In this document: positions 1-64,000 of the stretch, piece after piece
Position numbering within the stretch: the stretch's first letter is position 1
Layout of the letters: each line of letters begins with the position of its first letter
NCBI RefSeq assembly: GCF_030693405.1
Contig: NZ_JAUYAW010000072.1
Span: forward strand, 62,001 to 126,000
Reading direction: 5' to 3'
Source: Phenylobacterium sp.
Lineage (GTDB): Bacteria; Pseudomonadota; Alphaproteobacteria; Caulobacterales; Caulobacteraceae
DNA: 64,000 nt
The notes under the pieces: generated by a model
Database searches by the model: none
What the model saw: only the letters and a program-made list of their open reading frames with translations
What the model was told of the DNA's origin: nothing
Program-made: the position numbers and the translations under genes

Positions 1-1
1 C

Positions 2-616
2 ACCAAGGTGCTCGTCACCGCCAGCCTGGAGGAGGGCGTGCCGCCCTTCCTGCGCGGGAAGGGCCAGGGCTGGGTGACCGCGGAGTACGGCATGCTGCCG
101 CGCGCCACCCACACCCGCGGCCGTCGTGAGGCCGCCCAGGGCAAGCAGTCGGGCCGCACCCAAGAGATTCAGCGGCTGATCGGCCGCTCCCTGCGGGCCG
201 TCACCGACATGAAGGCGCTGGGCGAGCGGCAGATCTCCCTCGACTGCGATGTGATCCAGGCCGATGGCGGCACCCGCACCGCCTCGATCACCGGCGCCTG
301 GGTCGCCCTGCGCCTGGCCACCCGCTATCTGATGGATGAAGGCGTGCTCACCGCCGATCCGATCCTCGACCAGGTGGCCGCGGTCAGCTGCGGCGTCCAT
401 CAGGACACCCCAGTCCTGGACCTGGACTATGAGGAGGACTCCGACGCCGAGGCCGACGCCAACTTCGTGCTCACCGGGGCCGGCGACATCGTCGAGATTC
501 AGGCCACCGGCGAGAAGCGCGGCTTTACGCAAGGCGAGTTCGACGCCCTGTTCGGCCTCGCCCGCAAGGGCATGAACGAACTCTTCGCCCTGCAATTGGC
601 CGCCGTCGCCCGCTAA
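2..616 (+). CDS. rph: Ribonuclease PH, 5' end cut off by the window
   Basis: RNase PH is a phosphate-dependent 3'-5' exonuclease that trims the 3' ends of tRNA precursors. The frame is already open at the window edge, so the N-terminal part lies outside; about 204 residues remain of a protein of roughly 240. The family block [31 protein letters not shown] is recognisable near the start (seen here with L for V), followed by the [17 protein letters not shown] segment and the [10 protein letters not shown](T)RTASITG phosphate and RNA-binding region. The C-terminal end is complete. In Caulobacterales rph is often divergent from hrcA-grpE, which would lie left of the window; that is inference. Confidence 0.93.
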
Positions 617-656
617 CGGGGGCCACGGCTGGATCGCCAGCCAACCCCGTCTCCCT

Positions 657-730
657 CGGGCTTGACCGGAGGGTCCATGCGCACTGAGGCCAGCCCTGTG
701 TTCATGGATGGTCGGGTCAAGCCCGACCAT
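657..730. repeat. REP-like intergenic palindromic repeat
   Basis: An 11-bp arm CGGGCTTGACC (657-667) is repeated in inverted form as GGTCAAGCCCG (714-724). The right half also forms its own hairpin, ATGGTCGGG / CCCGACCAT with a 5-nt loop (708-730). Short palindromic units of this kind are common between genes in alphaproteobacteria. It lies just downstream of rph. Confidence 0.55.
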
Positions 731-788
731 GACGGCAGGAGGCGGGCTCCGGGCTTGGCCGCGTGCTCATCCCAAGGTGAGGCTCGCC

Positions 789-832
789 GCAAAAGCAAAA
801 ACGGCCGGCTGCGGGGTCCGCAACCGGCCGTT
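789..832 (-). terminator. Rho-independent terminator for the 35-aa gene
   Basis: A 9-bp perfect stem AACGGCCGG / CCGGCCGTT (800-808 and 824-832) has an inner 5-bp TGCGG / CCGCA extension. On the minus strand it is followed by the U-rich run TTTTTGCTTTT. It sits 44 bp after the stop of the small minus-strand gene. Confidence 0.8.
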
Positions 833-876
833 CTGGTCTTCTGAACCTCAGGCTGAGGCCGAAAGGACTTGCGTCC

Positions 877-984
877 CTAGAGGCCGATCAGCAGGTCGCG
901 CTGGGCCGAGGGCGGCATGCGGGCCAGTTCATTGGCCAGCGGCGCCATCCAGCGGGTCAGGAAGCGTTCGATCGCTGCAAACAT
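877..984 (-). CDS. 35-residue small protein of unknown function
   Basis: This ORF reads MFAAIERFLTRWMAPLANEL then ARMPPSAQRDLLIGL. It is amphipathic, with one predicted helix (residues 2-21) and no clear membrane segment. Support for a real gene: an AAGGGG ribosome-binding site 6 nt before the ATG, GC-rich third codon positions, a strong terminator downstream (789-832), and a promoter-like leader with TGC-rich palindromes (1003-1023). It lies downstream of the HTH gene on the same strand but 148 bp away, so it probably has its own promoter. I do not recognise the family. Confidence 0.6.
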   Translation of the reverse strand: MFAAIERFLTRWMAPLANELARMPPSAQRDLLIGL

Positions 985-1002
985 GTTCTGCCCCTTTGTG
1001 CA

Positions 1003-1023
1003 GTGCAAAATGTTGCATTGCAC
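1003..1023. promoter_or_regulatory. TGC-rich inverted repeat before the 35-aa gene
   Basis: GTGCAA (1003-1008) and TTGCAC (1018-1023) form a perfect inverted repeat around AATGTTGCA. The same stretch also contains TGCAA-AATG-TTGCA and AATG-TTG-CATT. It lies 19-39 bp upstream of the 35-aa start codon, where an operator or a hairpin leader would sit. A related half-site with GCAACATCG occurs near 1105-1113. The TGC/GCA pattern resembles the TGC-rich sites bound by PhaR-type regulators; that link is inference from memory of such sites. Confidence 0.4.
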
Positions 1024-1132
1024 ATAGGCCTCAGGCCCATTCCCCGCAACGGGGGTGCGGGAAAAACTGACAGCTGCGCCGCAATATCACGCCGATGTGT
1101 TGTCGCGATGCAACATCGGTTGTCGGGCGGGG

Positions 1133-1369
1133 CTAGTCCTCCTCGCCAAAGTCCTCGTCCCCGGGGCCTGGCTCATAGTGCAGCAGGTCGCCCGGCTGGC
1201 AGTCCAGCTCGCGGCACAGGGCCGCCAGGGTGGAGAACCGCACGGCCCGGGCCTTGCCGGTTTTCAGGATCGACAGATTGGCGATGGTCACCCCGACCCG
1301 ATCGGCCAGTTCGGTGAGCGACATGCGCCGTTCCAGAAGGACGCGGTCGAGAAGCACGCGGATGGGCAC
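1133..1369 (-). CDS. Cro/C1-type helix-turn-helix regulator (HTH_26/YozG-like)
   Basis: A 78-residue DNA-binding protein. The N-terminal two thirds is one helix-turn-helix domain with the core MSLTELADRVGVTIANLSIL (about residues 17-36), followed by KTGKARAVRFSTLAALCREL, which is typical of the family. The tail is acidic (GDEDFGEED). It follows the DUF2975 gene by 11 bp on the same strand. DUF2975 membrane proteins and small HTH_26 regulators are commonly paired, so a shared membrane-linked regulatory role is likely but unproven. The start at 1369 keeps the typical short N-terminus. Confidence 0.8.
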   Translation of the reverse strand: MPIRVLLDRVLLERRMSLTELADRVGVTIANLSILKTGKARAVRFSTLAALCRELDCQPGDLLHYEPGPGDEDFGEED

Positions 1370-1380
1370 TGTGGCGCTCC

Positions 1381-1911
1381 TCAGATGGTCAGTTCGGCTT
1401 CGCGGCGCAGGCGGGCGCCCTCGCGAAACACCTCGGCCAGGACAAAGACCACCAGGACCGAGAACCAGGCCGTCAGGCTGAGCGAGGGCTCCACGGCGTT
1501 GGAGTCGGGCAGGATGGCGCTGGACAGGGCCCAGAAGGCGTAGCGGCCAAGCTCGAGCGCCGCCAGGATCAGGCCCACCATGCGCAGGCGGCGCACATTG
1601 TCGGGGTGGAAGGGGTCGCCGGCGGTCAAAGTGGCGAAGATCTTGCGCAGCTGGGCCACGATCACCAGGACGCCGCCCATATAGACCACCGCCGCCAGCA
1701 GGCCCAGCGTCACCACCGGGCCGCGGTTTTCGATCTCCTCACCTCCGGCCGTGACCGCGATATCGGCGAGCAGCTCGGGGTTGAAGGAGAAGAGCAGGGC
1801 CGCCAGCATCAGGACGCCGACGACGGTCACCCCGATCCAGAGGGCCGCATAGACCACGTCGAGGATGATCTTCAGAAAGCTCGATACCGAGCCTGGCCCC
1901 AGAGCGCGCAT
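1381..1911 (-). CDS. DUF2975 family membrane protein
   Basis: A 176-residue integral membrane protein with four hydrophobic segments: about residues 10-35 (ILDVVYAALWIGVTVVGVLM), 63-85 (VVTLGLLAAVVYMGGVLVIV), 107-127 and 144-160. The layout and the LRKIFATLTAGDPFHPDNVRRLR linker between segments two and three are characteristic of DUF2975. It is followed directly by its usual HTH partner and preceded by a 36-aa membrane peptide, so the three probably form one transcription unit. The function of the family is unknown. Confidence 0.8.
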   Translation of the reverse strand: MRALGPGSVSSFLKIILDVVYAALWIGVTVVGVLMLAALLFSFNPELLADIAVTAGGEEIENRGPVVTLGLLAAVVYMGGVLVIVAQLRKIFATLTAGDPFHPDNVRRLRMVGLILAALELGRYAFWALSSAILPDSNAVEPSLSLTAWFSVLVVFVLAEVFREGARLRREAELTI

Positions 1912-1944
1912 GATGTCCTAGCCCCGCCTAATCCCAGCCGCAGA

Positions 1945-2055
1945 CTAGAGGATGCCCGCGCCGGCGACCACGGTGACGATGGGCAGGACGGCGAGGCACA
2001 GGGCGCAGGCCAGGGCGAAGCGTTCAAAACCGTTGGAGAAGGCGAAGCGGGGCAT
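1945..2055 (-). CDS. 36-residue single-span membrane peptide
   Basis: The ORF is open further upstream, but codon use and sequence suggest translation from the ATG at 2055: MPRFAFSNGFERFALACALC then LAVLPIVTVVAGAGIL. Residues 13-36 form one hydrophobic helix. The long upstream extension (to 2214) reads through an AT-rich promoter-like region and is unlikely to be translated. It precedes the DUF2975 gene by 33 bp on the same strand. No homologous family comes to mind; it may be a small partner of the DUF2975 protein. Confidence 0.5.
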   Translation of the reverse strand: MPRFAFSNGFERFALACALCLAVLPIVTVVAGAGIL

Positions 2056-2170
2056 GGGTTCAAATCCTTTATTGAGGGTCGCCCGGAGGTGGGGAAGGTG
2101 GCGTGTAGCGCCGGGGCTCCATGTCGCTAGTCGATACGGGCATGCCGTTTTTCGATCAAGAAAATTATCG

Positions 2171-2182
2171 AATATCGATATT
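2171..2182. promoter_or_regulatory. Perfect 12-bp palindrome in an AT-rich promoter region
   Basis: AATATCGATATT at 2171-2182 is a perfect palindrome inside the only AT-rich stretch (about 2145-2200) of an otherwise very GC-rich neighbourhood. TATCGA also occurs at 2166-2171. It lies between the minus-strand DUF2975/HTH unit and rdgB and is a candidate operator, perhaps for the HTH protein of that unit. Confidence 0.4.
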
Positions 2183-2304
2183 AAAACGTCGTAACGAAGT
2201 GAACGATCTGTCATCTCGCGGGACTGGCCGTCGCCAGGAGCCTGGCGGTTTGCCGGGCGCGCCTGCGCTGCCTATGTTTGCCCCGTCTCACGAAAGGATG
2301 GCCG

Positions 2305-2907
2305 ATGGCCCTGAAGCTTGAACCCGGCGCCCGGCTGGTGGTGGCCACTCACAATCCCGGCAAGGCCCGCGAGCTGGCGGCGATCCTGGAGAACCGTTTC
2401 GAGCTGGTCACCGCCGGCGAGCTTGGCCTGCCTGAGCCGGAGGAGACCGAGACCACCTTTGTCGGCAACGCTCTGCTCAAGGCCCGGGCGGCCGCCCGGG
2501 GGGCCGGCCTGATCGCCCTGGCCGACGATTCCGGGCTCAGCGTCGCGGCCCTGGACGGGGCGCCCGGGGTCTATTCGGCCCGCTGGGCGGGGCCGGACAA
2601 GGACTTTGGCCTGGCCATGGCCAAGGTGGAGGAACGGCTGGAGGCCACAGGCCTCAAGGACCGCGCCGCCTGGTTCACCTGCGCCCTGGCGGTGGCCTGG
2701 CCCGATGAGGGGCCTGCCCTGGTGGTGGAGGGCCGGCTCGACGGCCAGCTGGTTTTCCCCGGACGGGGCGAACGGGGGTTCGGCTATGATCCCATCTTCG
2801 TTCCCCAAGGCGGGCAGGAGACCTTCGGCGAGATGGAGCCGGCCGCCAAGGACGCCATGAGCCACCGGGCGCTGGCCTTCGCCAAGCTCAAGGCCGCCCT
2901 GCTTTGA
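2305..2907 (+). CDS. rdgB: XTP/dITP pyrophosphatase (RdgB/HAM1)
   Basis: The enzyme hydrolyses non-canonical purine triphosphates (dITP, XTP) to monophosphates and keeps damaged bases out of DNA. The 200-aa product carries the HAM1 signature near the N-terminus ([17 protein letters not shown]), the [26 protein letters not shown] motif around residues 73-97, and the [12 protein letters not shown] and MSHRALAF motifs near the end. I chose the ATG at 2305 rather than the more upstream start because GAAAGG lies 7 nt before it and the family begins this way. Its stop overlaps the hemW start by 4 bp, implying translational coupling. Confidence 0.95.
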
Positions 2908-4058
2908 CGAGCCCAGCGCCCCCCCTGGGGGTCTATGTCCACTGGCCCTATTGCGCGCGGATCTGCCCGTACTGTGACTTCAACGTCTATCGAGACCGGG
3001 GCCGCGCCGATGAGCAGGCGGCCCTGGTGGCCGCCATCCTCGACGACCTGAAAGCCCAGGCTTTCCTGACCGGCCCCCGCACCCTGGTCTCGGTCTTCTT
3101 CGGGGGCGGGACGCCGTCCCTGATGGATCCGGCCGCGGTGGCGAAGGTGCTGGAGACCGCGCGGGGTCTGTGGACCCCGGCCGCCGACCTTGAGGTGAGC
3201 CTGGAGGCCAATCCCACTGACGCCGAGGCGAGCCGGTTCGCCGCCCTGGCCGAGGCCGGCGTGGGGCGTCTGTCCCTGGGGGTGCAGGCCCTGGACGACG
3301 CCGCCCTGACCTTCCTCGGCCGCGACCACGACGCCGGCGCCGCCCGCCGCGCCCTGGAGATGGCCGCCAGAACCTTTCCGCGCCTGTCACTGGACATGAT
3401 CTACGCCCGCCCCGGCCAGACGCCCGAGGCCTGGGAGGCCGAACTGCGAGAGGCGCTGTCCTATGGGCCTGAGCATGTCTCGCCCTATCAGCTGACCATC
3501 GAGGCCGGCACCGCCTTTGACCGCGCCGTGCGTCGGGGCCAGTTCACGCCCCCCGATGATGAGCTCGGCGCAGCCCTGTACGACACCACCCAGGCTGTCC
3601 TCGAGGCTGCTGGATTCGAGGCCTATGAGGTTTCCAACCATGCCCGGGGCGAGGCCGCCCGCTCGCGGCACAATCTCGTCTACTGGCGGGGGCTCGACTA
3701 TGTGGGCGTCGGGCCCGGCGCCCATGGCCGGATCACGATGGACGGCGTCCGCAACGCCACCGAGGCGATGGCGCGCCCGGCGGCCTATATCGCCCAGGCA
3801 GCCGAATCAGGTCGCGGCTTCGTCAGACTTGAAGCTCTCTCGCCGGCCGCCGCCGCCGAGGAGCGGGTCATCAGCGGCTTGCGGATCTGGCCGGGAGTCA
3901 CTTTCGCAGAAGTGGCGCCTCTTGGGCTGTCGCCGGACCATGCCCGGATCAAATCCCTTACAGGGACCGGCCTGCTGGAAGAAGACAACTTTAGATTGCG
4001 CGTCACCCCGGCTGGGCGGCTACTGCTTGACCATGTGGTGCAACGGCTGCTGGTCTGA
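2904..4058 (+). CDS. hemW: HemW, radical-SAM haem chaperone (formerly oxygen-independent coproporphyrinogen oxidase-like)
   Basis: A 384-aa radical SAM protein. The [4Fe-4S] motif CxxxCxxC is seen as [14 protein letters not shown] near residue 17-27, followed by [12 protein letters not shown] and the [16 protein letters not shown] and DMIYARPGQ blocks. HemW lacks the additional CPDH features of true HemN and inserts haem into membrane respiratory enzymes. The start is a TTG that overlaps the rdgB stop (TTGA). The C-terminal HemN_C domain is present. It is part of the rdgB-hemW-rsmI run. Confidence 0.93.
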
Positions 4059-4103
4059 AGGCGACGCTTGCTTTGCGGGCTCCGACCGGCGAACCCTTGT
4101 CCC

Positions 4104-4988
4104 ATGGCCCATTCCGTCGATCCGCCCGCCCTGTCCGACGCGCCTCTGGCGCCGGGTCTGTACATTGTCGCGACGCCTATCGGGAATCTGCGAGACATCA
4201 CACTACGCGCTCTGGATGTACTCGCCGCCGCCGATCTGATCCTGGCCGAGGACACCCGTGTGACCGGAAAGCTGCTGTCGGCTTTCAAGATCTCCGGGAA
4301 GATGGAGCGCCACGACGAGCACGCCGCCGAACGGGCCAGACCCAAGGCCCTGGCGGTGCTGGAGCAGGGCGGGCGGGTGGCCCTGGTGTCGGACGCCGGC
4401 ACGCCGCTGATCTCCGATCCCGGCTATCGTCTGGTGCGCGAAGCCGCCGCCGCCGGTTTTCCCGTCCACCCCATCCCAGGCGCCTCGGCCCTGCTGGCGG
4501 GCTTGTCGGTGGCGGGCCTGCCGTCCGACCGCATCCTGTTCGCCGGCTTTCCACCCCCCAAGAGCGCGGCCCGGCGCAGCTTCCTTCAGGAGGTGGCCGG
4601 GGTGCGGGCGACGCTGGTCTTCTTCGAGGGCGCCTCGCGGCTGGGGGACAGCCTGGCCGACATGGCCCAGGTGTTCGGGCCACGGGAGGCGGTAGTCTGC
4701 CGCGAGCTGACCAAGCTCTACGAGACGGTGGTGCGCGGGCCGCTGGACGTCCTGGCGGCCGAACCCACCCTGCAGGCCCCGAAGGGCGAGATCGTCATTC
4801 TGGTGGGGCCTGGGCGAGAGATGGAGGCGACCGCGGCCGATGCGGATCTCGCCCTGCGTGAGGCCCTGGTCCGGCTGAAGCCCGCCGAGGCGGCCGGTGA
4901 GGTGGCCCGGGCGCTGGGCCTGCCCCGCCGGGAGTTGTACCGCCGGGCGCTCGAGCTGAAGGCGGATCAGGCCGATGCCGAAGCCTGA
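4104..4988 (+). CDS. rsmI: 16S rRNA (cytidine1402-2'-O)-methyltransferase RsmI
   Basis: RsmI methylates the ribose of C1402 in the 30S decoding centre using SAM. The 294-aa sequence has the tetrapyrrole-methylase fold: GLYIVATPIGNLRDITLRAL near the start, LAEDTRVTGKLLS, ALVSDAGTPLISDPGYRLV and the PIPGASALLAGLSVAGLP block. I place the start at the ATG of MAHSVDPP rather than at an upstream TTG, because family members begin shortly before GLYIVATPIGN. Its 3' end overlaps the yraN start by 14 bp, as in many bacterial genomes where the two genes are neighbours. Confidence 0.94.
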   Translation: MAHSVDPPALSDAPLAPGLYIVATPIGNLRDITLRALDVLAAADLILAEDTRVTGKLLSAFKISGKMERHDEHAAERARPKALAVLEQGGRVALVSDAGTPLISDPGYRLVREAAAAGFPVHPIPGASALLAGLSVAGLPSDRILFAGFPPPKSAARRSFLQEVAGVRATLVFFEGASRLGDSLADMAQVFGPREAVVCRELTKLYETVVRGPLDVLAAEPTLQAPKGEIVILVGPGREMEATAADADLALREALVRLKPAEAAGEVARALGLPRRELYRRALELKADQADAEA

Positions 4989-5373
4989 GCCCGGCCAAGC
5001 TGCGGGGACGCGCCAGCTTCGTGGGGCCTTGGCCCGCCGCAGCGGCCGCCGGGCCGAGGTCTGGGCGGCGATCTGGCTGATGCTCAAGGGCTACCGGATT
5101 CTCGGCTTCCGCCTTCGCACCCGCCTCGGCGAAATCGACCTCCTGGCCCAGAAGGGCGGCGTGCTGGCGGTGGTGGAGGTCAAGAGCCGGCTCACCCTGG
5201 CCGACGCCCTGGCCGCCGTCGCGCCTGAGCAGCGTGATCGCCTGCGCCGGGCCGGCGCGGCTGTGGCCGGGGGACGCCCCCGGCTGAAGGCCATGGCGGT
5301 GCGGCTGGACCTGATCGCCCTGGCGCCCGGACGGCTGCCGCAGCATCGCCCGGACGCCTGGAGTGGGGCGTGA
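4975..5373 (+). CDS. YraN family (UPF0102) endonuclease-like protein
   Basis: A 132-aa protein of the UPF0102 family. The nuclease-like core is visible: GRRAEVWAAIWLMLKGYRIL, then RTRLGEIDLLAQKGGVLAVVEVKSR, which contains the E-x(n)-D-x(n)-E-V-K pattern of the PD-(D/E)XK Holliday-junction-resolvase-like fold. Its physiological role is unclear. The start overlaps the end of rsmI by 14 bp and the next gene follows after 10 bp, so it is within an operon. Confidence 0.88.
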   Translation: MPKPEPGQAAGTRQLRGALARRSGRRAEVWAAIWLMLKGYRILGFRLRTRLGEIDLLAQKGGVLAVVEVKSRLTLADALAAVAPEQRDRLRRAGAAVAGGRPRLKAMAVRLDLIALAPGRLPQHRPDAWSGA

Positions 5374-5383
5374 GGGGGGATGC

Positions 5384-6202
5384 ATGACCCGCGATGAGGC
5401 TGAGGCGCTGATCGCTGAGGCCGGGCGCCTGGGACCAGGCGAGGACTTCCCGCTGCTGGAGGCCGCCATCGCCTGCGCCATCCACGATGACCCGGCCCGC
5501 GATCCTCAGGTCGTGCAAGACCTGGCCGCCGTCGGCGTCGAGCGCCTGACCGCCCGGCTCCGGCGGGAGAGTCAGGAGGAGGCGCTGGCTGAAACCATGT
5601 CCGGCGACCTGCGCCTCTCCGGGGACCTCTTCACCTATGATGATCCCGACAACGCCGACATCATCGCCGTGGCCCAGAGGCGGAAGGGCCTGCCGGTGAC
5701 TCTGGGCATCCTCTATCTGCACGTGGCCAAGCTGGGGGGGCTGAACGTCAAGGGCGTCGATTTCCCCGGCCACTTCCTGCTGCGCATCGACACCCCGGAG
5801 GGGCCCCTGGCGCTCGATCCGTTCAGTGAGGGCCGGGTGGTTCTGCCCTCGGAGCTGACCCGCCGGGCGCTGCATGCGGGCCTGACCCCGAATGTGGCCG
5901 ACCGGCTGGACCTGTTGATGGCGCCGGCGGCCGACCGCGCCGTCCTGATCCGTCTGCAGAACAACATCTTCGCCCGCGCCGCGGCGGCGGGCGACTATGG
6001 TCGGGCCGAGCGGGCGGCCCTGCGTCGGGCGCTGCTCGACCCCCAGGATCATCGACCCTGGCTGGACGTGGCCACCGCCCGGGAGGGACAGGGCGCCCTG
6101 GCCGGAGCGCTCGAAGCCCTGGCGCGGGCCGGAGAGCTGGATCATGGGGCCGCCCTGGCCGCCCGGGTCCAGCGCGAGCGGGTCCGGCTCAGGCTGAACT
6201 GA
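5384..6202 (+). CDS. SirB1 family protein (transglutaminase-like with TPR tail)
   Basis: A 272-aa soluble protein. The central block NADIIAVAQRRKGLPVTLGI and GVDFPGHFLLRI is diagnostic of the SirB1/COG2912 family, which has a transglutaminase-like fold followed by tetratricopeptide-type helices (about residues 185-260, NNIFARAAAAGDYGRAERAA). The biochemical activity is not established. The ATG at 5384 follows a GAGGGGGG purine tract and lies 10 bp after yraN; the upstream in-frame start would overlap yraN. Confidence 0.85.
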   Translation: MTRDEAEALIAEAGRLGPGEDFPLLEAAIACAIHDDPARDPQVVQDLAAVGVERLTARLRRESQEEALAETMSGDLRLSGDLFTYDDPDNADIIAVAQRRKGLPVTLGILYLHVAKLGGLNVKGVDFPGHFLLRIDTPEGPLALDPFSEGRVVLPSELTRRALHAGLTPNVADRLDLLMAPAADRAVLIRLQNNIFARAAAAGDYGRAERAALRRALLDPQDHRPWLDVATAREGQGALAGALEALARAGELDHGAALAARVQRERVRLRLN

Positions 6203-6271
6203 GGCGCCCGGCCCTGGCGCTCTCGCCCGCCGCCGCCTATGTCGGGACAGCCGTTGAACCAGGAGCGCGTC

Positions 6272-7219
6272 ATGGCATTGAAGGTCGCCGTCCAGATGGA
6301 CCCCCTAGAATCGATCAACATCGAGGGGGACACGACCTTCCAGATGATGCTCAGCGCCCAGGCCCGGGGCCACAGCCTGTGGGTCTACACCCCCGACAAG
6401 CTGTCCCTGGAAAACGGCCGGGTCACGGCGAGCGGCCGCTCTGTGCGGGTTCAGGACGTCAAGGGCGACCATGCCGCCTTCGGGGCGTGGGAGCGACGCG
6501 ACCTGGCGGAGATGGACGTGGTCCTGCTGCGCCAGGACCCGCCCTTCGACATGGCCTACATCACCGCCACCCACATCCTTGACGCCATCCACCCCAAGAC
6601 CCTGGTGGTCAACAACCCCACCGAGGTGCGTAACGCCCCGGAAAAGCTGTTCGTCACCACATTTCCAGGGGTGCAGCCGCCGACCCTGATCACCTCGGAT
6701 ATCGACGCCATCTACGCCTTTCGGGCCGAGCATGGGGATGTCGTGCTGAAGCCCCTGCACGGGCACGGTGGCTCGGGCGTGGCGCGCCTGCTGGCCGATG
6801 ATCCCAATCTTGACGCGCTGCTCGAGCTGCACGCCGCTATCGGCCGCGAGCCCGTCATCATCCAGAAGTTCGTGCCCGACGTCACAAAGGGCGACAAGCG
6901 CATCCTGCTGGTGGACGGCGAACCGGTGGGAGCGATCAACCGGGTGCCGGGCGCAGGCCAGATCCGCTCCAACCTGCGAGTCGGCGGCCGGGCCGAGGCG
7001 GTCGAGCTGACGGCCCGGGACCGGGAGCTCTGCGGCATCATCGGCCCGGAGCTGAAGGCCCGCGGCCTGCTGTTTGTCGGGATCGACGTGATCGGCGACT
7101 ACCTTACCGAGATCAATGTCACCTCGCCCACCGGCGCGCGGTCCTTGCAGAAGTTCACCGGCATCGACGCCACCGATCTGATGTGGGCGCGGGTGGAGGC
7201 GATCCGCGCCGGGGCATAG
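6272..7219 (+). CDS. gshB: Glutathione synthetase
   Basis: GshB ligates glycine to gamma-glutamylcysteine with ATP to form glutathione. The 315-aa product matches prokaryotic GshB throughout: [20 protein letters not shown] at the N-terminus, [19 protein letters not shown], the PTLIT and [16 protein letters not shown]-grasp loop, [21 protein letters not shown], and [14 protein letters not shown] near the end. The ATG at 6272 has AGGAG 6 nt upstream. It follows the SirB1 gene by 69 bp. A MAPEG-family protein occurs 42 kb away, but no functional link is shown. Confidence 0.96.
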
Positions 7220-7273
7220 GATAGCCGTTCAATCGCCTCCGCGCATTTCGCTCTTGTCGCAGCTTCCCGTTGT

Positions 7274-7288
7274 GTTCTATTTTTGTTC
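7274..7288 (+). promoter_or_regulatory. Predicted LexA (SOS) box upstream of comM
   Basis: GTTC (7274-7277) and GTTC (7285-7288) are separated by exactly 7 nt (TATTTTT). This is the alphaproteobacterial LexA operator GTTC-N7-GTTC. It lies 87 bp before the comM start codon. ComM-type genes are known members of LexA regulons in some alphaproteobacteria (from memory), which makes the assignment plausible. Confidence 0.7.
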
Positions 7289-7375
7289 GTGGTCTGGGCC
7301 GCGGCGACTGCGGCTCTGTGGATAAACTCGCCCCTGAGAGCCCTTGAGGCGAGGGCGTCGCGGGGGAAGAGCGCC

Positions 7376-8302
7376 ATGGCGGGCGTGGTGACAGTGGCCT
7401 TCGACGGGGTCGAGGCCCGCCGGGTGGACGTCGAGGTCCAGCTGACGGGCGGGGCGGTGGCCTTCGTGGTGGTCGGCCTGGGCGACAAGGCCGTGGCCGA
7501 GAGCCGGGAGCGCGTGCGGGCGGCCTTTGCCGGCCTGGGCCTCGCCCTGCCGGCCCGCCGCATCATCGTCAATCTGGCGCCGGCCGACCTTCCCAAGGAG
7601 GGCAGCCACTATGACCTTCCCATCGCGCTGGCGGTCATGTCGGCCATGGGGATCATCCCGCCGGACGCCCTGACCGGCTGGGCGGCGGTAGGGGAGCTGT
7701 CCCTGGACGGCCGCATCGTCCAGGTGGCCGGGGCCCTGCCGGCCGCCGTGGCCGCCGGCGGGATGGAGCTGGGCCTGATCTGTCCCGAGGCCTGCGGGGC
7801 TGAAGCCGCCTGGTCCGGTGACACCCGCATCCTGGCCGCGCCGTCCCTGATCGCCCTGGTTAACCACTTCCGCGGGACCCAGATCCTGTCGCCGCCGCAG
7901 CCCGGTCCGGTGGTGGAGGGCGAGCGCGTCCCGGATCTGCGCGATGTGAAGGGGCAGGAGAACGCCAAGCGCGCCCTGGAGATCGCCGCGGCCGGCGGCC
8001 ACAACCTGCTGTTCATGGGCCCGCCCGGATCGGGCAAGTCGATGATGGCCGCCAGGCTGCCCGGCCTGTTGCCGCCCCTGTCGGCGGCCGAGCTGCTTGA
8101 GACCTCCATGATCCACTCGGTGGCCGGCCTGATCGCCAAGGGCGAGCTGACCCGCCAACGGCCCTTCCGTACGCCTCACCACTCAGCCAGCATGGCTGCG
8201 CTCACCGGCGGCGGACTCAAGGCCAAGCCCGGCGAGATCTCCCTGGCGCACAACGGCGTGCTGTTCCTCGATGAACTGCCGGAGTTTTCCGGCATTATGT
8301 AG
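7376..8302 (+). pseudogene. comM: ComM/YifB AAA+ ATPase, N-terminal fragment cut by the insertion
   Basis: The fragment carries the N-terminal ChlI-like domain ([38 protein letters not shown]) and most of the Mg-chelatase AAA+ core, with Walker A GPPGSGKS and Walker [11 protein letters not shown]. The IS1595-family element enters immediately after Walker B (about residue 302). Its inverted repeat adds a few foreign residues (GIM) and a TAG stop at 8300-8302. ComM helicases drive branch migration in natural transformation and recombination. The rest of the gene resumes at 12270. The ATG at 7376 matches the usual family start; a LexA box lies upstream. Confidence 0.93.
8281..8290. repeat. Target-site duplication, left copy
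   Basis: GGAGTTTTCC at 8281-8290 recurs at 12273-12282 directly outside the other end of the element. If the outermost base pair of each end is counted as part of the element, the duplication is the 8-bp GAGTTTTC, the length expected for IS1595-family elements. Confidence 0.9.
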
Positions 8303-8312
8303 CAAACACACC
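8291..8312. repeat. Left terminal inverted repeat
   Basis: A 22-bp sequence starting GGCATTATGTAG, the exact reverse complement of 12251-12272. It contributes an in-frame TAG stop to the disrupted comM gene. Confidence 0.95.
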
Positions 8313-8336
8313 TAGATCAGGATGACCGTCACCGGG

Positions 8337-8357
8337 TCCGATGCGGTATGTATCGGA
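8337..8357. promoter_or_regulatory. Operator-like palindrome before the 143-aa passenger gene
   Basis: CCGATGC (8338-8344) and GTATCGG (8350-8356) form an inverted repeat with one mismatch, extended by T/A at each side. It closely resembles the perfect palindrome CCGATAC-GTTG-GTATCGG between the transposase and DUF6471 genes (10907-10924). Both are candidate sites for one element-encoded regulator. It sits directly before the chosen ATG at 8359. Confidence 0.5.
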
Positions 8358-8358
8358 T

Positions 8359-8790
8359 ATGCAGATAGAGCGCCCAAACACCGTGGCGGGGTTGATTGAG
8401 AAGCACCGCTACATCGCAGGCCAGATCGAGGCCACGCGGAAGACCCTCAACGCCCTGGTGTTCGACCTAGAGGCGGTGGAGCACACAATCCGCCTGTTTG
8501 ATCCTGGTGCCCAGCTGGGGCGCGCCAAGCCGCTCCCGGCCAAGGAGGCTGCGTTCAAGGGGGAGATGCGGCGCCACGTCCTAGCGGCGCTGCGCGCTGC
8601 TGATCAGCCGCTCACAAGTCTAGAGATCGCGCGACAGGTTTTAGAGGTTCGCAAGATAAGCGAAGGTGCGGTGACCGTCACCATGTTCCGCAAGCGGGTG
8701 GGGGCGTGTCTGTTCAAGCTCAAAGTCGCAGGCCTAGTCGTAGAGGTGCCTCAGACCGGGGAATACAAAGGTTGGCAACTGGCCACATAA
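8359..8790 (+). CDS. Passenger protein with coiled-coil start and winged-helix-like end
   Basis: A 143-aa soluble protein. Residues about 5-45 (VAGLIEKHRYIAGQIEATRKTLNALVFDLEAVEHTIRLFD) look like a coiled coil. Residues about 75-140 (RRHVLAALRAADQPLTSLEIARQVLEVR and ..RVGACLFKLKVAGLVVEVP) look like a winged helix. I recognise the overall pattern from short uncharacterised proteins common on mobile DNA in proteobacteria; no function is established. The ATG at 8359 is preferred to one at 8341 because the latter lies inside a palindrome. A terminator overlaps its stop. It could be a DNA-binding regulator of the element. Confidence 0.75.
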   Translation: MQIERPNTVAGLIEKHRYIAGQIEATRKTLNALVFDLEAVEHTIRLFDPGAQLGRAKPLPAKEAAFKGEMRRHVLAALRAADQPLTSLEIARQVLEVRKISEGAVTVTMFRKRVGACLFKLKVAGLVVEVPQTGEYKGWQLAT

Positions 8791-8808
8791 AGACATGCGC
8801 ATGTCTTT
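8789..8808 (+). terminator. Stem-loop at the end of the 143-aa gene
   Basis: AAAGACATGC-GCATGTCTTT is a perfect 20-bp palindrome that overlaps the TAA stop and ends in TTTCT. It would work as a short terminator, though the U-run is brief. Confidence 0.55.
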
Positions 8809-8996
8809 CTCTGAAAATAATCTGTCTGAAGGCTGTTTTTGGCTTTGACGAGTCACCCTGAGGCGCCGCAGAAGAATCAACGGCGCTCGCCGTCCCTTTT
8901 CCTGACTCCATCACCCCTGCGTGCTCGTGGCGCGGGGCACATGGGGTGTCCGGAGCCCTGGGCTCACACCCAGGACCCAGGAAAGGAGGCGATACG

Positions 8997-9110
8997 ATGC
9001 GTATTGCTTGTTCTTGGCCGATGGCGGTGAGCGTTTGCTCTTATGTCCGCTACCGGTTTGGCCGTTGGGAGACTGTTGTCTCTCACTGCCGCAGCTACCC
9101 GTCGCGTTAA
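8997..9110 (+). CDS. Possible 37-residue ORF with a strong ribosome-binding site
   Basis: AGGAGG at 8984-8989 lies 7 nt before an ATG that opens a 37-codon frame: MRIACSWPMAVSVCSYVRYR followed by FGRWETVVSHCRSYPSR. The product is Cys- and Arg-rich and unlike any family I know. A hairpin CCTGGG / CCCAGG (8957-8974) precedes the ribosome-binding site, as in leader-peptide regions. Codon use is not that of host genes. It could equally be a chance ORF inside a structured non-coding region. Confidence 0.3.
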   Translation: MRIACSWPMAVSVCSYVRYRFGRWETVVSHCRSYPSR

Positions 9111-9199
9111 GCCCGTTGGCGGATAGATGACTAGACGGCGAGCGCCACCTAGCAAGATCGTTGAATCATGCATGATGGGTGCTGTCCACCTTTTTGGAA

Positions 9200-9265
9200 G
9201 CGAACGACGTTCGCCTCGCGCGCCCTTGCGGCTCGCGAGGCTCACTTCACGCGAGCGGCGCTCGC
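9200..9265. other. Cluster of three GC-rich hairpins
   Basis: Three perfect stems follow one another: GCGAAC-GAC-GTTCGC (9200-9214), CCTCGCG / CGCGAGG (9214-9240) and GCGAGC-GGC-GCTCGC (9251-9265). A perfect palindrome ATCATG-CATGAT lies just upstream (9165-9176). The stretch between the 143-aa gene and the 128-aa gene (8809-9506) has no convincing ORF except the weak one at 8997; it is dominated by such structure. Confidence 0.6.
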
Positions 9266-9309
9266 ATAGCCCAACGCCCACCCACAGAACCGGCGCAACA
9301 ACCCACAGA

Positions 9310-9513
9310 CTACCCCCATGCTGGGGCATTGACAGTCCACCGGAATCGAGTCCGTCCGCTTGATGGCGCGAATCAATGGCGCTATGTATTGATTCGCGCA
9401 CGACACGGTGAATCTCCATGCCGTAGCCGGAGGGTCTAGCTTTCCGGTGCTATGCGGGGGACTTGGAGTCCTCGCTGCGCAAACGGGCGGGGCAACCTGC
9501 CCGTTTTTATTTT
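9310..9513 (+). ncRNA. Putative structured RNA ending in a rho-independent terminator
   Basis: A tandem set of hairpins is seen: CCCCA-TGC-TGGGG (9314-9326); a perfect 12-bp stem GCGCGAATCAAT / ATTGATTCGCGC with a 10-nt loop (9366-9399); CCGGA / TCCGG (9427-9447) inside a weaker outer stem; GGACT-TGG-AGTCC (9459-9471); and the terminator (9481-9513). No good ORF covers the stretch. This organisation looks like a plus-strand non-coding RNA of about 200 nt or longer. I recognise no known RNA family. The 5' end is unknown and could lie further upstream, including the hairpins at 9200-9265. Confidence 0.5.
9481..9513 (+). terminator. Rho-independent terminator inside the element
   Basis: AAACGGGC (9481-9488) pairs perfectly with GCCCGTTT (9499-9506) and is followed by TTTTTATTTT. 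It lies at the 3' end of the hairpin array and overlaps the 3' end of the convergent 128-aa gene. Confidence 0.85.
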
Positions 9514-9893
9514 GGTATAGGGGCACCGCGCTTTAAGCGACTATTAACGCCCGTCTTGTCGATCCGGTGGAAGGTGGCGAGGAACAGGCGGCAGTTATCT
9601 GTGCTCACCTTTATACATACATGATACCAGAGTCCGTCGTTGTGTAAGAACGACACGTGCCGGTCCCGACAGGAGACGGCAGTCCCTCCCCCAGGCGCCA
9701 CCGCATCGAAAATGAGATTGAGGCTCGCCGGGGCCAGCCCGTGCTTGCCTACAGCCTTCCGCGCGTATTCAGGCGCTAGGTAGAGGATGTCTGATGACGC
9801 CCCAAGGAAGCGAACGCACTCCGGGCGGACGTGGGCAATCCCAATCGGATTACCGCCCCGCAAGAGGAAGTCTTTCCAGTCTCGCTCGTACAC
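9507..9893 (-). CDS. Passenger protein downstream of the transposase, possible BECR-fold nuclease
   Basis: A 128-aa ORF starting with GTG, 47 bp after the transposase stop and on the same strand, so probably co-transcribed. The pattern DILYLAPEYARKAVGKHGL, then VSFLHNDGLWYHVCIKVS and RLFLATFHRID, resembles small phage-type Barnase/EndoU/ColicinE5/RelE-like (PBECR) nuclease domains, with the Lys-His pair and a Thr-Phe-His-Arg motif as possible active residues. That reading is from pattern recognition only. The alternative is an uncharacterised accessory protein. Its 3' end faces the terminator of the putative RNA. The start is weakly supported; an in-frame stop lies just upstream. Confidence 0.55.
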   Translation of the reverse strand: MYERDWKDFLLRGGNPIGIAHVRPECVRFLGASSDILYLAPEYARKAVGKHGLAPASLNLIFDAVAPGGGTAVSCRDRHVSFLHNDGLWYHVCIKVSTDNCRLFLATFHRIDKTGVNSRLKRGAPIPK

Positions 9894-9940
9894 ACCCTAA
9901 CGTTTACTTTCATTTTGCGCGAATACCAGAACGTTTGCGC

Positions 9941-10894
9941 TTACCGCTGCCAGTAACCCTTCCACTGGCGGCTCACCGGATGGGCCATCGTGGCGCCCGC
10001 GACCATTAGGAACTGCTCACCATTGGAAACGCGGCGGTTGTCCTCGCGCCACGCCATTTCGGTGGCGTAGGCGGCGAGGTAGCGGCCCGCGATATGGTGA
10101 TGGGTGCCGATCTCAGCGCGACGCAGGCGGGAGAAGAAGCTTTCCGCCATGTTCGTGTTGCTCTCAGTGTTGGCGTACTCGACGGAGTGATTGACGCGCT
10201 TCGTCAGGAAGCGGGCTTCCAGGCTATCCCAGTGCGAGGCTTCGTCGGCGTGGATGGTGGAGCCGTGGGCGACGGCGCCCAGGACGAAGGGGACGCCCTC
10301 GGCTTCTGACTTGGCGACGTGCGTCAGGGTTTCGCCGTTGCGCTCGCGGGCCACGACGACGACTTGGCGCTTGCCGGTCTGGTGAACCTTGCGGCGACGG
10401 TCCTTGCGGTCCTCGCGGCGGTTGGCGGGCTTCACATAGCCGCCGAAGTACGCGCCATCGACTTCGACCTCACCGTCTAGAACCGAAGTCTGCTGTTCGG
10501 AAGCGACGGCTTCGCGGATCTTATGGGCGAGGACGAAAGCGGTCTTGTACTGGCAGTCCAGATCGCGGGAGAGCTGGAGGGCGCTGTAGCCCTTGGCGCC
10601 GTTCACGAAGATCGCGATGGCGGCGAGAATGTCGCGCAGGTCCATCTTGCGGCTGGCGAAGATCGTGCCGCTGGTGACGGAGAACTGCGAGCCGCAACCC
10701 TTGCACTTGAAGATGCGACGGGCAGCGTAGGTGTAGCACTCGAAGCAGCCGCACTTGGGGCAAACCGCGTCGCCTTCGGTCGAAGCCCAACGGATCGCGC
10801 GGAAGGCGTCGAAGGCCTGTTCGTCGGTCATACGCATGACCTTCGCCAGGGAGAGCGTGCGGGCGGCGGCTGAAAGGAGAAAGTGCTGGGCCAT
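9941..10894 (-). CDS. IS1595-family transposase
   Basis: A 317-aa DDE-type transposase. An N-terminal zinc ribbon (CPKCGCFECYTY ... CKGCGSQF, about residues 44-72) is followed by the catalytic domain: VEVDGAYFGGYVKP with the first Asp, IHADEASHW with the second, and NTNMAESFFSRLRR with the third acidic site. These features define the IS1595 (ISPna2-like) family. The frame is intact, with no frameshift or stop, so the element may be active. A sigma-70-like promoter lies upstream (10924-10952), overlapped by an operator-like palindrome. Confidence 0.95.
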   Translation of the reverse strand: MAQHFLLSAAARTLSLAKVMRMTDEQAFDAFRAIRWASTEGDAVCPKCGCFECYTYAARRIFKCKGCGSQFSVTSGTIFASRKMDLRDILAAIAIFVNGAKGYSALQLSRDLDCQYKTAFVLAHKIREAVASEQQTSVLDGEVEVDGAYFGGYVKPANRREDRKDRRRKVHQTGKRQVVVVARERNGETLTHVAKSEAEGVPFVLGAVAHGSTIHADEASHWDSLEARFLTKRVNHSVEYANTESNTNMAESFFSRLRRAEIGTHHHIAGRYLAAYATEMAWREDNRRVSNGEQFLMVAGATMAHPVSRQWKGYWQR

Positions 10895-10906
10895 TTGTCA
10901 TCACAT

Positions 10907-10924
10907 CCGATACGTTGGTATCGG
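10907..10924. promoter_or_regulatory. Perfect operator-like palindrome at the transposase promoter
   Basis: CCGATAC-GTTG-GTATCGG has 7-bp perfect arms and lies just downstream of, and touching, the -10 of the transposase promoter, where a repressor would block transcription. A near copy lies before the 143-aa gene at 8338-8356. Confidence 0.55.
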
Positions 10925-10952
10925 TTATGATGGCATCACGTATCGTTGTCAA
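10924..10952 (-). promoter_or_regulatory. Promoter for the transposase
   Basis: On the minus strand TTGACA (10952-10947) is separated by 17 nt from CATAAC (10929-10924), giving a consensus -35 and a fair -10. The transposase start is 29 bp further on. Confidence 0.6.
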
Positions 10953-11002
10953 CGGCAATCGCATCGAATATGATGACATTCGACGCGCAATCGGAGACGC
11001 CT

Positions 11003-11224
11003 ATGGACCGCGACTGGACAGCCTACACAAAGGGCCTGCTACGGGCGGAAATGGCCCGACGCCAGATCACCTATAAGGGCCTGGTGGACAAGCTGGCGGC
11101 TATCGGAATCAGCGAGACAGAGGCCAACCTTCGGAACAAGATCAGCCGGGGAAGTTTCACCGGGGCGTTCTTGATCCAATGTCTAAGCGCGATGGGCGTT
11201 ACTACGCTGCACTTGGAGGGCTGA
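11003..11224 (+). CDS. DUF6471 protein, probable small DNA-binding regulator
   Basis: A 73-aa protein that matches DUF6471 throughout: MDRDWTAYTKGLLRAEMARR, then ITYKGLVDKLAAIG, EANLRNKISRGSF and FLIQCLSAMGVTTLHLEG. Such proteins look like Cro/C1-type helix-turn-helix domains without a separate effector region. The ATG at 11003 has GGAGA 5 nt upstream and gives the usual family length; a longer in-frame start exists at 10946. The gene is divergent from the transposase across a shared palindrome, so it is a good candidate for the element's repressor. Its end overlaps the next gene by 46 bp. Confidence 0.75.
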   Translation: MDRDWTAYTKGLLRAEMARRQITYKGLVDKLAAIGISETEANLRNKISRGSFTGAFLIQCLSAMGVTTLHLEG

Positions 11225-12141
11225 TACTCGCTCTCTTAGCCGGGGCATCCATAGCCCAAGACGCACTGAAAGGCGTGCCCAGCGCTGGAAATGAACAGAG
11301 CGCCCAAGATCAGGCCGCACACGCCAAAAAACCTGCCCAAGCGCCTCTGCCAGCGCCCATCCCAGCTTCGGAGCAGGCCGTAGTAGCCACCGCCAGTGAA
11401 GGCGACGCCGAGGCCACCGAAAATGGCGGCGATAAGCCTAGCTTCATCCGCGACCCGATTGGATGGCTTGGGGCTTGGATATTCGACCCGGACAATTTTT
11501 CCGACTTCTTGATGGTGCTGTTTACGTTCGCCCTGACGTTTGTCGCCTTCAAGCAGCATCAGCTTGAGGAAAGGCTCGCCGATGAAACGACCGGCACCGT
11601 CCAAACAGCCAAGGACAGCGCCGAAGCCACTAAGCTGATGGCCCGGGTTCAGATGGCCGCCATGCGTGCGCAAGTGTCCCCCGTCGAATACCAGATAACC
11701 CAGGTTTCTAAGGCCGGTGATCCGGCAGAAGCCTTTCTCGTCCGCGTCGGATGGCTCAACACTGGAGCGACCGCAGCACAGAATTGCATTGTCCAGATTG
11801 CCGCCGAGATCATTGGCCTGGAGGTGGAAGTCCCAGAATTCTTCCCAGACGAGGGAGCCCCCGGCGTGGCCGCTGTGCCCCCGCAGCTCCCACTCCACTC
11901 CAACTATCTGCACATAATGGCTGGGGACATTGATCGGGTGATCCGAAGCGGTGATCGGCTCATTCTGTGGAGCAGATGCGACTATAACGACGTGTTCGAG
12001 CCCGAAAGGACACGCGTCTCCGAGGTGTGCGTCCAAATGCATTTCATGGGTGACGTAACCGACTTGCTCGACGGGAACCCGAATGGCGACCGATACCGGT
12101 TCCGCTGGCAACCAGTTGGCCAGCAGAATTACTCCACCTAA
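11179..12141 (+). CDS. Passenger membrane protein of unknown function
   Basis: A 320-aa protein. Residues about 11-27 (LGGLILALLAGASIAQ) form a signal-like hydrophobic segment, residues 30-95 a Pro/Ala/Glu-rich linker, and residues about 107-127 (FSDFLMVLFTFALTFVAFKQ) a membrane helix. A short amphipathic or coiled stretch (HQLEERLADETTGTVQTAKD) and a C-terminal domain of about 170 residues follow. I do not recognise the family. The start overlaps the DUF6471 gene by 46 bp; the signal-like N-terminus supports it. A hairpin terminator follows at 12165. Confidence 0.7.
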   Translation: MSKRDGRYYAALGGLILALLAGASIAQDALKGVPSAGNEQSAQDQAAHAKKPAQAPLPAPIPASEQAVVATASEGDAEATENGGDKPSFIRDPIGWLGAWIFDPDNFSDFLMVLFTFALTFVAFKQHQLEERLADETTGTVQTAKDSAEATKLMARVQMAAMRAQVSPVEYQITQVSKAGDPAEAFLVRVGWLNTGATAAQNCIVQIAAEIIGLEVEVPEFFPDEGAPGVAAVPPQLPLHSNYLHIMAGDIDRVIRSGDRLILWSRCDYNDVFEPERTRVSEVCVQMHFMGDVTDLLDGNPNGDRYRFRWQPVGQQNYST

Positions 12142-12164
12142 GAGAACTCCTAACACCATGGGGT

Positions 12165-12185
12165 CCGCTCCTTAAATTGGAGCGG
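12165..12185 (+). terminator. Hairpin after the membrane passenger gene
   Basis: CCGCTCC / GGAGCGG with a 7-nt AT loop is followed by CATTT. The stem is perfect, but the U-run is weak. Confidence 0.5.
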
Positions 12186-12250
12186 CATTTGGAGCGCAAC
12201 ACTTCCGGGGATGTTCGCGACCGCATCTGGCGGCAGTCGCATCGTCCTTG

Positions 12251-12272
12251 GTGTGTTTGCTACATAATGCCG
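12251..12272. repeat. Right terminal inverted repeat
   Basis: A 22-bp sequence ending CTACATAATGCC, the exact reverse complement of the left end. It supplies an ATG (12268-12270) that is in frame with the downstream half of comM. Confidence 0.95.
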
Positions 12273-12899
12273 GAGTTTTCCGCCCAGGCCCTGGACAGCC
12301 TGCGTCAGCCGCTCGAGACCGGCGAGGTGGTGGTGGCCCGGGCCAACGCCCATGTGCGCTATCCGGCGCGATTCCAGCTGGTGGCGGCGATGAATCCCTG
12401 CCGGTGTGGCGTCGGCGGGCCGGGCCGCGGCGCCTGCGGTCGGGCGCCCCGCTGCCAGAGCGACTATCAGCGCAAGATCTCCGGCCCGATGATGGACCGC
12501 ATGGACCTGGTGGTTGAAGTGCCCCCCGTCACCGCCGCTGACATGGCCCTGCCGCCCCCGGCCGCCGGCACCGCCGAGGCTGCCGCCCGGGTGGCCCAGG
12601 CGCGACAGGTCCAGCTGGAGCGGGCCGCGACCGCAGGCGAGAGCGCCGCGCCGCTGAACGCCCAGGCCTCAGGGGAGCGGCTGGAGGCGATCGCCAATCT
12701 GGACGGCCCCGCCCGCGCCCTGCTGTCCAGGGCGGCCGAGGGGGCGGGCCTGACCGCCCGGGGCTGGACCCGCACCCTGCGGCTGGCGCGAACGATCGCC
12801 GATCTGGAGGGGGTGGAGTCGGTCCGGCGGGTGCATCTGGCCGAGGCGCTGATCTACCGCCGGGTTTCCGCCGAGGGGTCGAGCGTCCTGGCCGGTTGA
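12268..12899 (+). pseudogene. comM: ComM/YifB, C-terminal fragment downstream of the insertion
   Basis: The reading frame resumes with PEFSAQALDSLRQPLETGEVVVARA and continues through the arginine-rich FQLVAAMNPCRCGVGG (zinc-like Cys block), SGPMMDRMDLVVEVP and the C-terminal Mg_chelatase_C domain (LSRAAEGAGLTARGWTRTLRLARTIADL). Together with the first fragment it makes a normal product of about 510 residues, so nothing but the element and the duplicated target has been added. An ATG contributed by the inverted repeat could start translation of this half, but it lacks Walker A and would not be a working ATPase. The 3' end overlaps a convergent gene by 46 bp. Confidence 0.93.
12273..12282. repeat. 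Target-site duplication, right copy
   Basis: GGAGTTTTCC, identical to 8281-8290. Confidence 0.9.
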
Positions 12900-13300
12900 T
12901 CCCGATGAACCCAGGCGCCCACGGCCAGGGAGGTCAGGGTGAGATAGCTCCAGATCACCAGACCCCAGCGATAGGGCAGGGCCGGCACGCCCTCGTCCAC
13001 CCCCATGGCCACGTGGGTGACGATGCCCAGGAGCTGGAACGCAGTGGCGAACAACAGCCACAGGCGCTCTGTGGTCAGGGCGAGGAACAGCAGATAGGCC
13101 AGAAACAGCGCATCGACCCCCAGCACGCCCCACTGGAGCCCCAGGGCGTCACGGTCGTAGGCCAGGGGCGTCAGGAACCAGGCGGCCACATTGGCCACCG
13201 CCACCCGCTTTTCCGGAATCCCGCCCCGCCAGAGCGCGGCGCCGGACACCAGGATCATGGCGATGAACCAGATCTGCTGCGGGAGAACGGCGAAATACAA
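12854..13300 (-). CDS. Hypothetical integral membrane protein
   Basis: A 148-aa protein with four hydrophobic segments: about residues 3-22 (FAVLPQQIWFIAMILVSGAA), 33-49, 58-78 (GVLGVDALFLAYLLFLALTT) with 83-99, and 112-130. I do not recognise the family. It is convergent with comM, and the two 3' ends overlap by 46 bp. It has no obvious partner gene. Confidence 0.65.
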   Translation of the reverse strand: MYFAVLPQQIWFIAMILVSGAALWRGGIPEKRVAVANVAAWFLTPLAYDRDALGLQWGVLGVDALFLAYLLFLALTTERLWLLFATAFQLLGIVTHVAMGVDEGVPALPYRWGLVIWSYLTLTSLAVGAWVHRDQPARTLDPSAETRR

Positions 13301-13389
13301 GGCTGAGGTCCCCAGGTCGGTTCACGCCCGCCAGGGTGGCAGAGGCCGGCCCCCAATCATAGGCGCCGGCCTCAACAGGGTGGGGCTGA

Positions 13390-13746
13390 TCAGGCGGCGT
13401 TGGTCTCGCCGACAGCGCGCAGGGACGGCGCATGGATGGGTTCGCCGGGCTTGGGCGCCCCGTCGCCATAGAGCACAGCGCCCAGGCCAATCTGCTTCTG
13501 GGCGATGCTCAGCTCCTTGTGGGCCTCAATGACCGCGCGGCGGGCCTCAGCCAGGGCGCTGATGGAGCGGCTCGTCCATTCGACGGCTTCCTGCCCGATC
13601 AGGGCCGAGAGGCCGGCCTGGGCCCGTAGGCCCGGCATGACGCCGGCCAGAGCGGCGGTCTTGGCCAGGGCGGCGTCGATGGCGGTTTCGGCCTCGAAGA
13701 GGCTGGCGGCGACCTGGTCGGCGTACATGCGGCGTTGCTTGAGCAT
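13390..13746 (-). CDS. Hypothetical helical protein
   Basis: A 118-aa protein, mostly alpha-helical and Ala-rich: MLKQRRMYADQVAASLFEAE, then TAIDAALAKTAALAGVMPGL and ISALAEARRAVIEAHKELSI. There is no signal peptide or membrane segment. The composition recalls phasin-like or chemotaxis-accessory helical bundles, but no motif decides it. It is a stand-alone minus-strand gene with GC-rich third codon positions. Confidence 0.6.
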   Translation of the reverse strand: MLKQRRMYADQVAASLFEAETAIDAALAKTAALAGVMPGLRAQAGLSALIGQEAVEWTSRSISALAEARRAVIEAHKELSIAQKQIGLGAVLYGDGAPKPGEPIHAPSLRAVGETNAA

Positions 13747-13856
13747 GGGGTCTCTCCGTCCCGCCGGCTGTGCCCGGGGGAATGTTGGGGTGATCTTCGG
13801 TTAGGTCGGTGGCGCTGGCGACACCGGGGGCGCGCCTCAGCGCCCCTCGGCGGTGG

Positions 13857-14606
13857 TCAGACCAGCGTGGACAAGGCCTGAAGCCCCGCCAGAACGCCCC
13901 CGAAGGCGAGGGCCGAACCGATGGCGATGGCGAGGATCAGGCCGATCCGCGCGGTCGGGCCTAGGCCGCCGGTGCTGCCGTCTCGCCAGGATGGAAGTTC
14001 TCGTCCAGCAGCACCCAGGTGAGGCAGAGGATTTCCCGCATCACCATCTCCGGGGGCTTGAACGCCGCCAGCTTGCGGGTGGCCGACACCAGATGCGTCA
14101 CCATGTCGGCCTGGACCGACGAGGCCGCCAGATCCGTCAGCTGACGCTCCAGCTGGTCCCAGGCGAAGCCCGGCATCGACTCCGCCTGCGGCGAGGGTTT
14201 CGGCCACTTTTCCTCGAAGGCCTCGATCTCGCGTCTGAGGTGCAGGGCCCGGTTCACCGACGCCCGCCGATCCTCGCCATTCCAGTGCTTCATGGGTCTC
14301 GCCTCCTGATGAGGCTTCACCCGACCATGCCGGCGGCGATCGGTCTGTCCTGACTGTGTCCTGTCCTGACGCGATCAGGACAGACCCGGCCGCAGCCCCG
14401 CCCTCCCGCTCATGGTCAGCCAGCAGTCGGGCGGCGTGGTAGCGGTCATTGACCCCCAGCTTGCGCCGCGCGCGGTCGCAATAGGTGTCCACCGAGGTCT
14501 TGGACATCCCCAGCTCGCGGGCGATCTGCTTGGAGCTGAAATGGCGATCCACCAGGCGCAGGCACTCCCGTTCCCGCGCGGTCAGCAGTTCCACCTGTTC
14601 AGTCAT
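13857..14606 (-). CDS. LuxR-type HTH protein with a C-terminal membrane helix; linker overlaps another gene
   Basis: The N-terminal part is a clear LuxR/GerE helix-turn-helix (LTARERECLRLVDRHFSSKQ, IARELGMSKTSVDTY, RRKLGVNDRYHAARLL; about residues 8-68). The C-terminal end is one membrane helix (ARIGLILAIAIGSALAFGGV and LAGLQAL). Both parts have coding-like third positions, and this HTH-linker-helix layout is common in Caulobacterales. The middle (about residues 75-215) is Gly/Ala/Pro/Arg-rich and has the look of an out-of-frame reading; it overlaps a 110-aa gene in another frame that has its own strong ribosome-binding site. Whether the full 249-aa product is made is uncertain. Confidence 0.6.
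   Translation of the reverse strand: MTEQVELLTARERECLRLVDRHFSSKQIARELGMSKTSVDTYCDRARRKLGVNDRYHAARLLADHEREGGAAAGSVLIASGQDTVRTDRSPPAWSGEASSGGETHEALEWRGSAGVGEPGPAPQTRDRGLRGKVAETLAAGGVDAGLRLGPAGASADGSGGLVGPGRHGDASGVGHPQAGGVQAPGDGDAGNPLPHLGAAGRELPSWRDGSTGGLGPTARIGLILAIAIGSALAFGGVLAGLQALSTLV
13961..14293 (-). CDS. 110-aa protein nested in another frame inside the HTH gene
   Basis: From ATG 14293 the product begins MKHWNGEDRRASVNRALHLR and ends near LLDENFHPGETAAPAA. Codon third positions are strongly GC-biased in this frame and not in the overlapping HTH frame. AGGAGG lies 8 nt upstream of the ATG. The protein is soluble and helical; I do not recognise the family. It lies wholly inside the open frame of the HTH-membrane protein, occupying its linker. 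Confidence 0.65.
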   Translation of the reverse strand: MKHWNGEDRRASVNRALHLRREIEAFEEKWPKPSPQAESMPGFAWDQLERQLTDLAASSVQADMVTHLVSATRKLAAFKPPEMVMREILCLTWVLLDENFHPGETAAPAA

Positions 14607-14731
14607 GACCCTTCATCCCCAATGGATGGTTTCACTACACGCTATGCGGGGGGCTGCGTCCATCACCCGCCTTCAAACGTATAGCAACAGATGGGATCGC
14701 TCAGAGGTTGAGCGTCAAGATGGAGCCGGAG

Positions 14732-15142
14732 ATGAATTTGACGGAGTCGGATGCGAAGACGGACGTCGACGGCGTCGATCGGGCGATCGGCGCCCGGGTT
14801 CGCGCCCGCCGTCGATCCCTCAGCATGAGCCAGTCCGACCTGGCCGAACGGCTGGGAGTCTCCTTCCAGCAGGTTCAGAAATACGAACGCGGCGCCAACC
14901 GCATCTCGGGTTCCACCCTGGTGGCCGCCAGCCGCGCCCTGCAGACCACGGTGAGCTGGCTGGTGGGCGAAGAGACCCACGAGAGCGCGCCGCCGGATGA
15001 GGCCTTCACGGCCCTGATGACCCCGGGCGCCCTTGAGATGCTGGAAGCCTACCGGGTGATTCCCCGTTCCCGGGCGCGACAGGCCCTGCTCGCCCTGGCG
15101 CGGGAGATGGCCCGCGAGGACGAGCCTCAGCCAGGGCTTTGA
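14732..15142 (+). CDS. Xre-family (Cro/C1) transcriptional regulator
   Basis: A 136-aa regulator. The helix-turn-helix domain spans about residues 15-75 (IGARVRARRRSLSMSQSDLA, ERLGVSFQQVQKYERGANRI), close to the consensus for alphaproteobacterial Xre regulators such as PraR-like proteins. The C-terminal half (GALEMLEAYRVIPRSRARQALLALAREMA) is helical. The ATG at 14732 has GGAG 6 nt upstream; further in-frame starts at 14720 and 14708 are possible. A CGCTCA / TGAGCG hairpin lies in the leader. The hybrid kinase gene follows after 35 bp, so they may be co-transcribed. Confidence 0.82.
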   Translation: MNLTESDAKTDVDGVDRAIGARVRARRRSLSMSQSDLAERLGVSFQQVQKYERGANRISGSTLVAASRALQTTVSWLVGEETHESAPPDEAFTALMTPGALEMLEAYRVIPRSRARQALLALAREMAREDEPQPGL

Positions 15143-15177
15143 CGGGCCGTTAAATCCGGCGGGACTAGGCTGGCGAC

Positions 15178-16734
15178 ATGGGAACGCCAGCCGACCACAT
15201 CGATGGATCCGCCGCCGATGGCGAGCAGATCAGCACGGGGCAACTCGCCGCCCTCAGCCACGAATTCCGCACGCCCTTGAGCGGCGTGCTCGGCATGGCG
15301 CGTCTCCTCGAGGGGACGCGACTGAGCGCCGAACAGCGCGCCTATGTGAGCGCCATGCGCGACTCCGGCGAACATCTGCTGGGCCTGGTCAATGAACTGC
15401 TGGACTTCGCCCGCCTGGGCGCCGGCAAGGTCGAGCTGCGCGCCGCCCCGGTTCCGGTGGAGGAGCTGCTGCGAGCGGTCTGCGAACTGCTCAGCCCCCG
15501 GGCCCACGAGAAGGGCCTGGAGATCGCTTGGGCCTCGCCGGACGCCGAGGCGGTTCTGTTGGCTGACGAAAGCCGCCTGCGGCAAATCCTACTCAACTTC
15601 GCCGGCAACGCGGTGAAGTTCACCGCTAAAGGCGGTGTCCTGCTGGGGGCGGCGCCTGCGGGCGAGGGACGCTGGCGCTTCACCGTTACGGATACGGGCC
15701 CCGGCGTCAGCCAGGCCGCCCGGGACCTCATTTTCGAAGCCTTCGCCCAGTCTGATCCCAGCCATCAGCTGACCGGGTCTGGCCTGGGCCTGGCCATCGC
15801 CCGGCGCCTCGCCCTGGCCATGGGGGGAGAGGTGGGCGTCGAAACCGCGGCCCATGGCGGCGCGGTGTTCTGGTTCGAGGCGCCGTTCGAGACCCTGGCC
15901 GGACCGACGGCGGTCCCGTCACGACCGCTCGCCGGCCTGCGGGTCGGGATCGCCTCTCCCAACCTCGTGGTGCGCGAGGCCGCCAGTCAGCAGGTGCTGG
16001 CCTGCGGCGGGACACCGGTGGTCGCCGCCCAGGTAGAGGAGCTCTTGCCCCTGACCGGTCCGCACGACGTCCTGCTGCTGGACCACGCGCTCGGCCAAGG
16101 GGGGCGCAAGGTGCGCCGCCCCTTCGACCGCCCGGCCCTGATCCTGCTGGCGCCGGAGGAGCGTGACCGCATCGCCCGCTACCGGGCCTCCGGATTCTGC
16201 GGCTATCTGATCAAGCCCCTGCGGCGCGCCTCCCTGGCCGAGCGGGTGCTGGCGGCCCTGCAGAGCGCTTCCGACCAGGCTCCGGCGCCCGACGATGACC
16301 GGGTCGCCCCGGCGGCGGCGCCGGGCGCCAGGGTGCTGCTGGTGGAGGACAATCCGGTCAATGCGCTGCTGGCCCGCACCCTGCTCGGCCGAGAAGGCTG
16401 CAGCATCGATCACGCGCTCACCGGCCATGAGGCCCTGGCCGCCCTGCAGGTTGGCGCCTACGACCTGGTGCTGATGGACATGCGCCTGCCCGACATTACG
16501 GGCGAGGAGACCACGCGCCGCCTGCGCGCCGCCGGCGTCGAGACCCCGGTGGTCGCCCTGACGGCCAACGCCTTCCAGGAGGACCGGGAGGCCTGCATGG
16601 CCGCGGGCATGAACGACTTCCTGGTCAAGCCCCTGGCCGTGGAGGCCCTGCGAATCGTGCTTTCCCGCTGGGCCCGGCGGTCCCTGGACGCCCCGGTCTG
16701 GACGGAAGCCGCAGGGCGCGCCAAGGTCGGCTGA
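15178..16734 (+). CDS. Hybrid histidine kinase, soluble
   Basis: A 518-aa two-component protein. The HisKA motif LSHEFRTPLSG has the phosphorylated His at residue 28. The HATPase domain shows the N box (NFAGNAVKFT), the G1 box DTGPG and the G2 box GSGLGLAIARRL. A degenerate receiver-like region follows (about 240-365). The C-terminal receiver has LLVEDNPVNALLARTLL, phospho-acceptor Asp434 in LVLMDMRLPD, and the conserved Thr/Ala and Lys (VVALTANAF, NDFLVKPL). There is no membrane segment or PAS domain, so the input must come from a partner or the short N-terminus. Confidence 0.9.
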   Translation: MGTPADHIDGSAADGEQISTGQLAALSHEFRTPLSGVLGMARLLEGTRLSAEQRAYVSAMRDSGEHLLGLVNELLDFARLGAGKVELRAAPVPVEELLRAVCELLSPRAHEKGLEIAWASPDAEAVLLADESRLRQILLNFAGNAVKFTAKGGVLLGAAPAGEGRWRFTVTDTGPGVSQAARDLIFEAFAQSDPSHQLTGSGLGLAIARRLALAMGGEVGVETAAHGGAVFWFEAPFETLAGPTAVPSRPLAGLRVGIASPNLVVREAASQQVLACGGTPVVAAQVEELLPLTGPHDVLLLDHALGQGGRKVRRPFDRPALILLAPEERDRIARYRASGFCGYLIKPLRRASLAERVLAALQSASDQAPAPDDDRVAPAAAPGARVLLVEDNPVNALLARTLLGREGCSIDHALTGHEALAALQVGAYDLVLMDMRLPDITGEETTRRLRAAGVETPVVALTANAFQEDREACMAAGMNDFLVKPLAVEALRIVLSRWARRSLDAPVWTEAAGRAKVG

Positions 16735-16768
16735 ATCTGGCGGGGCGTCCCGCCTCGGGGGAGACGCC

Positions 16769-18520
16769 ATGAACACCCAAGACGCCGGCCAGACGCCTGC
16801 GCCCAAGCCCAGCATTTGGTCGGCCCTGACCGTCTACGGCGAACGCCGGGCCCTGATCATGCTGGCCCTGGGCTTCGCCTCGGGCCTGCCCAACCTGCTG
16901 ATCTTCGACACCCTGTCGGCCTGGCTGCGGGAGTCGGGCCTGTCCCTTCAGGTCATCAGCATCTTCTCCCTGGCGACGCTGGCCTATTCCATGAAGCTGC
17001 TCTGGGCCCCGCTGGTGGACCGGACGAAGATCCCGTGGCTCACCGACCGGCTGGGCCATCGGCGATCCTGGATGCTGGTGGCCCAGGCCGCGGTGATGAT
17101 CGGCCTGTGGCTGGTGGCCGGCGGCGATCCGGTGCGCAACCTTGGCATGATGGCCCTTCTGGCGGTGCTGGTGGCCTTCGCCGGCGCGACCCAGGACATC
17201 GTCATCGACGCCTGGCGGATCGAGGCGGCTGGCGAAACCCGTCAGGGCGCTTTGGCGGCCGCCTATCAGTGGGGCTACCGCATCGCCATCATCGTGGCCG
17301 GCGCCATACCGCTGATTCTGGCCCAGCAGTACAGCTGGAACGTCTCCTACCTGGTCATGGCCGCCCTGATGCTGGTGGGCGTGGCCGGCGTCCTGGGCGC
17401 CCCGCGGGAAGCCCAGCACATTGTGCGCGCCATCAACCTGGAGGGCGTGCCCTCACGGCCCGGACTTGAGCTCCCCGAATGGCTGGCGCGTCTGACCCTG
17501 GTGGTGGCCGGCGCCATCGTCCTGGGCTCCGGCCTGGCCGGTTCGGCCGACATCCTGGCCCAGGGGCTCGGCGCGATCGGCCAGGCGGGGGCTGGCGAGT
17601 CCCTGGCGGCGGCCTGGACGAGCCGGCCCTGGGGGGTCTTCCTGCAGGTGGGCGCCGTGCTGGCGGGCGGCGGTCTGATCGTGCTGGCCGCCTTTCCGAT
17701 ACCCGGCTTCCGCACCCGACCGGGGGTCTATCTCTCGGCGGCGCTGTTTGATCCCTTCATCGACTTCTTTGATCGCTACCGGGGGACCGCGGCCCTGATC
17801 CTGGCCCTGATCTGTCTCTATCGGCTGGCGGATTTCGTCCTCAACATCATGACCCCCTTCTATCTCGACCTGGGCTTCACCCTGGTGGAGATCGCCGAGG
17901 TGCGGAAGGTGTTCGGGGTGGCCATGTCCATGCTCGGCGTCTTCCTGGGGGGGCTGGCGGTGGCGAGGTTCGGCCTGCTCCAGGCCATGCTGATCGGCGC
18001 CTTTGCAGGTCCGTTGAGCAATCTGATCTTCGCCTGGCTGGCCCTGAAGGGGGCTTCGCTCCCCGCGCTGTTTGTCGCCATCGGCGTGGACAATGTGGCC
18101 GGCGGCTTCGCCGGCACCTGCCTCATCGCCTACATGTCCAGCCTGACAGGCCACGGCTTCACCGCCACCCAGTATGCGGTCTTCTCGTCCTTCTACTCCC
18201 TGCCGGGCAAGCTCCTGGCCTCCCAGTCGGGCCGTATCGTCGAGAGCACAGCGGCGGCGGCTGAGGCCGGCGGCGTCATGGGGGGACTGCGCGGCCTTTT
18301 CGCCAGCCTGCCGGCCGAGGCCTATGCCGGGGCCATGGAGAAGTCTGGGGTTAGTCCCGCCTCGCTGGGCACAGGATATCTGCTGTTCTTCGTCTATTCG
18401 GCCGCGATCGGGGTGGTAGGCATCGTCCTGGCCTTCATGGTCGCCGCGCGCCAGAAGCCGCTGGCCCCTCAGCCCGCAGAGGGCGAGGCCGACGGGGCTG
18501 CGGCCTTGCCGCCCGGCTGA
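16769..18520 (+). CDS. ampG: AmpG-family MFS permease
   Basis: A 583-aa inner-membrane transporter of the AmpG family, which imports anhydro-muropeptides for cell-wall recycling. The N-terminal signature ALGFASGLPNLLIFDTLSAWLRE and SMKLLWAPLVDRTKIPWL, the RRSWMLVAQ motif, and GATQDIVIDAWRIEAA are typical. It is longer than E. coli AmpG because of extra hydrophobic segments in the middle (about residues 230-310), as usual in alphaproteobacteria. The gene lies 34 bp after the hybrid kinase. Its 3' end overlaps the convergent protease-like gene by 52 bp. Confidence 0.88.
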   Translation: MNTQDAGQTPAPKPSIWSALTVYGERRALIMLALGFASGLPNLLIFDTLSAWLRESGLSLQVISIFSLATLAYSMKLLWAPLVDRTKIPWLTDRLGHRRSWMLVAQAAVMIGLWLVAGGDPVRNLGMMALLAVLVAFAGATQDIVIDAWRIEAAGETRQGALAAAYQWGYRIAIIVAGAIPLILAQQYSWNVSYLVMAALMLVGVAGVLGAPREAQHIVRAINLEGVPSRPGLELPEWLARLTLVVAGAIVLGSGLAGSADILAQGLGAIGQAGAGESLAAAWTSRPWGVFLQVGAVLAGGGLIVLAAFPIPGFRTRPGVYLSAALFDPFIDFFDRYRGTAALILALICLYRLADFVLNIMTPFYLDLGFTLVEIAEVRKVFGVAMSMLGVFLGGLAVARFGLLQAMLIGAFAGPLSNLIFAWLALKGASLPALFVAIGVDNVAGGFAGTCLIAYMSSLTGHGFTATQYAVFSSFYSLPGKLLASQSGRIVESTAAAAEAGGVMGGLRGLFASLPAEAYAGAMEKSGVSPASLGTGYLLFFVYSAAIGVVGIVLAFMVAARQKPLAPQPAEGEADGAAALPPG

Positions 18521-19440
18521 TCCGGCGCTTTCGGCGCCGCGCCCTCCGGCAGGGCTTCCGGGGCCGGCATGGCTGCCGGCGTCCCGCGACCCGGCCGGGC
18601 GTTGACGGCGTCCGGCGCGATGCAGATCACCTGGGCCACCCGCAGGTCGCGGCGCAGATTGTCCGCCACCCGGCCGTAGTTTTCGGGGGTGACCGGCTCG
18701 CCCACGGCGAAGTTGGCCGCCTGACGGCCCGAGGCGTTCAGGGCGGTCAGCACGGTTTCCGGCGAGGTGGTGTAGATCCGGCCCCGGCGCGGCGCCTCGG
18801 CCACCGTCACCCCGATGACCCGGCCGCCGCTGTCCAGGGCCGGCGCCCCCGACAGCCCCGCCAGGGTGCCGGTGAGCCCATCTGTGCGACCGGTCTCGGC
18901 CCAGACGAGAACGGACTCCGTTCGCTCGCCCCGGCCGCGGACCACGAGGTTCTCGCGGCCCAACAGGCGCGAGGTCGCCTCGCCGGCGCGACCCTGGGGA
19001 TAGCCCGGGTGGAAGGCCCGGTCCCCTCGGCGCAAGGTGCGGTCCAGGCCAAGCGGAAGGGCCGGGGCGCCGCCCTCGGTGATCAGGATGGCGGCTTCGC
19101 CCCGGGGGTCGATGAACACTTCGGCGTCCACCCCGCGGCCGTCGGCGACCATGATGGCCGCATGGCTACAGCCTTCCACCACATGGCGGGCGGTCATCCA
19201 GACGCCGTCGTCAGAGACCGCGAAGGCCGTGCCGGCCCCGGGCTCGGCGGTCTGCGGCACCTCGACCACCACGGCCGGATCGAAGGGGGACGCGGGCCCG
19301 AGCGGCAGGCCTTCCTCGCCCGGCACCGGCGGCGGCGGCGGCGGCGCAGCGGCGTTCTCCTGCCGGCCAACGGCCGAGATCAGGAGGGCCAGCACCACGG
19401 CTGCGTAGACGAGCCAGTCCGGAAGACGGGGAAAGTGCAT
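18469..19440 (-). CDS. Trypsin-like serine protease-fold protein, membrane-anchored
   Basis: A 323-aa exported or anchored protein. Residues about 9-24 form one hydrophobic segment, followed by a Pro-rich stretch (APPPPPPVPG). The peptidase-like domain spans about 65-235: GAGTAFAVSDDGVWMTARHV with the catalytic His, and LSGAPALDSGGRVIGV with the Ser. The Asp position appears to be occupied by Glu/Ala in DPRGEAAILITE (usual pattern: D-[LV]-A-[LI]-L), so catalysis is doubtful or altered. The C-terminal tail is Pro/Ala-rich. It precedes the DUF350 gene in the transcript order DUF350-protease with only a 7-bp gap. Confidence 0.75.
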   Translation of the reverse strand: MHFPRLPDWLVYAAVVLALLISAVGRQENAAAPPPPPPVPGEEGLPLGPASPFDPAVVVEVPQTAEPGAGTAFAVSDDGVWMTARHVVEGCSHAAIMVADGRGVDAEVFIDPRGEAAILITEGGAPALPLGLDRTLRRGDRAFHPGYPQGRAGEATSRLLGRENLVVRGRGERTESVLVWAETGRTDGLTGTLAGLSGAPALDSGGRVIGVTVAEAPRRGRIYTTSPETVLTALNASGRQAANFAVGEPVTPENYGRVADNLRRDLRVAQVICIAPDAVNARPGRGTPAAMPAPEALPEGAAPKAPDQPGGKAAAPSASPSAG

Positions 19441-19447
19441 CAGGCGG

Positions 19448-19876
19448 TCAGGTCGCCACGGCTGCGGCGAGGATCAGGGCGGTAGCGAGCTTGGCGCCCA
19501 CCAGCAGAGCGGCGGCGGCGACCTCGCCCTCCTGGATCCGCTGGGGCAAGCCCCGCAGCAGCAGGTCCACCAGCCGGAAGACCAGCAGCTGGACCATCAC
19601 CGTGGAGACCCCCCAGATGATGATCTCCACCAGGGAGGTGGACGAGTTCAATGACAGGGCCAGGGGGGCGGCCAGGCCCACCAGCACGCCGCCCAGGGAG
19701 ATGGCGGCCGCAGCGTTGCCGTCGCGGATCAGGGCGACTTCCTTGTGTGGGGTCAGCAGCACATAGAGCGCGGCCCCCAGGAACAGGATCAGCACCGCCA
19801 CGCCGGCGTGCAGCAGGGTCGTGGGAAAGCCGATGGCGAAGGCCTGGATTTCCGGAGACTGAAGGTCGGGGGGCAT
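19448..19876 (-). CDS. DUF350 family membrane protein
   Basis: A 142-aa inner-membrane protein with four hydrophobic helices: about residues 15-38, 56-78 (AISLGGVLVGLAAPLALSLN), 84-106 (LVEIIIWGVSTVMVQLLVFR) and 120-140. The family motif KEVALIRDGNAAAAISLGG before helix two is present. Function is unknown. It lies upstream of the protease-like gene on the same strand, a plausible two-gene operon. Confidence 0.82.
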   Translation of the reverse strand: MPPDLQSPEIQAFAIGFPTTLLHAGVAVLILFLGAALYVLLTPHKEVALIRDGNAAAAISLGGVLVGLAAPLALSLNSSTSLVEIIIWGVSTVMVQLLVFRLVDLLLRGLPQRIQEGEVAAAALLVGAKLATALILAAAVAT

Positions 19877-19944
19877 ACGGTCTCACCTCGGCGGGGTCGG
19901 GAGGGGGATGGTTAGCACGAGGGCCGCAGGCCACGGCAAGCAGT

Positions 19945-21156
19945 TCAGGCCGCAGGTGCGTCCTTCGCCTCTGACGCGAGGGGTTCGGCAGGGGAAAGCG
20001 CGTCCGTCGCCTGGGCCAGACGCCGCCGCTCGCTGGCGCGCATCTTCTCGCTCTCCGACTTCAGCTGGCCGCAGGCGGCCAGGATGTCCCGGCCCCGGGG
20101 AGTGCGGATGGGCGAGGCGTAGCCGGCCCGGTTCAGCACCGCGGCGAAGGCCTCGATGGTCTTCCAGTCCGAGCAGGCATAGGGCGAGCCCGGCCACGGA
20201 TTGAACGGGATCAGGTTGATCTTGGCCGGGATGCCCTTGATCAGGTTGAGCAGGGCCTTGGCCTCGGCCGGGCTGTCGTTCACGTCCTTGAGCATGACGT
20301 ATTCGAAGGTCACCCGCCTTGCGTTGGACAGGCCCGGATAGGCGCGGATGCCGGCCATCAGCTGGTCCAGCGGATACTTCCGGTTCAGGGGCACCAGCTC
20401 GTCGCGCAGCTCATCATTGGTGGCGTGCAGGGAGATGGCGAGCATGGCCTGGGTCTGGTCGCCCAGGGGGATCAGCTCCGGGACCACGCCCGAGGTCGAC
20501 ACCGTGATCCGGCGGCGCGAGATGGCGATGCCCTCATTGTCGGCGATGATGTCGATGGCGGCGGCCACATGGGGCAGATTGTAGAGCGGCTCGCCCATGC
20601 CCATGAAGACGATGTTGGAGAGCCGGCGGTCTTCCTTGGGGCTCGGCCACTCCTCCAGATCGTCCCGGGCCACCTGCACCTGGGCGACGATCTCGGCCGC
20701 CGTCAGATTGCGCACCAGGGCCTGGGTGCCGGTGTGGCAGAAGGTGCAGTTCAGCGTGCAGCCCACCTGGCTGGAGACGCAAAGCGCGCCGGAGCGGCCC
20801 ACATCGGGGATGTAGACGGTTTCGACCTCGATGCCCGGCGCCATGCGGATCAGCCACTTGCGTGTGCCGTCCCGGGAGACCTGGCGCTCGACCACCTCGG
20901 GACGGGAAAGCGTGAAGGCCTCGGCCAGGGCCGCGCGGGTCTCCTTGGCCACGTCGGTCATGGCGCCGAAGTCGGTCAGGCCATAGTGGTGGATCCAGCG
21001 CCACAGCTGGGTGGCCCGCATCTTGGCCTTGTCGGGCCGGACCACGCCGGCCTCGATCAGGGCCGCGGCCAGCTGCGGCCGGGTCAGCCCCGACAGGTTC
21101 GGCCGGGTCGGCGCGGCGGCGGACGCCGCGCGCGAAAGATCGAGGGTGACGCCCAA
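19945..21156 (-). CDS. rlmN: 23S rRNA/tRNA adenine-C2 methyltransferase RlmN
   Basis: A dual-specificity radical SAM enzyme that methylates A2503 of 23S rRNA and A37 of some tRNAs. The iron-sulfur motif is seen in [66 protein letters not shown] and the final Cys region (CGQLKSE) complete the family pattern. The frame stays open far upstream (to 21711), but that extension overlaps the divergent oxidoreductase. I place the start at the TTG of [10 protein letters not shown] (21156), giving about 403 aa; the exact start is uncertain because no clear ribosome-binding site is seen. Confidence 0.93.
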
Positions 21157-21349
21157 GGGTCTGAACTCGCTGTCTGGAAGGTCCTCCAATATAGGCGAGG
21201 CCGCGTCCGGGGCCAACTCGCGGGCGATGACGCTGGGGAAGTCGCGATGGTGTGGCCCTTCAAACAAATGTTCGTCCGCGACCTTCCGCCGCCGCCGGGG
21301 CTGGGTTAGCGTCCGCGCCAATTGCGCAAATCGGACGTGGGAGAACGAC

Positions 21350-22351
21350 ATGAAGGCAGTGCTGAGCAAGGTGACGGGCGGTCCGGACGCCCTGGTCGTC
21401 GAGGACATTCCCGCGCCCGTAGCCGGTCCCGGCCAGGCGCTGATCTCGGTGAAGGCCGTCGGCGTCAACTTCCCCGACGTGCTGATGATCGAGGACAAGT
21501 ACCAGTCGCGGCCGCCGCGCCCCTTCTCGCCGGGCGGCGAGCTGTCCGGCGTCATCAAGGCCGTCGGCGAAGGCGTCACCAATGTAAAGGTCGGCGACCG
21601 GGTTCTGGCCAATACCGGCTGGGGCGGCATGGCCGAAGAGGTGGCCCTGCCGGCCAACCGTCTGTGGCACATCCCCGACAGCATGCCCCATGACGAGGCT
21701 GCGGCCTTCATCCTGACCTATGGCACCTCGTTCCACGCCTTGAAGGATCGCGGTCGGGTGAAGGCCGGCGAGAGCCTGCTGGTCCTGGGCGCCGCTGGCG
21801 GCGTCGGCCTGGCGGCCGTCGAACTGGGCAAGGCCATGGGCATGCGGGTCGTGGCCGCCTGTTCCAGCCAGGAGAAGGTTGATCTGGCCATCAAGCACTG
21901 CGCCGACGAGGGTGTGGTCTATGGCCGCGGCCCCTTCGACCGCGACGGCCAGAAGCAGCTGTCGGAACTGTTCAAGTCCAAGGCCGGGCCGAACGGCTTC
22001 GACGTGATCTATGACGCCGTGGGCGGCGACTATGCCGAACCGGCCCTGCGCACCATCGCCTGGGAGGGCCGCTATCTGGTGATCGGCTTCGCCGCCGGCG
22101 AAATTCCCAAGATCCCGCTGAACCTCACCCTGCTGAAGGGCTGCGAGATCGTCGGCGTGTTCTGGGGCACCTGGGCGGCCAAGGATCCGGAAGCCTTCGC
22201 CCAGAGCGTCAAGGACCTGCTGGATCTCTATGCGGCCGGCAAGATCAAGCCGCATGTCTCCGAGCGCTTCCCTCTGGAGAAGGGCGCCGACGCCATCGCC
22301 CACCTGGCCAGCCGCAAGGCCATGGGCAAGGTGGTGGTCACCGTCGACTGA
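21350..22351 (+). CDS. NADPH:quinone oxidoreductase family protein (MDR)
   Basis: A 333-aa zinc-free medium-chain dehydrogenase. The N-terminal GroES-like domain contains [18 protein letters not shown] and [18 protein letters not shown]. The Rossmann motif [18 protein letters not shown] is at about residues 148-165. No zinc-binding cysteines are present, as expected for quinone oxidoreductases. The ATG at 21350 follows GGAGA and gives the usual family start, MKAVLSK. It is divergent from rlmN. Confidence 0.9.
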
Positions 22352-22481
22352 TCGCCGCGACCCTGATCGCGTGGGCGGCGGGCGGAAGCATCTTCCCCTG
22401 CCGCCCATCCCGCTTTAGTGATCGACGATCACATAGATGAGGCGCCGACGTCCGTGCGAGCGCCCAAAGGGGAGATGCGTC

Positions 22482-23354
22482 ATGGCTGGACGTCTTGAGG
22501 GCAAGGTTGCGGTGATCACTGGCGGATGCTCCGGCATCGGCCTCGGGACGGTTGAGCTGTTCGTCGCCGAGGGGGCCAAGGTGGTGGCCGCCGACATCCA
22601 GGACGAAAAGGGCGCCATGCTGGAGGCGCGCTTCGGCGAGCATGTCCGCTACGCCCACTGCGATGTCACCTCCGAAGACGACATCGCCGCCGCCCTGAAG
22701 CTGGCCGACAGCGCCTTTGGCGGCCTCGACATCCTGTTCAACAACGCCGGCATCTCCGACCGCATGGGGGCGATCACCGAGGTCACCGCCGAGGGCTGGG
22801 ACTGGATCTTCTCGGTGCTGGTGCGTGGGCCGGCGCTGGGCATGAAGCACGCCGCCCCGATGATGATCGCCCGCGGCGGCGGCTCGATCATCAACACCGC
22901 CTCCATCGCCGGCCTGCAGGCCGGCTTTGGCCCCATCGCCTATTCCACCGCCAAGGCCGGCGTCATCCATATGAGCCGCGTGGCCGCCGCCCAGCTGTCG
23001 CGCCAGAAGGTGCGGGTCAACGCCATCTGCCCGGGCCTGATCGCCACCTCGATCTTCGGCGCGTCGCTGGGTCTCCCCCGCGAGGTGGCCGACCAGATGG
23101 CCGCCCGGGTCGAACAGGGCGCCGCCAGCGTCCAGCCGGTGCCCAAGGCCGGCCTGCCCGGCGATATCGCCCAGGCTGCGCTTTACCTCGCCTCGGACGC
23201 CTCGGCCTTCGTGTCAGGGACCCACCTGGTGGTGGACGGCGGCATCACGGTCGGCGGCCGCCACAGCTGGGACACGGCCTCGCCCTCGCCCTTCGTGCAG
23301 ATGTTCGGCGAGGACTCGCCGTTTGCGCCACCTGCCGCACCGGCCGCGTCCTGA
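22482..23354 (+). CDS. Short-chain dehydrogenase/reductase
   Basis: A 290-aa SDR. The cofactor motif TGGCSGIG is at about residues 13-20, NNAG at about 88, the catalytic Ser in INTASIAG and Tyr/Lys in YSTAKAG. ICPGLIAT follows at the substrate loop. The C-terminus has a short extension after the usual VVDGG. GGGGAG lies upstream of the ATG at 22482. The substrate cannot be named from sequence. The transporter gene follows after 10 bp. Confidence 0.88.
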   Translation: MAGRLEGKVAVITGGCSGIGLGTVELFVAEGAKVVAADIQDEKGAMLEARFGEHVRYAHCDVTSEDDIAAALKLADSAFGGLDILFNNAGISDRMGAITEVTAEGWDWIFSVLVRGPALGMKHAAPMMIARGGGSIINTASIAGLQAGFGPIAYSTAKAGVIHMSRVAAAQLSRQKVRVNAICPGLIATSIFGASLGLPREVADQMAARVEQGAASVQPVPKAGLPGDIAQAALYLASDASAFVSGTHLVVDGGITVGGRHSWDTASPSPFVQMFGEDSPFAPPAAPAAS

Positions 23355-23364
23355 GGCGGGGCGG

Positions 23365-24288
23365 TTGAGCGAGGACAAGCCGTCCCGGACGCCGCTGGCG
23401 CCCAATGTCCACGGGGCTCTGTGGATGGTGGCGTCAGCGCTCGGCTTCACCGTGATGACGACGCTGATCAAGTTTCTCGGCGACGATTATCCGGCGGCCT
23501 TGCAGACCTTCTACCGGCAGGTGGCGGGGTTCGTGATCCTGATCCCCTTCATCATCAACCGCCGGGGCGCGGCCTTCGCCACCACGCGGCCCGGCATCCT
23601 GCTGTTCCGCTCGGCGGCGGGCACGCTGGGGATGATCCTGTCCTTCTACGCCTTCCAGAAGATGCCGCTCGCCGACGCCAATGCGTTGTCGTTCACCCGC
23701 ACGCTCTGGCTGGTGCCGCTGGCCTTCTTCATTGTGCGCGAGCCGGTGGGGCCAATGCGGATCGGCGCGGCCCTGGTGGGGTTCGCCGGCGTGCTGATCA
23801 TGGTGCGGCCAGGCGCTGGCGGCGAGTTCGCCATCGGCTGGCCGGCCGCGGCCATGCTGGCCTCATCCTTCCTGTTCGCGCTGACCATCACCGGCATGAA
23901 GGTGATGACCCGGGACCACAGCCCCATGGTGCTGCTGGTCTGGTCGGCCACGCTCGGCCTGGTCTTCGCCCTGCCCGGCGCCCTGTTTGTCTGGCGCTGG
24001 CCCGAGCCCTTCGACCTGTTCCTTCTGTGCGTCATGGGCGTCGTCGGCACCCTGACCCAGGGCTTCTACATCAAGGGGATGTCCATCGGCGACGCCGGCG
24101 CCATGGCCCCCATCGACTATATCCGCCTGGTCTTCGCCGCCGGCGCCGGTTTCCTGCTGTTCAATGAGCTTCCGACCATTTGGACCCTGCTCGGGGCCGC
24201 GGTGGTGGTGATCTCAACGCTTTCCATCACCTGGCGCGAGCAGCAGCTCGCCAAACAGGCCCGGATCAGGGCTGCGGCCGAGGTCTAG
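23365..24288 (+). CDS. EamA/DMT-superfamily transporter
   Basis: A 307-aa inner-membrane protein with ten hydrophobic segments in two EamA repeats (about residues 15-140 and 160-295), e.g. LWMVASALGFTVMTTLIKFL and WTLLGAAVVVISTLSI. It belongs to the drug/metabolite exporter family; the substrate is unknown. The likely start is the TTG at 23365, 10 bp after the SDR stop with GAGGCGGGG before it; longer frames overlap the SDR. Its end overlaps the convergent DUF1232 gene by 4 bp. Confidence 0.87.
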   Translation: MSEDKPSRTPLAPNVHGALWMVASALGFTVMTTLIKFLGDDYPAALQTFYRQVAGFVILIPFIINRRGAAFATTRPGILLFRSAAGTLGMILSFYAFQKMPLADANALSFTRTLWLVPLAFFIVREPVGPMRIGAALVGFAGVLIMVRPGAGGEFAIGWPAAAMLASSFLFALTITGMKVMTRDHSPMVLLVWSATLGLVFALPGALFVWRWPEPFDLFLLCVMGVVGTLTQGFYIKGMSIGDAGAMAPIDYIRLVFAAGAGFLLFNELPTIWTLLGAAVVVISTLSITWREQQLAKQARIRAAAEV

Positions 24289-24719
24289 CCCTTAGCCTTG
24301 TCCTCGGCCTGTCGATCGAGGAAGGCCTGAGCCTCAGCCTTGTGGCGGGGTTTCACATAGCGGCCCACCAGGGCCAGCATGGCCCCGAATACGGCCGCGT
24401 CATCGGTGAAGCCGACCACCGCCAGGATGTCGGGGATCGCATCGGCGGGCATGACGAAATAGGCCAGCCCGGCCAGCATCATCCCCTTGGCGGCGCTGGG
24501 CGTGGCCGGGTCACGGGCGCAGAACCAGACGGCGATGGCGTCGGCGGCGAAGGGGATCTTCGAGGCGGTCCGCACGATCTTGGGCCAAAAGCCCCGCCGC
24601 ACCCGCTCTTCATTGACCTTGACGACGGCGGGCACGAGGGCCCGCCTCGGATCCAGCGCCTGGGTCGGATCAAATCCGTCAGTCTTGACGTCGGGTGATA
24701 CTTTAGGCCGCGCGATCAT
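24285..24719 (-). CDS. YkvA/DUF1232 family membrane protein
   Basis: A 144-aa protein. The DUF1232 core is seen at about residues 70-115: GMMLAGLAYFVMPADAIPDI followed by LAVVGFTDDAAVFGAMLAL, with the P-x-D-x-I-P-D motif. One or two hydrophobic segments suggest membrane association. The N-terminal 45 residues are polar and variable. It is convergent with the DMT transporter (4-bp overlap). Confidence 0.85.
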   Translation of the reverse strand: MIARPKVSPDVKTDGFDPTQALDPRRALVPAVVKVNEERVRRGFWPKIVRTASKIPFAADAIAVWFCARDPATPSAAKGMMLAGLAYFVMPADAIPDILAVVGFTDDAAVFGAMLALVGRYVKPRHKAEAQAFLDRQAEDKAKG

Positions 24720-24774
24720 CAGGATAAGCCAGTTTCAGGTTGCATCATTAAACGCATCAGGAGGCGTAGCGTCC

Positions 24775-25557
<783 letters not shown>

Positions 25558-25565
25558 GACTGGGA

Positions 25566-25592
25566 TCGCAGCCGGGGTTTCCCCGGCTGCGA
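25566..25592 (+). terminator. 12-bp stem-loop after the SDR gene
   Basis: TCGCAGCCGGGG-TTT-CCCCGGCTGCGA is a perfect 12-bp stem with a 3-nt loop, starting 9 bp after the stop codon. No U-run follows, so it may act as a transcript-stabilising hairpin or Rho-assisted terminator. Confidence 0.6.
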
Positions 25593-25651
25593 CGTTGCGC
25601 CACAGTGAGGGCCTGAAGTAGCCAAATCCCTCACTGGGGGTGCGTATCCAA

Positions 25652-27970
25652 ATGATGGCCACCTGGGCCCAGCGTTTCGCCACCGCCATCGAGCGGCCTG
25701 CGATCGCCTATGGGATGGTCGCCGGTGCGGTCGCCGCAGCGACGGCCGCACAGGGCGTTGTTGAACTCGCCCTGACCGCGCCGCCGGCCTTCATGATCTA
25801 TTACCCGGCGATCATTTTCGCCACCGTGGTCGCCGGCGCCCGGGGCGGGCTGACGGCTGTGGGGCTGAGCGCCCTGGTGGCGGCGACGCTCTGGCCGGCC
25901 GAAGCCCGCGCAGGGGCCAGTCTACCTGTAGCGTTGGGCCTGTTCGTGCTCACCGGCGCCCTGACGGTCGCTCTGGCCAAGCCCCTGCGGGTGGCGATCC
26001 GCCGCGGCGCCACGGTTCAGGAGCGCTTTCGCCTCGCCCAGCAGGCGGCCAAGGACAGCTTCGTCATCCTCGACCCGATCTATCAGAGCGGCGCGCTCGT
26101 GGACTTCGTCTGGGTCTACGCCAATGCGGCGGCCGATCGGATGGCGCCGGCCGGCGTCGAAACCCTGGTGGGCCGCCGGGTGCGCGAGGTGTTTCCCGAC
26201 GAAACCGGGCAGGACATGTTTCAGCGCCTGAGCCGGGCGCTGACCCAAGTTGAGCCCGATGATGTGGAGGTTCTTCGCGTCATCGACGGCCAGGAGCACT
26301 GGGTCCGGTCCAGCGCTCTGCGGGCGGGCGGCGGCGTCGCCGTCACCTTCCGCGATGTCACCGAACTCCGGCGAACGGTGGAGACCCTGCGTCGCGGGGA
26401 GGCGCGGGTGCGCGCCTTAATCGAATCTCTGCCCCAGCTGATGTGGGTGAGCGACGCCCAGGGCGCCTGGACCTTCGCCAGCCCACAGTGGAGCGAGTTC
26501 ACCGGCGGCGCGCCGGGCTCGGCCCTGGGCGATGGCTGGCTGCAGTCTGTCCACCCGGAGGACTGCGACGCCGTGGCCGAGGCCTGGCGCCAGGCGGTCA
26601 ACGGCGCCTTGCCCTTCGCCCCGGAGTTTCGCCTGCGGCGGGCCGATGGCGCCTGGCGGTGGTTCCACGGCCGGGCGGCCGTCCTGCCGGACGCCGCTGG
26701 CGGGGTCCGCAGTTGGTTCGGCTCGGCCTCCGATATCACCGAGGTGGTCGAGGCCCGTCAGGACCTGGAGGCCCGGGTCGCCGAACGGACCCGGGACCTG
26801 GAGGCCAGCCTGGAGGCCCGGGCCCGCACCGAGGCGGCGCTCGCCCAGGCCCAGCGCCTGGAGACGGTGGGCCGGCTCACCGGCGGCGTGGCCCACGATT
26901 TCAACAACCTGCTGACCGTGGTCATCGGCGGTCTGGACATGATGCTCAAGGACCCGGCCGACACCGCGCGGGTCACCCGCCTGGCCAGCGCCGCCCTGGC
27001 CGCGGGCCGGCGGGGCGAGCGGCTGACGCGTCAGCTGCTGGCCTTCTCCCGCCGCCAGGAGCTGCGCCTCGACAATCTGGCGGTGGCGCCGCTGGTCGAG
27101 CAGATCGAGCCCCTGGTCCGCCGAGCGGCCGGCGAGGCCATCGCCCTGACCATCGACTGCCCGCCGCAGGTCGGGGCGGCGAGGCTGGACGCCGCCCAGT
27201 TCGAGGCGGCCCTGCTGAACCTGGTGGTCAACGCCGCCGACGCCACCCCGCCGGGCGGCGAGATCCGGATCGAGGCGGCGCGGCAGGCCCTGGTCGAGGG
27301 CGAGGTGCATGAGGCGCAGGCCGGCGACTATGTCCGCCTGTCGGTGAGCGATACGGGGTCGGGCATGGCGCCCGACGTGCTCGAACATGTCTTTGAGCCT
27401 TTCTTCACCACCAAGGAGACCGGCAAGGGGACTGGCCTTGGCCTCGCCCAGGTCTATGGCTTCATCCGCCAGTGCGGCGGGGCGGTGGATGTCCGCAGCG
27501 CTCCGGGGGAGGGGACCACGATCAGCCTCTACCTGCCGGCCGCCGACCGCGCCACGGCGCCGGCCCCCGAAGTCGAGGCCGCTCCGGTGGCGGCCGGCAT
27601 AGACGGTTTGCGCGTCCTGCTTGTCGAGGATGACGATGCGGTCCGCGCGGTCACCCAGAGCCTGCTGGACGAGTTCGGCTGCCGGGTGGAGACGGCGATC
27701 AACGGGGTCGAGGCCCTGCGTCGTCTGGGCCAGGATGCGGACTTCGATCTTGTTCTATCTGACATCGTCATGCCCGGCGGGGTCAGCGGCGTCGATCTCG
27801 CCCGGCGGCTGAAGGCGGTCCATCCGGGCCTGCCGGTGGTGCTGACCACGGGCTATAGCGGCGAGACCCTCGATGACCCGGACGAGGCGCAGGCCTGGCC
27901 TATTCTGCGCAAGCCCTTCCGCGCCGAACAGCTCAGCGCCATGGTCCGCCAGGCGGCCGGCGTGGTCTAG
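25652..27970 (+). CDS. PAS-containing hybrid histidine kinase, membrane-bound
   Basis: A 772-aa sensor kinase. Two to four N-terminal hydrophobic segments (about residues 15-115) resemble a DUF4118-like input domain. Two PAS domains follow; the second is clear (about 255-375, [20 protein letters not shown]). The HisKA motif [12 protein letters not shown] has His415. The HATPase has [16 protein letters not shown] and [12 protein letters not shown]. The C-terminal receiver has [10 protein letters not shown] and phospho-Asp704 in [11 protein letters not shown]. The organisation is typical of NtrY-like or blue-light-type stand-alone hybrids. The start could be the GTG at 25640. Confidence 0.9.
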
Positions 27971-27976
27971 CCGCGC

Positions 27977-29455
27977 CTATCGCCGGCGCAGGCCGCCCAG
28001 CATGCCGCGGACGATCTCGCGGCCGATCTGGCTGCCCACGGTGCGCAGCACCGACTTGGTGAAGGCCTCGCCCAGGCTCTGGCGGCTCCCGCCGCTGCTG
28101 CGGCTCCGGCGGGCGGGTTCGCGGGGCTCGGGCGCCGCCTTGGCCGGCGGGGCTGCGGCGGCGCTCTCGGCGGCCCGGGCCTGCAGGCGCTCATGGGCGG
28201 AGTCGCGGTCCTTCACCTCGTCATAGAGACCCCGCACCGGGCTCTGGGCCATCAGGGCGCTTCGCTCAGCCGTCGTGGCCGGACCAAGCCTTGAGGCGGG
28301 CGGCCGGATCAGCGTCTTCTGGACGACGCAGGGCGCGCCCTTTTCGTCCAGCAGGGAGACCAGGGCCTCGCCGACGCCCAGGCCCTGGATCGCCTCGGCG
28401 GTGTCGAAGTCCGGATTGGCGCGGAACGACTGGGCGGCGGCGCGCAGCCCCTTCTGGTCGGCGGGCGTATAGGCCCGCAGGGCGTGCTGGATGCGGTTGC
28501 CCAGCTGGCCGAGCACGCTGTCTGGGATGTCGGCGGGGTTCTGGGTGACGAAATAGACCCCGACCCCCTTGGAGCGGATCAGCCGGACCACCTGTTCGAC
28601 CTTCTCCAGCAGGCCCTTCGGCGCGTCACGGAACAGCAGGTGGGCCTCGTCGAAGAAGAAGGCCAGGCGCGGCTTTTCCGGGTCGCCCACCTCGGGCAGC
28701 TCCTCGAACAGCTCCGACAGCAGCCACAGGAGGAAGGTGGCGTAGAGTCTCGGCGAATTGATCAGCCGGTCGGCGGCCAGGATGTTCACATGGCCCCGGC
28801 CCGAGCCATCGACCCGCATCAGGTCCGAGAGGGCCAGCGCGGGCTCGCCGAAGAAGCCCGCGGCGCCCTGGTCTTCCAGCACCAGAAGCTTGCGCCGGAT
28901 CGCCGCCAGGCTGGTCTTGGCCACCGCCCCATAGCGGGCGCTGATGTTGGCGGCGTTGTCGCCCACAAAGCCCAGCACCGCCTGCAGGTCCTTGAGGTCG
29001 AGCAGCAGCAGGCCCTCTTCGTCGGCGACGCGGAAGGCGACGGTCAGCACGCCCTCCTGTACGTCGTTCAGCTCCAGCATCCGCGACAGCAGCAGCGGGC
29101 CCATCTCCGAGACGGTCGCGCGGATCGGGTGGCCCTGCTCCCCGAAGAGGTCCCAGAACACGGTCGGCGCGCCCAGGGGAGCGATCTCCAGCCCCATCTT
29201 GGCGGCCCGGGCGATCAGCTTTTCGTTGGGCGCGCCGGCCATGGCGACGCCTGACAGGTCGCCCTTCACATCGGCGGCGAAGACCGGCACGCCGGCGTCC
29301 GACAGGCCCTGGGCCAGGATCTGCAGGGTGACGGTCTTGCCGGTGCCGGTGGCGCCGGCCACCAGGCCGTGGCGGTTGGCCCGGTCCAGCCGCAGGAACA
29401 GGGTCTCTTCGCCCCCCAGGCCTACCAGAACACCGTCTGCGCCGCTCGCCGTCAT
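27977..29455 (-). CDS. HerA-like ATPase, DUF853 family
   Basis: A 492-aa P-loop ATPase. Walker A is GATGTGKTV at about residues 33-41, Walker B is RLAFFFDEAHLLF, and the FVTQNPADIPDSVLGQLGNR and ALRAYTPADQKGLRAAAQSF segments match DUF853. These proteins resemble HerA/FtsK translocases without a motor partner gene. The C-terminal 90 residues contain an Ala/Pro/Arg-rich linker and a basic SRSSGGSRQSLGEAFTKSVL tail. It is convergent with the kinase, 6 bp apart. Confidence 0.85.
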   Translation of the reverse strand: MTASGADGVLVGLGGEETLFLRLDRANRHGLVAGATGTGKTVTLQILAQGLSDAGVPVFAADVKGDLSGVAMAGAPNEKLIARAAKMGLEIAPLGAPTVFWDLFGEQGHPIRATVSEMGPLLLSRMLELNDVQEGVLTVAFRVADEEGLLLLDLKDLQAVLGFVGDNAANISARYGAVAKTSLAAIRRKLLVLEDQGAAGFFGEPALALSDLMRVDGSGRGHVNILAADRLINSPRLYATFLLWLLSELFEELPEVGDPEKPRLAFFFDEAHLLFRDAPKGLLEKVEQVVRLIRSKGVGVYFVTQNPADIPDSVLGQLGNRIQHALRAYTPADQKGLRAAAQSFRANPDFDTAEAIQGLGVGEALVSLLDEKGAPCVVQKTLIRPPASRLGPATTAERSALMAQSPVRGLYDEVKDRDSAHERLQARAAESAAAAPPAKAAPEPREPARRSRSSGGSRQSLGEAFTKSVLRTVGSQIGREIVRGMLGGLRRR

Positions 29456-29533
29456 CCCCGTATCCCCCCGTTGTTCAGAGTCAGGCTAGCGGCCCGAACT
29501 CGGATCGGCCAGTCGCGGCGACAATCTCCGTGT

Positions 29534-29595
29534 GGGGGCATTTTCGCCCCCGGACGCCTGGTCGCACTGCGATAATCTGCCCGTGTCTGTGCGAC
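29534..29595. other. Inverted repeats in the 475-bp gap before gdhZ
   Basis: The gap 29456-29930 has no convincing ORF. It starts with GGGGGC / GCCCCC (29534-29551, 6-nt loop), followed by a 7-bp repeat pair GTCGCAC (29561-29567) / GTGCGAC (29589-29595). The rest to 29780 shows nothing I can interpret; the gdhZ leader hairpins follow. Confidence 0.4.
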
Positions 29596-29783
29596 ATGTC
29601 GGCGCCGCCGTGCAAGCCGATTGACGGGGCGCCGGGGTCGAAGGACAGTCGGAGAATCACTGAGCCTCGCGCCCAGGGGCCCGTCGCCGGGCCTGTCCGC
29701 ACGGCGGAGCCTCAGCCCAAGGTCCAGAACCCATGGATGGCAGGTCTTCCCTTTGACGTTTGAACACCTATCTGAAGGTCTGT

Positions 29784-29910
29784 CGGGGATCGCCCGTCCC
29801 CGGCCTCAGAGCGTCGCCCCGCAAGGGACGTCGACGCGACGAGCCCCAGGGTTCCGCCGGTCCCCCCCGTCGGAACCAAACGCCGCCGGATCCTCTCCTC
29901 CGGCGGCGTT
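29784..29910 (+). promoter_or_regulatory. Three-hairpin leader of gdhZ
   Basis: Hairpin 1: CGGGGA / TCCCCG (29784-29802). Hairpin 2: GTTCCGCCGG / CCGTCGGAAC, one mismatch (29851-29876). Hairpin 3: AACGCCGCCGGA / TCCGGCGGCGTT, perfect 12 bp with an 8-nt loop (29879-29910). The third ends 20 nt before the gdhZ start, close to the ribosome-binding site AAAGGGAG. There is no U-run after hairpin 3, so it is a candidate translational or attenuation element rather than a simple terminator. No known riboswitch class is recognised. Confidence 0.5.
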
Positions 29911-29930
29911 CTGGTGAAAGGGAGACTGCC

Positions 29931-32900
29931 ATGAGCCCCGTCCACACACCTCCGGCCGAAGAGCTGGGCCAAATCCTCGCCGACAAGCTGCTCGCCCGAC
30001 TTGGGCCAGGTCCGGCCAAGGACCAGGCCCTGCAGGCCTTCGCCGCCCAGGCCGCCGAGGACGTGGTTCCGGCCGAGCTGCCTGAGTTCGACCTGGATGA
30101 CCTCGCCGCCAATCTGGCGGCCTTCTGGACCTTCGCCGAAAAGCGTCGCGGTCTGTCGCCGATCCTGCGGATCGTGCGCGCTGAGCGGGCGTCCGAGGAC
30201 TCGCCCCGGCTCGACTTCGACCGGGTGGAGATCGTCCAGGAGGACGGGCCCTTCCTGGTGGACAGCGTGATGGGCGAGATCGCCGACCAGGGCTTCCAGG
30301 TCCGCGCCATGTTCCACCCGGTGGTCGAGGTGTCCCGGGACGCCAAGGGACATCGGAGCCCCGACGGCGCCCTCCACCGGGAATCCATGATCCAGGTCTT
30401 CGTCGACCGGATCGGTCCGGATCGGGAAGACCAGCTGCTGAGCGGCCTGCGCGCGGCGCTGGCCGACGCCCGGGCCGCAGTGGCCGACTTCCCGGCCATG
30501 TTGGACCTGATGGGCCGAACGGTGGCCGAGCTGGAATCCCTGGCGCCCGAGACGCCGCGGCGGGCTGAGGAGCTGGCCTTCCTGCGCTGGCTGCACACCG
30601 AGCACTTCGTCTTCCTGGGCGCCCGGATCTATGAATATCCCCGGGTCGAGGGCGGCGACTACGCCCCTGAGGAGCCGCTGTTCCAGCCCCAGGACGGGCT
30701 GGGCGTGCTGCGCGATCCAGCGCAGCGGGTTCTGCGCCGGACCAACGAGCCGGCCGTGCTCACCGCCCAGCTGGCCAGGCGTCTGGAAGACGAGTCCGCC
30801 GTCACCGTGGCCAAGGCCAATATGCGCTCCCGGGTCCATCGCCGGGGCTACATGGATTATGTCGGGGTGCGCCGGTACGGGCCTGATGGCCGTCCCTCGG
30901 GGGAGGTGCGGTTCGTCGGCCTCTTCACGGCCGAGGCCTATGACCAGCCCGTCAGCAACGTGCCCCTGGTGCGGGCCAAGGCGGCCGGCGCGCTCGCCCG
31001 AGCGGCCAAGGCGCCAGGCAGCCACAACGCCAAGCGGCTGAAGAACATCGTCGAGAACTATCCCCGCGACGAGCTCTTCCAGATGACCGAGGACGAGCTG
31101 CTGACCAATGCGCTCGGCGTGCTGCATCTTTACGATCGGCCCCGGGTGCGCCTGTTCGAGCGGCGCGATCCATTCGACCGGTTCTGCTCGATCCTGATGT
31201 TCGTGCCCCGGGAGCGCTACGATTCCGACCTGCGCATCCGGGCCGGTCAGCTGCTGGCCAAGGCCTATGGCGGCCGGGTCTCAGCCTATTATCCGAGCTT
31301 CTCGGACTCCCCCCTGGCCCGGGTGCATTTCATCATCGGCTTTACCGCCGGCCAGAAGCGCGAGCCGGATCTGGCCGCGGTCGAGGCCGAGATCGCCGAG
31401 GCCGCGCGCACATGGGAGGACCGGTTCGAGGCCGCCGTGCGCGACCTGGAGCGTCCCGCTGCGGTGACCGGCGACCTGCTCGGCCGCTACTATGGCGCCT
31501 TCTCGGCGGGTTACCGCGACCGCTATGACGCGGCCGAGGCCCTGGCCGACGTGGCGGTGATCGATGACCTTTCCCCAGGGGAGGTGGTCCGCGTGCGGGC
31601 CTTCCGCCGTGACGGCGACACCGCCCGCAATTTCCGATTCAAGCTCTACCGCCCGGCCGAGCCTGCCCCGCTCGCCGATGTGCTGCCGATCCTGGAGAGC
31701 ATGGGCCTGAAGGCCATGGCCGAGGCCGGCTTCCCGGTGCGCAAGGTGGGCGCAGAGCCCGTCTGGGTGCACGAGTTCGAGCTGGACGATCCCCGGGGCG
31801 CGGACCTTGTGTTCGAGGACGTGAAGGCCTGTTTCGAGCAGGCCTTCGTCGCCGTCTGGACCGGTCAGACCGAGAATGACGGGTTCAACCGCCTGGTGCT
31901 GGAGCTGTCCATCAGCTGGCGGGAGGCCGCCCTTGTCCGGGCGCTGGCCCGCTATCGCCAGCAGACCGGCCTCGATCCCTCCCAGCGCTTGCAGGAGGAG
32001 GCGCTGAGCCGCCGGCCCGGCGTCACCCGCCTGATCCTCGACCTCTTTCGGACCCGGTTCGACCCGGCGGTCCGCGCCGACCTGGCCGAGCGCCAGGCCC
32101 AGGCCAAGGCGGTGATGGAGGAGATCACCGAGGCCCTGCAGATGGTCGAGAGCCTGGACGATGACCGGGTGCTGCGTCGCATCGCCCTGCTGGTCCAGTC
32201 GATCCTGCGGACCAACTATTATCAGCGTGGGGACGACGGACGGCCGGCGCCCTTCATCAGCTTCAAGGTGGCCAGCGAGGAGCTGGCCGACCTGCCGGCG
32301 CCCAAGCCCTATCGGGAGATCTATGTCTGGTCGACCACGGTCGAGGGCGTGCACCTGCGCTTTGGCCCGGTGGCCCGGGGCGGCTTGCGCTGGTCGGACC
32401 GCCGCGACGATTTCCGCACCGAGGTTCTGGGGCTGGCCAAGGCCCAGCAGGTGAAGAACGCTGTCATCGTGCCCGTGGGCGCCAAGGGCGGCTTCTATCC
32501 CAAGGCCCTGCCGGTGGGGGGAAGCCCCGATGCGATCCGCGCGGCCGGGGTCGAGGCCTACAAGACCTTCCTACGCGGCCTCTTGGACATCACCGACAAT
32601 CTGACGCCAGACGGCGAGGTGATCGCGCCCAAGGGCGTGGTGGCCCATGACGGGGAGGACCCGTATCTGGTGGTCGCCGCCGACAAGGGCACAGCCACCT
32701 TCTCCGACATCGCCAACGGGTTGGCCGAGTCCTACGGCTTCTGGCTGGGTGACGCCTTCGCGTCTGGCGGATCGGCCGGCTATGACCACAAGGAGATGGG
32801 CATTACCGCCCGCGGCGCCTGGGAGGCGGTCAAGCGCCACTTCCGGGAGCTGGGCAAGGACATCCAGGCCGAGCCCTTCACCGTGGTCGGCGTCGGCGAC

Positions 32901-34805
32901 ATGTCGGGCGACGTGTTCGGCAACGGCATGCTGCTGTCGCGGCAGATCCGCCTGAAGGCGGCCTTCGACCACCGTCACATCTTCCTCGATCCCCAGCCGG
33001 TCCCCGAGACGAGCTTTGTCGAGCGCGAGCGCCTGTTCGCCCTGCCGCGCTCCTCCTGGGATGACTATGACCGGGCGAAGATCTCGGCCGGCGGCGGCGT
33101 CTTCCCCCGCACCCAGAAGTCCATTCCGCTGAGCCCTGAGGTCCGCGAGATGCTGGGGGTCGAGGCCGAGGCCCTGGCGCCCAATGAGCTGATCAGCGCC
33201 ATCCTGAAGTCCGAGGCTGAGCTGCTCTATCTCGGCGGCATCGGCACCTATGTGAAGGCCGCCGCCGAAAGCCATGCCGAGGTGGGCGACAAGACCAATG
33301 ACGCCCTGCGGATCAACGCCCAGGACCTGCGGGTCCGGGTTGTGGGCGAAGGCGCCAATCTCGGTCTGACCCAGGCCGCGCGGATCGCGTTTGCGCAAGC
33401 CGGCGGCCGGGTGAACAGCGACGCCATCGACAATTCGGCCGGGGTCGATTCCTCCGACCACGAGGTCAATATCAAGATCCTCACCGGCATGGTCGAGCGG
33501 GCCGGCGATCTCGACCGGCCTGAGCGGGACAAGCTGCTGCGCTCGATGATCGATGACGTGGCCGACCATGTGCTGGCGCACAACTACGACCAGAACCAGG
33601 CGCTTTCCCTGCTGGAGCTGGACGCGGTGGGCGAGCTGGAGCCCCACGCTAGATTCATGGCCAGGCTCGAATCCATGGGCCGTCTTGACCGGGTGGTCGA
33701 AGGGCTGCCGGACGCCGCGGCCATCGCCGAGCGGGCCGAGGCGGGACGGGGCCTGACGCGGCCCGAGCTCGCCGTGCTGATGGCCTATGGCAAGATTCAG
33801 CTGTTCCGGGAGATGGTCGAGACCGAGGTCCCCGACGACCCCTGGTTCGAGCAGGTGCTCGAGGGCTATTTTCCCAAGCCCCTGATGCGTTACGCGCCGG
33901 AGATGCGCCGTCACAGGCTGCGTCGGGAGATTATCGCCACGGTGGTGGCCAATGACGTGGTCAATCGCTGCGGACCGAGCTTCCCCAGTCGCCTGATGGC
34001 GGCGGCCGGCTGCGACGCCAGGGCCTTCTTTGTCGGCTATGAGGCCGCCCGCGCCGTCCTGGACGTGGCCGCCCTCTGGGAGGCTGTGGAGGCGCGCGAC
34101 AACGACATGCCCGCCCGCGCCCAGCTCCTGTTGCTGCGCCAGCTGGCCCGGCAGCTCCGCGGCCTGACCTTCTGGTTCGCCCGCCGCGCCTATCGCCAGG
34201 GTGAGGGGGTCAGCGCCCTGATCGATCGCTACGCCAAGCCGGCCAGGGCCCTGAAGGCGCTGGCGCCGGAGGTCCTGACGCCGGTGGAGCGGGCCGATCT
34301 GGACGCCCTGGCCGACCGGCTGACAGCCGCCGGCGCCCCGAAAGACATGGCCAAGGCGGTGGTCGAGCTCCAGCCCCTGACCATCGCCGCCGACCTGGCC
34401 GATCTGGCTGAGGCCTCCCGCTGGCCCATCGAGAATGTGGCCCGCCTGCACCACAAGGTCGGCGAGGTGTTCGGCTTCGACCGTCTGCGCGCGGCAGCCG
34501 GCAGTCACTCGGCGGGCGACATCTTCGAGCGGACCGCCGTGCGGCGGCTGGTGGAGGACCTGCTCACCGAACAGACCACGGTCGCCCGGTCGGTGATGGC
34601 GAGGGCCCGAGGCCCTGCGGCCGGGGCTGACGCCCAGGCGGCCGAGGCGGCCATCAAGGCCTGGTCAGCCTCGGCGGCCGACGCGACGGCCACGGCCGGC
34701 CGCACCCTGACCGAGATCGAGCAGGCGCCCGGCGGCTGGACCTTCGCCAAGCTGACCATCGCCCACGGCGCCCTGCGCGAACTGGCTGTCCGCGCAGAGG
34801 GCTGA
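29931..34805 (+). CDS. gdhZ: NAD-dependent glutamate dehydrogenase, large (180-kDa) type
   Basis: A 1,624-aa enzyme that deaminates glutamate to 2-oxoglutarate with NAD+. The long N-terminal regulatory half (ACT-like; e.g. VQEDGPFLVDSVMGEIADQG) is followed by the catalytic core: HLRFGPVARGGLRWSDRRDD, RTEVLGLAKAQQVKNAVIVP with VGAKGGFY, ASGGSAGYDHKEMGITARGAW and GVGDMSGDVFGNGMLLS. This matches the family also called NAD-GDH_LS. In Caulobacter crescentus the orthologue GdhZ also tunes FtsZ assembly and so links metabolism to division (established). The ATG at 29931 has AAAGGGAG upstream and matches the family start; the frame is open to 29760. Confidence 0.95.
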   Translation: MSPVHTPPAEELGQILADKLLARLGPGPAKDQALQAFAAQAAEDVVPAELPEFDLDDLAANLAAFWTFAEKRRGLSPILRIVRAERASEDSPRLDFDRVEIVQEDGPFLVDSVMGEIADQGFQVRAMFHPVVEVSRDAKGHRSPDGALHRESMIQVFVDRIGPDREDQLLSGLRAALADARAAVADFPAMLDLMGRTVAELESLAPETPRRAEELAFLRWLHTEHFVFLGARIYEYPRVEGGDYAPEEPLFQPQDGLGVLRDPAQRVLRRTNEPAVLTAQLARRLEDESAVTVAKANMRSRVHRRGYMDYVGVRRYGPDGRPSGEVRFVGLFTAEAYDQPVSNVPLVRAKAAGALARAAKAPGSHNAKRLKNIVENYPRDELFQMTEDELLTNALGVLHLYDRPRVRLFERRDPFDRFCSILMFVPRERYDSDLRIRAGQLLAKAYGGRVSAYYPSFSDSPLARVHFIIGFTAGQKREPDLAAVEAEIAEAARTWEDRFEAAVRDLERPAAVTGDLLGRYYGAFSAGYRDRYDAAEALADVAVIDDLSPGEVVRVRAFRRDGDTARNFRFKLYRPAEPAPLADVLPILESMGLKAMAEAGFPVRKVGAEPVWVHEFELDDPRGADLVFEDVKACFEQAFVAVWTGQTENDGFNRLVLELSISWREAALVRALARYRQQTGLDPSQRLQEEALSRRPGVTRLILDLFRTRFDPAVRADLAERQAQAKAVMEEITEALQMVESLDDDRVLRRIALLVQSILRTNYYQRGDDGRPAPFISFKVASEELADLPAPKPYREIYVWSTTVEGVHLRFGPVARGGLRWSDRRDDFRTEVLGLAKAQQVKNAVIVPVGAKGGFYPKALPVGGSPDAIRAAGVEAYKTFLRGLLDITDNLTPDGEVIAPKGVVAHDGEDPYLVVAADKGTATFSDIANGLAESYGFWLGDAFASGGSAGYDHKEMGITARGAWEAVKRHFRELGKDIQAEPFTVVGVGDMSGDVFGNGMLLSRQIRLKAAFDHRHIFLDPQPVPETSFVERERLFALPRSSWDDYDRAKISAGGGVFPRTQKSIPLSPEVREMLGVEAEALAPNELISAILKSEAELLYLGGIGTYVKAAAESHAEVGDKTNDALRINAQDLRVRVVGEGANLGLTQAARIAFAQAGGRVNSDAIDNSAGVDSSDHEVNIKILTGMVERAGDLDRPERDKLLRSMIDDVADHVLAHNYDQNQALSLLELDAVGELEPHARFMARLESMGRLDRVVEGLPDAAAIAERAEAGRGLTRPELAVLMAYGKIQLFREMVETEVPDDPWFEQVLEGYFPKPLMRYAPEMRRHRLRREIIATVVANDVVNRCGPSFPSRLMAAAGCDARAFFVGYEAARAVLDVAALWEAVEARDNDMPARAQLLLLRQLARQLRGLTFWFARRAYRQGEGVSALIDRYAKPARALKALAPEVLTPVERADLDALADRLTAAGAPKDMAKAVVELQPLTIAADLADLAEASRWPIENVARLHHKVGEVFGFDRLRAAAGSHSAGDIFERTAVRRLVEDLLTEQTTVARSVMARARGPAAGADAQAAEAAIKAWSASAADATATAGRTLTEIEQAPGGWTFAKLTIAHGALRELAVRAEG

Positions 34806-34815
34806 ACTTCCAGGC

Positions 34816-36429
34816 CTAGTGGCGGAAGACCCGGACGCCGGTGAAGGCCATGGCCAGACCCGCCGCGTCGGCGGCGGCGATGACCTCCTCGTCGCGGATC
34901 GAGCCCCCCGGCTGGATCACCGCCGTGGCCCCGGCCTCGGCGGCTTGGATCAGGCCGTCGGCGAAGGGGAAGAAGGCGTCCGAGGCGCAGGCCGAGCCCT
35001 TGGCCAGCGACTCCGGCAGACCGGCGGTCTCGGCGGCCTCGGCGGCGCGCAGGGCGGCGATGCGGGCGGAGTCCTTGCGGTTCATCTGGCCCGCCCCGAT
35101 GCCGGCGGTCTGGCCGCCCTTGGCATAGACGATGGCGTTGGACTTCACATGCTTGGCCACGGTGAAGGCGAACAGCATGTCGCGCAGCTCAGCCTCGGTG
35201 GGCTGGCGCTTGGTGACGATCTTCAGATCGGCGGCGGTGATATGGGCGGTGTCGCGGCCCTGCACCAGGAAGCCGCCGGCCACCTGTCGATAGGTGACGC
35301 CGGCCGCCTTGGGGTCGGGGAGGCCGCCGGTGATCAGCAGGCGCAGGTCCTTCTTCTTCTTGAAGATGGCGATGGCCTCCTCGTCGGCCTCGGGCGCCAC
35401 CACCACCTCGGTGAAGACCTTGACGATCTCCCGGGCTGCGGCCGCATCAAGTCGGCGGTTGACCGCCACGATGCCGCCAAAGGCCGAGACCGGATCGCAT
35501 TGCAGGGCGCGGCTGTAAGCCTCGGTCAGGTCGGCACCCAGCGCGACGCCGCAGGGGTTGGCGTGCTTGATGATGGTCACTGCTGCGCTGGCGGTGGGGT
35601 CGAACTCGGCCACCAGCTCAATGGCCGCGTCGGTGTCGGCGATGTTGTTGTAGGACAGCGCCTTGCCCTGCAGCTGGGTGGCGGTGGCCACGCCCGGCCG
35701 GTTGGAGCCGTCGCGATAGAAGGCTGCGGCCTGATGGGGGTTTTCGCCATAGCGCATGGTCTGGACAAGCTCGCCCGCGAAGGCCCGGCGGCGCGGCGCT
35801 TCTTCGGCCAGTTCGCCCGCGAACCACTGCGAGATGGCGGCGTCATAGGCTGCGGTGCGGGCATAGGCGCGGGCGGCCAGAGCCTTGCGCAGGGACAGCG
35901 AGGTGGCGCCGTCGGCGCTCAGGGCGGCGATCACCTCGTCGAGATCGGGCTTCTCGGTGCAGACCGCCACATAGCCATGGTTCTTGGCGGCCGAGCGGAT
36001 CATGGCCGGCCCGCCGATGTCGATGTTCTCGACGCAGGACGCGAAGTCACCGCCGCCGGCCACGGTCTGCTCGAAGGGGTAGAGAGTCACATAGACGATA
36101 TCGATGGGGCCGATGCCGTGCTCGGCCATGGCCTTGGCATGGTGGGCGGCGTCGCGAACCCCCAGCAGGCCGCCATGCACCACCGGGTGCAGGGTCTTGA
36201 CCCGGCCATCCATCATTTCCGGAAAACCGGTCAGGTCGGCCACGTCCTTTACGGGCAGGCCGGCCGCAGCGATGGCCGCCTTGGTGCCGCCGGTGGAGAC
36301 CAGCTCCACCCCCATCTCGGACAGCGCCCGGGCGGCCTCCACCAGGCCGGTCTTGTCGGACACCGACAGGAGGGCGCGGACCGGTTTGACGGCGTCGGGG
36401 GCAGGCGGGAAGTCGGGGGCGGCGGGCAC
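34816..36429 (-). CDS. purH: Bifunctional AICAR transformylase/IMP cyclohydrolase
   Basis: PurH carries out the last two steps of IMP synthesis. The 537-aa product begins (after a short Pro/Ala leader) with the cyclohydrolase domain: [20 protein letters not shown] and [16 protein letters not shown]. The transformylase domain includes [26 protein letters not shown] and the final [20 protein letters not shown]. The start is most likely the GTG at 36429, with AGGAG 6 nt upstream; the ORF could extend to 36510 but would then lack a site. The gene is convergent with gdhZ, 10 bp apart. Confidence 0.95.
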
Positions 36430-36581
36430 GGCGGTCTCCTGGCGGGAAAGGTGACAAGGCGTGCCCAGGCGAGCGGCGTATGAGGTCCTGGCTCCCCGGT
36501 GGTCACCCACCTCGATTTTCGCCAGTCACGCAGGACAGGGGCGTCCTAGTCCTGGCCGGTCGGAGGAGTCAATGCGCCGTC

Positions 36582-38336
36582 TCAGCGCGGCGGCGGCCAG
36601 GGCTCGGCGGCCGCCAGCTTCCAGCGCAGGCGGGCGCCGGCCTCCTGCCGGACCTGGCCGCGCAGCACCACCTGGCTGGTCCGCCGGGCCTGGCCGTCTT
36701 GGAAGAAGACCGAGGCCTCGATGGCGACTTCCATGGCGTCGTTGCGAAGCCACCAGCCGGTCTCTTCGCCTTCGGGCTTGATCAGCACGCTCTTGCCGTC
36801 GCGGGCCAGGGAGGCCCGGGCGTCGGGGTGGATATGGAAGCGGACGGCGAAGGGGATGAACCGCCGCGGGTCTTCCCCCGGCGCGGCGTCGGTGACAGGG
36901 GTGAAGCGGTCCTCGCCGCGCAGTTCGTCGGCGGCCAGGTCCAGGTAGAGCCGCCGCTCATGGCGCAGTCCAAAGCGCCGGACCCAGCCGTCATGGGCCA
37001 TTTCCAGCCACAGGGCGCCCTCGGCCTGCTGGCGCTTGGCGCTCACCGCCGCATCGGCGCCGATCAGCCGGGGACCCAGGGCGCGGGCCTGCAGCCCTCG
37101 CACGGGCGCGCCGCAGGACAGGTCGCCAAGGGAGGCGGTCGAGGCCGCATCCGCCAGACGCAGGGCCTCAGGCCCCACGGCGTCCGGCGACCAGCCGCAG
37201 TTGGTGATGGCCCGGCGCCCGGAAATCAGCACCTCAAGCGCCAGCGGTTGGGCGCATGCGGTGACGCTCCAGGGACCCGTCGCTGGTGGGGCGGCGTCGG
37301 CCACCAGCTGCAGGCTGCGGCTCTCCAGGCGCTGATAGCCGTTGCGGGCGGCGGGCAGGGTGCGGCCGGCGTCGTTCTCGCTGGCCCTGGCCGCGGCCAC
37401 CAGGGCCGGGCGCAGGGCCTCGCCGCCCTGGAAGACCGGCAGGGCGCCATCGGCCAGGGTGAAGAACCGCACCGCCCCCACCAGCCGGTCGATGGCCCGC
37501 ATCATCTCATCCGGCGGCGCGATCCCCCGCTGAACCAGCGCCTCGTCCAGGGTCTGCAGGTCGAGCAGCAACTGAACGGCGGCCTGCGGTGAGCGCGAGG
37601 CGTGGCCGCCATCCGCCTGGACGGTTTCAGCCAACGCCTTGGTCAGCCGTTCCAGCGCTGTGGTCGTTAGCCGGTCGCCGGCCTCGCCGGCCAGCACGGC
37701 GCCGGCCAGGGCCGCGGCGCAGGCCCGCTCAGCCGCCCGGGCCGGTCCATCGATGGTGGCCAGCAGGTGGCGAGCCTGACGGGCGAGATCCAGCGCGATC
37801 TGGGCCGTTTCGGCGTCCGACGCGCCAGCGCAGAAGCGGGGGGCGCCGCAGGCGAGGTTGAACACCCGGCGTTCCAGCACCTCGGGATCCCAGGAAAAAC
37901 CGTTCCATCGCCCGAAGGTGCGCCGCCAGAGCAAGGTCAGCCGCAGGGCTTCCACTGCGCCGCTCTCGCCCACGGCGAGCAGGTCGCGCAGCCAGTCGAA
38001 CCGGTGCAGGGCCACGGCGAAGCGCCGACTGGGATTGGGCCGGTCCCAGGGATCGCCCTTGGGTCCGGCGTGCAGGGTGACGCCGGCGAAGGTGAAGTCG
38101 CCCAGCAGGATTCGCCGGCCGTTTTCCGCCCGGCCTGGACGGGGGTCGGGGGGCGATCCGGTCAGCCCCTCGGGCCGGGGCCTGGCCAGCATCCAGCGGT
38201 GCAGGGGCGAGCCGGCCCATTCCCGGCGGGCCTGCCGGCGCAGGCCGACCGCGAGCGCCAACAGGGCCACCTGGCCAGGCAGCCGCCTGGACGCCGGCGC
38301 CGGGGGAGGCTGTCCGGCCACGGGCGCCCCGCTCAC
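36582..38336 (-). CDS. Heparinase II/III-like protein
   Basis: A 584-aa protein of the alginate-lyase/heparinase II/III superfamily. The N-terminal alpha-helical toroid spans about residues 70-330 and includes RRFAVALHRFDWLRDLL and ADGGHASRSPQAAVQLLLDL. The C-terminal beta-sandwich (Hepar_II_III) spans about 350-570, with GYQRLESRSLQLVADAAPP and HDGWVRRFGLRHERRLYLDL. Genes of this type sit next to rpe and purH in many Alphaproteobacteria. The GTG start at 38336 overlaps the rpe stop by 4 bp (GTGA), so it is translated with rpe. The substrate is unknown; no sugar-transport genes are near. Confidence 0.87.
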   Translation of the reverse strand: MSGAPVAGQPPPAPASRRLPGQVALLALAVGLRRQARREWAGSPLHRWMLARPRPEGLTGSPPDPRPGRAENGRRILLGDFTFAGVTLHAGPKGDPWDRPNPSRRFAVALHRFDWLRDLLAVGESGAVEALRLTLLWRRTFGRWNGFSWDPEVLERRVFNLACGAPRFCAGASDAETAQIALDLARQARHLLATIDGPARAAERACAAALAGAVLAGEAGDRLTTTALERLTKALAETVQADGGHASRSPQAAVQLLLDLQTLDEALVQRGIAPPDEMMRAIDRLVGAVRFFTLADGALPVFQGGEALRPALVAAARASENDAGRTLPAARNGYQRLESRSLQLVADAAPPATGPWSVTACAQPLALEVLISGRRAITNCGWSPDAVGPEALRLADAASTASLGDLSCGAPVRGLQARALGPRLIGADAAVSAKRQQAEGALWLEMAHDGWVRRFGLRHERRLYLDLAADELRGEDRFTPVTDAAPGEDPRRFIPFAVRFHIHPDARASLARDGKSVLIKPEGEETGWWLRNDAMEVAIEASVFFQDGQARRTSQVVLRGQVRQEAGARLRWKLAAAEPWPPPR

Positions 38337-38995
38337 CCGCCCCGAAGGGCGGCGATGTTGGCGGCGTAGGCGTCCGCGCCGCCCTTGAAGACGGCGGTCC
38401 CGGCCACAAGCGCCGTGGCGCCGGCTTCCAGGCAGAGGGGTGCGGTCTCCGGCGTCACGCCGCCGTCGACCTCCAGGTGGATCTCGCGGCCAGTGGTGTC
38501 GATCATCTCCCGCAGCCGGCGGATCTTGGCCAGCTGCGAGGTCATGAACTTCTGTCCGCCGAAGCCGGGATTGATGGACATGACCAGGATCAGGTCGATC
38601 TCGTCCATCATCCATTCAATAACCGACGGCGAGGTGGACGGATTGAACACCACGCCGGCCTTGCAGCCCAGGCTGCGGATCAGCTTCAGCGTCCGGTTGA
38701 GGTGCGGGCCGCTCTCAGGGTGGACGCTGATCAGGTCGGCGCCCGCCTTGGCGAAGGCCTCGATGTAGGGGTCGGCCGGCGCGATCATCAGATGCACGTC
38801 GAAGGGGATGGAGACGTGGGGCTTCAGCGCCTTCACCACGTCGGGTCCAATGGTGATGTTGGGCACGAAATGGCCGTCCATCACGTCGATATGCACCCAG
38901 TCGGCGCCGGCGGCTTCGATGGCGCGGCATTCCTCGCCCAGGCGGGCGAAGTCGGCGGCCAGGATGGAGGGGGCGATGAGAGGCGTGCGCGTCAT
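38333..38995 (-). CDS. rpe: Ribulose-phosphate 3-epimerase
   Basis: Rpe interconverts ribulose-5-phosphate and xylulose-5-phosphate in the pentose phosphate and Calvin pathways. The 220-aa TIM barrel has APSILAADFARLGEECRAIE, the HIDVMDGHFVPNITIGP metal motif, VHLMI, MSINPGFGGQKF and LEVDGGVTPETAP. It starts at the ATG at 38995 and its stop overlaps the heparinase-like gene start by 4 bp. The rsmB gene ends 66 bp upstream on the same strand, so all three could share a transcript. Confidence 0.96.
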   Translation of the reverse strand: MTRTPLIAPSILAADFARLGEECRAIEAAGADWVHIDVMDGHFVPNITIGPDVVKALKPHVSIPFDVHLMIAPADPYIEAFAKAGADLISVHPESGPHLNRTLKLIRSLGCKAGVVFNPSTSPSVIEWMMDEIDLILVMSINPGFGGQKFMTSQLAKIRRLREMIDTTGREIHLEVDGGVTPETAPLCLEAGATALVAGTAVFKGGADAYAANIAALRGG

Positions 38996-39061
38996 CGTCT
39001 GGACTTAACCCAAGCCGCGGGGCGGCCACAAGGACCGCCAGGGCGCCCGCCAGTCCTGCGC

Positions 39062-40456
39062 CTAGCTCTGCCGCAGGAAGCGGGCGACGTAGAAGCCGTC
39101 GGTTCCGCCCGGGCTGTGGAAGGGCAGGATGCGGAGCGTCCCGTCGGGCCGCACGCTGGCGGCGGGCGCCCCGCCTTCGCCGGGGGCGATCGGCTCCAGG
39201 ACAAAGCCCGGGTGCCGGGCGAGGAAGCCCTCGACCTGAGATTCGCCCTCTTCCGGCTCCAGGCTGCACACGCAGTAGACCAGCCGCCCCTGGGGAGCGA
39301 CGCGAGGCGCGGTGGCGTCCAGCAGCCGGGCCTGGGTCTCGGACAGGCTGGCGATGTCGGCGGGCCGCGCGGCCCACAGGACGTCGGGATGGCGGCGGAA
39401 GGTGCCGGTGGCCGAACAGGGGGCGTCCAGCAGGACGGCGTCGAACAGGTCCGGCGCCTTCCAGTCGACCGCATTGGCGGTGACGGTGGCGGCCTTCAGC
39501 CCCATCCGCTCCAGATTGGCCGCCAGCCGTTTGAGCCGGCCGGCCGAGCGGTCCAGGGCCGTGACGCTGGCGCCCGTAGCCGCCAGTTGAAGGGTCTTCC
39601 CCCCCGGGGCGGCGCACAGATCGAGCACCTGCTGGTCGGGGCCGGCCTCCAGCAGACGGGCGGGAATAGCGGCTGAGGCGTCCTGCACCCACCAGGCGCC
39701 GGCCTCGAAGCCCGGCCAGGTCGCCAGGTCGCCGCGGCGGGCGGTGCGCAGGCTGCCGCCCGGCAGGATCTCGGCTTCCAACTCGGCCGCCAGGGCCTGG
39801 GCTGTGGCGGGGTCGCGGACGGAAAGGTCGGTGGCCGGCTCCTGGGCGATCACCTTGGCGATCTCCAGGGCGGTCTCGGGACCGAAGGCCGCGCTCCAGC
39901 GGGCCATCAGCCAGGGCGGCGGCAGAGCTTCGGGATCATCCAGGTTCGGCGGTTCGCGCAGCAGACCCCGCAGGACGGCGTTGACCAGGCCCTTGAAGGG
40001 CGCGGTGTCGCGGCGCGAGGCGGCCAGATCGACGCTGGTGGCCACCGCCGCAAAGGGCGGGGTCTCCATCAGGAAGGCCTGGGCCACGCCAATCCGCAGG
40101 ATCTGGCGCACGCCGTCCGGCGGCGACTTGGCGAGCTTGGCGTCCAGGGCCCGGTCGATGGGCCCCAGCCGGCGCAATGTGGCCATGGCCAGTGCGCGCG
40201 CAAAGGCGCGGTCCCGCGGCGAAAGCGCGCCAAAGGCCGGCGTGGAGATCGCCTCTTCCAGGCCCGTTCGACGGGCCAGGGCGGCGGTCAGGATGTCGAG
40301 GGCGGCGCCCCGGGCGGGGAGGCCAAGATCATTGTCGTCATTCACCGGCTGCGACGTGCCCGCTCCGCCGGCCTCAGGCAAGGAAAGATCGCAGGCGGGC
40401 GCCCCTTTCGCCGCCGCCCGCGGCGCAGCGGCGTCTGGCGCAGCGGCCCTTGCCAT
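39062..40456 (-). CDS. rsmB: 16S rRNA m5C methyltransferase, RsmB type
   Basis: RsmB methylates C967 of 16S rRNA. The N-terminal NusB-like domain (about residues 45-170: RGAALDILTAALARRTGLEE, DRAFARALAMATLRRLG) is followed by the SAM domain with VLDLCAAPGGKTLQLA, the catalytic Cys in LLDAPCSATGTFRRHPDVLW and the second Cys in VYCVCSLEPEEGE. The 464-aa frame includes an Ala-rich leader of about 40 residues; the true start could be the GTG near VNDDNDLGLPARG. It is divergent from the DUF1674 gene, with only a few bases between the starts. Confidence 0.92.
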   Translation of the reverse strand: MARAAAPDAAAPRAAAKGAPACDLSLPEAGGAGTSQPVNDDNDLGLPARGAALDILTAALARRTGLEEAISTPAFGALSPRDRAFARALAMATLRRLGPIDRALDAKLAKSPPDGVRQILRIGVAQAFLMETPPFAAVATSVDLAASRRDTAPFKGLVNAVLRGLLREPPNLDDPEALPPPWLMARWSAAFGPETALEIAKVIAQEPATDLSVRDPATAQALAAELEAEILPGGSLRTARRGDLATWPGFEAGAWWVQDASAAIPARLLEAGPDQQVLDLCAAPGGKTLQLAATGASVTALDRSAGRLKRLAANLERMGLKAATVTANAVDWKAPDLFDAVLLDAPCSATGTFRRHPDVLWAARPADIASLSETQARLLDATAPRVAPQGRLVYCVCSLEPEEGESQVEGFLARHPGFVLEPIAPGEGGAPAASVRPDGTLRILPFHSPGGTDGFYVARFLRQS

Positions 40457-40470
40457 CCTAAATCATGCCT

Positions 40471-40668
40471 ATGAGCGAGACCCTGCCCCCCAATGCCGCG
40501 CCGGACAAACCCCTGAGCCCTGCGGCCCGCCGCGCCCTGGAAGAGGCGCAGGCCCGCCGCGAGGCCGAGGCGGCCCTGCAACCGCCGCCGGAAGAAGGCG
40601 GCCCGAAGGGGCCAGAGCCCACCCGGTTCGGCGACTGGGAGCGTAAGGGTATCGCTGTCGACTTTTAG
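40471..40668 (+). CDS. DUF1674 protein, SDHAF4-like
   Basis: A 65-aa protein ending in the signature GGPKGPEPTRFGDWERKGIA. DUF1674 proteins resemble the mitochondrial SDHAF4 assembly factor, which helps load the FAD-bearing subunit of succinate dehydrogenase. There is no signal peptide. The ATG at 40471 gives a normal length; another ATG lies two codons earlier. It is divergent from rsmB, a gene pair often seen in Alphaproteobacteria. Confidence 0.88.
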   Translation: MSETLPPNAAPDKPLSPAARRALEEAQARREAEAALQPPPEEGGPKGPEPTRFGDWERKGIAVDF

Positions 40669-40761
40669 GTCCGGTCAAGCTCGCGCCCTGAGTGCAGCGA
40701 CTCGCCCCGGCGCGCCGCGGGGCGTTAGGTTCCTGTTAAGACTTGTAAACAGGAGCGTCCG

Positions 40762-41409
40762 ATGTCCTGGCCCATTCGCCATTCCCTGCCCGCGGGCCTC
40801 GCCGCCGGCCTGCTCTTGAGCCTGGTCGGCGCAGGGGCGGCGGCAGCCTGTCCCGCCCATAATCCGTGCCCGGCGTCGGCCGGGGGCTATTATGGCGGGG
40901 GCTATCAGCACAGCTCCGGCTACAGCGAGACCTATGGCTACGAGCAGGCCTATGTGAGCGACGGCTACGGGACCCGCGGCTACGCCCAGGAATATGGCCC
41001 CTATCGTCAGGACTACGGCCATCCCCAGCCCCCGCATCCCGGCTATGGCCACCCCGGCTATGGCCCGCCAGCCTACGGCCCTCCCGCCTACGCGCCGCCG
41101 GCCTATGGGCCTTGCTGCAGTCCATGCGTGAGCGCCTGTGGGCAGGGCGCGGGGCTCGTCCTGTCCGACAGCTTCTTTGCAGGCGCCGGCGGCGTGGGAC
41201 CGATCCCGTCCGGCGGCTATGGCGGCGGCGGCTACTATGTGGTCGGCGGCGGCGGCTCTTCGAGCGCCTATGCGTCAGCCTCGGCGTCCGCTTCGGCCTC
41301 GGCCCGGGTCTCCATCCACGGCGGCTATGCGGTGGGCCATGGCGGCTATCGCGGCGGCCACGGGGGCGGCCATGGCGGCAAGGGCCATGGGGGCGGCAAG
41401 GGGCGCTAG
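40762..41409 (+). CDS. Secreted Gly/Tyr/Pro-rich low-complexity protein
   Basis: A 215-aa protein with a signal peptide (about residues 8-30, SLPAGLAAGLLLSLVGAGAA). Residues 40-115 are rich in Tyr, Gly and Pro, with repeats of the YGPPAY/YAPPAY type. Four Cys follow (CCSPCVSAC). A Ser/Ala stretch (SAYASASASASASARVS) precedes a C-terminal run of Gly/His/Lys (HGGGHGGKGHGG). The design resembles structural or surface-associated proteins and possible metal binding by the His-rich tail; no enzymatic fold is visible. A CCTGTT / AACAGG repeat overlaps its ribosome-binding site. Confidence 0.75.
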   Translation: MSWPIRHSLPAGLAAGLLLSLVGAGAAAACPAHNPCPASAGGYYGGGYQHSSGYSETYGYEQAYVSDGYGTRGYAQEYGPYRQDYGHPQPPHPGYGHPGYGPPAYGPPAYAPPAYGPCCSPCVSACGQGAGLVLSDSFFAGAGGVGPIPSGGYGGGGYYVVGGGGSSSAYASASASASASARVSIHGGYAVGHGGYRGGHGGGHGGKGHGGGKGR

Positions 41410-42125
41410 GCTCCGGCCATCTCCGCCACGATCCGCTGAGCGGCGGCCTGGGGGTCGTTTGCCCCGGTGATCGGGCGGCCACAGACGATGTGCGAGGCGC
41501 CGGCCTGCAGGGCCTGGGCAGGCGTCGCGGCCCGGGCCTGGTCATTCTTCGCCGCCCAGTCGGGGCGCACGCCGGGCGTCACCACCAGGAAGTCCGGGCC
41601 GCCGATGGCGCGGGCGAGCTGCGCCTCATGGGGGCTGGCGATCACCCCATCGCAGCCGGCGGCCACCGCATGATGAATGCGCCGCTCCACCAGGGACCGG
41701 GCGGTCTCGGTGAAGCCCATCTCCAGCAGATCCTCATCCGACAGGCTGGTGAGTACCGTGACGGCCAGCACCTTCAGGCCCGAACGTCCCCGGCCGCGTA
41801 CGGCGGCGGCCATCACCTGGGGCTCGCCATGCACAGTCAGAAAGTCGCAGCCGGACTCGGCCAGGACCGCGGCTGAGCGTTGCACCGTGGTGCCGATGTC
41901 GTGCAGCTTCCAGTCCAGGAAGATCTGTTTGCCCTGGGCCTTGAGCTCCCGGGCGAGCGTCATGCCATCCGAGGCGAACAGTTCCAGACCGATCTTGTAG
42001 AAGCTCGCGGCCTCGCCGATCGCCGCCACCATCTCCCGGGCCTGATCGACCGTCGGCAGGTCCAGGGGCACGATCAGGCGCGGATCGCAGGCGACGGCGG
42101 CGTCCAAGCGGGCGGTGAGGGTCAT
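41406..42125 (-). CDS. pyrF: Orotidine 5'-phosphate decarboxylase
   Basis: PyrF makes UMP from OMP, the last step of de novo pyrimidine synthesis. The 239-aa TIM barrel shows LIVPLDLPTVDQARE, FYKIGLELFASDG, the catalytic FLDWKLHDIGTTV (D-x-K-x-x-D-I), VTVLTSLSDEDL and TPGVRPDWAAKNDQ. The usual LDLKLHDIPNTV has W for L and GT for PN, still compatible with function. The start at the ATG at 42125 is preferred over 42173, whose extra 16 residues do not fit the family. The stop overlaps the Gly/Tyr-rich gene end by 4 bp. Confidence 0.95.
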   Translation of the reverse strand: MTLTARLDAAVACDPRLIVPLDLPTVDQAREMVAAIGEAASFYKIGLELFASDGMTLARELKAQGKQIFLDWKLHDIGTTVQRSAAVLAESGCDFLTVHGEPQVMAAAVRGRGRSGLKVLAVTVLTSLSDEDLLEMGFTETARSLVERRIHHAVAAGCDGVIASPHEAQLARAIGGPDFLVVTPGVRPDWAAKNDQARAATPAQALQAGASHIVCGRPITGANDPQAAAQRIVAEMAGA

Positions 42126-42207
42126 GGCGCAGGCTCCAGGCGGATTGGCGCCGTTTGACCGCACAAGGGTCATCGGCGCCGCTTCAATTTTGAGCTAGGA
42201 GCGAGGC

Positions 42208-42894
42208 ATGAGCCAGGCTGAGTTTGCGGTCAACTTCTTCGTGGCGCTGTTCGCCCTGATCGATCCGATCGGCAACGTGCCCCTGTTCGGCGCAGCGACC
42301 CAGGGCAGCAAGGGTCGCGATGCGCGGCTCGTGGCCGTCTATATCGCCCTGTTCATCCTGGGCTTCCTGACCTTCTTCTACTTCTCCGGCCTGGCCCTGC
42401 TGGCCTTCTTCGGCATCTCCCTGCCGGCCTTCCGCATCGCCGGCGGCATCATCCTGTTCCTGCTGGGCCTGGAGATGGCCCGGGACGACTTCACCGCCAC
42501 ATTCTCGGCCATGGCCGAGGGCGACGAAAACCCCAAGGGCCGGGCCGGGCGCAAGTTCGAGCGGCTGATCGTCCCCTTCGCCATGCCCCTGCTGATCGGG
42601 CCTGGCGCCATCTCCTCGGTGGTCATCTACGCCAGTGAAGCCAAGGTTTTCGGCCTGGCTGGAGCGGCGATCGGGGTGGGCGTCATCGGCGCCATCGCGC
42701 TGGTGACCATGCTCTGCTTCTGGGCAGCGCCGGTGATCAGCAAAATCCTCGGGCGGATCGGCATGACCATCGTCGTCCGCGTGCTGGGCCTCATCCTCTG
42801 CGCCATGGCGGTGCAGTTCGTCCTGGTGGGCATCGCCGACGCCACCAGCGGGGTGATCCTCAACGAGGCCGCCAAGCCCTATGTGACCGAGTGA
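42208..42894 (+). CDS. MarC/UPF0056 family membrane protein
   Basis: A 228-aa inner-membrane protein with six hydrophobic helices. The family signature FFVALFALIDPIGNVPLFGA is at the N-terminus, and IAGGIILFLLGLEMAR and PFAMPLLIGPGAISSVVIYA are present. MarC-family members are not proven transporters; the old link to multiple antibiotic resistance was withdrawn. The ATG at 42208 follows AGGAGCGAGG. Confidence 0.9.
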   Translation: MSQAEFAVNFFVALFALIDPIGNVPLFGAATQGSKGRDARLVAVYIALFILGFLTFFYFSGLALLAFFGISLPAFRIAGGIILFLLGLEMARDDFTATFSAMAEGDENPKGRAGRKFERLIVPFAMPLLIGPGAISSVVIYASEAKVFGLAGAAIGVGVIGAIALVTMLCFWAAPVISKILGRIGMTIVVRVLGLILCAMAVQFVLVGIADATSGVILNEAAKPYVTE

Positions 42895-42901
42895 CCCGGG
42901 C

Positions 42902-43696
42902 TCAGGGCTCGCCGAAGCGCCAGCCCTGGGACGCCGTCATCGCCATGATCCAGTGCTCGGGCAGATGGCGGGCGAGGCCGGCGATCACCTTGTTCACCAG
43001 GCCAGGCACGCAGACCGGCTGGTTCTTCTCCACCGCCGCCAGCCCGACCTCGACCACGGTTTCGGCCTGCATCCACAGCCAGCGCGGCGTGGCGCGGTTG
43101 AGCGGCTCACGCATGCCGTTGACGTCGTGGAATTCCGACCAGGTCAGCCCTGGGCACAGGGCGCTCACATGAACCCCGGTTCCGGCGCACTCCATGTGCA
43201 GGCTCTGGGACATGCCGATCAGGTAGCGCTTGACCGGGCCATAGAGGCCGACGCCGCCGGGGGTCATGCCTGCCACCGAGGCGACATTGACGATGCGCCC
43301 GTGGCGCCGGCTCAGCATGCCGGGCAGGAGCCGGTGGGCCAGTTCAGTGGGCGCAGTCAGCATCACCTGCAGCACGGCGGCCTGATCGGCCCAGCTATTG
43401 CCGCCAAAGCCCCCCGGCAGGCCGTAGCCCGCATTGTTGATCAGCACATCGACCCCGCGTCCCTCAGCGGCCAGGGCGTCCGCCAGGCGCGCCGGCGCGG
43501 CCGGGTCGGCGAGATCGGCGGCCAGGGTCAGCACCTCCACCCCGTGTCGGACGCGAAGCTCGGCCGCCAGCGCCTCCAGACGATCAAGCCGCCTCGCGGT
43601 GAGCGCCAGGTCATGGCCCCGGGCGGCCAGGGTCTGGGCGAAGGCGGCGCCGATCCCGGCGGATGCCCCGGTCACCAGGGCCAGTGGGCGAGCCAT
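42902..43696 (-). CDS. SDR-family NAD(P)-dependent oxidoreductase
   Basis: A 264-aa SDR close to the DltE/YqjQ type. TGASAGIGAAFAQTLAARGH gives the cofactor site, NNAGYGLPGGF follows, then the catalytic Ser in NVASVAGMTPGG and YGPVKRYL (Y-x-x-x-K). ALCPGLTWSEFH and a C-terminal PGLVNKVIAGLARHLPEHWI are present. The ORF is open to 43975, but the extension would run through the kup promoter region; the ATG at 43696 is the standard start. Confidence 0.88.
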   Translation of the reverse strand: MARPLALVTGASAGIGAAFAQTLAARGHDLALTARRLDRLEALAAELRVRHGVEVLTLAADLADPAAPARLADALAAEGRGVDVLINNAGYGLPGGFGGNSWADQAAVLQVMLTAPTELAHRLLPGMLSRRHGRIVNVASVAGMTPGGVGLYGPVKRYLIGMSQSLHMECAGTGVHVSALCPGLTWSEFHDVNGMREPLNRATPRWLWMQAETVVEVGLAAVEKNQPVCVPGLVNKVIAGLARHLPEHWIMAMTASQGWRFGEP

Positions 43697-43919
43697 GGGC
43701 GCTCCTGCACAGCTTTGCGGACCCGTCCTGATCGGCCCCCTTGCCGCGGAAGGGTGGAGAAGGTCGCGGTCTGCGGCAAGCTGGTCGTCCCTGCGGCGAA
43801 TCCGGCCGTGCGATTGAACCCCGTCCGGAAAGGGTGTATCGCGCCCGCCGCATCGTCGGGGCGCAGACGTCCTGTCTGGAACACTCAAACGCCGCCCCCA
43901 CGGTCTCCGGAGAGTCCTG

Positions 43920-45836
43920 ATGAGTGAGCCGACCCCATCGGCTGCCGAGGCGCATTCCGACGCCTCCCACCCCAAGCCGGAAGGCTTCTGGGCGCTTGCC
44001 CTGGGCTCCGTCGGTGTGGTCTTCGGCGATATCGGGACCAGCCCGCTCTACGCCATGCGCGAGGCGCTCGCCCATTCCCGCAGCGGCGGGACCGATGAAC
44101 TGGCGGTGTTCGGGGTGGTGTCCCTGATGGCCTGGGCGCTGTTCCTGATCGTCTCGGTCAAGTACGTCATCTTCCTGCTCAACGCCGACAACAAGGGCGA
44201 GGGCGGCGCTCTGGCCCTGATGGCCCTGGCCCGCAGATCACTGGGCCGCCGGTCCGGGGCGATCCTGCTCCTGGGCATGATCGGGGCGGCGCTCTTCTAT
44301 TCGGACGGCGTCATTACGCCGGCCCTGTCGGTGCTGTCGGCCGTGGAAGGCCTGAAGGTCGCGCCCGGGATCGGACCGGCGCTTTCCCCCTTCGTCCTGC
44401 CGATTTCGGCGGGCATTCTGATCGCCCTGTTCGCGGCGCAGTCCCGGGGAACGGCCAAGATCGGCCGCTACTTCGGGCCCATCACCGCCCTCTGGTTCCT
44501 GACCCTGGGCGGGCTTGGAATCTATCACATTTTTGATGACCCGCGGATCCTGATGGGCCTGTCGCCCCACTACGGCCTGCTGTTCATCCTCGACAACGGC
44601 TTCCTGGGATTTGTCATCCTGGGCAGCGTCTTCCTGGCCGTCACCGGGGCCGAGGCGCTCTATGCCGATATGGGCCACTTCGGCAAAGGCCCGATCCGCG
44701 CGGCCTGGATCGTGCTCGTCCTGCCCGCCCTGTTGCTGAACTATCTGGGGCAAGGCGCCCTGGTGCTGGCCCACCCCGAGGCGCGGATCAGCCCCTTCTA
44801 TGAGATGATCCCCGTGGCGATCTTCTGGCCGGTGCTCATGCTGGCCACGGCGGCCACGGTCGTGGCGAGCCAGGCGGTGATCACCGGCGCCTTCTCGGTC
44901 ACCCAGCAGGCGGTGCAGCTTGGCCTGCTGCCGCGGATCGACATCCGCCGCACCTCAGAGACCCAGGCCGGCCAGATCTATGTGCCCCAGGTCAATATGC
45001 TGCTGATGGCCGGTGTGCTGCTGACGCTCGCCCTGTTCCAGAACTCGTCGAACCTGGCCTCGGCCTATGGCATCGCGGTGTCGGGCACCATGTTCGTCAA
45101 CACCCTGCTGCTGTTCGTGATCATCGGCGCCATGTGGAAGCGGCCCTGGTGGCAGGCTGGTCTTGTGGCCGGCAGTTTCGCCGCCATCGACCTGGTCTTC
45201 CTGTCGTCGAACCTGCTCAAGGTCTTCCAGGGCGGCTGGTTCCCCCTGGCGCTCAGCGGGGGCCTGGTGGTCATTATGTGGACATGGATGCGCGGCGCCC
45301 AGATCCTCACCGACAAGACCCGGCGCGACAGCATTCAGCTCGCCGAGCTGACCGAGATCCTCAAGGCCCGCGCGCCGCACCGGGCGCCGGGCACGGCCAT
45401 CTTCCTGACCTCGGACCCCGACGTGGCGCCGGTGGCCCTGATGCACAATCTCAAGCACAACAAGGTGCTGCACGAAAAGAACGTCATCCTGACCGTGCGG
45501 ACCACCGAGACGCCCAGGGTCAAGGACGAGGACCGGATCAAGATCGAGCCGGTGAACGAGGACTTCAAGAAGGTCGTGGTCGCCTACGGCTTCATGGAGA
45601 GCCCCAACCTGCCCAAGGCGCTCGGGCTTTGCCGCAAGCTCGGCCTGAAGTTCGACATCATGGCCACCAGCTTCTTCCTGGGCCGCCGCTCGGTGGTGCC
45701 GTCGGCCCAGTCGGGCATGCCGCTCTGGCAGGACCGCCTGTTCATCTATCTGATGCGCAATGCGGCCAATCCCACCGACTTCTTCAAGATTCCGCCCGGC
45801 CGGGTGGTGGAACTGGGCACCCAGGTCACGGTCTAG
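43920..45836 (+). CDS. kup: Potassium transporter Kup
   Basis: A 638-aa K+:H+ symporter with about 12 membrane helices in the first 440 residues and a cytoplasmic C-terminal domain. The signatures are GVVFGDIGTSPLYAMREAL, SVKYVIFLLNADNKGEGGALALMAL, FYSDGVITPALSVLSAVEG and SLLPR-like LLPRIDIRRTSE before helix 8. The ATG at 43920 is 223 bp after the divergent SDR start, leaving room for promoters of both genes. Confidence 0.95.
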   Translation: MSEPTPSAAEAHSDASHPKPEGFWALALGSVGVVFGDIGTSPLYAMREALAHSRSGGTDELAVFGVVSLMAWALFLIVSVKYVIFLLNADNKGEGGALALMALARRSLGRRSGAILLLGMIGAALFYSDGVITPALSVLSAVEGLKVAPGIGPALSPFVLPISAGILIALFAAQSRGTAKIGRYFGPITALWFLTLGGLGIYHIFDDPRILMGLSPHYGLLFILDNGFLGFVILGSVFLAVTGAEALYADMGHFGKGPIRAAWIVLVLPALLLNYLGQGALVLAHPEARISPFYEMIPVAIFWPVLMLATAATVVASQAVITGAFSVTQQAVQLGLLPRIDIRRTSETQAGQIYVPQVNMLLMAGVLLTLALFQNSSNLASAYGIAVSGTMFVNTLLLFVIIGAMWKRPWWQAGLVAGSFAAIDLVFLSSNLLKVFQGGWFPLALSGGLVVIMWTWMRGAQILTDKTRRDSIQLAELTEILKARAPHRAPGTAIFLTSDPDVAPVALMHNLKHNKVLHEKNVILTVRTTETPRVKDEDRIKIEPVNEDFKKVVVAYGFMESPNLPKALGLCRKLGLKFDIMATSFFLGRRSVVPSAQSGMPLWQDRLFIYLMRNAANPTDFFKIPPGRVVELGTQVTV

Positions 45837-45907
45837 GGCGGCTGGCCTGGACTCGGCGGCCCTAACTGGGCCATGGGTCGGGCGACCAAGCTTGCGGGGA
45901 GAGACCA

Positions 45908-46273
45908 ATGAACTGGCTGGGCATTGTGGGCGACGCCCTGTGGATCGTCGCGCTCTCGATCATGGCCAGCGCCTCGCACAAGGCCTGGGCGCGGGTTCCG
46001 GCCGACACCAAGATGCCGCTGCAATTCGCTCGCGACGGACGGGCGATGATGCGGGTCCCACGCCATGTGGCCCTGCTGCTGATCCCTGGGATCGCCTTTC
46101 TGCTCAGCCTCATGCTGCTCTGGCAGAACCGGCAGACCGCGCCGGGCACGCAGGACGCCCTGGTGCTCTTTGGCATTCGCGCCACCCTGGCCGGGGTCTT
46201 CGCCCTCTATCACCTGCGCTGGTTGCACGCGGCCATGACCCAGCTTGACCAGGAAGGCGCGCTTAAGTCTTGA
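45908..46273 (+). CDS. Hypothetical membrane protein
   Basis: A 121-aa protein with three hydrophobic segments: about residues 3-22, 53-73 (HVALLLIPGIAFLLSLMLLW) and 83-103. The family is not recognised. GGGAGA lies before the ATG. A hairpin GAACGG / CCGTTC lies directly after the stop. It sits alone between kup and argG. Confidence 0.7.
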   Translation: MNWLGIVGDALWIVALSIMASASHKAWARVPADTKMPLQFARDGRAMMRVPRHVALLLIPGIAFLLSLMLLWQNRQTAPGTQDALVLFGIRATLAGVFALYHLRWLHAAMTQLDQEGALKS

Positions 46274-46342
46274 ACGGACGCCCCGTTCGATCTTAAAGCC
46301 GCGCCAGTTTTCAACTCTCCGACCTTCGAAAGACCTCGCCCC

Positions 46343-47575
46343 ATGGCCGCCGACAAGCCGATCAAGAAAGTCGTCCTCGCCTATTCCGGCGGCCTGGACA
46401 CCTCGATCATCCTGAAGTGGCTGCAGACCGAATACGGGGCCGAGGTGGTCACCTTCACCGCCGATCTCGGCCAGGGCGAAGAGATCGAGCCGGCGCGGGC
46501 CAAGGCCCTGGCCGCCGGCGTGAAGCCCGAGAACATCTTCATCGAGGATGTTCGCGAGGAGTTCGTCCGCGACTTCGTCTTCCCGATGTTCCGGGCCAAT
46601 ACGGTTTATGAGGGCCAGTACCTGCTGGGCACCTCCATCGCCCGGCCCCTGATCGCCAAGCGCCAGATCGAGATCGCCCGGATGACCGGCGCCGACGCCG
46701 TCAGCCATGGCGCCACCGGCAAGGGCAATGACCAGGTCCGCTTCGAGCTCGGCTACTATGCCCTGGAGCCCGACATCCATGTGATCGCGCCCTGGCGGGA
46801 ATGGGACTTCAAGAGCCGCGAGGCCCTGCTGGACTTCGCCGAGAAGCACCAGATCCAGATCACCAAGGACAAGCGCGGCGAAGCGCCCTTCAGCGTCGAC
46901 GCCAACCTTCTGCACTCCTCGTCTGAGGGCAAGGTGCTGGAGGACCCGGCGGTCGAGGCGCCGGAATTTGTCCATATGCGCACGATCTCGCCCGAGGATG
47001 CGCCGGACAAGCCGACGGTCATCACCATTGACTTCGAAAAGGGCGATCCCATCGCTATCGATGGCGAGGCCCTGTCGCCGGCCGCCCTGCTCACCCGCCT
47101 CAACCAGCTCGGCCACGACAACGGCATTGGCCGCCTGGACCTGGTGGAGAACCGCTTCGTCGGCATGAAGTCCCGCGGCGTCTATGAAACGCCGGGCGGC
47201 ACGATCCTGCTGGCCGCCCACCGGGGGATCGAGTCCATCACCCTGGACCGCGGCGCGGCCCACCTGAAGGACGAGCTGATGCCCCGCTATGCGGAGCTGA
47301 TCTATAACGGCTTCTGGTTCAGCCCCGAGCGCGAGATGCTGCAGGCGGCCATCGACCATTCCCAGGCCCACGTGGCCGGTCAGGTGCGGGTGAAGCTGTA
47401 CAAGGGCAATGTCACGGTCATCGGCCGCTCCAGCCCCTACTCGCTGTACGACCAGGAGCTGGTCACCTTCGAGGAGGGCAAGGTGGCCTACGACCAGCGC
47501 GATGCGGCCGGCTTCATCAAGCTCAACGCCCTGCGCCTGCGCGGCACAGCCAAGCGCGACCGCCGGGGGCGGTAG
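46343..47575 (+). CDS. argG: Argininosuccinate synthase
   Basis: ArgG ligates citrulline and aspartate with ATP in arginine synthesis. The 410-aa product starts with [20 protein letters not shown] (the ATP-binding SGGxDTS loop), then [18 protein letters not shown] and [20 protein letters not shown], typical of the long bacterial form. Length and motifs are complete. Confidence 0.97.
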
Positions 47576-47596
47576 GCGCAAGGCCGCTGCGGCCGC

Positions 47597-48772
47597 TCAA
47601 GGCTTCAACACCACCTTCACGCAGCCGTCCTTCTTGTCGCGGAAGGTCTTGTACATCTCCGGCCCGCGGCCGAGCGGCTCGGTGTGGGTGATCAGGAAGG
47701 TCGGGTCGATCTCGCCTTCGTCTAGCCGGCGCAGCAGGTCATCACTCCAGCGCCGCACATGGGTTTGGCCGGTACGCAGGGTCAGCCCCTTGTTCATCAG
47801 GGCGCCCAGCGGGATCATGTTGGCGAGCCCGCCATAGACGCCTGGAACCGAGACCGTGCCGGCCGCCTTGCAGGCCATGATCGCCTCGCGAAGGGCCACC
47901 GGCCGCTCGGTCTCCAGCTTCAGCGCGGTCTGCACCCGATCGATCATACCCAGCAGCGGGGTCGGGCCGTGGGCCTCAAGGCCAACAGCGTCGATGCACT
48001 TCTCCGGACCATGGCCGTCGGTCATCTCTTTCAGGCTGGGCAGCACCTTGTGGGCGCTGCGGTCCAGGGTCTCGGCCCCCAGGTCAGCCGCCATGGCCAG
48101 TCGCTCGGGCACGTCGTCGATGGCGATGACCCGCTGAGCGCCCTGGATGATCGCCGACTGGATGGCGAACAGCCCCACCGGCCCGCAGCCCCAGACCGCC
48201 ACCGTATCGGTGGGCTGGATGTCGGCGAAGGCCGCCGCCTGCCAGCCTGTCGGCAGGATGTCGCTGAGGAAGAGATAGGTCTCATCAGCCCCGGTCTTGG
48301 GAATCTGAATCAGGGTGGTCGCCGCATGGGGGACGCGCAGATACTCCGCCTGGCCCCCGGCATAACCGCCGGTGATGTGGGAATAGCCGAACAGTCCTGC
48401 GGTGGTGTCGCCGAAGAAGGCCTTGGCCAGGTCTGAGTTTCGGTTGGTGGTCTGGCAGACGGAGTAGTTTCCCGCCAGGCACTGCTCACACGCGCCGCAG
48501 GTCATCTGGAACGGGACCACCACCCGGTCGCCGACCTTCAGGCCCTGGGCTCGGGCTTCAGGGCCTGCCTCGACCACTTCGCCCATGGCCTCATGGCCCA
48601 TGACGTCGCCGACACACATGGTCGGCACCAGGCCGTTCATCAGGTGCAGGTCAGATCCGCAGATGCAGGTGGAGGTGACGCGGATGATGGCGTCCTTGGG
48701 GTCCTCGATGATCGGATCGGGCACCTCCTCGCAGCGGAGGTCCTTCTTGCCTTGCCAGCAAATCGCTTTCAC
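47597..48772 (-). CDS. Zinc-dependent alcohol dehydrogenase (formaldehyde dehydrogenase-like)
   Basis: A 391-aa medium-chain dehydrogenase. Catalytic zinc ligands are in CICGSDLHLMNG and GHEAMGEVVEAG; the structural zinc site is CGACEQCLAGNYSVC. The Rossmann motif VWGCGPVGLFAIQSAIIQGA is in the middle. Its closest general type is the glutathione-independent formaldehyde or S-specific alcohol dehydrogenase of COG1063; the substrate cannot be fixed. It follows a hypothetical membrane gene by 12 bp and appears to be co-transcribed with it. Confidence 0.88.
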   Translation of the reverse strand: MKAICWQGKKDLRCEEVPDPIIEDPKDAIIRVTSTCICGSDLHLMNGLVPTMCVGDVMGHEAMGEVVEAGPEARAQGLKVGDRVVVPFQMTCGACEQCLAGNYSVCQTTNRNSDLAKAFFGDTTAGLFGYSHITGGYAGGQAEYLRVPHAATTLIQIPKTGADETYLFLSDILPTGWQAAAFADIQPTDTVAVWGCGPVGLFAIQSAIIQGAQRVIAIDDVPERLAMAADLGAETLDRSAHKVLPSLKEMTDGHGPEKCIDAVGLEAHGPTPLLGMIDRVQTALKLETERPVALREAIMACKAAGTVSVPGVYGGLANMIPLGALMNKGLTLRTGQTHVRRWSDDLLRRLDEGEIDPTFLITHTEPLGRGPEMYKTFRDKKDGCVKVVLKP

Positions 48773-48784
48773 GGGGCGGTCCTC

Positions 48785-49345
48785 CTAAGCGCAGTTGCGC
48801 GTGACGTTGGTCATGCGGGTGGCGGTGATCACATCCAGGGCGGTGACGGCCAGCACCACGCCGAGGGCCAGCCTGGCGTTGCCCTGTTTGGGGTTGCTGC
48901 GCCGGTTCAGGGCGCTCAGCACGGCGATGTCGAACACGTCGCCCACGACCCGCGCCCACAGCACGCCCGAGCGCGTCGGATCTGAGAACAGACCCATGCC
49001 GGTGGCCATCTCCCGGGCGCCGAACAGCAGCCGGGTGGTCTGCGGCGACCCATTCAGACCGAGGAACCGCTGCACGCCACGGGGGAAGAAGAGACCCCAG
49101 AGGCCAAGGCCGATGGCGTTCTGGCCAAGCATGAACGAGACCTGCGGGGAGAGGGCAGGCTTGGCGCGCACGCGGTCGGTGCTCAGGCGCATGCGGCCGC
49201 CGCCTGGCAGGGGGAGGGCGGTGCTGGGGGCTGTCTCACGGGGTGCGCCGGCCGCCCAGCTGCGGGCTTCTTTCAACGCGCCTGCGGCCTCGCCTGCGCG
49301 GCGGCGCCAAGGGGTGTCGGTTTCTGAGGTGTGGACTGAGGACAC
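48785..49345 (-). CDS. Hypothetical membrane protein next to the zinc dehydrogenase
   Basis: A 186-aa protein with a polar N-terminal 65 residues and three hydrophobic segments (about residues 70-87, VSFMLGQNAIGLGLWGLFFP; 105-120; 158-176, ARLALGVVLAVTALDVIT). The RLLFGAREMATGMG motif is reminiscent of the membrane part of cyclase/dehydrase-annotated proteins that accompany zinc dehydrogenases in proteobacteria. The role is unknown. The true start could be further in (MRLSTDRV), since the first 50 residues are low in structure. Confidence 0.65.
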   Translation of the reverse strand: MSSVHTSETDTPWRRRAGEAAGALKEARSWAAGAPRETAPSTALPLPGGGRMRLSTDRVRAKPALSPQVSFMLGQNAIGLGLWGLFFPRGVQRFLGLNGSPQTTRLLFGAREMATGMGLFSDPTRSGVLWARVVGDVFDIAVLSALNRRSNPKQGNARLALGVVLAVTALDVITATRMTNVTRNCA

Positions 49346-49557
49346 GGGCCGGCTCCTGTATCGGCTGACCCGCCTAAAACTCGCATCAGAGCGCCAATCG
49401 TTCCCCGCAGATCCTCAGTTTTTCAGTCAGGGGCCCGCGAGTTGACGGCTCCTGGCCCTCGCGGGCGACTGGCGAAGGTTCCGGTGGCGCTTGGCCCGTG
49501 CCACTGTGGCGCAAAGGCGCGAGGCTGCGCCATCATTATCCTGAGGGGGAATTCGCC

Positions 49558-49962
49558 ATGAGTCCGCACAGCTGGGTTGCGCTGGTCACAATCGCCGCGC
49601 TGCTGGTCTATTTCTGGATGGGGCTCCGCGTTGGCGTGGCCCGGGGGAAAAGCGGTATCGCCGCCCCGGCCATGGTGGGAGATCCGGTTCTCGAGCGGCA
49701 CATCCGGGTGCAGGCCAACACGCTGGAATGGCTGCCGATCTTCCTGACCGGCCTGTGGCTGTTCGCCATCTACTGGAACGACCTGATCGCGGCTGGCCTG
49801 GGCGTGGTCTGGATCGTCGGGCGGCTGCTCTACGCCTTCGGCTATGTGGCCGATCCCGGCAAGCGGGAGCTGGGCTTCATCATCCAGTTCGTGGCCGCCG
49901 CCGCCCTGCTGCTGGGCGCCGCAGGCCGGATCATCTGGATCCTGGTGACGGTGGGCGCCTGA
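49558..49962 (+). CDS. MAPEG-family membrane protein
   Basis: A 134-aa membrane protein of the eicosanoid/glutathione-transferase MAPEG family: four hydrophobic helices, with the motif ERHIRVQANTLEWLPIFLTG in the helix 1-2 loop and VGRLLYAFGY in helix 3. Bacterial members are often glutathione-dependent, but no activity is established here. GAGGGGGAA lies before the ATG at 49558. Confidence 0.87.
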   Translation: MSPHSWVALVTIAALLVYFWMGLRVGVARGKSGIAAPAMVGDPVLERHIRVQANTLEWLPIFLTGLWLFAIYWNDLIAAGLGVVWIVGRLLYAFGYVADPGKRELGFIIQFVAAAALLLGAAGRIIWILVTVGA

Positions 49963-50026
49963 GCCCTGGGCGCCGTGGCCCCTGGCCACGATCTGATCGC
50001 CTTGGTCAGGTCGGGGCTACAGGGGG

Positions 50027-50797
50027 CTACAGGAAGAGCACCACCGCCTGCCAGATCGCCAGGCCCGTGACCAGAACACCCACGAACCAGGTCAGGGCGC
50101 GGATCGGCAGGACCTTGGTCATCCATCCGGCCAGGGGGGCCGCAACCACCCCGCCGGCGATCAGGCCCAGGACCGAAGACAGGTGGTCGCGTAGGCCCTC
50201 GGTCTCCCAATGGCCCGACAGCAGGGCCGAGAGGAAGGCCGCCGAGACCGCGGTGGCGACGAAGAATTCGGCGGCGTTTGTGGTGCCGATCGCCTTGCGC
50301 GGATCGGCTCCGGAGCCGAGGAGGGTGGAGGTGACCACCGGTCCCCATCCGCCACCGCCCACCGCATCGAAGAAGCCCCCGAGCACGCCGAGCGGCATGG
50401 GGCTCTTCCAGGAAAAGGGCTTGGGTCGAACGCCCTTCCAGGCCCGGTAGAGGATCACCAGCCCCATGAGGCCGAGCCAGCCGACCACATAGGGCTTGAT
50501 CGTGTCCCCATCGATCGAGGTCAGCAGGTAGGTGCCGGCGACGCCGCCGACCACGCCGCCGGTGGCGAGCAAGGCCAGCAGGCGCCAGTTGATGTTCTTA
50601 TGGAGGGCGTGGGACACCGCCGAGGCCGCGCCGGTGAAGACCTTGGCGGCGTGCACGCTGGCCGAGGCGTTGGCCGGCGACACCCCCATGGCCAGCAGAG
50701 TCGTGGTGGAGACGACGCCATAGGCCATGCCCAGGGCGCCATCCACCAGCTGGGCGGCGAAGCCCACCGCCGCAAACAGCATGAAGTCCGATTCCAT
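50027..50797 (-). CDS. TauE/SafE-family anion permease
   Basis: A 256-aa membrane protein with about eight helices. The family signature FAAVGFAAQLVDGALGMAYG is at the N-terminus and a second repeat, GGFFDAVGGGGWGPVVTSTLL, in the middle. Members export or import sulfite, sulfoacetate and related anions. It starts at the ATG at 50797. A palindromic site at 50822-50838 lies directly upstream and may control it. Confidence 0.88.
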   Translation of the reverse strand: MESDFMLFAAVGFAAQLVDGALGMAYGVVSTTTLLAMGVSPANASASVHAAKVFTGAASAVSHALHKNINWRLLALLATGGVVGGVAGTYLLTSIDGDTIKPYVVGWLGLMGLVILYRAWKGVRPKPFSWKSPMPLGVLGGFFDAVGGGGWGPVVTSTLLGSGADPRKAIGTTNAAEFFVATAVSAAFLSALLSGHWETEGLRDHLSSVLGLIAGGVVAAPLAGWMTKVLPIRALTWFVGVLVTGLAIWQAVVLFL

Positions 50798-50821
50798 CGC
50801 CCGCCCCTGACTTCTCAGACC

Positions 50822-50838
50822 CTGGGATACTATCCTAG
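50822..50838. promoter_or_regulatory. Palindrome before the TauE/SafE gene
   Basis: CTGGGATA (50822-50829) and TATCCTAG (50831-50838) form an 8-bp inverted repeat around one base with a single mismatch, 25 bp before the TauE/SafE start codon. It is a candidate operator. Confidence 0.4.
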
Positions 50839-50863
50839 TGTCTCAATAGGAATTAAGTGAAAT

Positions 50864-50977
50864 CTACAGCGCCTTGGTCTGCACGTCCCACGCCATGTGG
50901 CGCTCGGGGTCGCCTAAGACCGTGAAGAGGCTCCCGTTTTGGGCGAAGGCGGTCCCTGACGCCCACCGGTCGCGCAC
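50864..50977 (-). CDS. Possible 37-aa ORF or gene remnant
   Basis: In the 318-bp gap 50798-51115 one short frame has host-like codon use (33 of 37 third positions G or C): RDRWASGTAFAQNGSLFTVL then GDPERHMAWDVQTKAL. It starts at a GTG with no clear ribosome-binding site, so it may be a C-terminal remnant. Otherwise the gap holds the palindrome at 50822 and the lipoprotein leader. Confidence 0.3.
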   Translation of the reverse strand: MRDRWASGTAFAQNGSLFTVLGDPERHMAWDVQTKAL

Positions 50978-51115
50978 ACGAAAATGTCATCGGCCGGTTG
51001 GGGCCAAGAGCCTGGGCCGGGCGGCGGGAGTGGCCGGGCAACCAAAATTGCGCCACGGTGTTGGCCTAGTCTGCCGCAGAGCGTTCGGGGGACGTTCTCA
51101 AGGAACGAGACGAAC

Positions 51116-51691
51116 ATGAAAAGCCTATCGGGTCCCGTTGTCGCCCTCGCCCTTCTTGCCGGGCTGAGCGCGTGCGCGACGGCCACGCCCTACCAACCCA
51201 ACCTGCCGGGCGCTGCGGTCTCCGGCGGCTATTCCGAAATGCGGGTAGAGCCGGACCGCTGGCGTGTCAGCTTCGCCGGCAACAGCCTGACGGGACGGGA
51301 GACCGTCGAGGGCTATCTGCTCTACCGAGCGGCCGAGCTGACCGTGCAGCAGGGCTATGACGGCTTTTCCATCGTCACACGGGCGACCGACCGGGATGCG
51401 CGCACCTATGTGCAGCCCGACCCCTTCTACAATCCGTGGTATGGCCCCCGTTATTCCTACTGGCGGCCCCACTGGCGCTACTATTCGGCCTATAGCTGGC
51501 GCACCTGGGATCCCTATTGGGGCGACCCCTTCTGGGCCGACCGGGTGGATGTGCGCACCGTTGAGCGGTTCGAGGCTACGGCTGAGGTCGTGATGTATCG
51601 CGGCGCGAAGCCGGCCGGCGATCCCAACGCCTTCGACGCCCGGGCGGTGCTTGAAAACCTTGGTCCGAGGATCATGCGCCCCGCGCCGTAA
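51116..51691 (+). CDS. CC0125/CC1285-family lipoprotein
   Basis: A 191-aa predicted lipoprotein. The signal peptide ends in the lipobox LLAGLSAC with Cys20. The mature part includes SGGYSEMRVEPDRWRVSFAG and RETVEGYLLYRAAELTVQQG, then an aromatic-rich stretch (WYGPRYSYWRPHWRYYSAYS) and a final VEVVMYRG-like strand. This pattern is the family named after two Caulobacter crescentus proteins; function is unknown. AAGGAA lies upstream of the ATG at 51116. The transcript ends at a strong terminator at 51728. Confidence 0.88.
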   Translation: MKSLSGPVVALALLAGLSACATATPYQPNLPGAAVSGGYSEMRVEPDRWRVSFAGNSLTGRETVEGYLLYRAAELTVQQGYDGFSIVTRATDRDARTYVQPDPFYNPWYGPRYSYWRPHWRYYSAYSWRTWDPYWGDPFWADRVDVRTVERFEATAEVVMYRGAKPAGDPNAFDARAVLENLGPRIMRPAP

Positions 51692-51727
51692 CTGGTGCCC
51701 CAACTGGCGCGTCGTCAGCATGACAAA

Positions 51728-51753
51728 GGGGGCGGACCGCAAGGTCCGCCCCC
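51728..51753. terminator. Terminator between the lipoprotein and a 65-aa gene
   Basis: GGGGGCGGAC / GTCCGCCCCC is a perfect 10-bp stem with a 6-nt loop, preceded by AAA and followed by TCTTTC, so it may work in both directions between the two convergent genes. Confidence 0.8.
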
Positions 51754-51781
51754 TCTTTCATATCAGGTCAGCAGGCGCTTC

Positions 51782-51979
51782 TCAGGTGATGTGCTTAGGC
51801 GCGATCGGGTCGCTGGCGGGAAAGGTTTCCTCCACCGCCTCATCCACCAGGGCTTCCTGGCGGGTTTCAGCCTTGCGACCTTCGCGGTCCAGCTGGTCGT
51901 GCTTCTGGCCCTCCGGAAGGGGGGCGGCCGGGCGCGAGCTCGGGGCGTTGGCGTCGTCGTCTTTGCGCTGCTCGGTCAT
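51782..51979 (-). CDS. 65-aa polar protein with an ETFPASDP motif
   Basis: A small, highly charged protein, probably disordered in its first half (DDDANAPSSRPAAPLPEGQK). The second half has DEAVEETFPASDPIAPKHIT, a conserved motif in many short alphaproteobacterial proteins. GGAGGTCCCC lies before the ATG. The function is unknown. Confidence 0.7.
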   Translation of the reverse strand: MTEQRKDDDANAPSSRPAAPLPEGQKHDQLDREGRKAETRQEALVDEAVEETFPASDPIAPKHIT

Positions 51980-52098
51980 GGGGACCTCCGTCTCTCAACC
52001 CCGCCAAAACGGCGGGACGTGTCGCGAAGGAAAATGCTGGAGACGCCCCGTTGGTTGCAGGCCCAGCCTCTCGTTTCGCTCAGGCCCGAAACAAAAAG

Positions 52099-52119
52099 GG
52101 CGGCCCGCCAGGGGCCGCC
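52099..52119 (-). terminator. Terminator of the tRNA-Gly gene
   Basis: GGCGGCCC / GGGCCGCC (8-bp stem, 5-nt loop) is followed on the minus strand by CCTTTTTGTTT. It lies 33 bp past the tRNA 3' end. Confidence 0.8.
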
Positions 52120-52151
52120 TTCTTGGATCGCCACATGTCCCCTGGGGGAAA

Positions 52152-52226
52152 TGGAGCGGGCGAAGAGATTCGAACTCTCGACCCCAACCTTGGCAAGGTT
52201 GTGCTCTACCACTGAGCTACGCCCGC
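52152..52226 (-). tRNA. tRNA-Gly(GCC)
   Basis: The gene reads GCGGGCG (acceptor arm) ... TTGCCAA (anticodon loop, GCC) ... GTTCGAATC (T arm) ... CGCCCGC-T and an encoded CCA. The 7-bp acceptor stem, GCTC D stem (with TAGCTCAGTGGTAGAGCA) and T loop are all canonical; 75 nt with CCA. Confidence 0.96.
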
Positions 52227-52308
52227 GCTTTTCGATGCCGACCCCTAGTGGCCGCCCCGAAAATCGAGAGCGGGCTTATGGCAGAGGAGTTGGGCCTTGG
52301 CAAGCGGC

Positions 52309-53052
52309 CTAGCCCCCGAATTTCGGGGCCTTCAGCCTGCGCTTGTTCACATGGTCCTTGGGCGGCTCAGCCACCGCGTCCGGGTACTCCCCGCGGAAGT
52401 AGAAACGCTGCCAGGCCTCCTTGGTGGCGTCAGGGTCTCTGCGGCTGATCTTGGCGTTGAACTCGGTCCGGTGCTTCTCCCAGGCGGTGTACTGACCCAG
52501 AAGGTCGGCGTTGCGGGCGAGCGGCCGGATCACCGGCTGGAACTCCGCCAGGGGTTTGTCCTGCACCAGGGTGATGAAGCAGAAGGGCTCGCCCTTGCGG
52601 AAGCTCACGCGGCCCGGGCGGGTGAAGATCCAGTTCATGGTGAAGGGGAAGGGCAGCCACTCGGTCTCCACCAGGCCGGCCAGGGGCTGAATCCCGTCCT
52701 TGACGTGGTTGGGCGGACCCTGGGCCATCATCGACCAGCCCGGCGGGGTGCGGAACAGGTAGCCGGGGTGGAAGGTGATCACCCCATGGCTGAAGTGCGA
52801 CTTGGCGAAGTTATGGAAATCCGGGTGGGGATTGTCCGGGATGAGGGTGATGTCCTCCTGGAACTTGCCGCCATTCCATTCGGCGCTGAAACCCATGGGG
52901 CACAGGATTTCCCAGCCGGTGGTGTTGGCCATGGTGAGCGGCAGGCACCGATAGGGGTGCCGATCGGCGAAGCTCTCCATCCAGGCCCGCTGCGGGCGGC
53001 CGGGCACGATTTCCGGCGGGCGATCAGCGGTGGGGTAGCACTCAAGCTCCAT
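52309..53052 (-). CDS. DUF6065 family protein
   Basis: A 247-aa soluble protein. The family features are an N-terminal [60 protein letters not shown] and [20 protein letters not shown]. The folding suggests a cupin-like or beta-sandwich domain that recalls enzymes of unknown reaction; I cannot assign a function. The ATG at 53052 gives the normal length. It is divergent from the ProX-type gene. Confidence 0.75.
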
Positions 53053-53165
53053 GGGGCGTCCAACCTCTCGACACACGGCCGCGGACCGGCCGGACTCAAG
53101 CTCTAGCCAGCCCTCGCGGGCGCCGTCCAGTTCCACGATCGTCTGAGCCGGCCTATGAGGAGCCC

Positions 53166-53687
53166 ATGAAGACCCGCGCCGACCTGCTCGCCTTTCTGGA
53201 CGCCCACGCCATCGCCCACCGGACCGTGGACCATCCGGCCGTCTTCCGGGTCGGCGAGGGCGAGGAGATCAAGGCCGGCCTGCCCGGCGCCCACACCAAG
53301 AACCTGTTCCTGAAGGACGCCAAGGACCGGCTGTGGCTGATCTCGGCCGCCGACCGGACGGTGATCGACCTCAAGCGCCTGCCGCCGGTGATCGGGTCCG
53401 CGCGCCTGTCCTTCGGGCGCGAGGACCTGATGGTCGAGACCCTGGGGGTGACGCCGGGCTCGGTCACCGCCCTGGGTCTGCTCAACGATGTGGCCCGGCG
53501 GGTGACCTTCGTCCTCGACCATGCGCTGGCCAAGGCGCCGATCGTGAACTTCCATCCCCTGACCAACACCGCCACCACCGCCCTCGACCAAAGCGGCTTC
53601 CAGGCCTTCCTCGCGGCCCTGGGCGTCGTTCCCCTTGTGGTGGATTTCGAGACCCTGCAGGTGGTCGAAGCGCAAACCATCCGTTGA
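53166..53687 (+). CDS. Prolyl-tRNA deacylase-type editing protein (ProX/YbaK)
   Basis: A 173-aa single-domain YbaK/EbsC protein that probably hydrolyses mischarged Ala-tRNA(Pro) or a related aminoacyl-tRNA in trans. The motifs are [51 protein letters not shown] and [13 protein letters not shown]. The Lys of the HTKNLFL motif is the expected catalytic or binding residue. The ATG at 53166 has GAGGAG upstream. Confidence 0.9.
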
Positions 53688-53760
53688 AGCGCGCCGGTCA
53701 TGGGACCATCTTAGGGCCTGCCGCGTTGCCCCAGTCAGTCCAAGCAAGACGAGTTCGCCC

Positions 53761-54660
53761 ATGAGCCTCATCGGAGAGACCGCCGCCCCCGCCGCCGGAG
53801 GGGCCCTGGTCAAGGACGCCACCGACGCCAGCTTCATGGCTGATGTCGTCGAGGCCAGCCAGGAGACGCCGGTCATCGTCGACTTCTGGGCGCCCTGGTG
53901 CGGCCCCTGCCGCCAGCTCGGACCGGCCCTGGAAAAGGCGGTCAACGCCGCCAAGGGCAAGGTCAAGATGGTCAAGATCGACATCGACCAGAATCCCGCC
54001 TTCGCCGGCCAGCTCCGGGTGCAGTCGATCCCGGCGGTGTTCGCCTTCTTCGGCGGCCGGCCGGTGGACGGCTTCATGGGCGCCCTGCCCGAGAGCCAGG
54101 TTAAGGCCTTCGTCGACAAGCTGGCGGCCATGGCCCCGGCGGACGGGGTCGATGAACTGCTGGACATGGCCAAGGCGGCCCTGGAGGCCGGGGACATCGC
54201 GCTCGCCGCCCAGGGCTTCGCCCAAGTGCTGCAGGCCGAGCCTGACCATGTGAAGGCGCTCGGGGGGCTCGCCCGCTGCTACCTCGCTGGCGGCGAGGCC
54301 GACCGGGCGAAGGAGATTCTCGACATGGCGCCTGAGGGGGCCAAGGATCCCGACCTGGACAGCGTGCGCGCGGCCCTGAACCTCGCCGCCGAAGCGCCCT
54401 CGGAAACCCAGGAATTCGAGGCCCGACTCGCCGCCGATGCGGATGACCATGAGGCCCGCCTGGCCCTGGCCAAGGCCCTGGCCGGCCGCGGGCGGATGGA
54501 AGCCGCCGCCGACCATCTGCTGCACATCATCGAACGGGACCGGACCTGGAACGACGAGGCCGCCCGCAAGCAGCTCCTGACCATCTTCGAAGCCGCCGGT
54601 CCCGCGTCGGAGGTGGCCCGCAATGGCCGCCGCCGGCTTTCCGCCATCCTGTTCTCGTAA
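53761..54660 (+). CDS. cnoX: Thioredoxin-TPR chaperone, CnoX/YbbN type
   Basis: A 299-aa protein. The N-terminal thioredoxin domain has WAPWCGPCRQ with Cys47 and Cys50, so the full redox motif is present (E. coli CnoX has a changed motif). Residues about 120-295 are TPR-like helices: ALEAGDIALAAQGFAQVLQA and LAKALAGRGRMEAAADHLLH. The protein is expected to protect clients against oxidative aggregation and pass them to chaperones. ATG 53761; the LON-domain gene begins 20 bp after the stop. Confidence 0.88.
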   Translation: MSLIGETAAPAAGGALVKDATDASFMADVVEASQETPVIVDFWAPWCGPCRQLGPALEKAVNAAKGKVKMVKIDIDQNPAFAGQLRVQSIPAVFAFFGGRPVDGFMGALPESQVKAFVDKLAAMAPADGVDELLDMAKAALEAGDIALAAQGFAQVLQAEPDHVKALGGLARCYLAGGEADRAKEILDMAPEGAKDPDLDSVRAALNLAAEAPSETQEFEARLAADADDHEARLALAKALAGRGRMEAAADHLLHIIERDRTWNDEAARKQLLTIFEAAGPASEVARNGRRRLSAILFS

Positions 54661-54680
54661 GAAGCCCAGAGGTGACGCCC

Positions 54681-55340
54681 ATGCCGGGCTACCGGCGCAC
54701 GAGTGACCTGCCGCAGATCATCCCGATCTTTCCCCTGGACGGGGCCGTGCTGCTGCCTGGCGGGGATCTGCCGCTGCAGATCTTCGAGCCGCGCTATCTG
54801 AACATGGTGGACGACGCCATGGCCGGGGACCGGGTCATCGGCATGATCCAGACCCGCGCCGGCGGCGAGCGGGCGCGGCCCAACCTCACCAGCGTCGGCT
54901 GCCTCGGCCGGATCACCAGCTTCGCCGAGACCTCGGACGGGCGCTATCTGATCACCCTGACCGGAATTTGCCGGTTCGTGGCCGGCGAGGAGCTCTCGGC
55001 CCGGACCCCCTATCGCCAGCTGCGGGTGGCCTATGGCGACTTCGAGGCTGATCTCTCACCCGAGGATGAGGGCCCGCCGGACATGGACCGGGAACGGTTC
55101 GCCCGGGCCCTGAAGCGCTATCTGAACCGGCGAGAGCTGGATGTGGACGACGAGACGGCGATGACCGCGCCCATCGCCCCCCTGGTGACCAGCCTGGCCA
55201 TGGGGCTGCCGTTCGAGCCGTCGGAAAAGCAGGCCCTGCTGGAAGCGCTGACGCTCACCGAGCGGGTCCGCAGTCTCACCGCGCTGCTGGAGATCGACGC
55301 GCTTGAGGACGATGACGGCGCGCCCCATAGCGTCCAGTAG
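54681..55340 (+). CDS. LON peptidase substrate-binding domain protein
   Basis: A 219-aa protein that is just the N-terminal LON (PUA-like) domain with no protease part. QIIPIFPLDGAVLLPGGDLP, LQIFEPRYLNMVDDAM, the GCLGRITSFAETSDGRYLIT strand and LVTSLAMGLPFEPSEKQALL helix are typical. The ATG at 54681 has GAGG upstream; a GTG at 54672 is also possible. It lies between cnoX and the Trm112-like gene on the same strand, a common alphaproteobacterial arrangement. Confidence 0.9.
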   Translation: MPGYRRTSDLPQIIPIFPLDGAVLLPGGDLPLQIFEPRYLNMVDDAMAGDRVIGMIQTRAGGERARPNLTSVGCLGRITSFAETSDGRYLITLTGICRFVAGEELSARTPYRQLRVAYGDFEADLSPEDEGPPDMDRERFARALKRYLNRRELDVDDETAMTAPIAPLVTSLAMGLPFEPSEKQALLEALTLTERVRSLTALLEIDALEDDDGAPHSVQ

Positions 55341-55362
55341 CGCGCTGGTTTAAGGACGATCC

Positions 55363-55578
55363 ATGACTGAAGACGCGCCTGCCGAGCCCATGCTCGCCCT
55401 CACTGCCGAGATCGATCCCCGTCTGCTGGAGATCCTGGTCTGCCCCGTCACCCACGGGCCGCTGGACTATGATCGCGAGCGGGCCGAGCTGATCAGCCGC
55501 GGCGCCAAGCTCGCCTATCCGGTCCGCGACGGCGTGCCGATCATGCTGCCCGAAGAAGCCCGCGAACTCGCCGACTAA
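55363..55578 (+). CDS. Trm112-like (YcaR/UPF0434) protein
   Basis: A 71-aa protein with [20 protein letters not shown] and [20 protein letters not shown], the Trm112/UPF0434 fold. Only one Cys of the usual zinc set is retained. Related proteins activate methyltransferases; the partner here is unknown. The stop overlaps the convergent UbiH-type gene by 4 bp. Confidence 0.88.
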
Positions 55579-56825
55579 AGGGCTTCGCCGCGCAGGAGCC
55601 GGGGCAGGTCGCCAAAGGCGCCGCCGGCCTGCTGCATGAACATCCGCCGGGCGACCGGAATCCGGTTCACCGCCGACATGCCCGCCCCGCGCACTAGGCG
55701 CAGGACAGGATTGTCGTTGGAGAACAGGTGGACGAAGGCGTCCATGCCGGCGCTGAGCAGGGCGGTGTCGAACCGCCGCCAGCGGCCATAGCGCTCCAGC
55801 ACCACCTCTGAGCCCAGATCTTCTCCCAGGCGGGCGGCGTCCACCAGCACCTCGGCCAGCGCCGCGGCGCCCTTGAGCCCCAGGTTCAGCCCCTGGCCGG
55901 CGATGGGGTGCACGCCATGAGCGGCGTCCCCCAGCAGCGCCAGGCGCGGGGCGGTGAACCGTTCGGCGAGCTGCAGCGACAGGGGATAGGAGAAGACCGG
56001 CCCGTCCAGCCGCGCATCACCCAGGAAGGCGCCGAAGCGGCGCATCAGGTGGGCGTGGAAGACCTCGGGCCTGGCCGATTTCAACGCAGCGCCCCGGGCC
56101 GTGCTCTCGGTCCAGACCAGGCTCGCGCGGTTGTCGGTCAGCGGCAGGATGGCGAAGGGGCCGCTCGGCAGGAAGTACTCGTGCGCCACGCCCTCGTGGG
56201 GGCGCTCCAGGCGCACCGTGGCGACCACGCCGGTCTGCCGGTAATCCCAGCCCAGAGCGCCGATGCCGGCGGCCTTGCGCAGGACCGAACCGCGCCCTTC
56301 CGCCCCGATCGCCAGTGGGGCGGTGATCACCCGCCCGTCCTCGAGGGTCACCACCGCGCCGCCCTTCTCGAAGGTCGCGCTGGCCACCTTGGCCGGCGCC
56401 AGGACGGGGATGCCCGCCTCGATCACCGCCTGCGACAGCACGGCGCGGATCTGGCGGTTTTCCAGCAGGTAACCGAGGGGCTCGCCGTCGGATCGGTCGG
56501 CGATCTCGGCGGAATCAAAACGCAGGTGGAAAGGCAGGGCGGCCGGCGTCGCCGCCCCGGGCGCGCGGCCGTCGGTGACCAGGATCTGCTCGATCCGCTG
56601 GGCGTGCGGGGCCAGGGCGTCGCCCAGGCCCAGGGCCCGCCACTGGCGGAAGGCGGCATAGGCTATGGCCGAGGCGCGGCCGTCGAAGGTCGGCGCCAGC
56701 TGGGTCTCGAAGGGGGCCGGGTCCACCAGGAGCGGCTTCAGGCCGGCCCGCGCGAGCGATAGGGCGAGCGTGGCGCCCGCCATGCCGGCGCCGGCGATGA
56801 TCACGTCGGGATCGGTGATGTCCAT
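55575..56825 (-). CDS. UbiH/UbiF/COQ6-type FAD monooxygenase
   Basis: A 416-aa flavoprotein hydroxylase for ubiquinone ring hydroxylation. The motifs are the N-terminal FAD fold ([20 protein letters not shown]), the DG motif in the middle ([15 protein letters not shown]) and [20 protein letters not shown] near the C-terminus. Which ring position is hydroxylated cannot be read from the sequence, so no gene symbol is given. It is divergent from the efflux operon. Confidence 0.92.
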
Positions 56826-56883
56826 GCCGCGATATGGGGGTCTGGGGGGTCTCGCGTCCAGTGTGTCGCGGCGGGAAAACCGC

Positions 56884-56901
56884 CTGGACTGGTGAGTCCA
56901 G
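56884..56901. promoter_or_regulatory. TetR-type operator 1 of the efflux operon
   Basis: CTGGACT-GGTG-AGTCCAG is a perfect inverted repeat with 7-bp arms, followed by TTTT. It lies 7 bp upstream of the -35 element. Operator 2 at 56944 shares the core TGGAC-N6-GTCCA and the trailing GTTTT. Confidence 0.75.
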
Positions 56902-56908
56902 TTTTCCG

Positions 56909-56937
56909 TTGCCGAGGGTCGGAAGCGGGCCTAGAAA
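56909..56937 (+). promoter_or_regulatory. Promoter of the efflux operon
   Basis: TTGCCG (56909-56914) and TAGAAA (56932-56937) are spaced by 17 nt. Operator 1 ends 7 bp before the -35; operator 2 begins 6 bp after the -10, over the expected transcription start. Confidence 0.65.
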
Positions 56938-56943
56938 AATAAA

Positions 56944-56959
56944 TGGACCCCGTGGTCCA
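56944..56959. promoter_or_regulatory. TetR-type operator 2 of the efflux operon
   Basis: TGGACC-CCGT-GGTCCA is a perfect inverted repeat with 6-bp arms, followed by GTTTT as in operator 1. It covers the likely transcription start. Confidence 0.75.
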
Positions 56960-57011
56960 GTTTTGAGGTTCGCCCCGGGTCATTGCGCCTCGGGCCGGTG
57001 AAGTCAGCGCC

Positions 57012-58115
57012 ATGGCCGTTCGTGATCTCGTCGCGTCCCTGAAGCCCGTTCATATGATCGCTGCGGCGGTCCTGCTCGCCGTCGGCGTCGGCGGGACCCT
57101 CTGGTGGCTGGAGCGTCAACGGTTCGAAACCACTGACAACGCCTTCGCCCAGGCCGACACGGTCTCGGTGGCGCCGCAGATCGACGGCTATGTCACCGAG
57201 GTCCTGGTGGCGGATAACGCGGTGGTCCGGCAAGGCCAGGTGCTGGCGAAGATCGACGCGGACACCATCACCGCAAGCCTCGCCCAGGCGGTCGCCCGGG
57301 CCCAGGCCCTGGAGGCCGCCGTGCGCGGGGTCGACGACCGGGCGCGGCTGGAGGAGGCGATGATCGCCCAGAAGGCCGCGGCCCTGGCCAGCGCCCGGGC
57401 GCAGGCGCAGCTGGCCCAGGCCGAGCTTGATCGCTATGACCGCCTGTCGGAGCAGGGTTGGGTCTCCGCCCAGCGGGTGCAGACGGTCAAGGCCGGCGCC
57501 CGGCAGGCTCAAGCCGCGCTCTCCGAGGCCGAGGCGACCCTGGAGGCCGAGCGTCGAACCGCCCAGTCCCTGGGCTCGGCCAAGGCCCAGACCGTGGCGG
57601 AGGCGGCTGCGGCGGCAGCGGCGGTGGAGCAGGCCAGGATCAACCTGACCCGTACCGAAATCCGCGCCCCGGTGGCCGGCGTGGTCGGCGCCCGGGCCGT
57701 GCGGCCGGGCCAGTATGTCCGCCCCGGCGCCAGCCTGATGACCATTGTGCCGGTCGGCCAGGCCTATGTGGTGGCCAACTTCAAGGAGACCCAGGTGGCC
57801 CGGCTGAGCATCGGCCAACGGGTGGAGATCAAGGCCGACGCCTTCGGCGGCCAGGCCCTGGAGGGGCGGATCGACAGCTTCGCCCCGGCCACTGGGTCGG
57901 AATTCGCCCTCATCCCCGTGGAAAATGCGGTGGGCAACTTCACCAAGATCGCCCAGCGCTTGCCGGTGCGCATCGCCATCGATCCGGGTCATCCCCTAGC
58001 CGGCGCCCTGCGGCCGGGCCTCTCGGTCAAGGTCAAGGTCGATGTCCGCGAAACCCCTGGCGCCACCTTCGCCGACGCCATGGCCGGCCCGATCAGCCAG
58101 GCCCAGGCCCGCTAG
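57012..58115 (+). CDS. HlyD/EmrA-type membrane fusion protein
   Basis: A 367-aa periplasmic adaptor. It has an N-terminal membrane anchor (about residues 15-32, HMIAAAVLLAVGVGGTLWWL), the biotinyl-lipoyl motif DGYVTEVLVADNAVVRQGQV, a long coiled-coil hairpin rich in Ala/Glu (about 90-210), then the second lipoyl half IRAPVAGVVGARAVRPGQYV and a beta-barrel. It partners the DHA2 permease 12 bp downstream and links it to an outer-membrane channel, which is not in this window. Confidence 0.92.
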   Translation: MAVRDLVASLKPVHMIAAAVLLAVGVGGTLWWLERQRFETTDNAFAQADTVSVAPQIDGYVTEVLVADNAVVRQGQVLAKIDADTITASLAQAVARAQALEAAVRGVDDRARLEEAMIAQKAAALASARAQAQLAQAELDRYDRLSEQGWVSAQRVQTVKAGARQAQAALSEAEATLEAERRTAQSLGSAKAQTVAEAAAAAAAVEQARINLTRTEIRAPVAGVVGARAVRPGQYVRPGASLMTIVPVGQAYVVANFKETQVARLSIGQRVEIKADAFGGQALEGRIDSFAPATGSEFALIPVENAVGNFTKIAQRLPVRIAIDPGHPLAGALRPGLSVKVKVDVRETPGATFADAMAGPISQAQAR

Positions 58116-58127
58116 GGCCGCCTTGGC

Positions 58128-59750
58128 ATGAGCGACAAGACCCCAGGCCCCGCGCGCGCTGGCCCGGCGGTGATGACCGCCCCGGTTCCAGCCAGCGTGC
58201 AGACGCCTGAGGGCGAGGTGGACTGGACCCGCCTGTTCCTGGGCTTTGGCGGCATGGTGGTCGGCTATTTCATGGCCGTGCTCGACATCCAGATCGTCGC
58301 GGCATCCCTGACCCAGATCCAGGCCGGCATCGGCGCCAACGCCGACCAGATCAGCTGGGTGCAGACCATCTACCTCCTGGCCGAGGTGGTGATCATCCCG
58401 CTGACCGCTTACCTGACCCGCATGTTCGGGACCCGGCCGGTCTATGTGGTGGCCGCCGGCGCCTTCATCGTCACCTCGGTTCTGGTGGGCCTGACCACCA
58501 GCGTCGAGGCGATGATCGTCATGCGCGCCTTCCAGGGCCTGGCGGCCGGGGCCATGATCCCATCGGTCTTCGCCACGGCCATGACGGTATTTCCGCCGGA
58601 CAAGCGAGTGACGGCCAATGTGATCGTTGGCCTGATCGTGACGCTCGCTCCCACCATCGGCCCGACCCTGGGGGGCCACCTGACCGATGCGCTGGGCTGG
58701 CGGTGGCTGTTCTTCATCAATGTGCCCGCCGGCCTGCTGGTGATCTTCCTGGTTGGCCGCTATGCCGATTTCGACAAGGGCGACCCGGCCCTCGGCAAGG
58801 GGGTGGACTGGTGGGGCGTGGGCCTGATGACGGTCTTCCTCCTGTCCATGCAGTTCGTCATCGAGGAAGGCGCCAAGGAGGGCTGGTTCGACGAGCCCCT
58901 GATCCTCTGGCTGACCGTGCTCGCTGGCCTCACCGGCGCGGCCTTCATCTGGCGACAGCTGACCTACCGCCAGCCCATCGTCTCCCTGCAGCCATTCCGG
59001 GACCGAAACTTCACCCTGGGGATGGTGATGAATTTTGTCGCCGGGGCGAGCCTGTTTGGCGGCACCTTCATCCTGCCCCTGTTTCTCGGACAGATCCGTC
59101 AGTATTCGGCTGCTGAGGTGGGCACGACCATGCTGATCTCAGGTCTGGTGATGTTCGTGTCCGCGCCCCTGGCCGGCCGGCTGGTGCGCGCCATGGACGC
59201 GCGCATTCCCATGGTCATCGGCTTTGGTCTGGCGGCCTATGGGGTAGGGCTGGGCTCGCACGTGACCGCCGACTGGGGCTTCTGGGAGTTCGCTGGCCTG
59301 CAGGCCTGGCGGGGCATGGGGGTGATGATGGCGATGATCGCCGCCCAGCAGATGAGCGTCTCGACCCTGCCCCCCTCAATGATGAAGGACGCCTCGGCCC
59401 TGGTGAATCTGATCCGCAACATTGGCGGGGCCGTGGGCCTGGCGGTCCTGACCACGGTGCTGAGCCACCAGACGGCGGTCCACTATGGGGACCTGACCGC
59501 CGGCATGAGCCTGGGCAGCTTGCAGGCCCAGACCCTGCTGGAGGGCCTGAGGGGCATGATGGAGGCCCGGGGCGGGCTGGACGCCGACGGGGCGGCCCGC
59601 AAGGCCCTGGCGGGCCTGCTGCAGCGCGAGGCCGCGGTCCTGGCCTTTGGCGACGCCTTCTTCGTCCTTGCCGCCGGATGCGCGGCGGCCGCGGTGCTCG
59701 CCCTGTTCGCGGCCCCGGCCCGGGCGCCTGCGCCCCCAGGCGCCCGCTGA
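58128..59750 (+). CDS. EmrB/QacA-type DHA2 multidrug MFS permease
   Basis: A 540-aa inner-membrane protein with about 14 helices. The features are MAVLDIQIVAASLTQIQAGI in helix 1, ISWVQTIYLLAEVVIIPLTA, TRMFGTRPVYV (motif A), FQGLAAGAMIPSVFATAM, and GPTLGGHLTDALGWRWLFFI (motif C), which define DHA2 drug:H+ antiporters. The stop overlaps the TetR start by one base (TGATG), so the two are translationally coupled. Confidence 0.93.
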   Translation: MSDKTPGPARAGPAVMTAPVPASVQTPEGEVDWTRLFLGFGGMVVGYFMAVLDIQIVAASLTQIQAGIGANADQISWVQTIYLLAEVVIIPLTAYLTRMFGTRPVYVVAAGAFIVTSVLVGLTTSVEAMIVMRAFQGLAAGAMIPSVFATAMTVFPPDKRVTANVIVGLIVTLAPTIGPTLGGHLTDALGWRWLFFINVPAGLLVIFLVGRYADFDKGDPALGKGVDWWGVGLMTVFLLSMQFVIEEGAKEGWFDEPLILWLTVLAGLTGAAFIWRQLTYRQPIVSLQPFRDRNFTLGMVMNFVAGASLFGGTFILPLFLGQIRQYSAAEVGTTMLISGLVMFVSAPLAGRLVRAMDARIPMVIGFGLAAYGVGLGSHVTADWGFWEFAGLQAWRGMGVMMAMIAAQQMSVSTLPPSMMKDASALVNLIRNIGGAVGLAVLTTVLSHQTAVHYGDLTAGMSLGSLQAQTLLEGLRGMMEARGGLDADGAARKALAGLLQREAAVLAFGDAFFVLAAGCAAAAVLALFAAPARAPAPPGAR

Positions 59751-60361
59751 TGCCGCGGACCGTCGGTCAGATCGACCAGGCCAAGAGCCAGGCCATACTG
59801 GACGCCGCCGCCGAGGTGCTGGGGACCGGCGGCCTGTCGGCCCCCATGGATGAGATCGCCCGCCGGGCCGGCGTCTCCAAGCAGACCATCTACAACCACT
59901 ATGGATCCAAGGCCGAGCTGATCCGGGCCATTGTCGACCGCCGGGTCGAGGAGATCGCCGCCCCCCTGCTGGCTCCCGGCGCGCAGGATCATCCGCAGGA
60001 AGCCCTGGCCGGTTTTGGTCGGGTGATGCTGGAGCTGGTGCTCCGGCCCCTGGGCCGCTCGATGCTGAAGATGACGGTGCAGGCGGCTGACGACATGCCC
60101 GACCTCGCCCGGGCCTTCTATGAGGCGGGGCCGAAAACCTCACGGCGGCGGCTGGCGGAGTTCCTGCGGGCGGAGACCCTGGCCGGGCGGCTGGCGGTGG
60201 ACGATCCCGACCAGGCTGCCGACTTCTTCGCCGGCATGGTGATCGGGGTGCGCCAGATCGCAGGCCTGCTTGGCGTCGAGCAGGCCGCCGAACCTGAGGT
60301 CATCGAGCAGGTGGCGCAGGAGGCCGCGCGGCGGTTCCTGCGGGCCTATGGGGTCGACTGA
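59750..60361 (+). CDS. TetR-family regulator of the efflux operon
   Basis: A 203-aa repressor. The N-terminal helix-turn-helix is AILDAAAEVLGTGGLSAPMD, EIARRAGVSKQTIYNHYGSK (about residues 15-55), followed by an all-helical ligand domain of the AcrR C-terminal type. It is the last gene of the efflux operon, with 1-bp overlap, which fits autoregulation through the two operators at 56884 and 56944. The alternative longer start lies inside the permease gene and is rejected. Confidence 0.92.
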   Translation: MPRTVGQIDQAKSQAILDAAAEVLGTGGLSAPMDEIARRAGVSKQTIYNHYGSKAELIRAIVDRRVEEIAAPLLAPGAQDHPQEALAGFGRVMLELVLRPLGRSMLKMTVQAADDMPDLARAFYEAGPKTSRRRLAEFLRAETLAGRLAVDDPDQAADFFAGMVIGVRQIAGLLGVEQAAEPEVIEQVAQEAARRFLRAYGVD

Positions 60362-60372
60362 GCCGGGGCGCT

Positions 60373-61185
60373 TCAGCCCTCGGCGTCGTCGGCCAGGCCC
60401 ATGATGTGGAAGCCGGCGTCCACATGCACCACCTCGCCGGTGGTGGAGCGCCCTAGATCGGACATCAGCCACAGCGCCGCGCCGGCGACGCCCTCCATGG
60501 AGGTGTCCTCCTTCATGGCCGACATGGCCCGGCCCTGGGCCAGCATGCCGCGGCCGCCGGAAATACCGGCCAGCGACAGGGTGCGCATGGCGCCGGCCGA
60601 GATGGCGTTGACCCGGATGCCCTTGGGGCCGAGGTCGCGGGCAGCGTAGCGGGTGGCCGCCTCCAGGCCAGCCTTGGCCACGCCCATGGTGTTGTAGTTG
60701 GGAATGGCCCGCTCGGCGCCCAGATAGGTCATGCAGACGATCGAGCCGCCATTGGGCATCAGGGCCGCAGCGCGCCTTGCGCAGTCCACGAACGAGAAGA
60801 CCGAGATGTCCATGGCCCGCAGAAAGCCCTCGCGGGTGGTGTTCTCGACGAACGAGCCCTTCAGCTCGTCCTTGTTGGCGAACGCGATGGAGTGGACGAA
60901 GAAGTCGATCTCGCCGAGCGAGTCGGCCACCACCTTGAAGGCGGCGTCCATGGCCGCGTCATCGGTGACGTCCACCGGGGCGATGGTCTTGACCCCAAGC
61001 TGGTCGGCCAGGGGCTGTACCCGGCGCTCCATGCCCGGCAGGTGCAGGAAGGCCATCTCCGCACCCTGGGCGGCCAGTTGCGAGGCGATGCCAAAGGCGA
61101 TGGACTGGTGGTTGGCGACCCCGGTCACCACCCCCTTCTTGCCCTTCATCAGTTCGCCCTTGGGCATGTCGTAGTCGTCAGCCAT
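60373..61185 (-). CDS. fabI: Enoyl-[acyl-carrier-protein] reductase (NADH)
   Basis: FabI performs the last reduction in each fatty acid elongation cycle and is the target of triclosan. The 270-aa SDR has KKGVVTGVANHQSIAFGIAS, the catalytic Y-x6-K seen as Tyr164-Lys171 in IPNYNTMGVAKAG with an additional Tyr154, and ISAGAMRTLSLAGI. The ATG at 61185 is the family start; the frame is open to 61257. It is the third gene of the fabA-fabB-fabI unit, 40 bp after fabB. Confidence 0.95.
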   Translation of the reverse strand: MADDYDMPKGELMKGKKGVVTGVANHQSIAFGIASQLAAQGAEMAFLHLPGMERRVQPLADQLGVKTIAPVDVTDDAAMDAAFKVVADSLGEIDFFVHSIAFANKDELKGSFVENTTREGFLRAMDISVFSFVDCARRAAALMPNGGSIVCMTYLGAERAIPNYNTMGVAKAGLEAATRYAARDLGPKGIRVNAISAGAMRTLSLAGISGGRGMLAQGRAMSAMKEDTSMEGVAGAALWLMSDLGRSTTGEVVHVDAGFHIMGLADDAEG

Positions 61186-61225
61186 GGCTTCCTCGCCGTT
61201 CTGTCGCGTCTCTGGTCGTTGGAGC

Positions 61226-62440
61226 CTAGCCGGCCTTGGCCATGACCAGGCAGCCATTGGTGCCGCCGAAGCCGAAGCTGTTGGACATCACCGTCTCGAA
61301 GGCCCCGTCCCGGCGATCCATCAGGATCGGCATGTCGGAAAACGCCGGGTCGAGGTTTTCGATATGGGCGCTCTTGGCCATGAAGTCGTTGTTGAGCATC
61401 AGCAGCGAATAGATCGCCTCCTGGGCGCCGGCGGCCCCCAGGCTGTGGCCGGTCAGGGACTTGGTGGACGAGATGAAGGGCGCATTGGCGCCGAACACGT
61501 CGCGGACCGCCTGCATCTCCTTGGTGTCGCCCACCGGCGTCGAGGTGCCGTGCGGGTTCAGATAGTCGATCTTGCGGCCGCCCAGACCTTCCATGGCCAG
61601 GTTCATGCAGCGCACTGCGCCCTCGCCGGACGGGGCGACCATGTCGAAGCCGTCGGAATTGGCGGCGTAGCCGATGATTTCGCCATAGATCTTGGCGCCC
61701 CGGGCCTTGGCCCGGTTCCACTCTTCCAGCACGACGATCCCGGCGCCGCCGGCGATCACGAAGCCGTCGCGGGCCTCGTCATAGGCCCGGCTGGCGGTGG
61801 ACGGCCGATCGTTGAAGTTGGAGCTCATGGCGCCCATGGCGTCGAACAGGCACGACAGGCTCCAGTCCAGCTCCTCGGTTCCGCCGGCGAACATGACGTC
61901 CTGCTTGCCCAGCTGGATCTGCTCGTAGGCCGAGCCGATGCAGTGGGTGGAGGTGGCGCAGGCCGAGGAGATGGAGAAGTTCAGGCCGCGGATCTTGAAC
62001 CAGGTGGCCAGGGTCGCAGACGCGCCCGAGCTCATGGCCTTGGGCACGGCGAAGGGGCCGATGCGCTTCGGCCCGCGGGTGCGCGCGGTTTCAGCCGCCT
62101 CGATGATGACCTTGGTGGACGGGCCGCCCGAGCCGACGATCAGGCCCGTCTTCTCGTGGCTCACCTCATCGGGCGTCAGGCCCGAATCGGCGATGGCCTG
62201 CTCCATGGCGATGTGGCCATAGGCGGTGCCTGGCGCCAGGAAGCGCGCTGCGCGGCGGTCGACCAGGGATTCCCAGTCGATGGCGGGGTCCCCGTGGACC
62301 TGGCTGCGGAAGCCGAACTCGGCATATTCCGGCGCCGCCGTAATGCCTGAACGGGCGTCCCGCAGGGAGGCGAGAACCTCCTCGGCGGTATTGCCGATGG
62401 ATGAAACGATACCGATTCCGGTAATGGCGACCCGGCGCAT
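61226..62440 (-). CDS. fabB: 3-oxoacyl-ACP synthase I
   Basis: FabB elongates the cis-3-enoyl chain made by FabA and so is needed for unsaturated fatty acids. The 404-aa product has [20 protein letters not shown] at the N-terminus, the nucleophile Cys161 in [12 protein letters not shown], and His residues in [12 protein letters not shown] and [12 protein letters not shown]; the catalytic triad is complete. It lies 28 bp after fabA on the same strand. Confidence 0.96.
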
Positions 62441-62468
62441 GCTCGCTCCCGTTCCGTTCCTGGCGTGT

Positions 62469-62981
62469 TTAGCGCTGATAGAGTCCGACGCGGAGATCCT
62501 GCGCCGTGTAGATCACATTGCCGTCCGCCTCGAGCACGGCGTCGCCGATGCCCATGACCAAGCGGCGGTTGATGACCCGCTTCATCTCGACCTTGTAGGT
62601 CACGACCTTGATGTCGGGGGTGACTTCACCGGCGAACTTCACTTCGCCGCAGCCCAGGGCCCGGCCGCGGCCCTTGCCGCCGATCCAGCCGAGATAGAAG
62701 CCGACCAGCTGCCACATGGCGTCCAGGCCCAGGCTGCCGGGCATGACCGGGTCGTTGATGAAGTGGCAGTCAAAGAACCAGAGGCCCGGATTGATGTCGA
62801 ATTCGGCCTCAATATAGCCCTTCCCGTGGGCGCCGCCGTCATTGTTGATCGTCGTGATGCGATCGAACAGCAGCATGGGCGGCGCGGGCAGCTGGGCGTT
62901 GCCGGGACCGAACATCTCGCCGCGGGCGCAGGCCAGCAGGTCGTCCAGCTCGTATCGGCTCTTGGGCTCGTGAATGGTCAT
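62469..62981 (-). CDS. fabA: 3-hydroxydecanoyl-ACP dehydratase/isomerase
   Basis: FabA dehydrates 3-hydroxydecanoyl-ACP and isomerises the product to the cis-3 form, the branch point to unsaturated fatty acids. The 170-aa hot-dog protein has [20 protein letters not shown] with catalytic His73 and the expected partner Asp in LGLDAMWQ, and [17 protein letters not shown]. The ATG at 62981 gives the normal length. It is the first gene of fabA-fabB-fabI. Confidence 0.96.
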
Positions 62982-63049
62982 GCGCCGCCTTTTCAGCTCG
63001 GACGATAACAAAAGAAGGGTCAGGCCCTAGCACGAGGCCAAGGCGGGGC

Positions 63050-63544
63050 TCAACGACATTGGACAGGGGCGGCCACGCCCCAGAGCACGGTTTCCGGCGT
63101 CCAACCCCTGACGCCCTCAAGGCTCAGGCGGCACCAGCCCTTTTCGCATTTGTCCAGGCTGGCGATGGACCGGGGGTTCACATAGGCAGTGATCTGCGCC
63201 TCGGCCCTCGGCCGGCGGCGCAGGGCGACAGGCTCGGGCCCCAGCGTCATCACCGTCTGTTTGCCGTCGATGACCCGACGATGCACCCAGGCCACCCCGC
63301 CTTCGGGATCGCAGATCCGCCGCCATTCCCGGGTCTCGGCGATGATCTGCACGGGCAGGCCCCGGGCGCGATAGACCCAGAGGACCTGGTGGTCGTCCCC
63401 GGGTCCCGCCCGTGCGTTGACCTTGTCGAACTTGAGGGAGAGGTAGCGGGGGACAGGGAATCCCGAGGGCGTGTCCTCCGGATCGCGCGGGGCCGCCACC
63501 GCGGAGGCGGGGAGCGCCAGCGCGGCCAGGGCAAGCCAGAGCAT
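63050..63544 (-). CDS. Secreted SH3-domain protein
   Basis: A 164-aa exported protein with signal peptide MLWLALAALALPASAVA and two bacterial SH3-like repeats: YLSLKFDKVNARAGPGDDHQ with VQIIAETREWRRICDPEGGV, and TLGPEPVALRRRPRAEAQIT with LDKCEKGWCRLSLEGVRGWT. Such proteins are thought to bind peptidoglycan or act as scaffolds. The ATG at 63544 gives a clean signal peptide; the frame is open to 63997 but that overlaps a divergent gene. Two Cys flank the second repeat. Confidence 0.85.
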   Translation of the reverse strand: MLWLALAALALPASAVAAPRDPEDTPSGFPVPRYLSLKFDKVNARAGPGDDHQVLWVYRARGLPVQIIAETREWRRICDPEGGVAWVHRRVIDGKQTVMTLGPEPVALRRRPRAEAQITAYVNPRSIASLDKCEKGWCRLSLEGVRGWTPETVLWGVAAPVQCR

Positions 63545-63683
63545 CGCCCATCGCCAGGGCGCCGGGGCGCAAGAAAGCGTCAGCTTCGAAGGCTCGCCTT
63601 GGCCCTGCAAGGTCCCTTTGCTACAGGTTGCAGCTCGCGCGCCCACGGCGCCCCGCCGCAAGGTTCCCGTCTCAGACTCGGTC

Positions 63684-64000
63684 ATGGTCGCCCGTAAGCC
63701 CAAAGTCATCGTCACCCGCAAGCTCCCCGACCAGGTGGAGACCCGGATGAGAGAATTGTTCGACGCCGAGCTCAACCTGTCGGATGAGCCGATGAGTCGT
63801 GACGCCCTCTTGGACGCGGTCAAACGCGCCGATGTGCTGGCGCCCACCATCACCGATCGAATCGATGCTGATCTCATCGCCCAGGCTGGGCCGCAGCTCA
63901 AGCTGATCGCCTCCTTCGGCGCCGGCGTCGACCATATCGATGTGGCCGCCGCCTCGGCGCGCAATATCAGCGTCACCAATACGCCCGGCGTGCTCACCGA
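63684..64000 (+). CDS. D-isomer 2-hydroxyacid dehydrogenase, N-terminal part
   Basis: The window ends in this gene. About 105 residues are seen: PKVIVTRKLPDQVETRMREL, DRIDADLIAQAGPQLKLIAS, FGAGVDHIDVAAASARNISV and TNTPGVLT, the N-terminal catalytic half of the glyoxylate/hydroxypyruvate reductase (GyaR/GhrB) group. The Rossmann domain lies outside. The gene is divergent from the SH3-domain gene with 139 bp between starts. Confidence 0.88.
   Translation, partial: MVARKPKVIVTRKLPDQVETRMRELFDAELNLSDEPMSRDALLDAVKRADVLAPTITDRIDADLIAQAGPQLKLIASFGAGVDHIDVAAASARNISVTNTPGVLT

What the first reader, a model, noticed from the sequence alone, without database searches (positions are those of the whole stretch)
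8281..12282. Recent IS1595-family element with cargo splits an SOS-boxed comM gene
Seen: perfect 22-bp inverted ends, a direct target repeat of 8-10 bp, an intact transposase, and two comM fragments that rejoin exactly. The cut is directly after the Walker B motif. Known: ComM/YifB is a helicase for branch migration during transformation and recombination. Inference: this strain has lost ComM, perhaps recently, so it may be altered in natural transformation. The element is about three times the size of a bare IS1595-type sequence.
Basis: partly seen in the sequence, partly recalled or inferred. Interest (0 to 1): 0.75.

Follow-up and report, generated by a model that had tools for sequence, protein, structure and literature searches.

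The report
Transposon with swappable target-finder hits comM
The comM gene is split by a transposon whose relatives land, to the base, in this and a few other fixed spots across many bacteria, and a small passenger protein that the elements exchange appears to choose the spot, which would make it a previously unrecognised kind of targeted transposon.

Summary
In detail: a 3,983-bp IS1595-family element (8290-12272, 8-bp duplication GAGTTTTC) splits the only comM; a sister species has the intact site. Chance insertion does not explain it. Among 80 named loci with related transposases, 36 have comM beside the element, at two exact positions and in both orientations. Others recur in glycosyltransferase genes or at tRNA-Gln ends. 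All 79 elements with defined ends carry a 149-aa-type protein (8341-8790; coiled coil plus winged helix, no Pfam family); of 15 ordinary IS1595 loci one had a weak match. Target type fits this protein's tree perfectly (4 changes, the minimum) but not the transposase tree (15; 55 elements). Its nearest assigned neighbour gives the right target for 55 of 55 elements (transposase 35) and 9 of 9 new ones at 50% identity or more (transposase 3); with unassigned rows kept, 45 against 25 of 55. Best reading: a site-specific IS1595 transposon with a modular protein target selector aimed at the Walker B region of comM, also targeted by unrelated Tn6022 and Tsy through TnsF. Selector function is inferred; an RNA guide was sought and not found.

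The parts
7274..7288 (+). LexA-type box GTTCTATTTTTGTTC upstream of comM
   Evidence: same motif in 12 of 28 relatives' upstream regions
7376..8302 (+). comM 5' fragment, ending in E-F-S-G-I-M-stop supplied by the element's left end
8282..8289 (+). target site duplication GAGTTTTC, left copy (comM codons E-F + 2 nt)
8290..12272 (.). whole transposon (3,983 bp)
   Evidence: TIR + TSD search
8290..8312 (.). left terminal inverted repeat CGGCATTATGTAGCAAACACACC
   Evidence: most relatives resemble CGG[CT]ATTA[TG]GTAGCAAACNC
8341..8790 (+). 149-aa protein: N-terminal long helix (13-53), C-terminal winged helix (about 71-149); proposed target selector
8791..9506 (.). stretch without a convincing gene
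   Evidence: no guide-like match to the target
9507..9893 (-). 128-aa protein of unknown function, cargo
   Evidence: no Pfam/NCBIfam/PADLOC match; found in 2 of 79 elements
9941..10894 (-). IS1595-family transposase, 317 aa, zinc ribbon + DDE domain (D146, D217, E251 invariant in the 17 aligned rows; named as the triad by me)
10946..11224 (+). DUF6471 protein divergent from the transposase, probable regulator
   Evidence: Pfam DUF6471 3.6e-29; 58 of 79 elements, an XRE-type HTH in 19 others
11179..12141 (+). 320-aa putative membrane protein overlapping DUF6471; no sequence homologue in the other 78 rows, though ORFs of about 300 aa lie at the same place in several
   Evidence: no family; 'membrane' is my reading of the sequence
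12250..12272 (.). right terminal inverted repeat
12273..12280 (+). target site duplication, right copy
12267..12899 (+). comM 3' fragment; an in-frame ATG lies in the right terminal repeat (12267)

Best explanation
The element is a site-specific transposon of the IS1595 family. Its DDE transposase cuts and joins (inferred from family membership, 8-bp duplications and perfect inverted ends). Where it inserts is set by a separate, exchangeable element-encoded protein, the 149-aa coiled-coil winged-helix protein, which probably binds as a dimer to a conserved stretch of coding DNA and directs the transposase to it. In this element the stretch is the region coding for the ComM Walker B motif (LFLDELP|EF). 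Related elements carry other versions of the protein and hit a second comM site, two sites in a family-2 glycosyltransferase gene, an NfrB-like glycosyltransferase gene or tRNA-Gln ends. Insertion truncates ComM inside its AAA+ domain, so this strain should lack it; loss of ComM could protect the element from removal by recombination with incoming DNA. Shown: exact recurrent targeting, the core gene set, and the association of target with the 149-aa protein. Inferred: that this protein binds DNA and chooses the target, and the benefit of hitting comM.
Against: No binding or transposition experiment. The protein is linked to its end of the element, so a neighbouring DNA or RNA feature could be the true determinant. 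Some elements with a selector of a known type sit elsewhere: L088 has the same 149-aa protein as L089 but lies outside comM; L140 (comM_A clade), L171 (GT_1 clade), L176 (comM_B clade), L115, L121, L148 (GT_2 clade) likewise. The tree tests leave such rows out. A 52-bp target profile did not recognise most of these off-target sites, and the wrong profile sometimes scored better (L088 ranks 30 of 34,014 with the GT_2 profile, 8,458 with its own). Below 50% identity the selector does not predict the target: of the other 18 new loci only L201 fits its neighbour's label, though several share new targets. L094, one of 7 loci with only a junction, disagrees; its two ends have no common duplication and look chimeric. 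L086's right flank is not comM. Lack of orientation bias is unlike Tn7, as recalled, and could also fit recognition by the transposase of a roughly symmetric site.
Confidence: 0.75

Rival explanations
1. Ordinary IS1595 element that landed in comM by chance.
For: All local marks of a normal IS1595 insertion: inverted ends, 8-bp duplication, intact transposase.
Against: The same base of comM is hit in 31 of 78 elements with defined ends, of very different transposase sequence and in both orientations.
Confidence: 0.02
2. The transposase itself recognises the target; the 149-aa protein is a passenger or regulator that only travels with it.
For: DDE transposases can have target preferences; no orientation bias; the comM site is near-palindromic in some hosts (CGGAGTTCTCCG). 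On the 55-row set the transposase tree (15) is also better than shuffles (lowest 19), so it carries some signal.
Against: Transposases 80-85% identical go to different targets, and transposases 43-44% identical go to the same one; on the DUF6471 subset the transposase tree is no better than shuffled labels (10 against a mean of 10.6) while the 149-aa protein is at the minimum.
Confidence: 0.12
3. A guide RNA of the element selects the site, as bridge RNAs or CRISPR RNAs do in other systems.
For: About 700 bp without a convincing gene at 8791-9506; a guide gene next to the 149-aa gene could mimic its association.
Against: Longest element-to-own-target matches rank no better than to other elements' targets (mean rank 0.44; 62 elements). 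Split guides of 4-8 nt were not excluded.
Confidence: 0.05
4. The 149-aa protein acts on the inserted copy (repressor, excision or target immunity) and its match with the target is a consequence of life at that site.
For: Its gene lies close to an inverted end (median 68 bp, 67 of 78 rows within 100 bp) and it folds like a repressor.
Against: It would have to know the target yet not choose it; L200 shows the target following a newly combined 149-aa protein.
Confidence: 0.06

Closest known systems
IS1595 family insertion sequences; ISNha5 and ISNwi groups, some carrying passenger genes
   Same: DDE_Tnp_IS1595 and zinc-ribbon domains, 8-bp duplications (PMC8101967, passages seen). IS copies with passenger genes ('transporter ISs') are credited to Siguier et al. 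2009 in PMC3129680 (passages seen; the 2009 paper itself not seen). That the ISNha5/ISNwi groups are the ones with passengers is recalled.
   Different: Fixed target sites, a conserved 149-aa winged-helix protein and a divergent HTH gene; a weak 149-aa match in only 1 of 15 generic IS1595 loci. ISfinder was not available, so identity with the ISNha5/ISNwi groups is untested.
Tn6022-like (AbaR-type) Tn7-like transposons with TnsF (Faure et al. 2023, PMC10293859; section 14 and passages seen)
   Same: Target the conserved Walker B region of comM through an element-encoded selector that two unrelated kinds of element share.
   Different: Tn7 machinery (TnsA, B, C, TniQ); TnsF is a 498-aa protein with zinc fingers and an inactivated tyrosine recombinase domain, not a 149-aa winged-helix protein.
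Tsy (tyrosine-recombinase transposon with TnsF, same paper)
   Same: Inserts into comM; uses a separate selector.
   Different: Tyrosine recombinase chemistry; here a DDE transposase, inverted repeats and 8-bp duplications.
MGEs inserted in comM (Croucher et al. 2016, PMC4774983; PLoS Biol 2024, PMC11472951; Environ Microbiol 2020, PMC7693049; passages seen)
   Same: comM disrupted by mobile elements, proposed to limit their removal by transformation; the 2020 paper reports impaired transformation from such an interruption.
   Different: Those passages describe integrase, recombinase or Tn7-like elements and others, in bacteria that I know as Gammaproteobacteria; here IS1595 elements in Alphaproteobacteria.
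Tn7 TnsD targeting of glmS
   Same: A protein reads conserved coding DNA of a housekeeping gene.
   Different: Tn7 inserts beside the gene in one orientation (recalled); these split the gene in either orientation.

Membership tests
IS1595 family | DDE_Tnp_IS1595 catalytic domain | tested here: met
   Pfam 2e-42, NCBIfam transpos_IS1595 7.6e-46
IS1595 family | N-terminal zinc ribbon (all groups but IS1016) | tested here: met
   Zn_ribbon_IS1595 3e-12
IS1595 family | Inverted ends with 8-bp target duplication | tested here: met
   79 of 110 unique transposase copies have TIR and 8-bp TSD (the search itself required an 8-bp repeat)
IS1595 family, ISNha5/ISNwi groups | Sequence identity with the ISfinder reference elements | not testable with these tools
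   ISfinder is not held
Tn7-like transposons | TnsB-type transposase with TnsC and TniQ/TnsD | tested here: not met
   None among the five element ORFs scanned with Pfam and NCBIfam
TnsF target selectors | Tyrosine-recombinase-like fold, about 500 aa with zinc fingers | tested here: not met
   The candidate has 149 aa: one long helix and a winged helix
Protein target selector (function) | Target follows the protein, not the transposase | tested here: met
   Natural swaps and predictions, with the exceptions listed
Protein target selector (function) | Specific binding to the target DNA and need for it in transposition | not testable with these tools
   Needs an experiment
RNA-guided transposons | Element segment matching the target | tested here: inconclusive
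   No excess of matches; short split guides not excluded

The most novel reading that the evidence does not exclude
A previously unrecognised class of protein-targeted DDE transposons: IS1595-type elements that mix one transposase with exchangeable small coiled-coil winged-helix selectors, each reading a different conserved gene, and that have independently converged with Tn6022 and Tsy on the Walker B region of comM.
Probability: 0.67. Interest if true: 0.9.

Novelty: new variant of a known kind. Interest (0 to 1): 0.82.

Why it matters
Dedicated protein target selectors are known from Tn7-like elements and Tsy; a selector of 149 aa in a simple IS-like element would be far smaller and would show that modular targeting arose again. 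It adds a further, unrelated mobile element aimed at the same motif of comM, which bears directly on the open question whether mobile elements attack transformation genes to avoid being removed. The family offers natural swaps, so selector function is directly testable, and fixed targets in glycosyltransferase genes and tRNA-Gln make the specificity code accessible by comparison.

Tried and rejected
RNA guide: all-against-all search for ungapped matches between element interior and target flank, 62 elements, mean rank 0.44; dropped. Target profiles to explain off-target insertions: 9 cases; with its own profile L148 ranked 33 of 17,676, L140 600 of 32,444, L171 652 of 16,664, the other six lower; wrong profiles ranked as high in places; inconclusive. 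Cargo of the window element as defence genes: no PADLOC match in 4 proteins, although one relative (L121) carries BstA and another (L102) a DNA methyltransferase with an Mrr-like domain. Relatives of the 149-aa protein on plasmids: none at 1e-5; transposase relatives at 1e-60 on 15 plasmid records, 14 of them under 60% identity. Papers: searches for IS1595 with comM (5 papers, judged off topic from the listing alone), IS1595 with passenger genes (44: 14 papers, 10 listed), IS1595 family with target site specificity (46: none), DUF6471 (53: none), IS1595 with target-selection terms (72: 6), ISNha5/ISNwi1 (99: swamped by another term; one listed paper holds ISNha5) listed no paper that, by title and start of abstract, describes this targeting; the library holds open-licence papers only. 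Selective loss of comM as the cause of recurrence was rejected because it would not fix the insertion base. The 31 unique transposase copies without defined ends were dropped from all target counts; 7 of them were checked by junction, 6 agree. The second row of the L080 composite was dropped, giving 78 rows, of which 55 belong to the five named target types; the other 23 (unassigned or minor targets) were left out of the tree tests and, as unassigned neighbours, of the neighbour tests, and put back.
Full report
1. Observation. The window carries a 3,983-bp element at 8290-12272 between two copies of GAGTTTTC (8282-8289, 12273-12280), with 23 perfect terminal bp. It splits comM/yifB between LDELP and EF, just after Walker B. 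The two halves cover the YifB profile continuously and no other comM was found in the 99.95%-complete host genome. The element has one copy in that genome. The closest intact relative, G005 (N half 99% identical), has one uninterrupted GAATTCTC.

2. It is not a chance insertion. In the genus sample, seven of the 33 relatives with a comM match (of 35 searched) carry this transposase family inside or at the edge of comM (G010, G018, G020, G021, G022, G024, G029), besides the window genome. A scan of named GTDB genomes with a transposase alignment gave 80 loci, the best of 545 confirmed stretches; 36 of the 80 have comM on one or both sides. Of 110 unique transposase copies held by then, 79 rows have both ends and an 8-bp duplication. 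After dropping the second row of one composite (L080), 31 of 78 lie at exactly the Walker B base and 9 at a second exact base further upstream in comM (LPPL..|E.LE.SM). Labels were set by script patterns and, for 20 loci, by hand from the sites printed. The 28 Walker B rows oriented by script are 13 in one and 15 in the other direction. Hosts with the element in comM include Phenylobacterium, Parvibaculum, Bradyrhizobium, Novosphingobium, Methyloligella, Parvularcula, Tropicimonas, Cypionkella and Sulfitobacter. Two copies in Phenylobacterium sp. J426, one in comM and one elsewhere, align over 3,888 columns with no mismatch and three gap openings.

3. Other targets. The elements outside comM also recur: GGTSN|HFR (7 rows) and LDYP (5 rows, one shifted by a base) of a glycosyltransferase gene, taken as one gene from the shared sequence context (Pfam family-2 glycosyltransferase for the GGTSNHF piece; the upstream LDYP piece had no Pfam match), a second glycosyltransferase (Pfam match below its cut-off) that I call NfrB-like from memory of its motif (3 rows, plus one at another site of that gene), and tRNA 3' ends (2 rows, one base apart). 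In a second sample, three more elements lie at a tRNA-Gln(CTG) end and one at tRNA-Gln(TTG); L161 of the first sample is also tRNA-Gln (L120 has the same 3' sequence but ARAGORN called no tRNA).

5. Which part chooses the target. On the 55 elements of the five clear target types, the least number of target changes is 4 on the tree of the 149-aa protein, the minimum possible, and 15 on the transposase tree; the lowest of 500 label shuffles is 19 for each. On the 41 that have DUF6471 the numbers are 4, 10 and 10 (DUF6471), with shuffle means of 10.6-10.7. The winged-helix part alone gives 4, the coiled-coil part 6. Among pairs of rows with an assigned target, all 134 with at least 50% identity in this protein share a target; of 32 pairs with transposases at least 80% identical, 62% do (rows with unassigned targets left out, so the identical pair L088/L089, one of them outside comM, is not in this count). 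Leave-one-out nearest neighbour among the five types predicts the target for 55 of 55 (transposase 35 of 55); with the 23 other rows kept as possible neighbours it is 45 against 25. For 30 further loci from one family of another order (30 of the 31 matches; the 31st was already held), three were repeats of known ones; nine had an assigned neighbour at 50% or more, and the script's prediction fitted the site in all nine by my reading of the printed sites, while the transposase neighbour fitted three. With unassigned rows kept, seven of the nine still fit and two fall next to L176, a comM_B-clade row at an unassigned site. Of the remaining 18 only L201 fitted; five others shared new sites in groups (L197, L198, L204, within one codon of each other; L205, L206), four were at tRNA-Gln ends, three had no duplication and two no detected 149-aa protein. 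L200 is a natural swap: transposase 93% identical to that of an NfrB-inserted element, 149-aa protein of the comM type, inserted in comM. The window element and L086 are 97% identical in transposase and 41% in this protein; their DNA aligns over the transposase-DUF6471 block and the outermost 50-100 bp only, apart from short scattered matches, so the module is exchanged while the ends stay.

6. Results against. L094 has a comM_A-type protein but its left end is in the second comM site; its ends have no common duplication and it looks like a chimera. Several elements with a known selector type lie at other sites (L088, L140, L171, L176, L115, L121, L148), and target profiles explained few of them. 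L086's right flank is not comM, so only its left junction counts as comM. The protein is linked to one end, so a short neighbouring determinant cannot be excluded. The guide-RNA search was negative but blind to very short split guides.

7. Comparison. The element belongs to the IS1595 family by catalytic domain, zinc ribbon and 8-bp duplication. It works like a transposon with a dedicated target selector, known from Tn7-like elements and Tsy. Faure et al. 2023 (PMC10293859, section 14 and passages seen) showed that TnsF of Tn6022 and Tsy needs a conserved 10-bp stretch in the Walker B region of comM. The present family uses other chemistry and another, much smaller protein, yet lands just after the same motif: convergence. 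Croucher et al. 2016 (PMC4774983) and the 2024 study of transformation in two species (PMC11472951) argue that elements in comM gain by reducing transformation (passages seen). The present strain keeps genes with ComEC- and DprA-type domains; whether it is transformable is unknown.

8. Consequence for comM. The left end supplies a stop soon after the duplication (E-F-S-G-I-M-stop), and the right end an ATG in frame with the 3' half (12267). The N fragment keeps Walker A and B but lacks the rest of the AAA+ domain and the C-terminal domain, so loss of function is the plain expectation (inference).

Noticed in passing
L072 (G023:C2:5600-25500): comM is split by about 16.8 kb at a different position (after residue about 278, ALTG), with none of this family's queried genes detected; another mobile element seems to use comM in this genus. 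In G022 (L071) the N half also ends at that residue.
   Followed up: partly
L080, L087, L091, L093: Composite or tandem arrangements: two transposases or two selector genes in or next to one comM site, as if a second element entered the same target.
   Followed up: no
L205, L206: Two elements inserted at GTCATTCC of an apparent inverted repeat (GTCATTCC...GGGAATCCAG), a further target type.
   Followed up: no
L197, L198, L204: Three elements with related selectors within one codon of each other in a conserved coding motif (LW.A...E..TG..(F/V)KA); gene not identified.
   Followed up: no
L121:11155-12141, L102:11415-13184: Cargo with defence character: BstA-type protein (PADLOC 3.4e-121) and a DNA methyltransferase with an Mrr-like domain.
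   Followed up: partly
window 12267-12269: The right inverted end places an in-frame ATG before the comM 3' half; not conserved in all relatives (ATA in some).
   Followed up: partly
L088: Second copy in Phenylobacterium sp. J426 at CCCGGAATGATC, loosely like the comM core, while comM is occupied; possible spill-over to a near-cognate site. The 52-bp comM_A profile did not support it.
   Followed up: partly
window 46550-46564, 51083-51097: Two further GTTCN7GTTC matches; about one is expected by chance.
   Followed up: no
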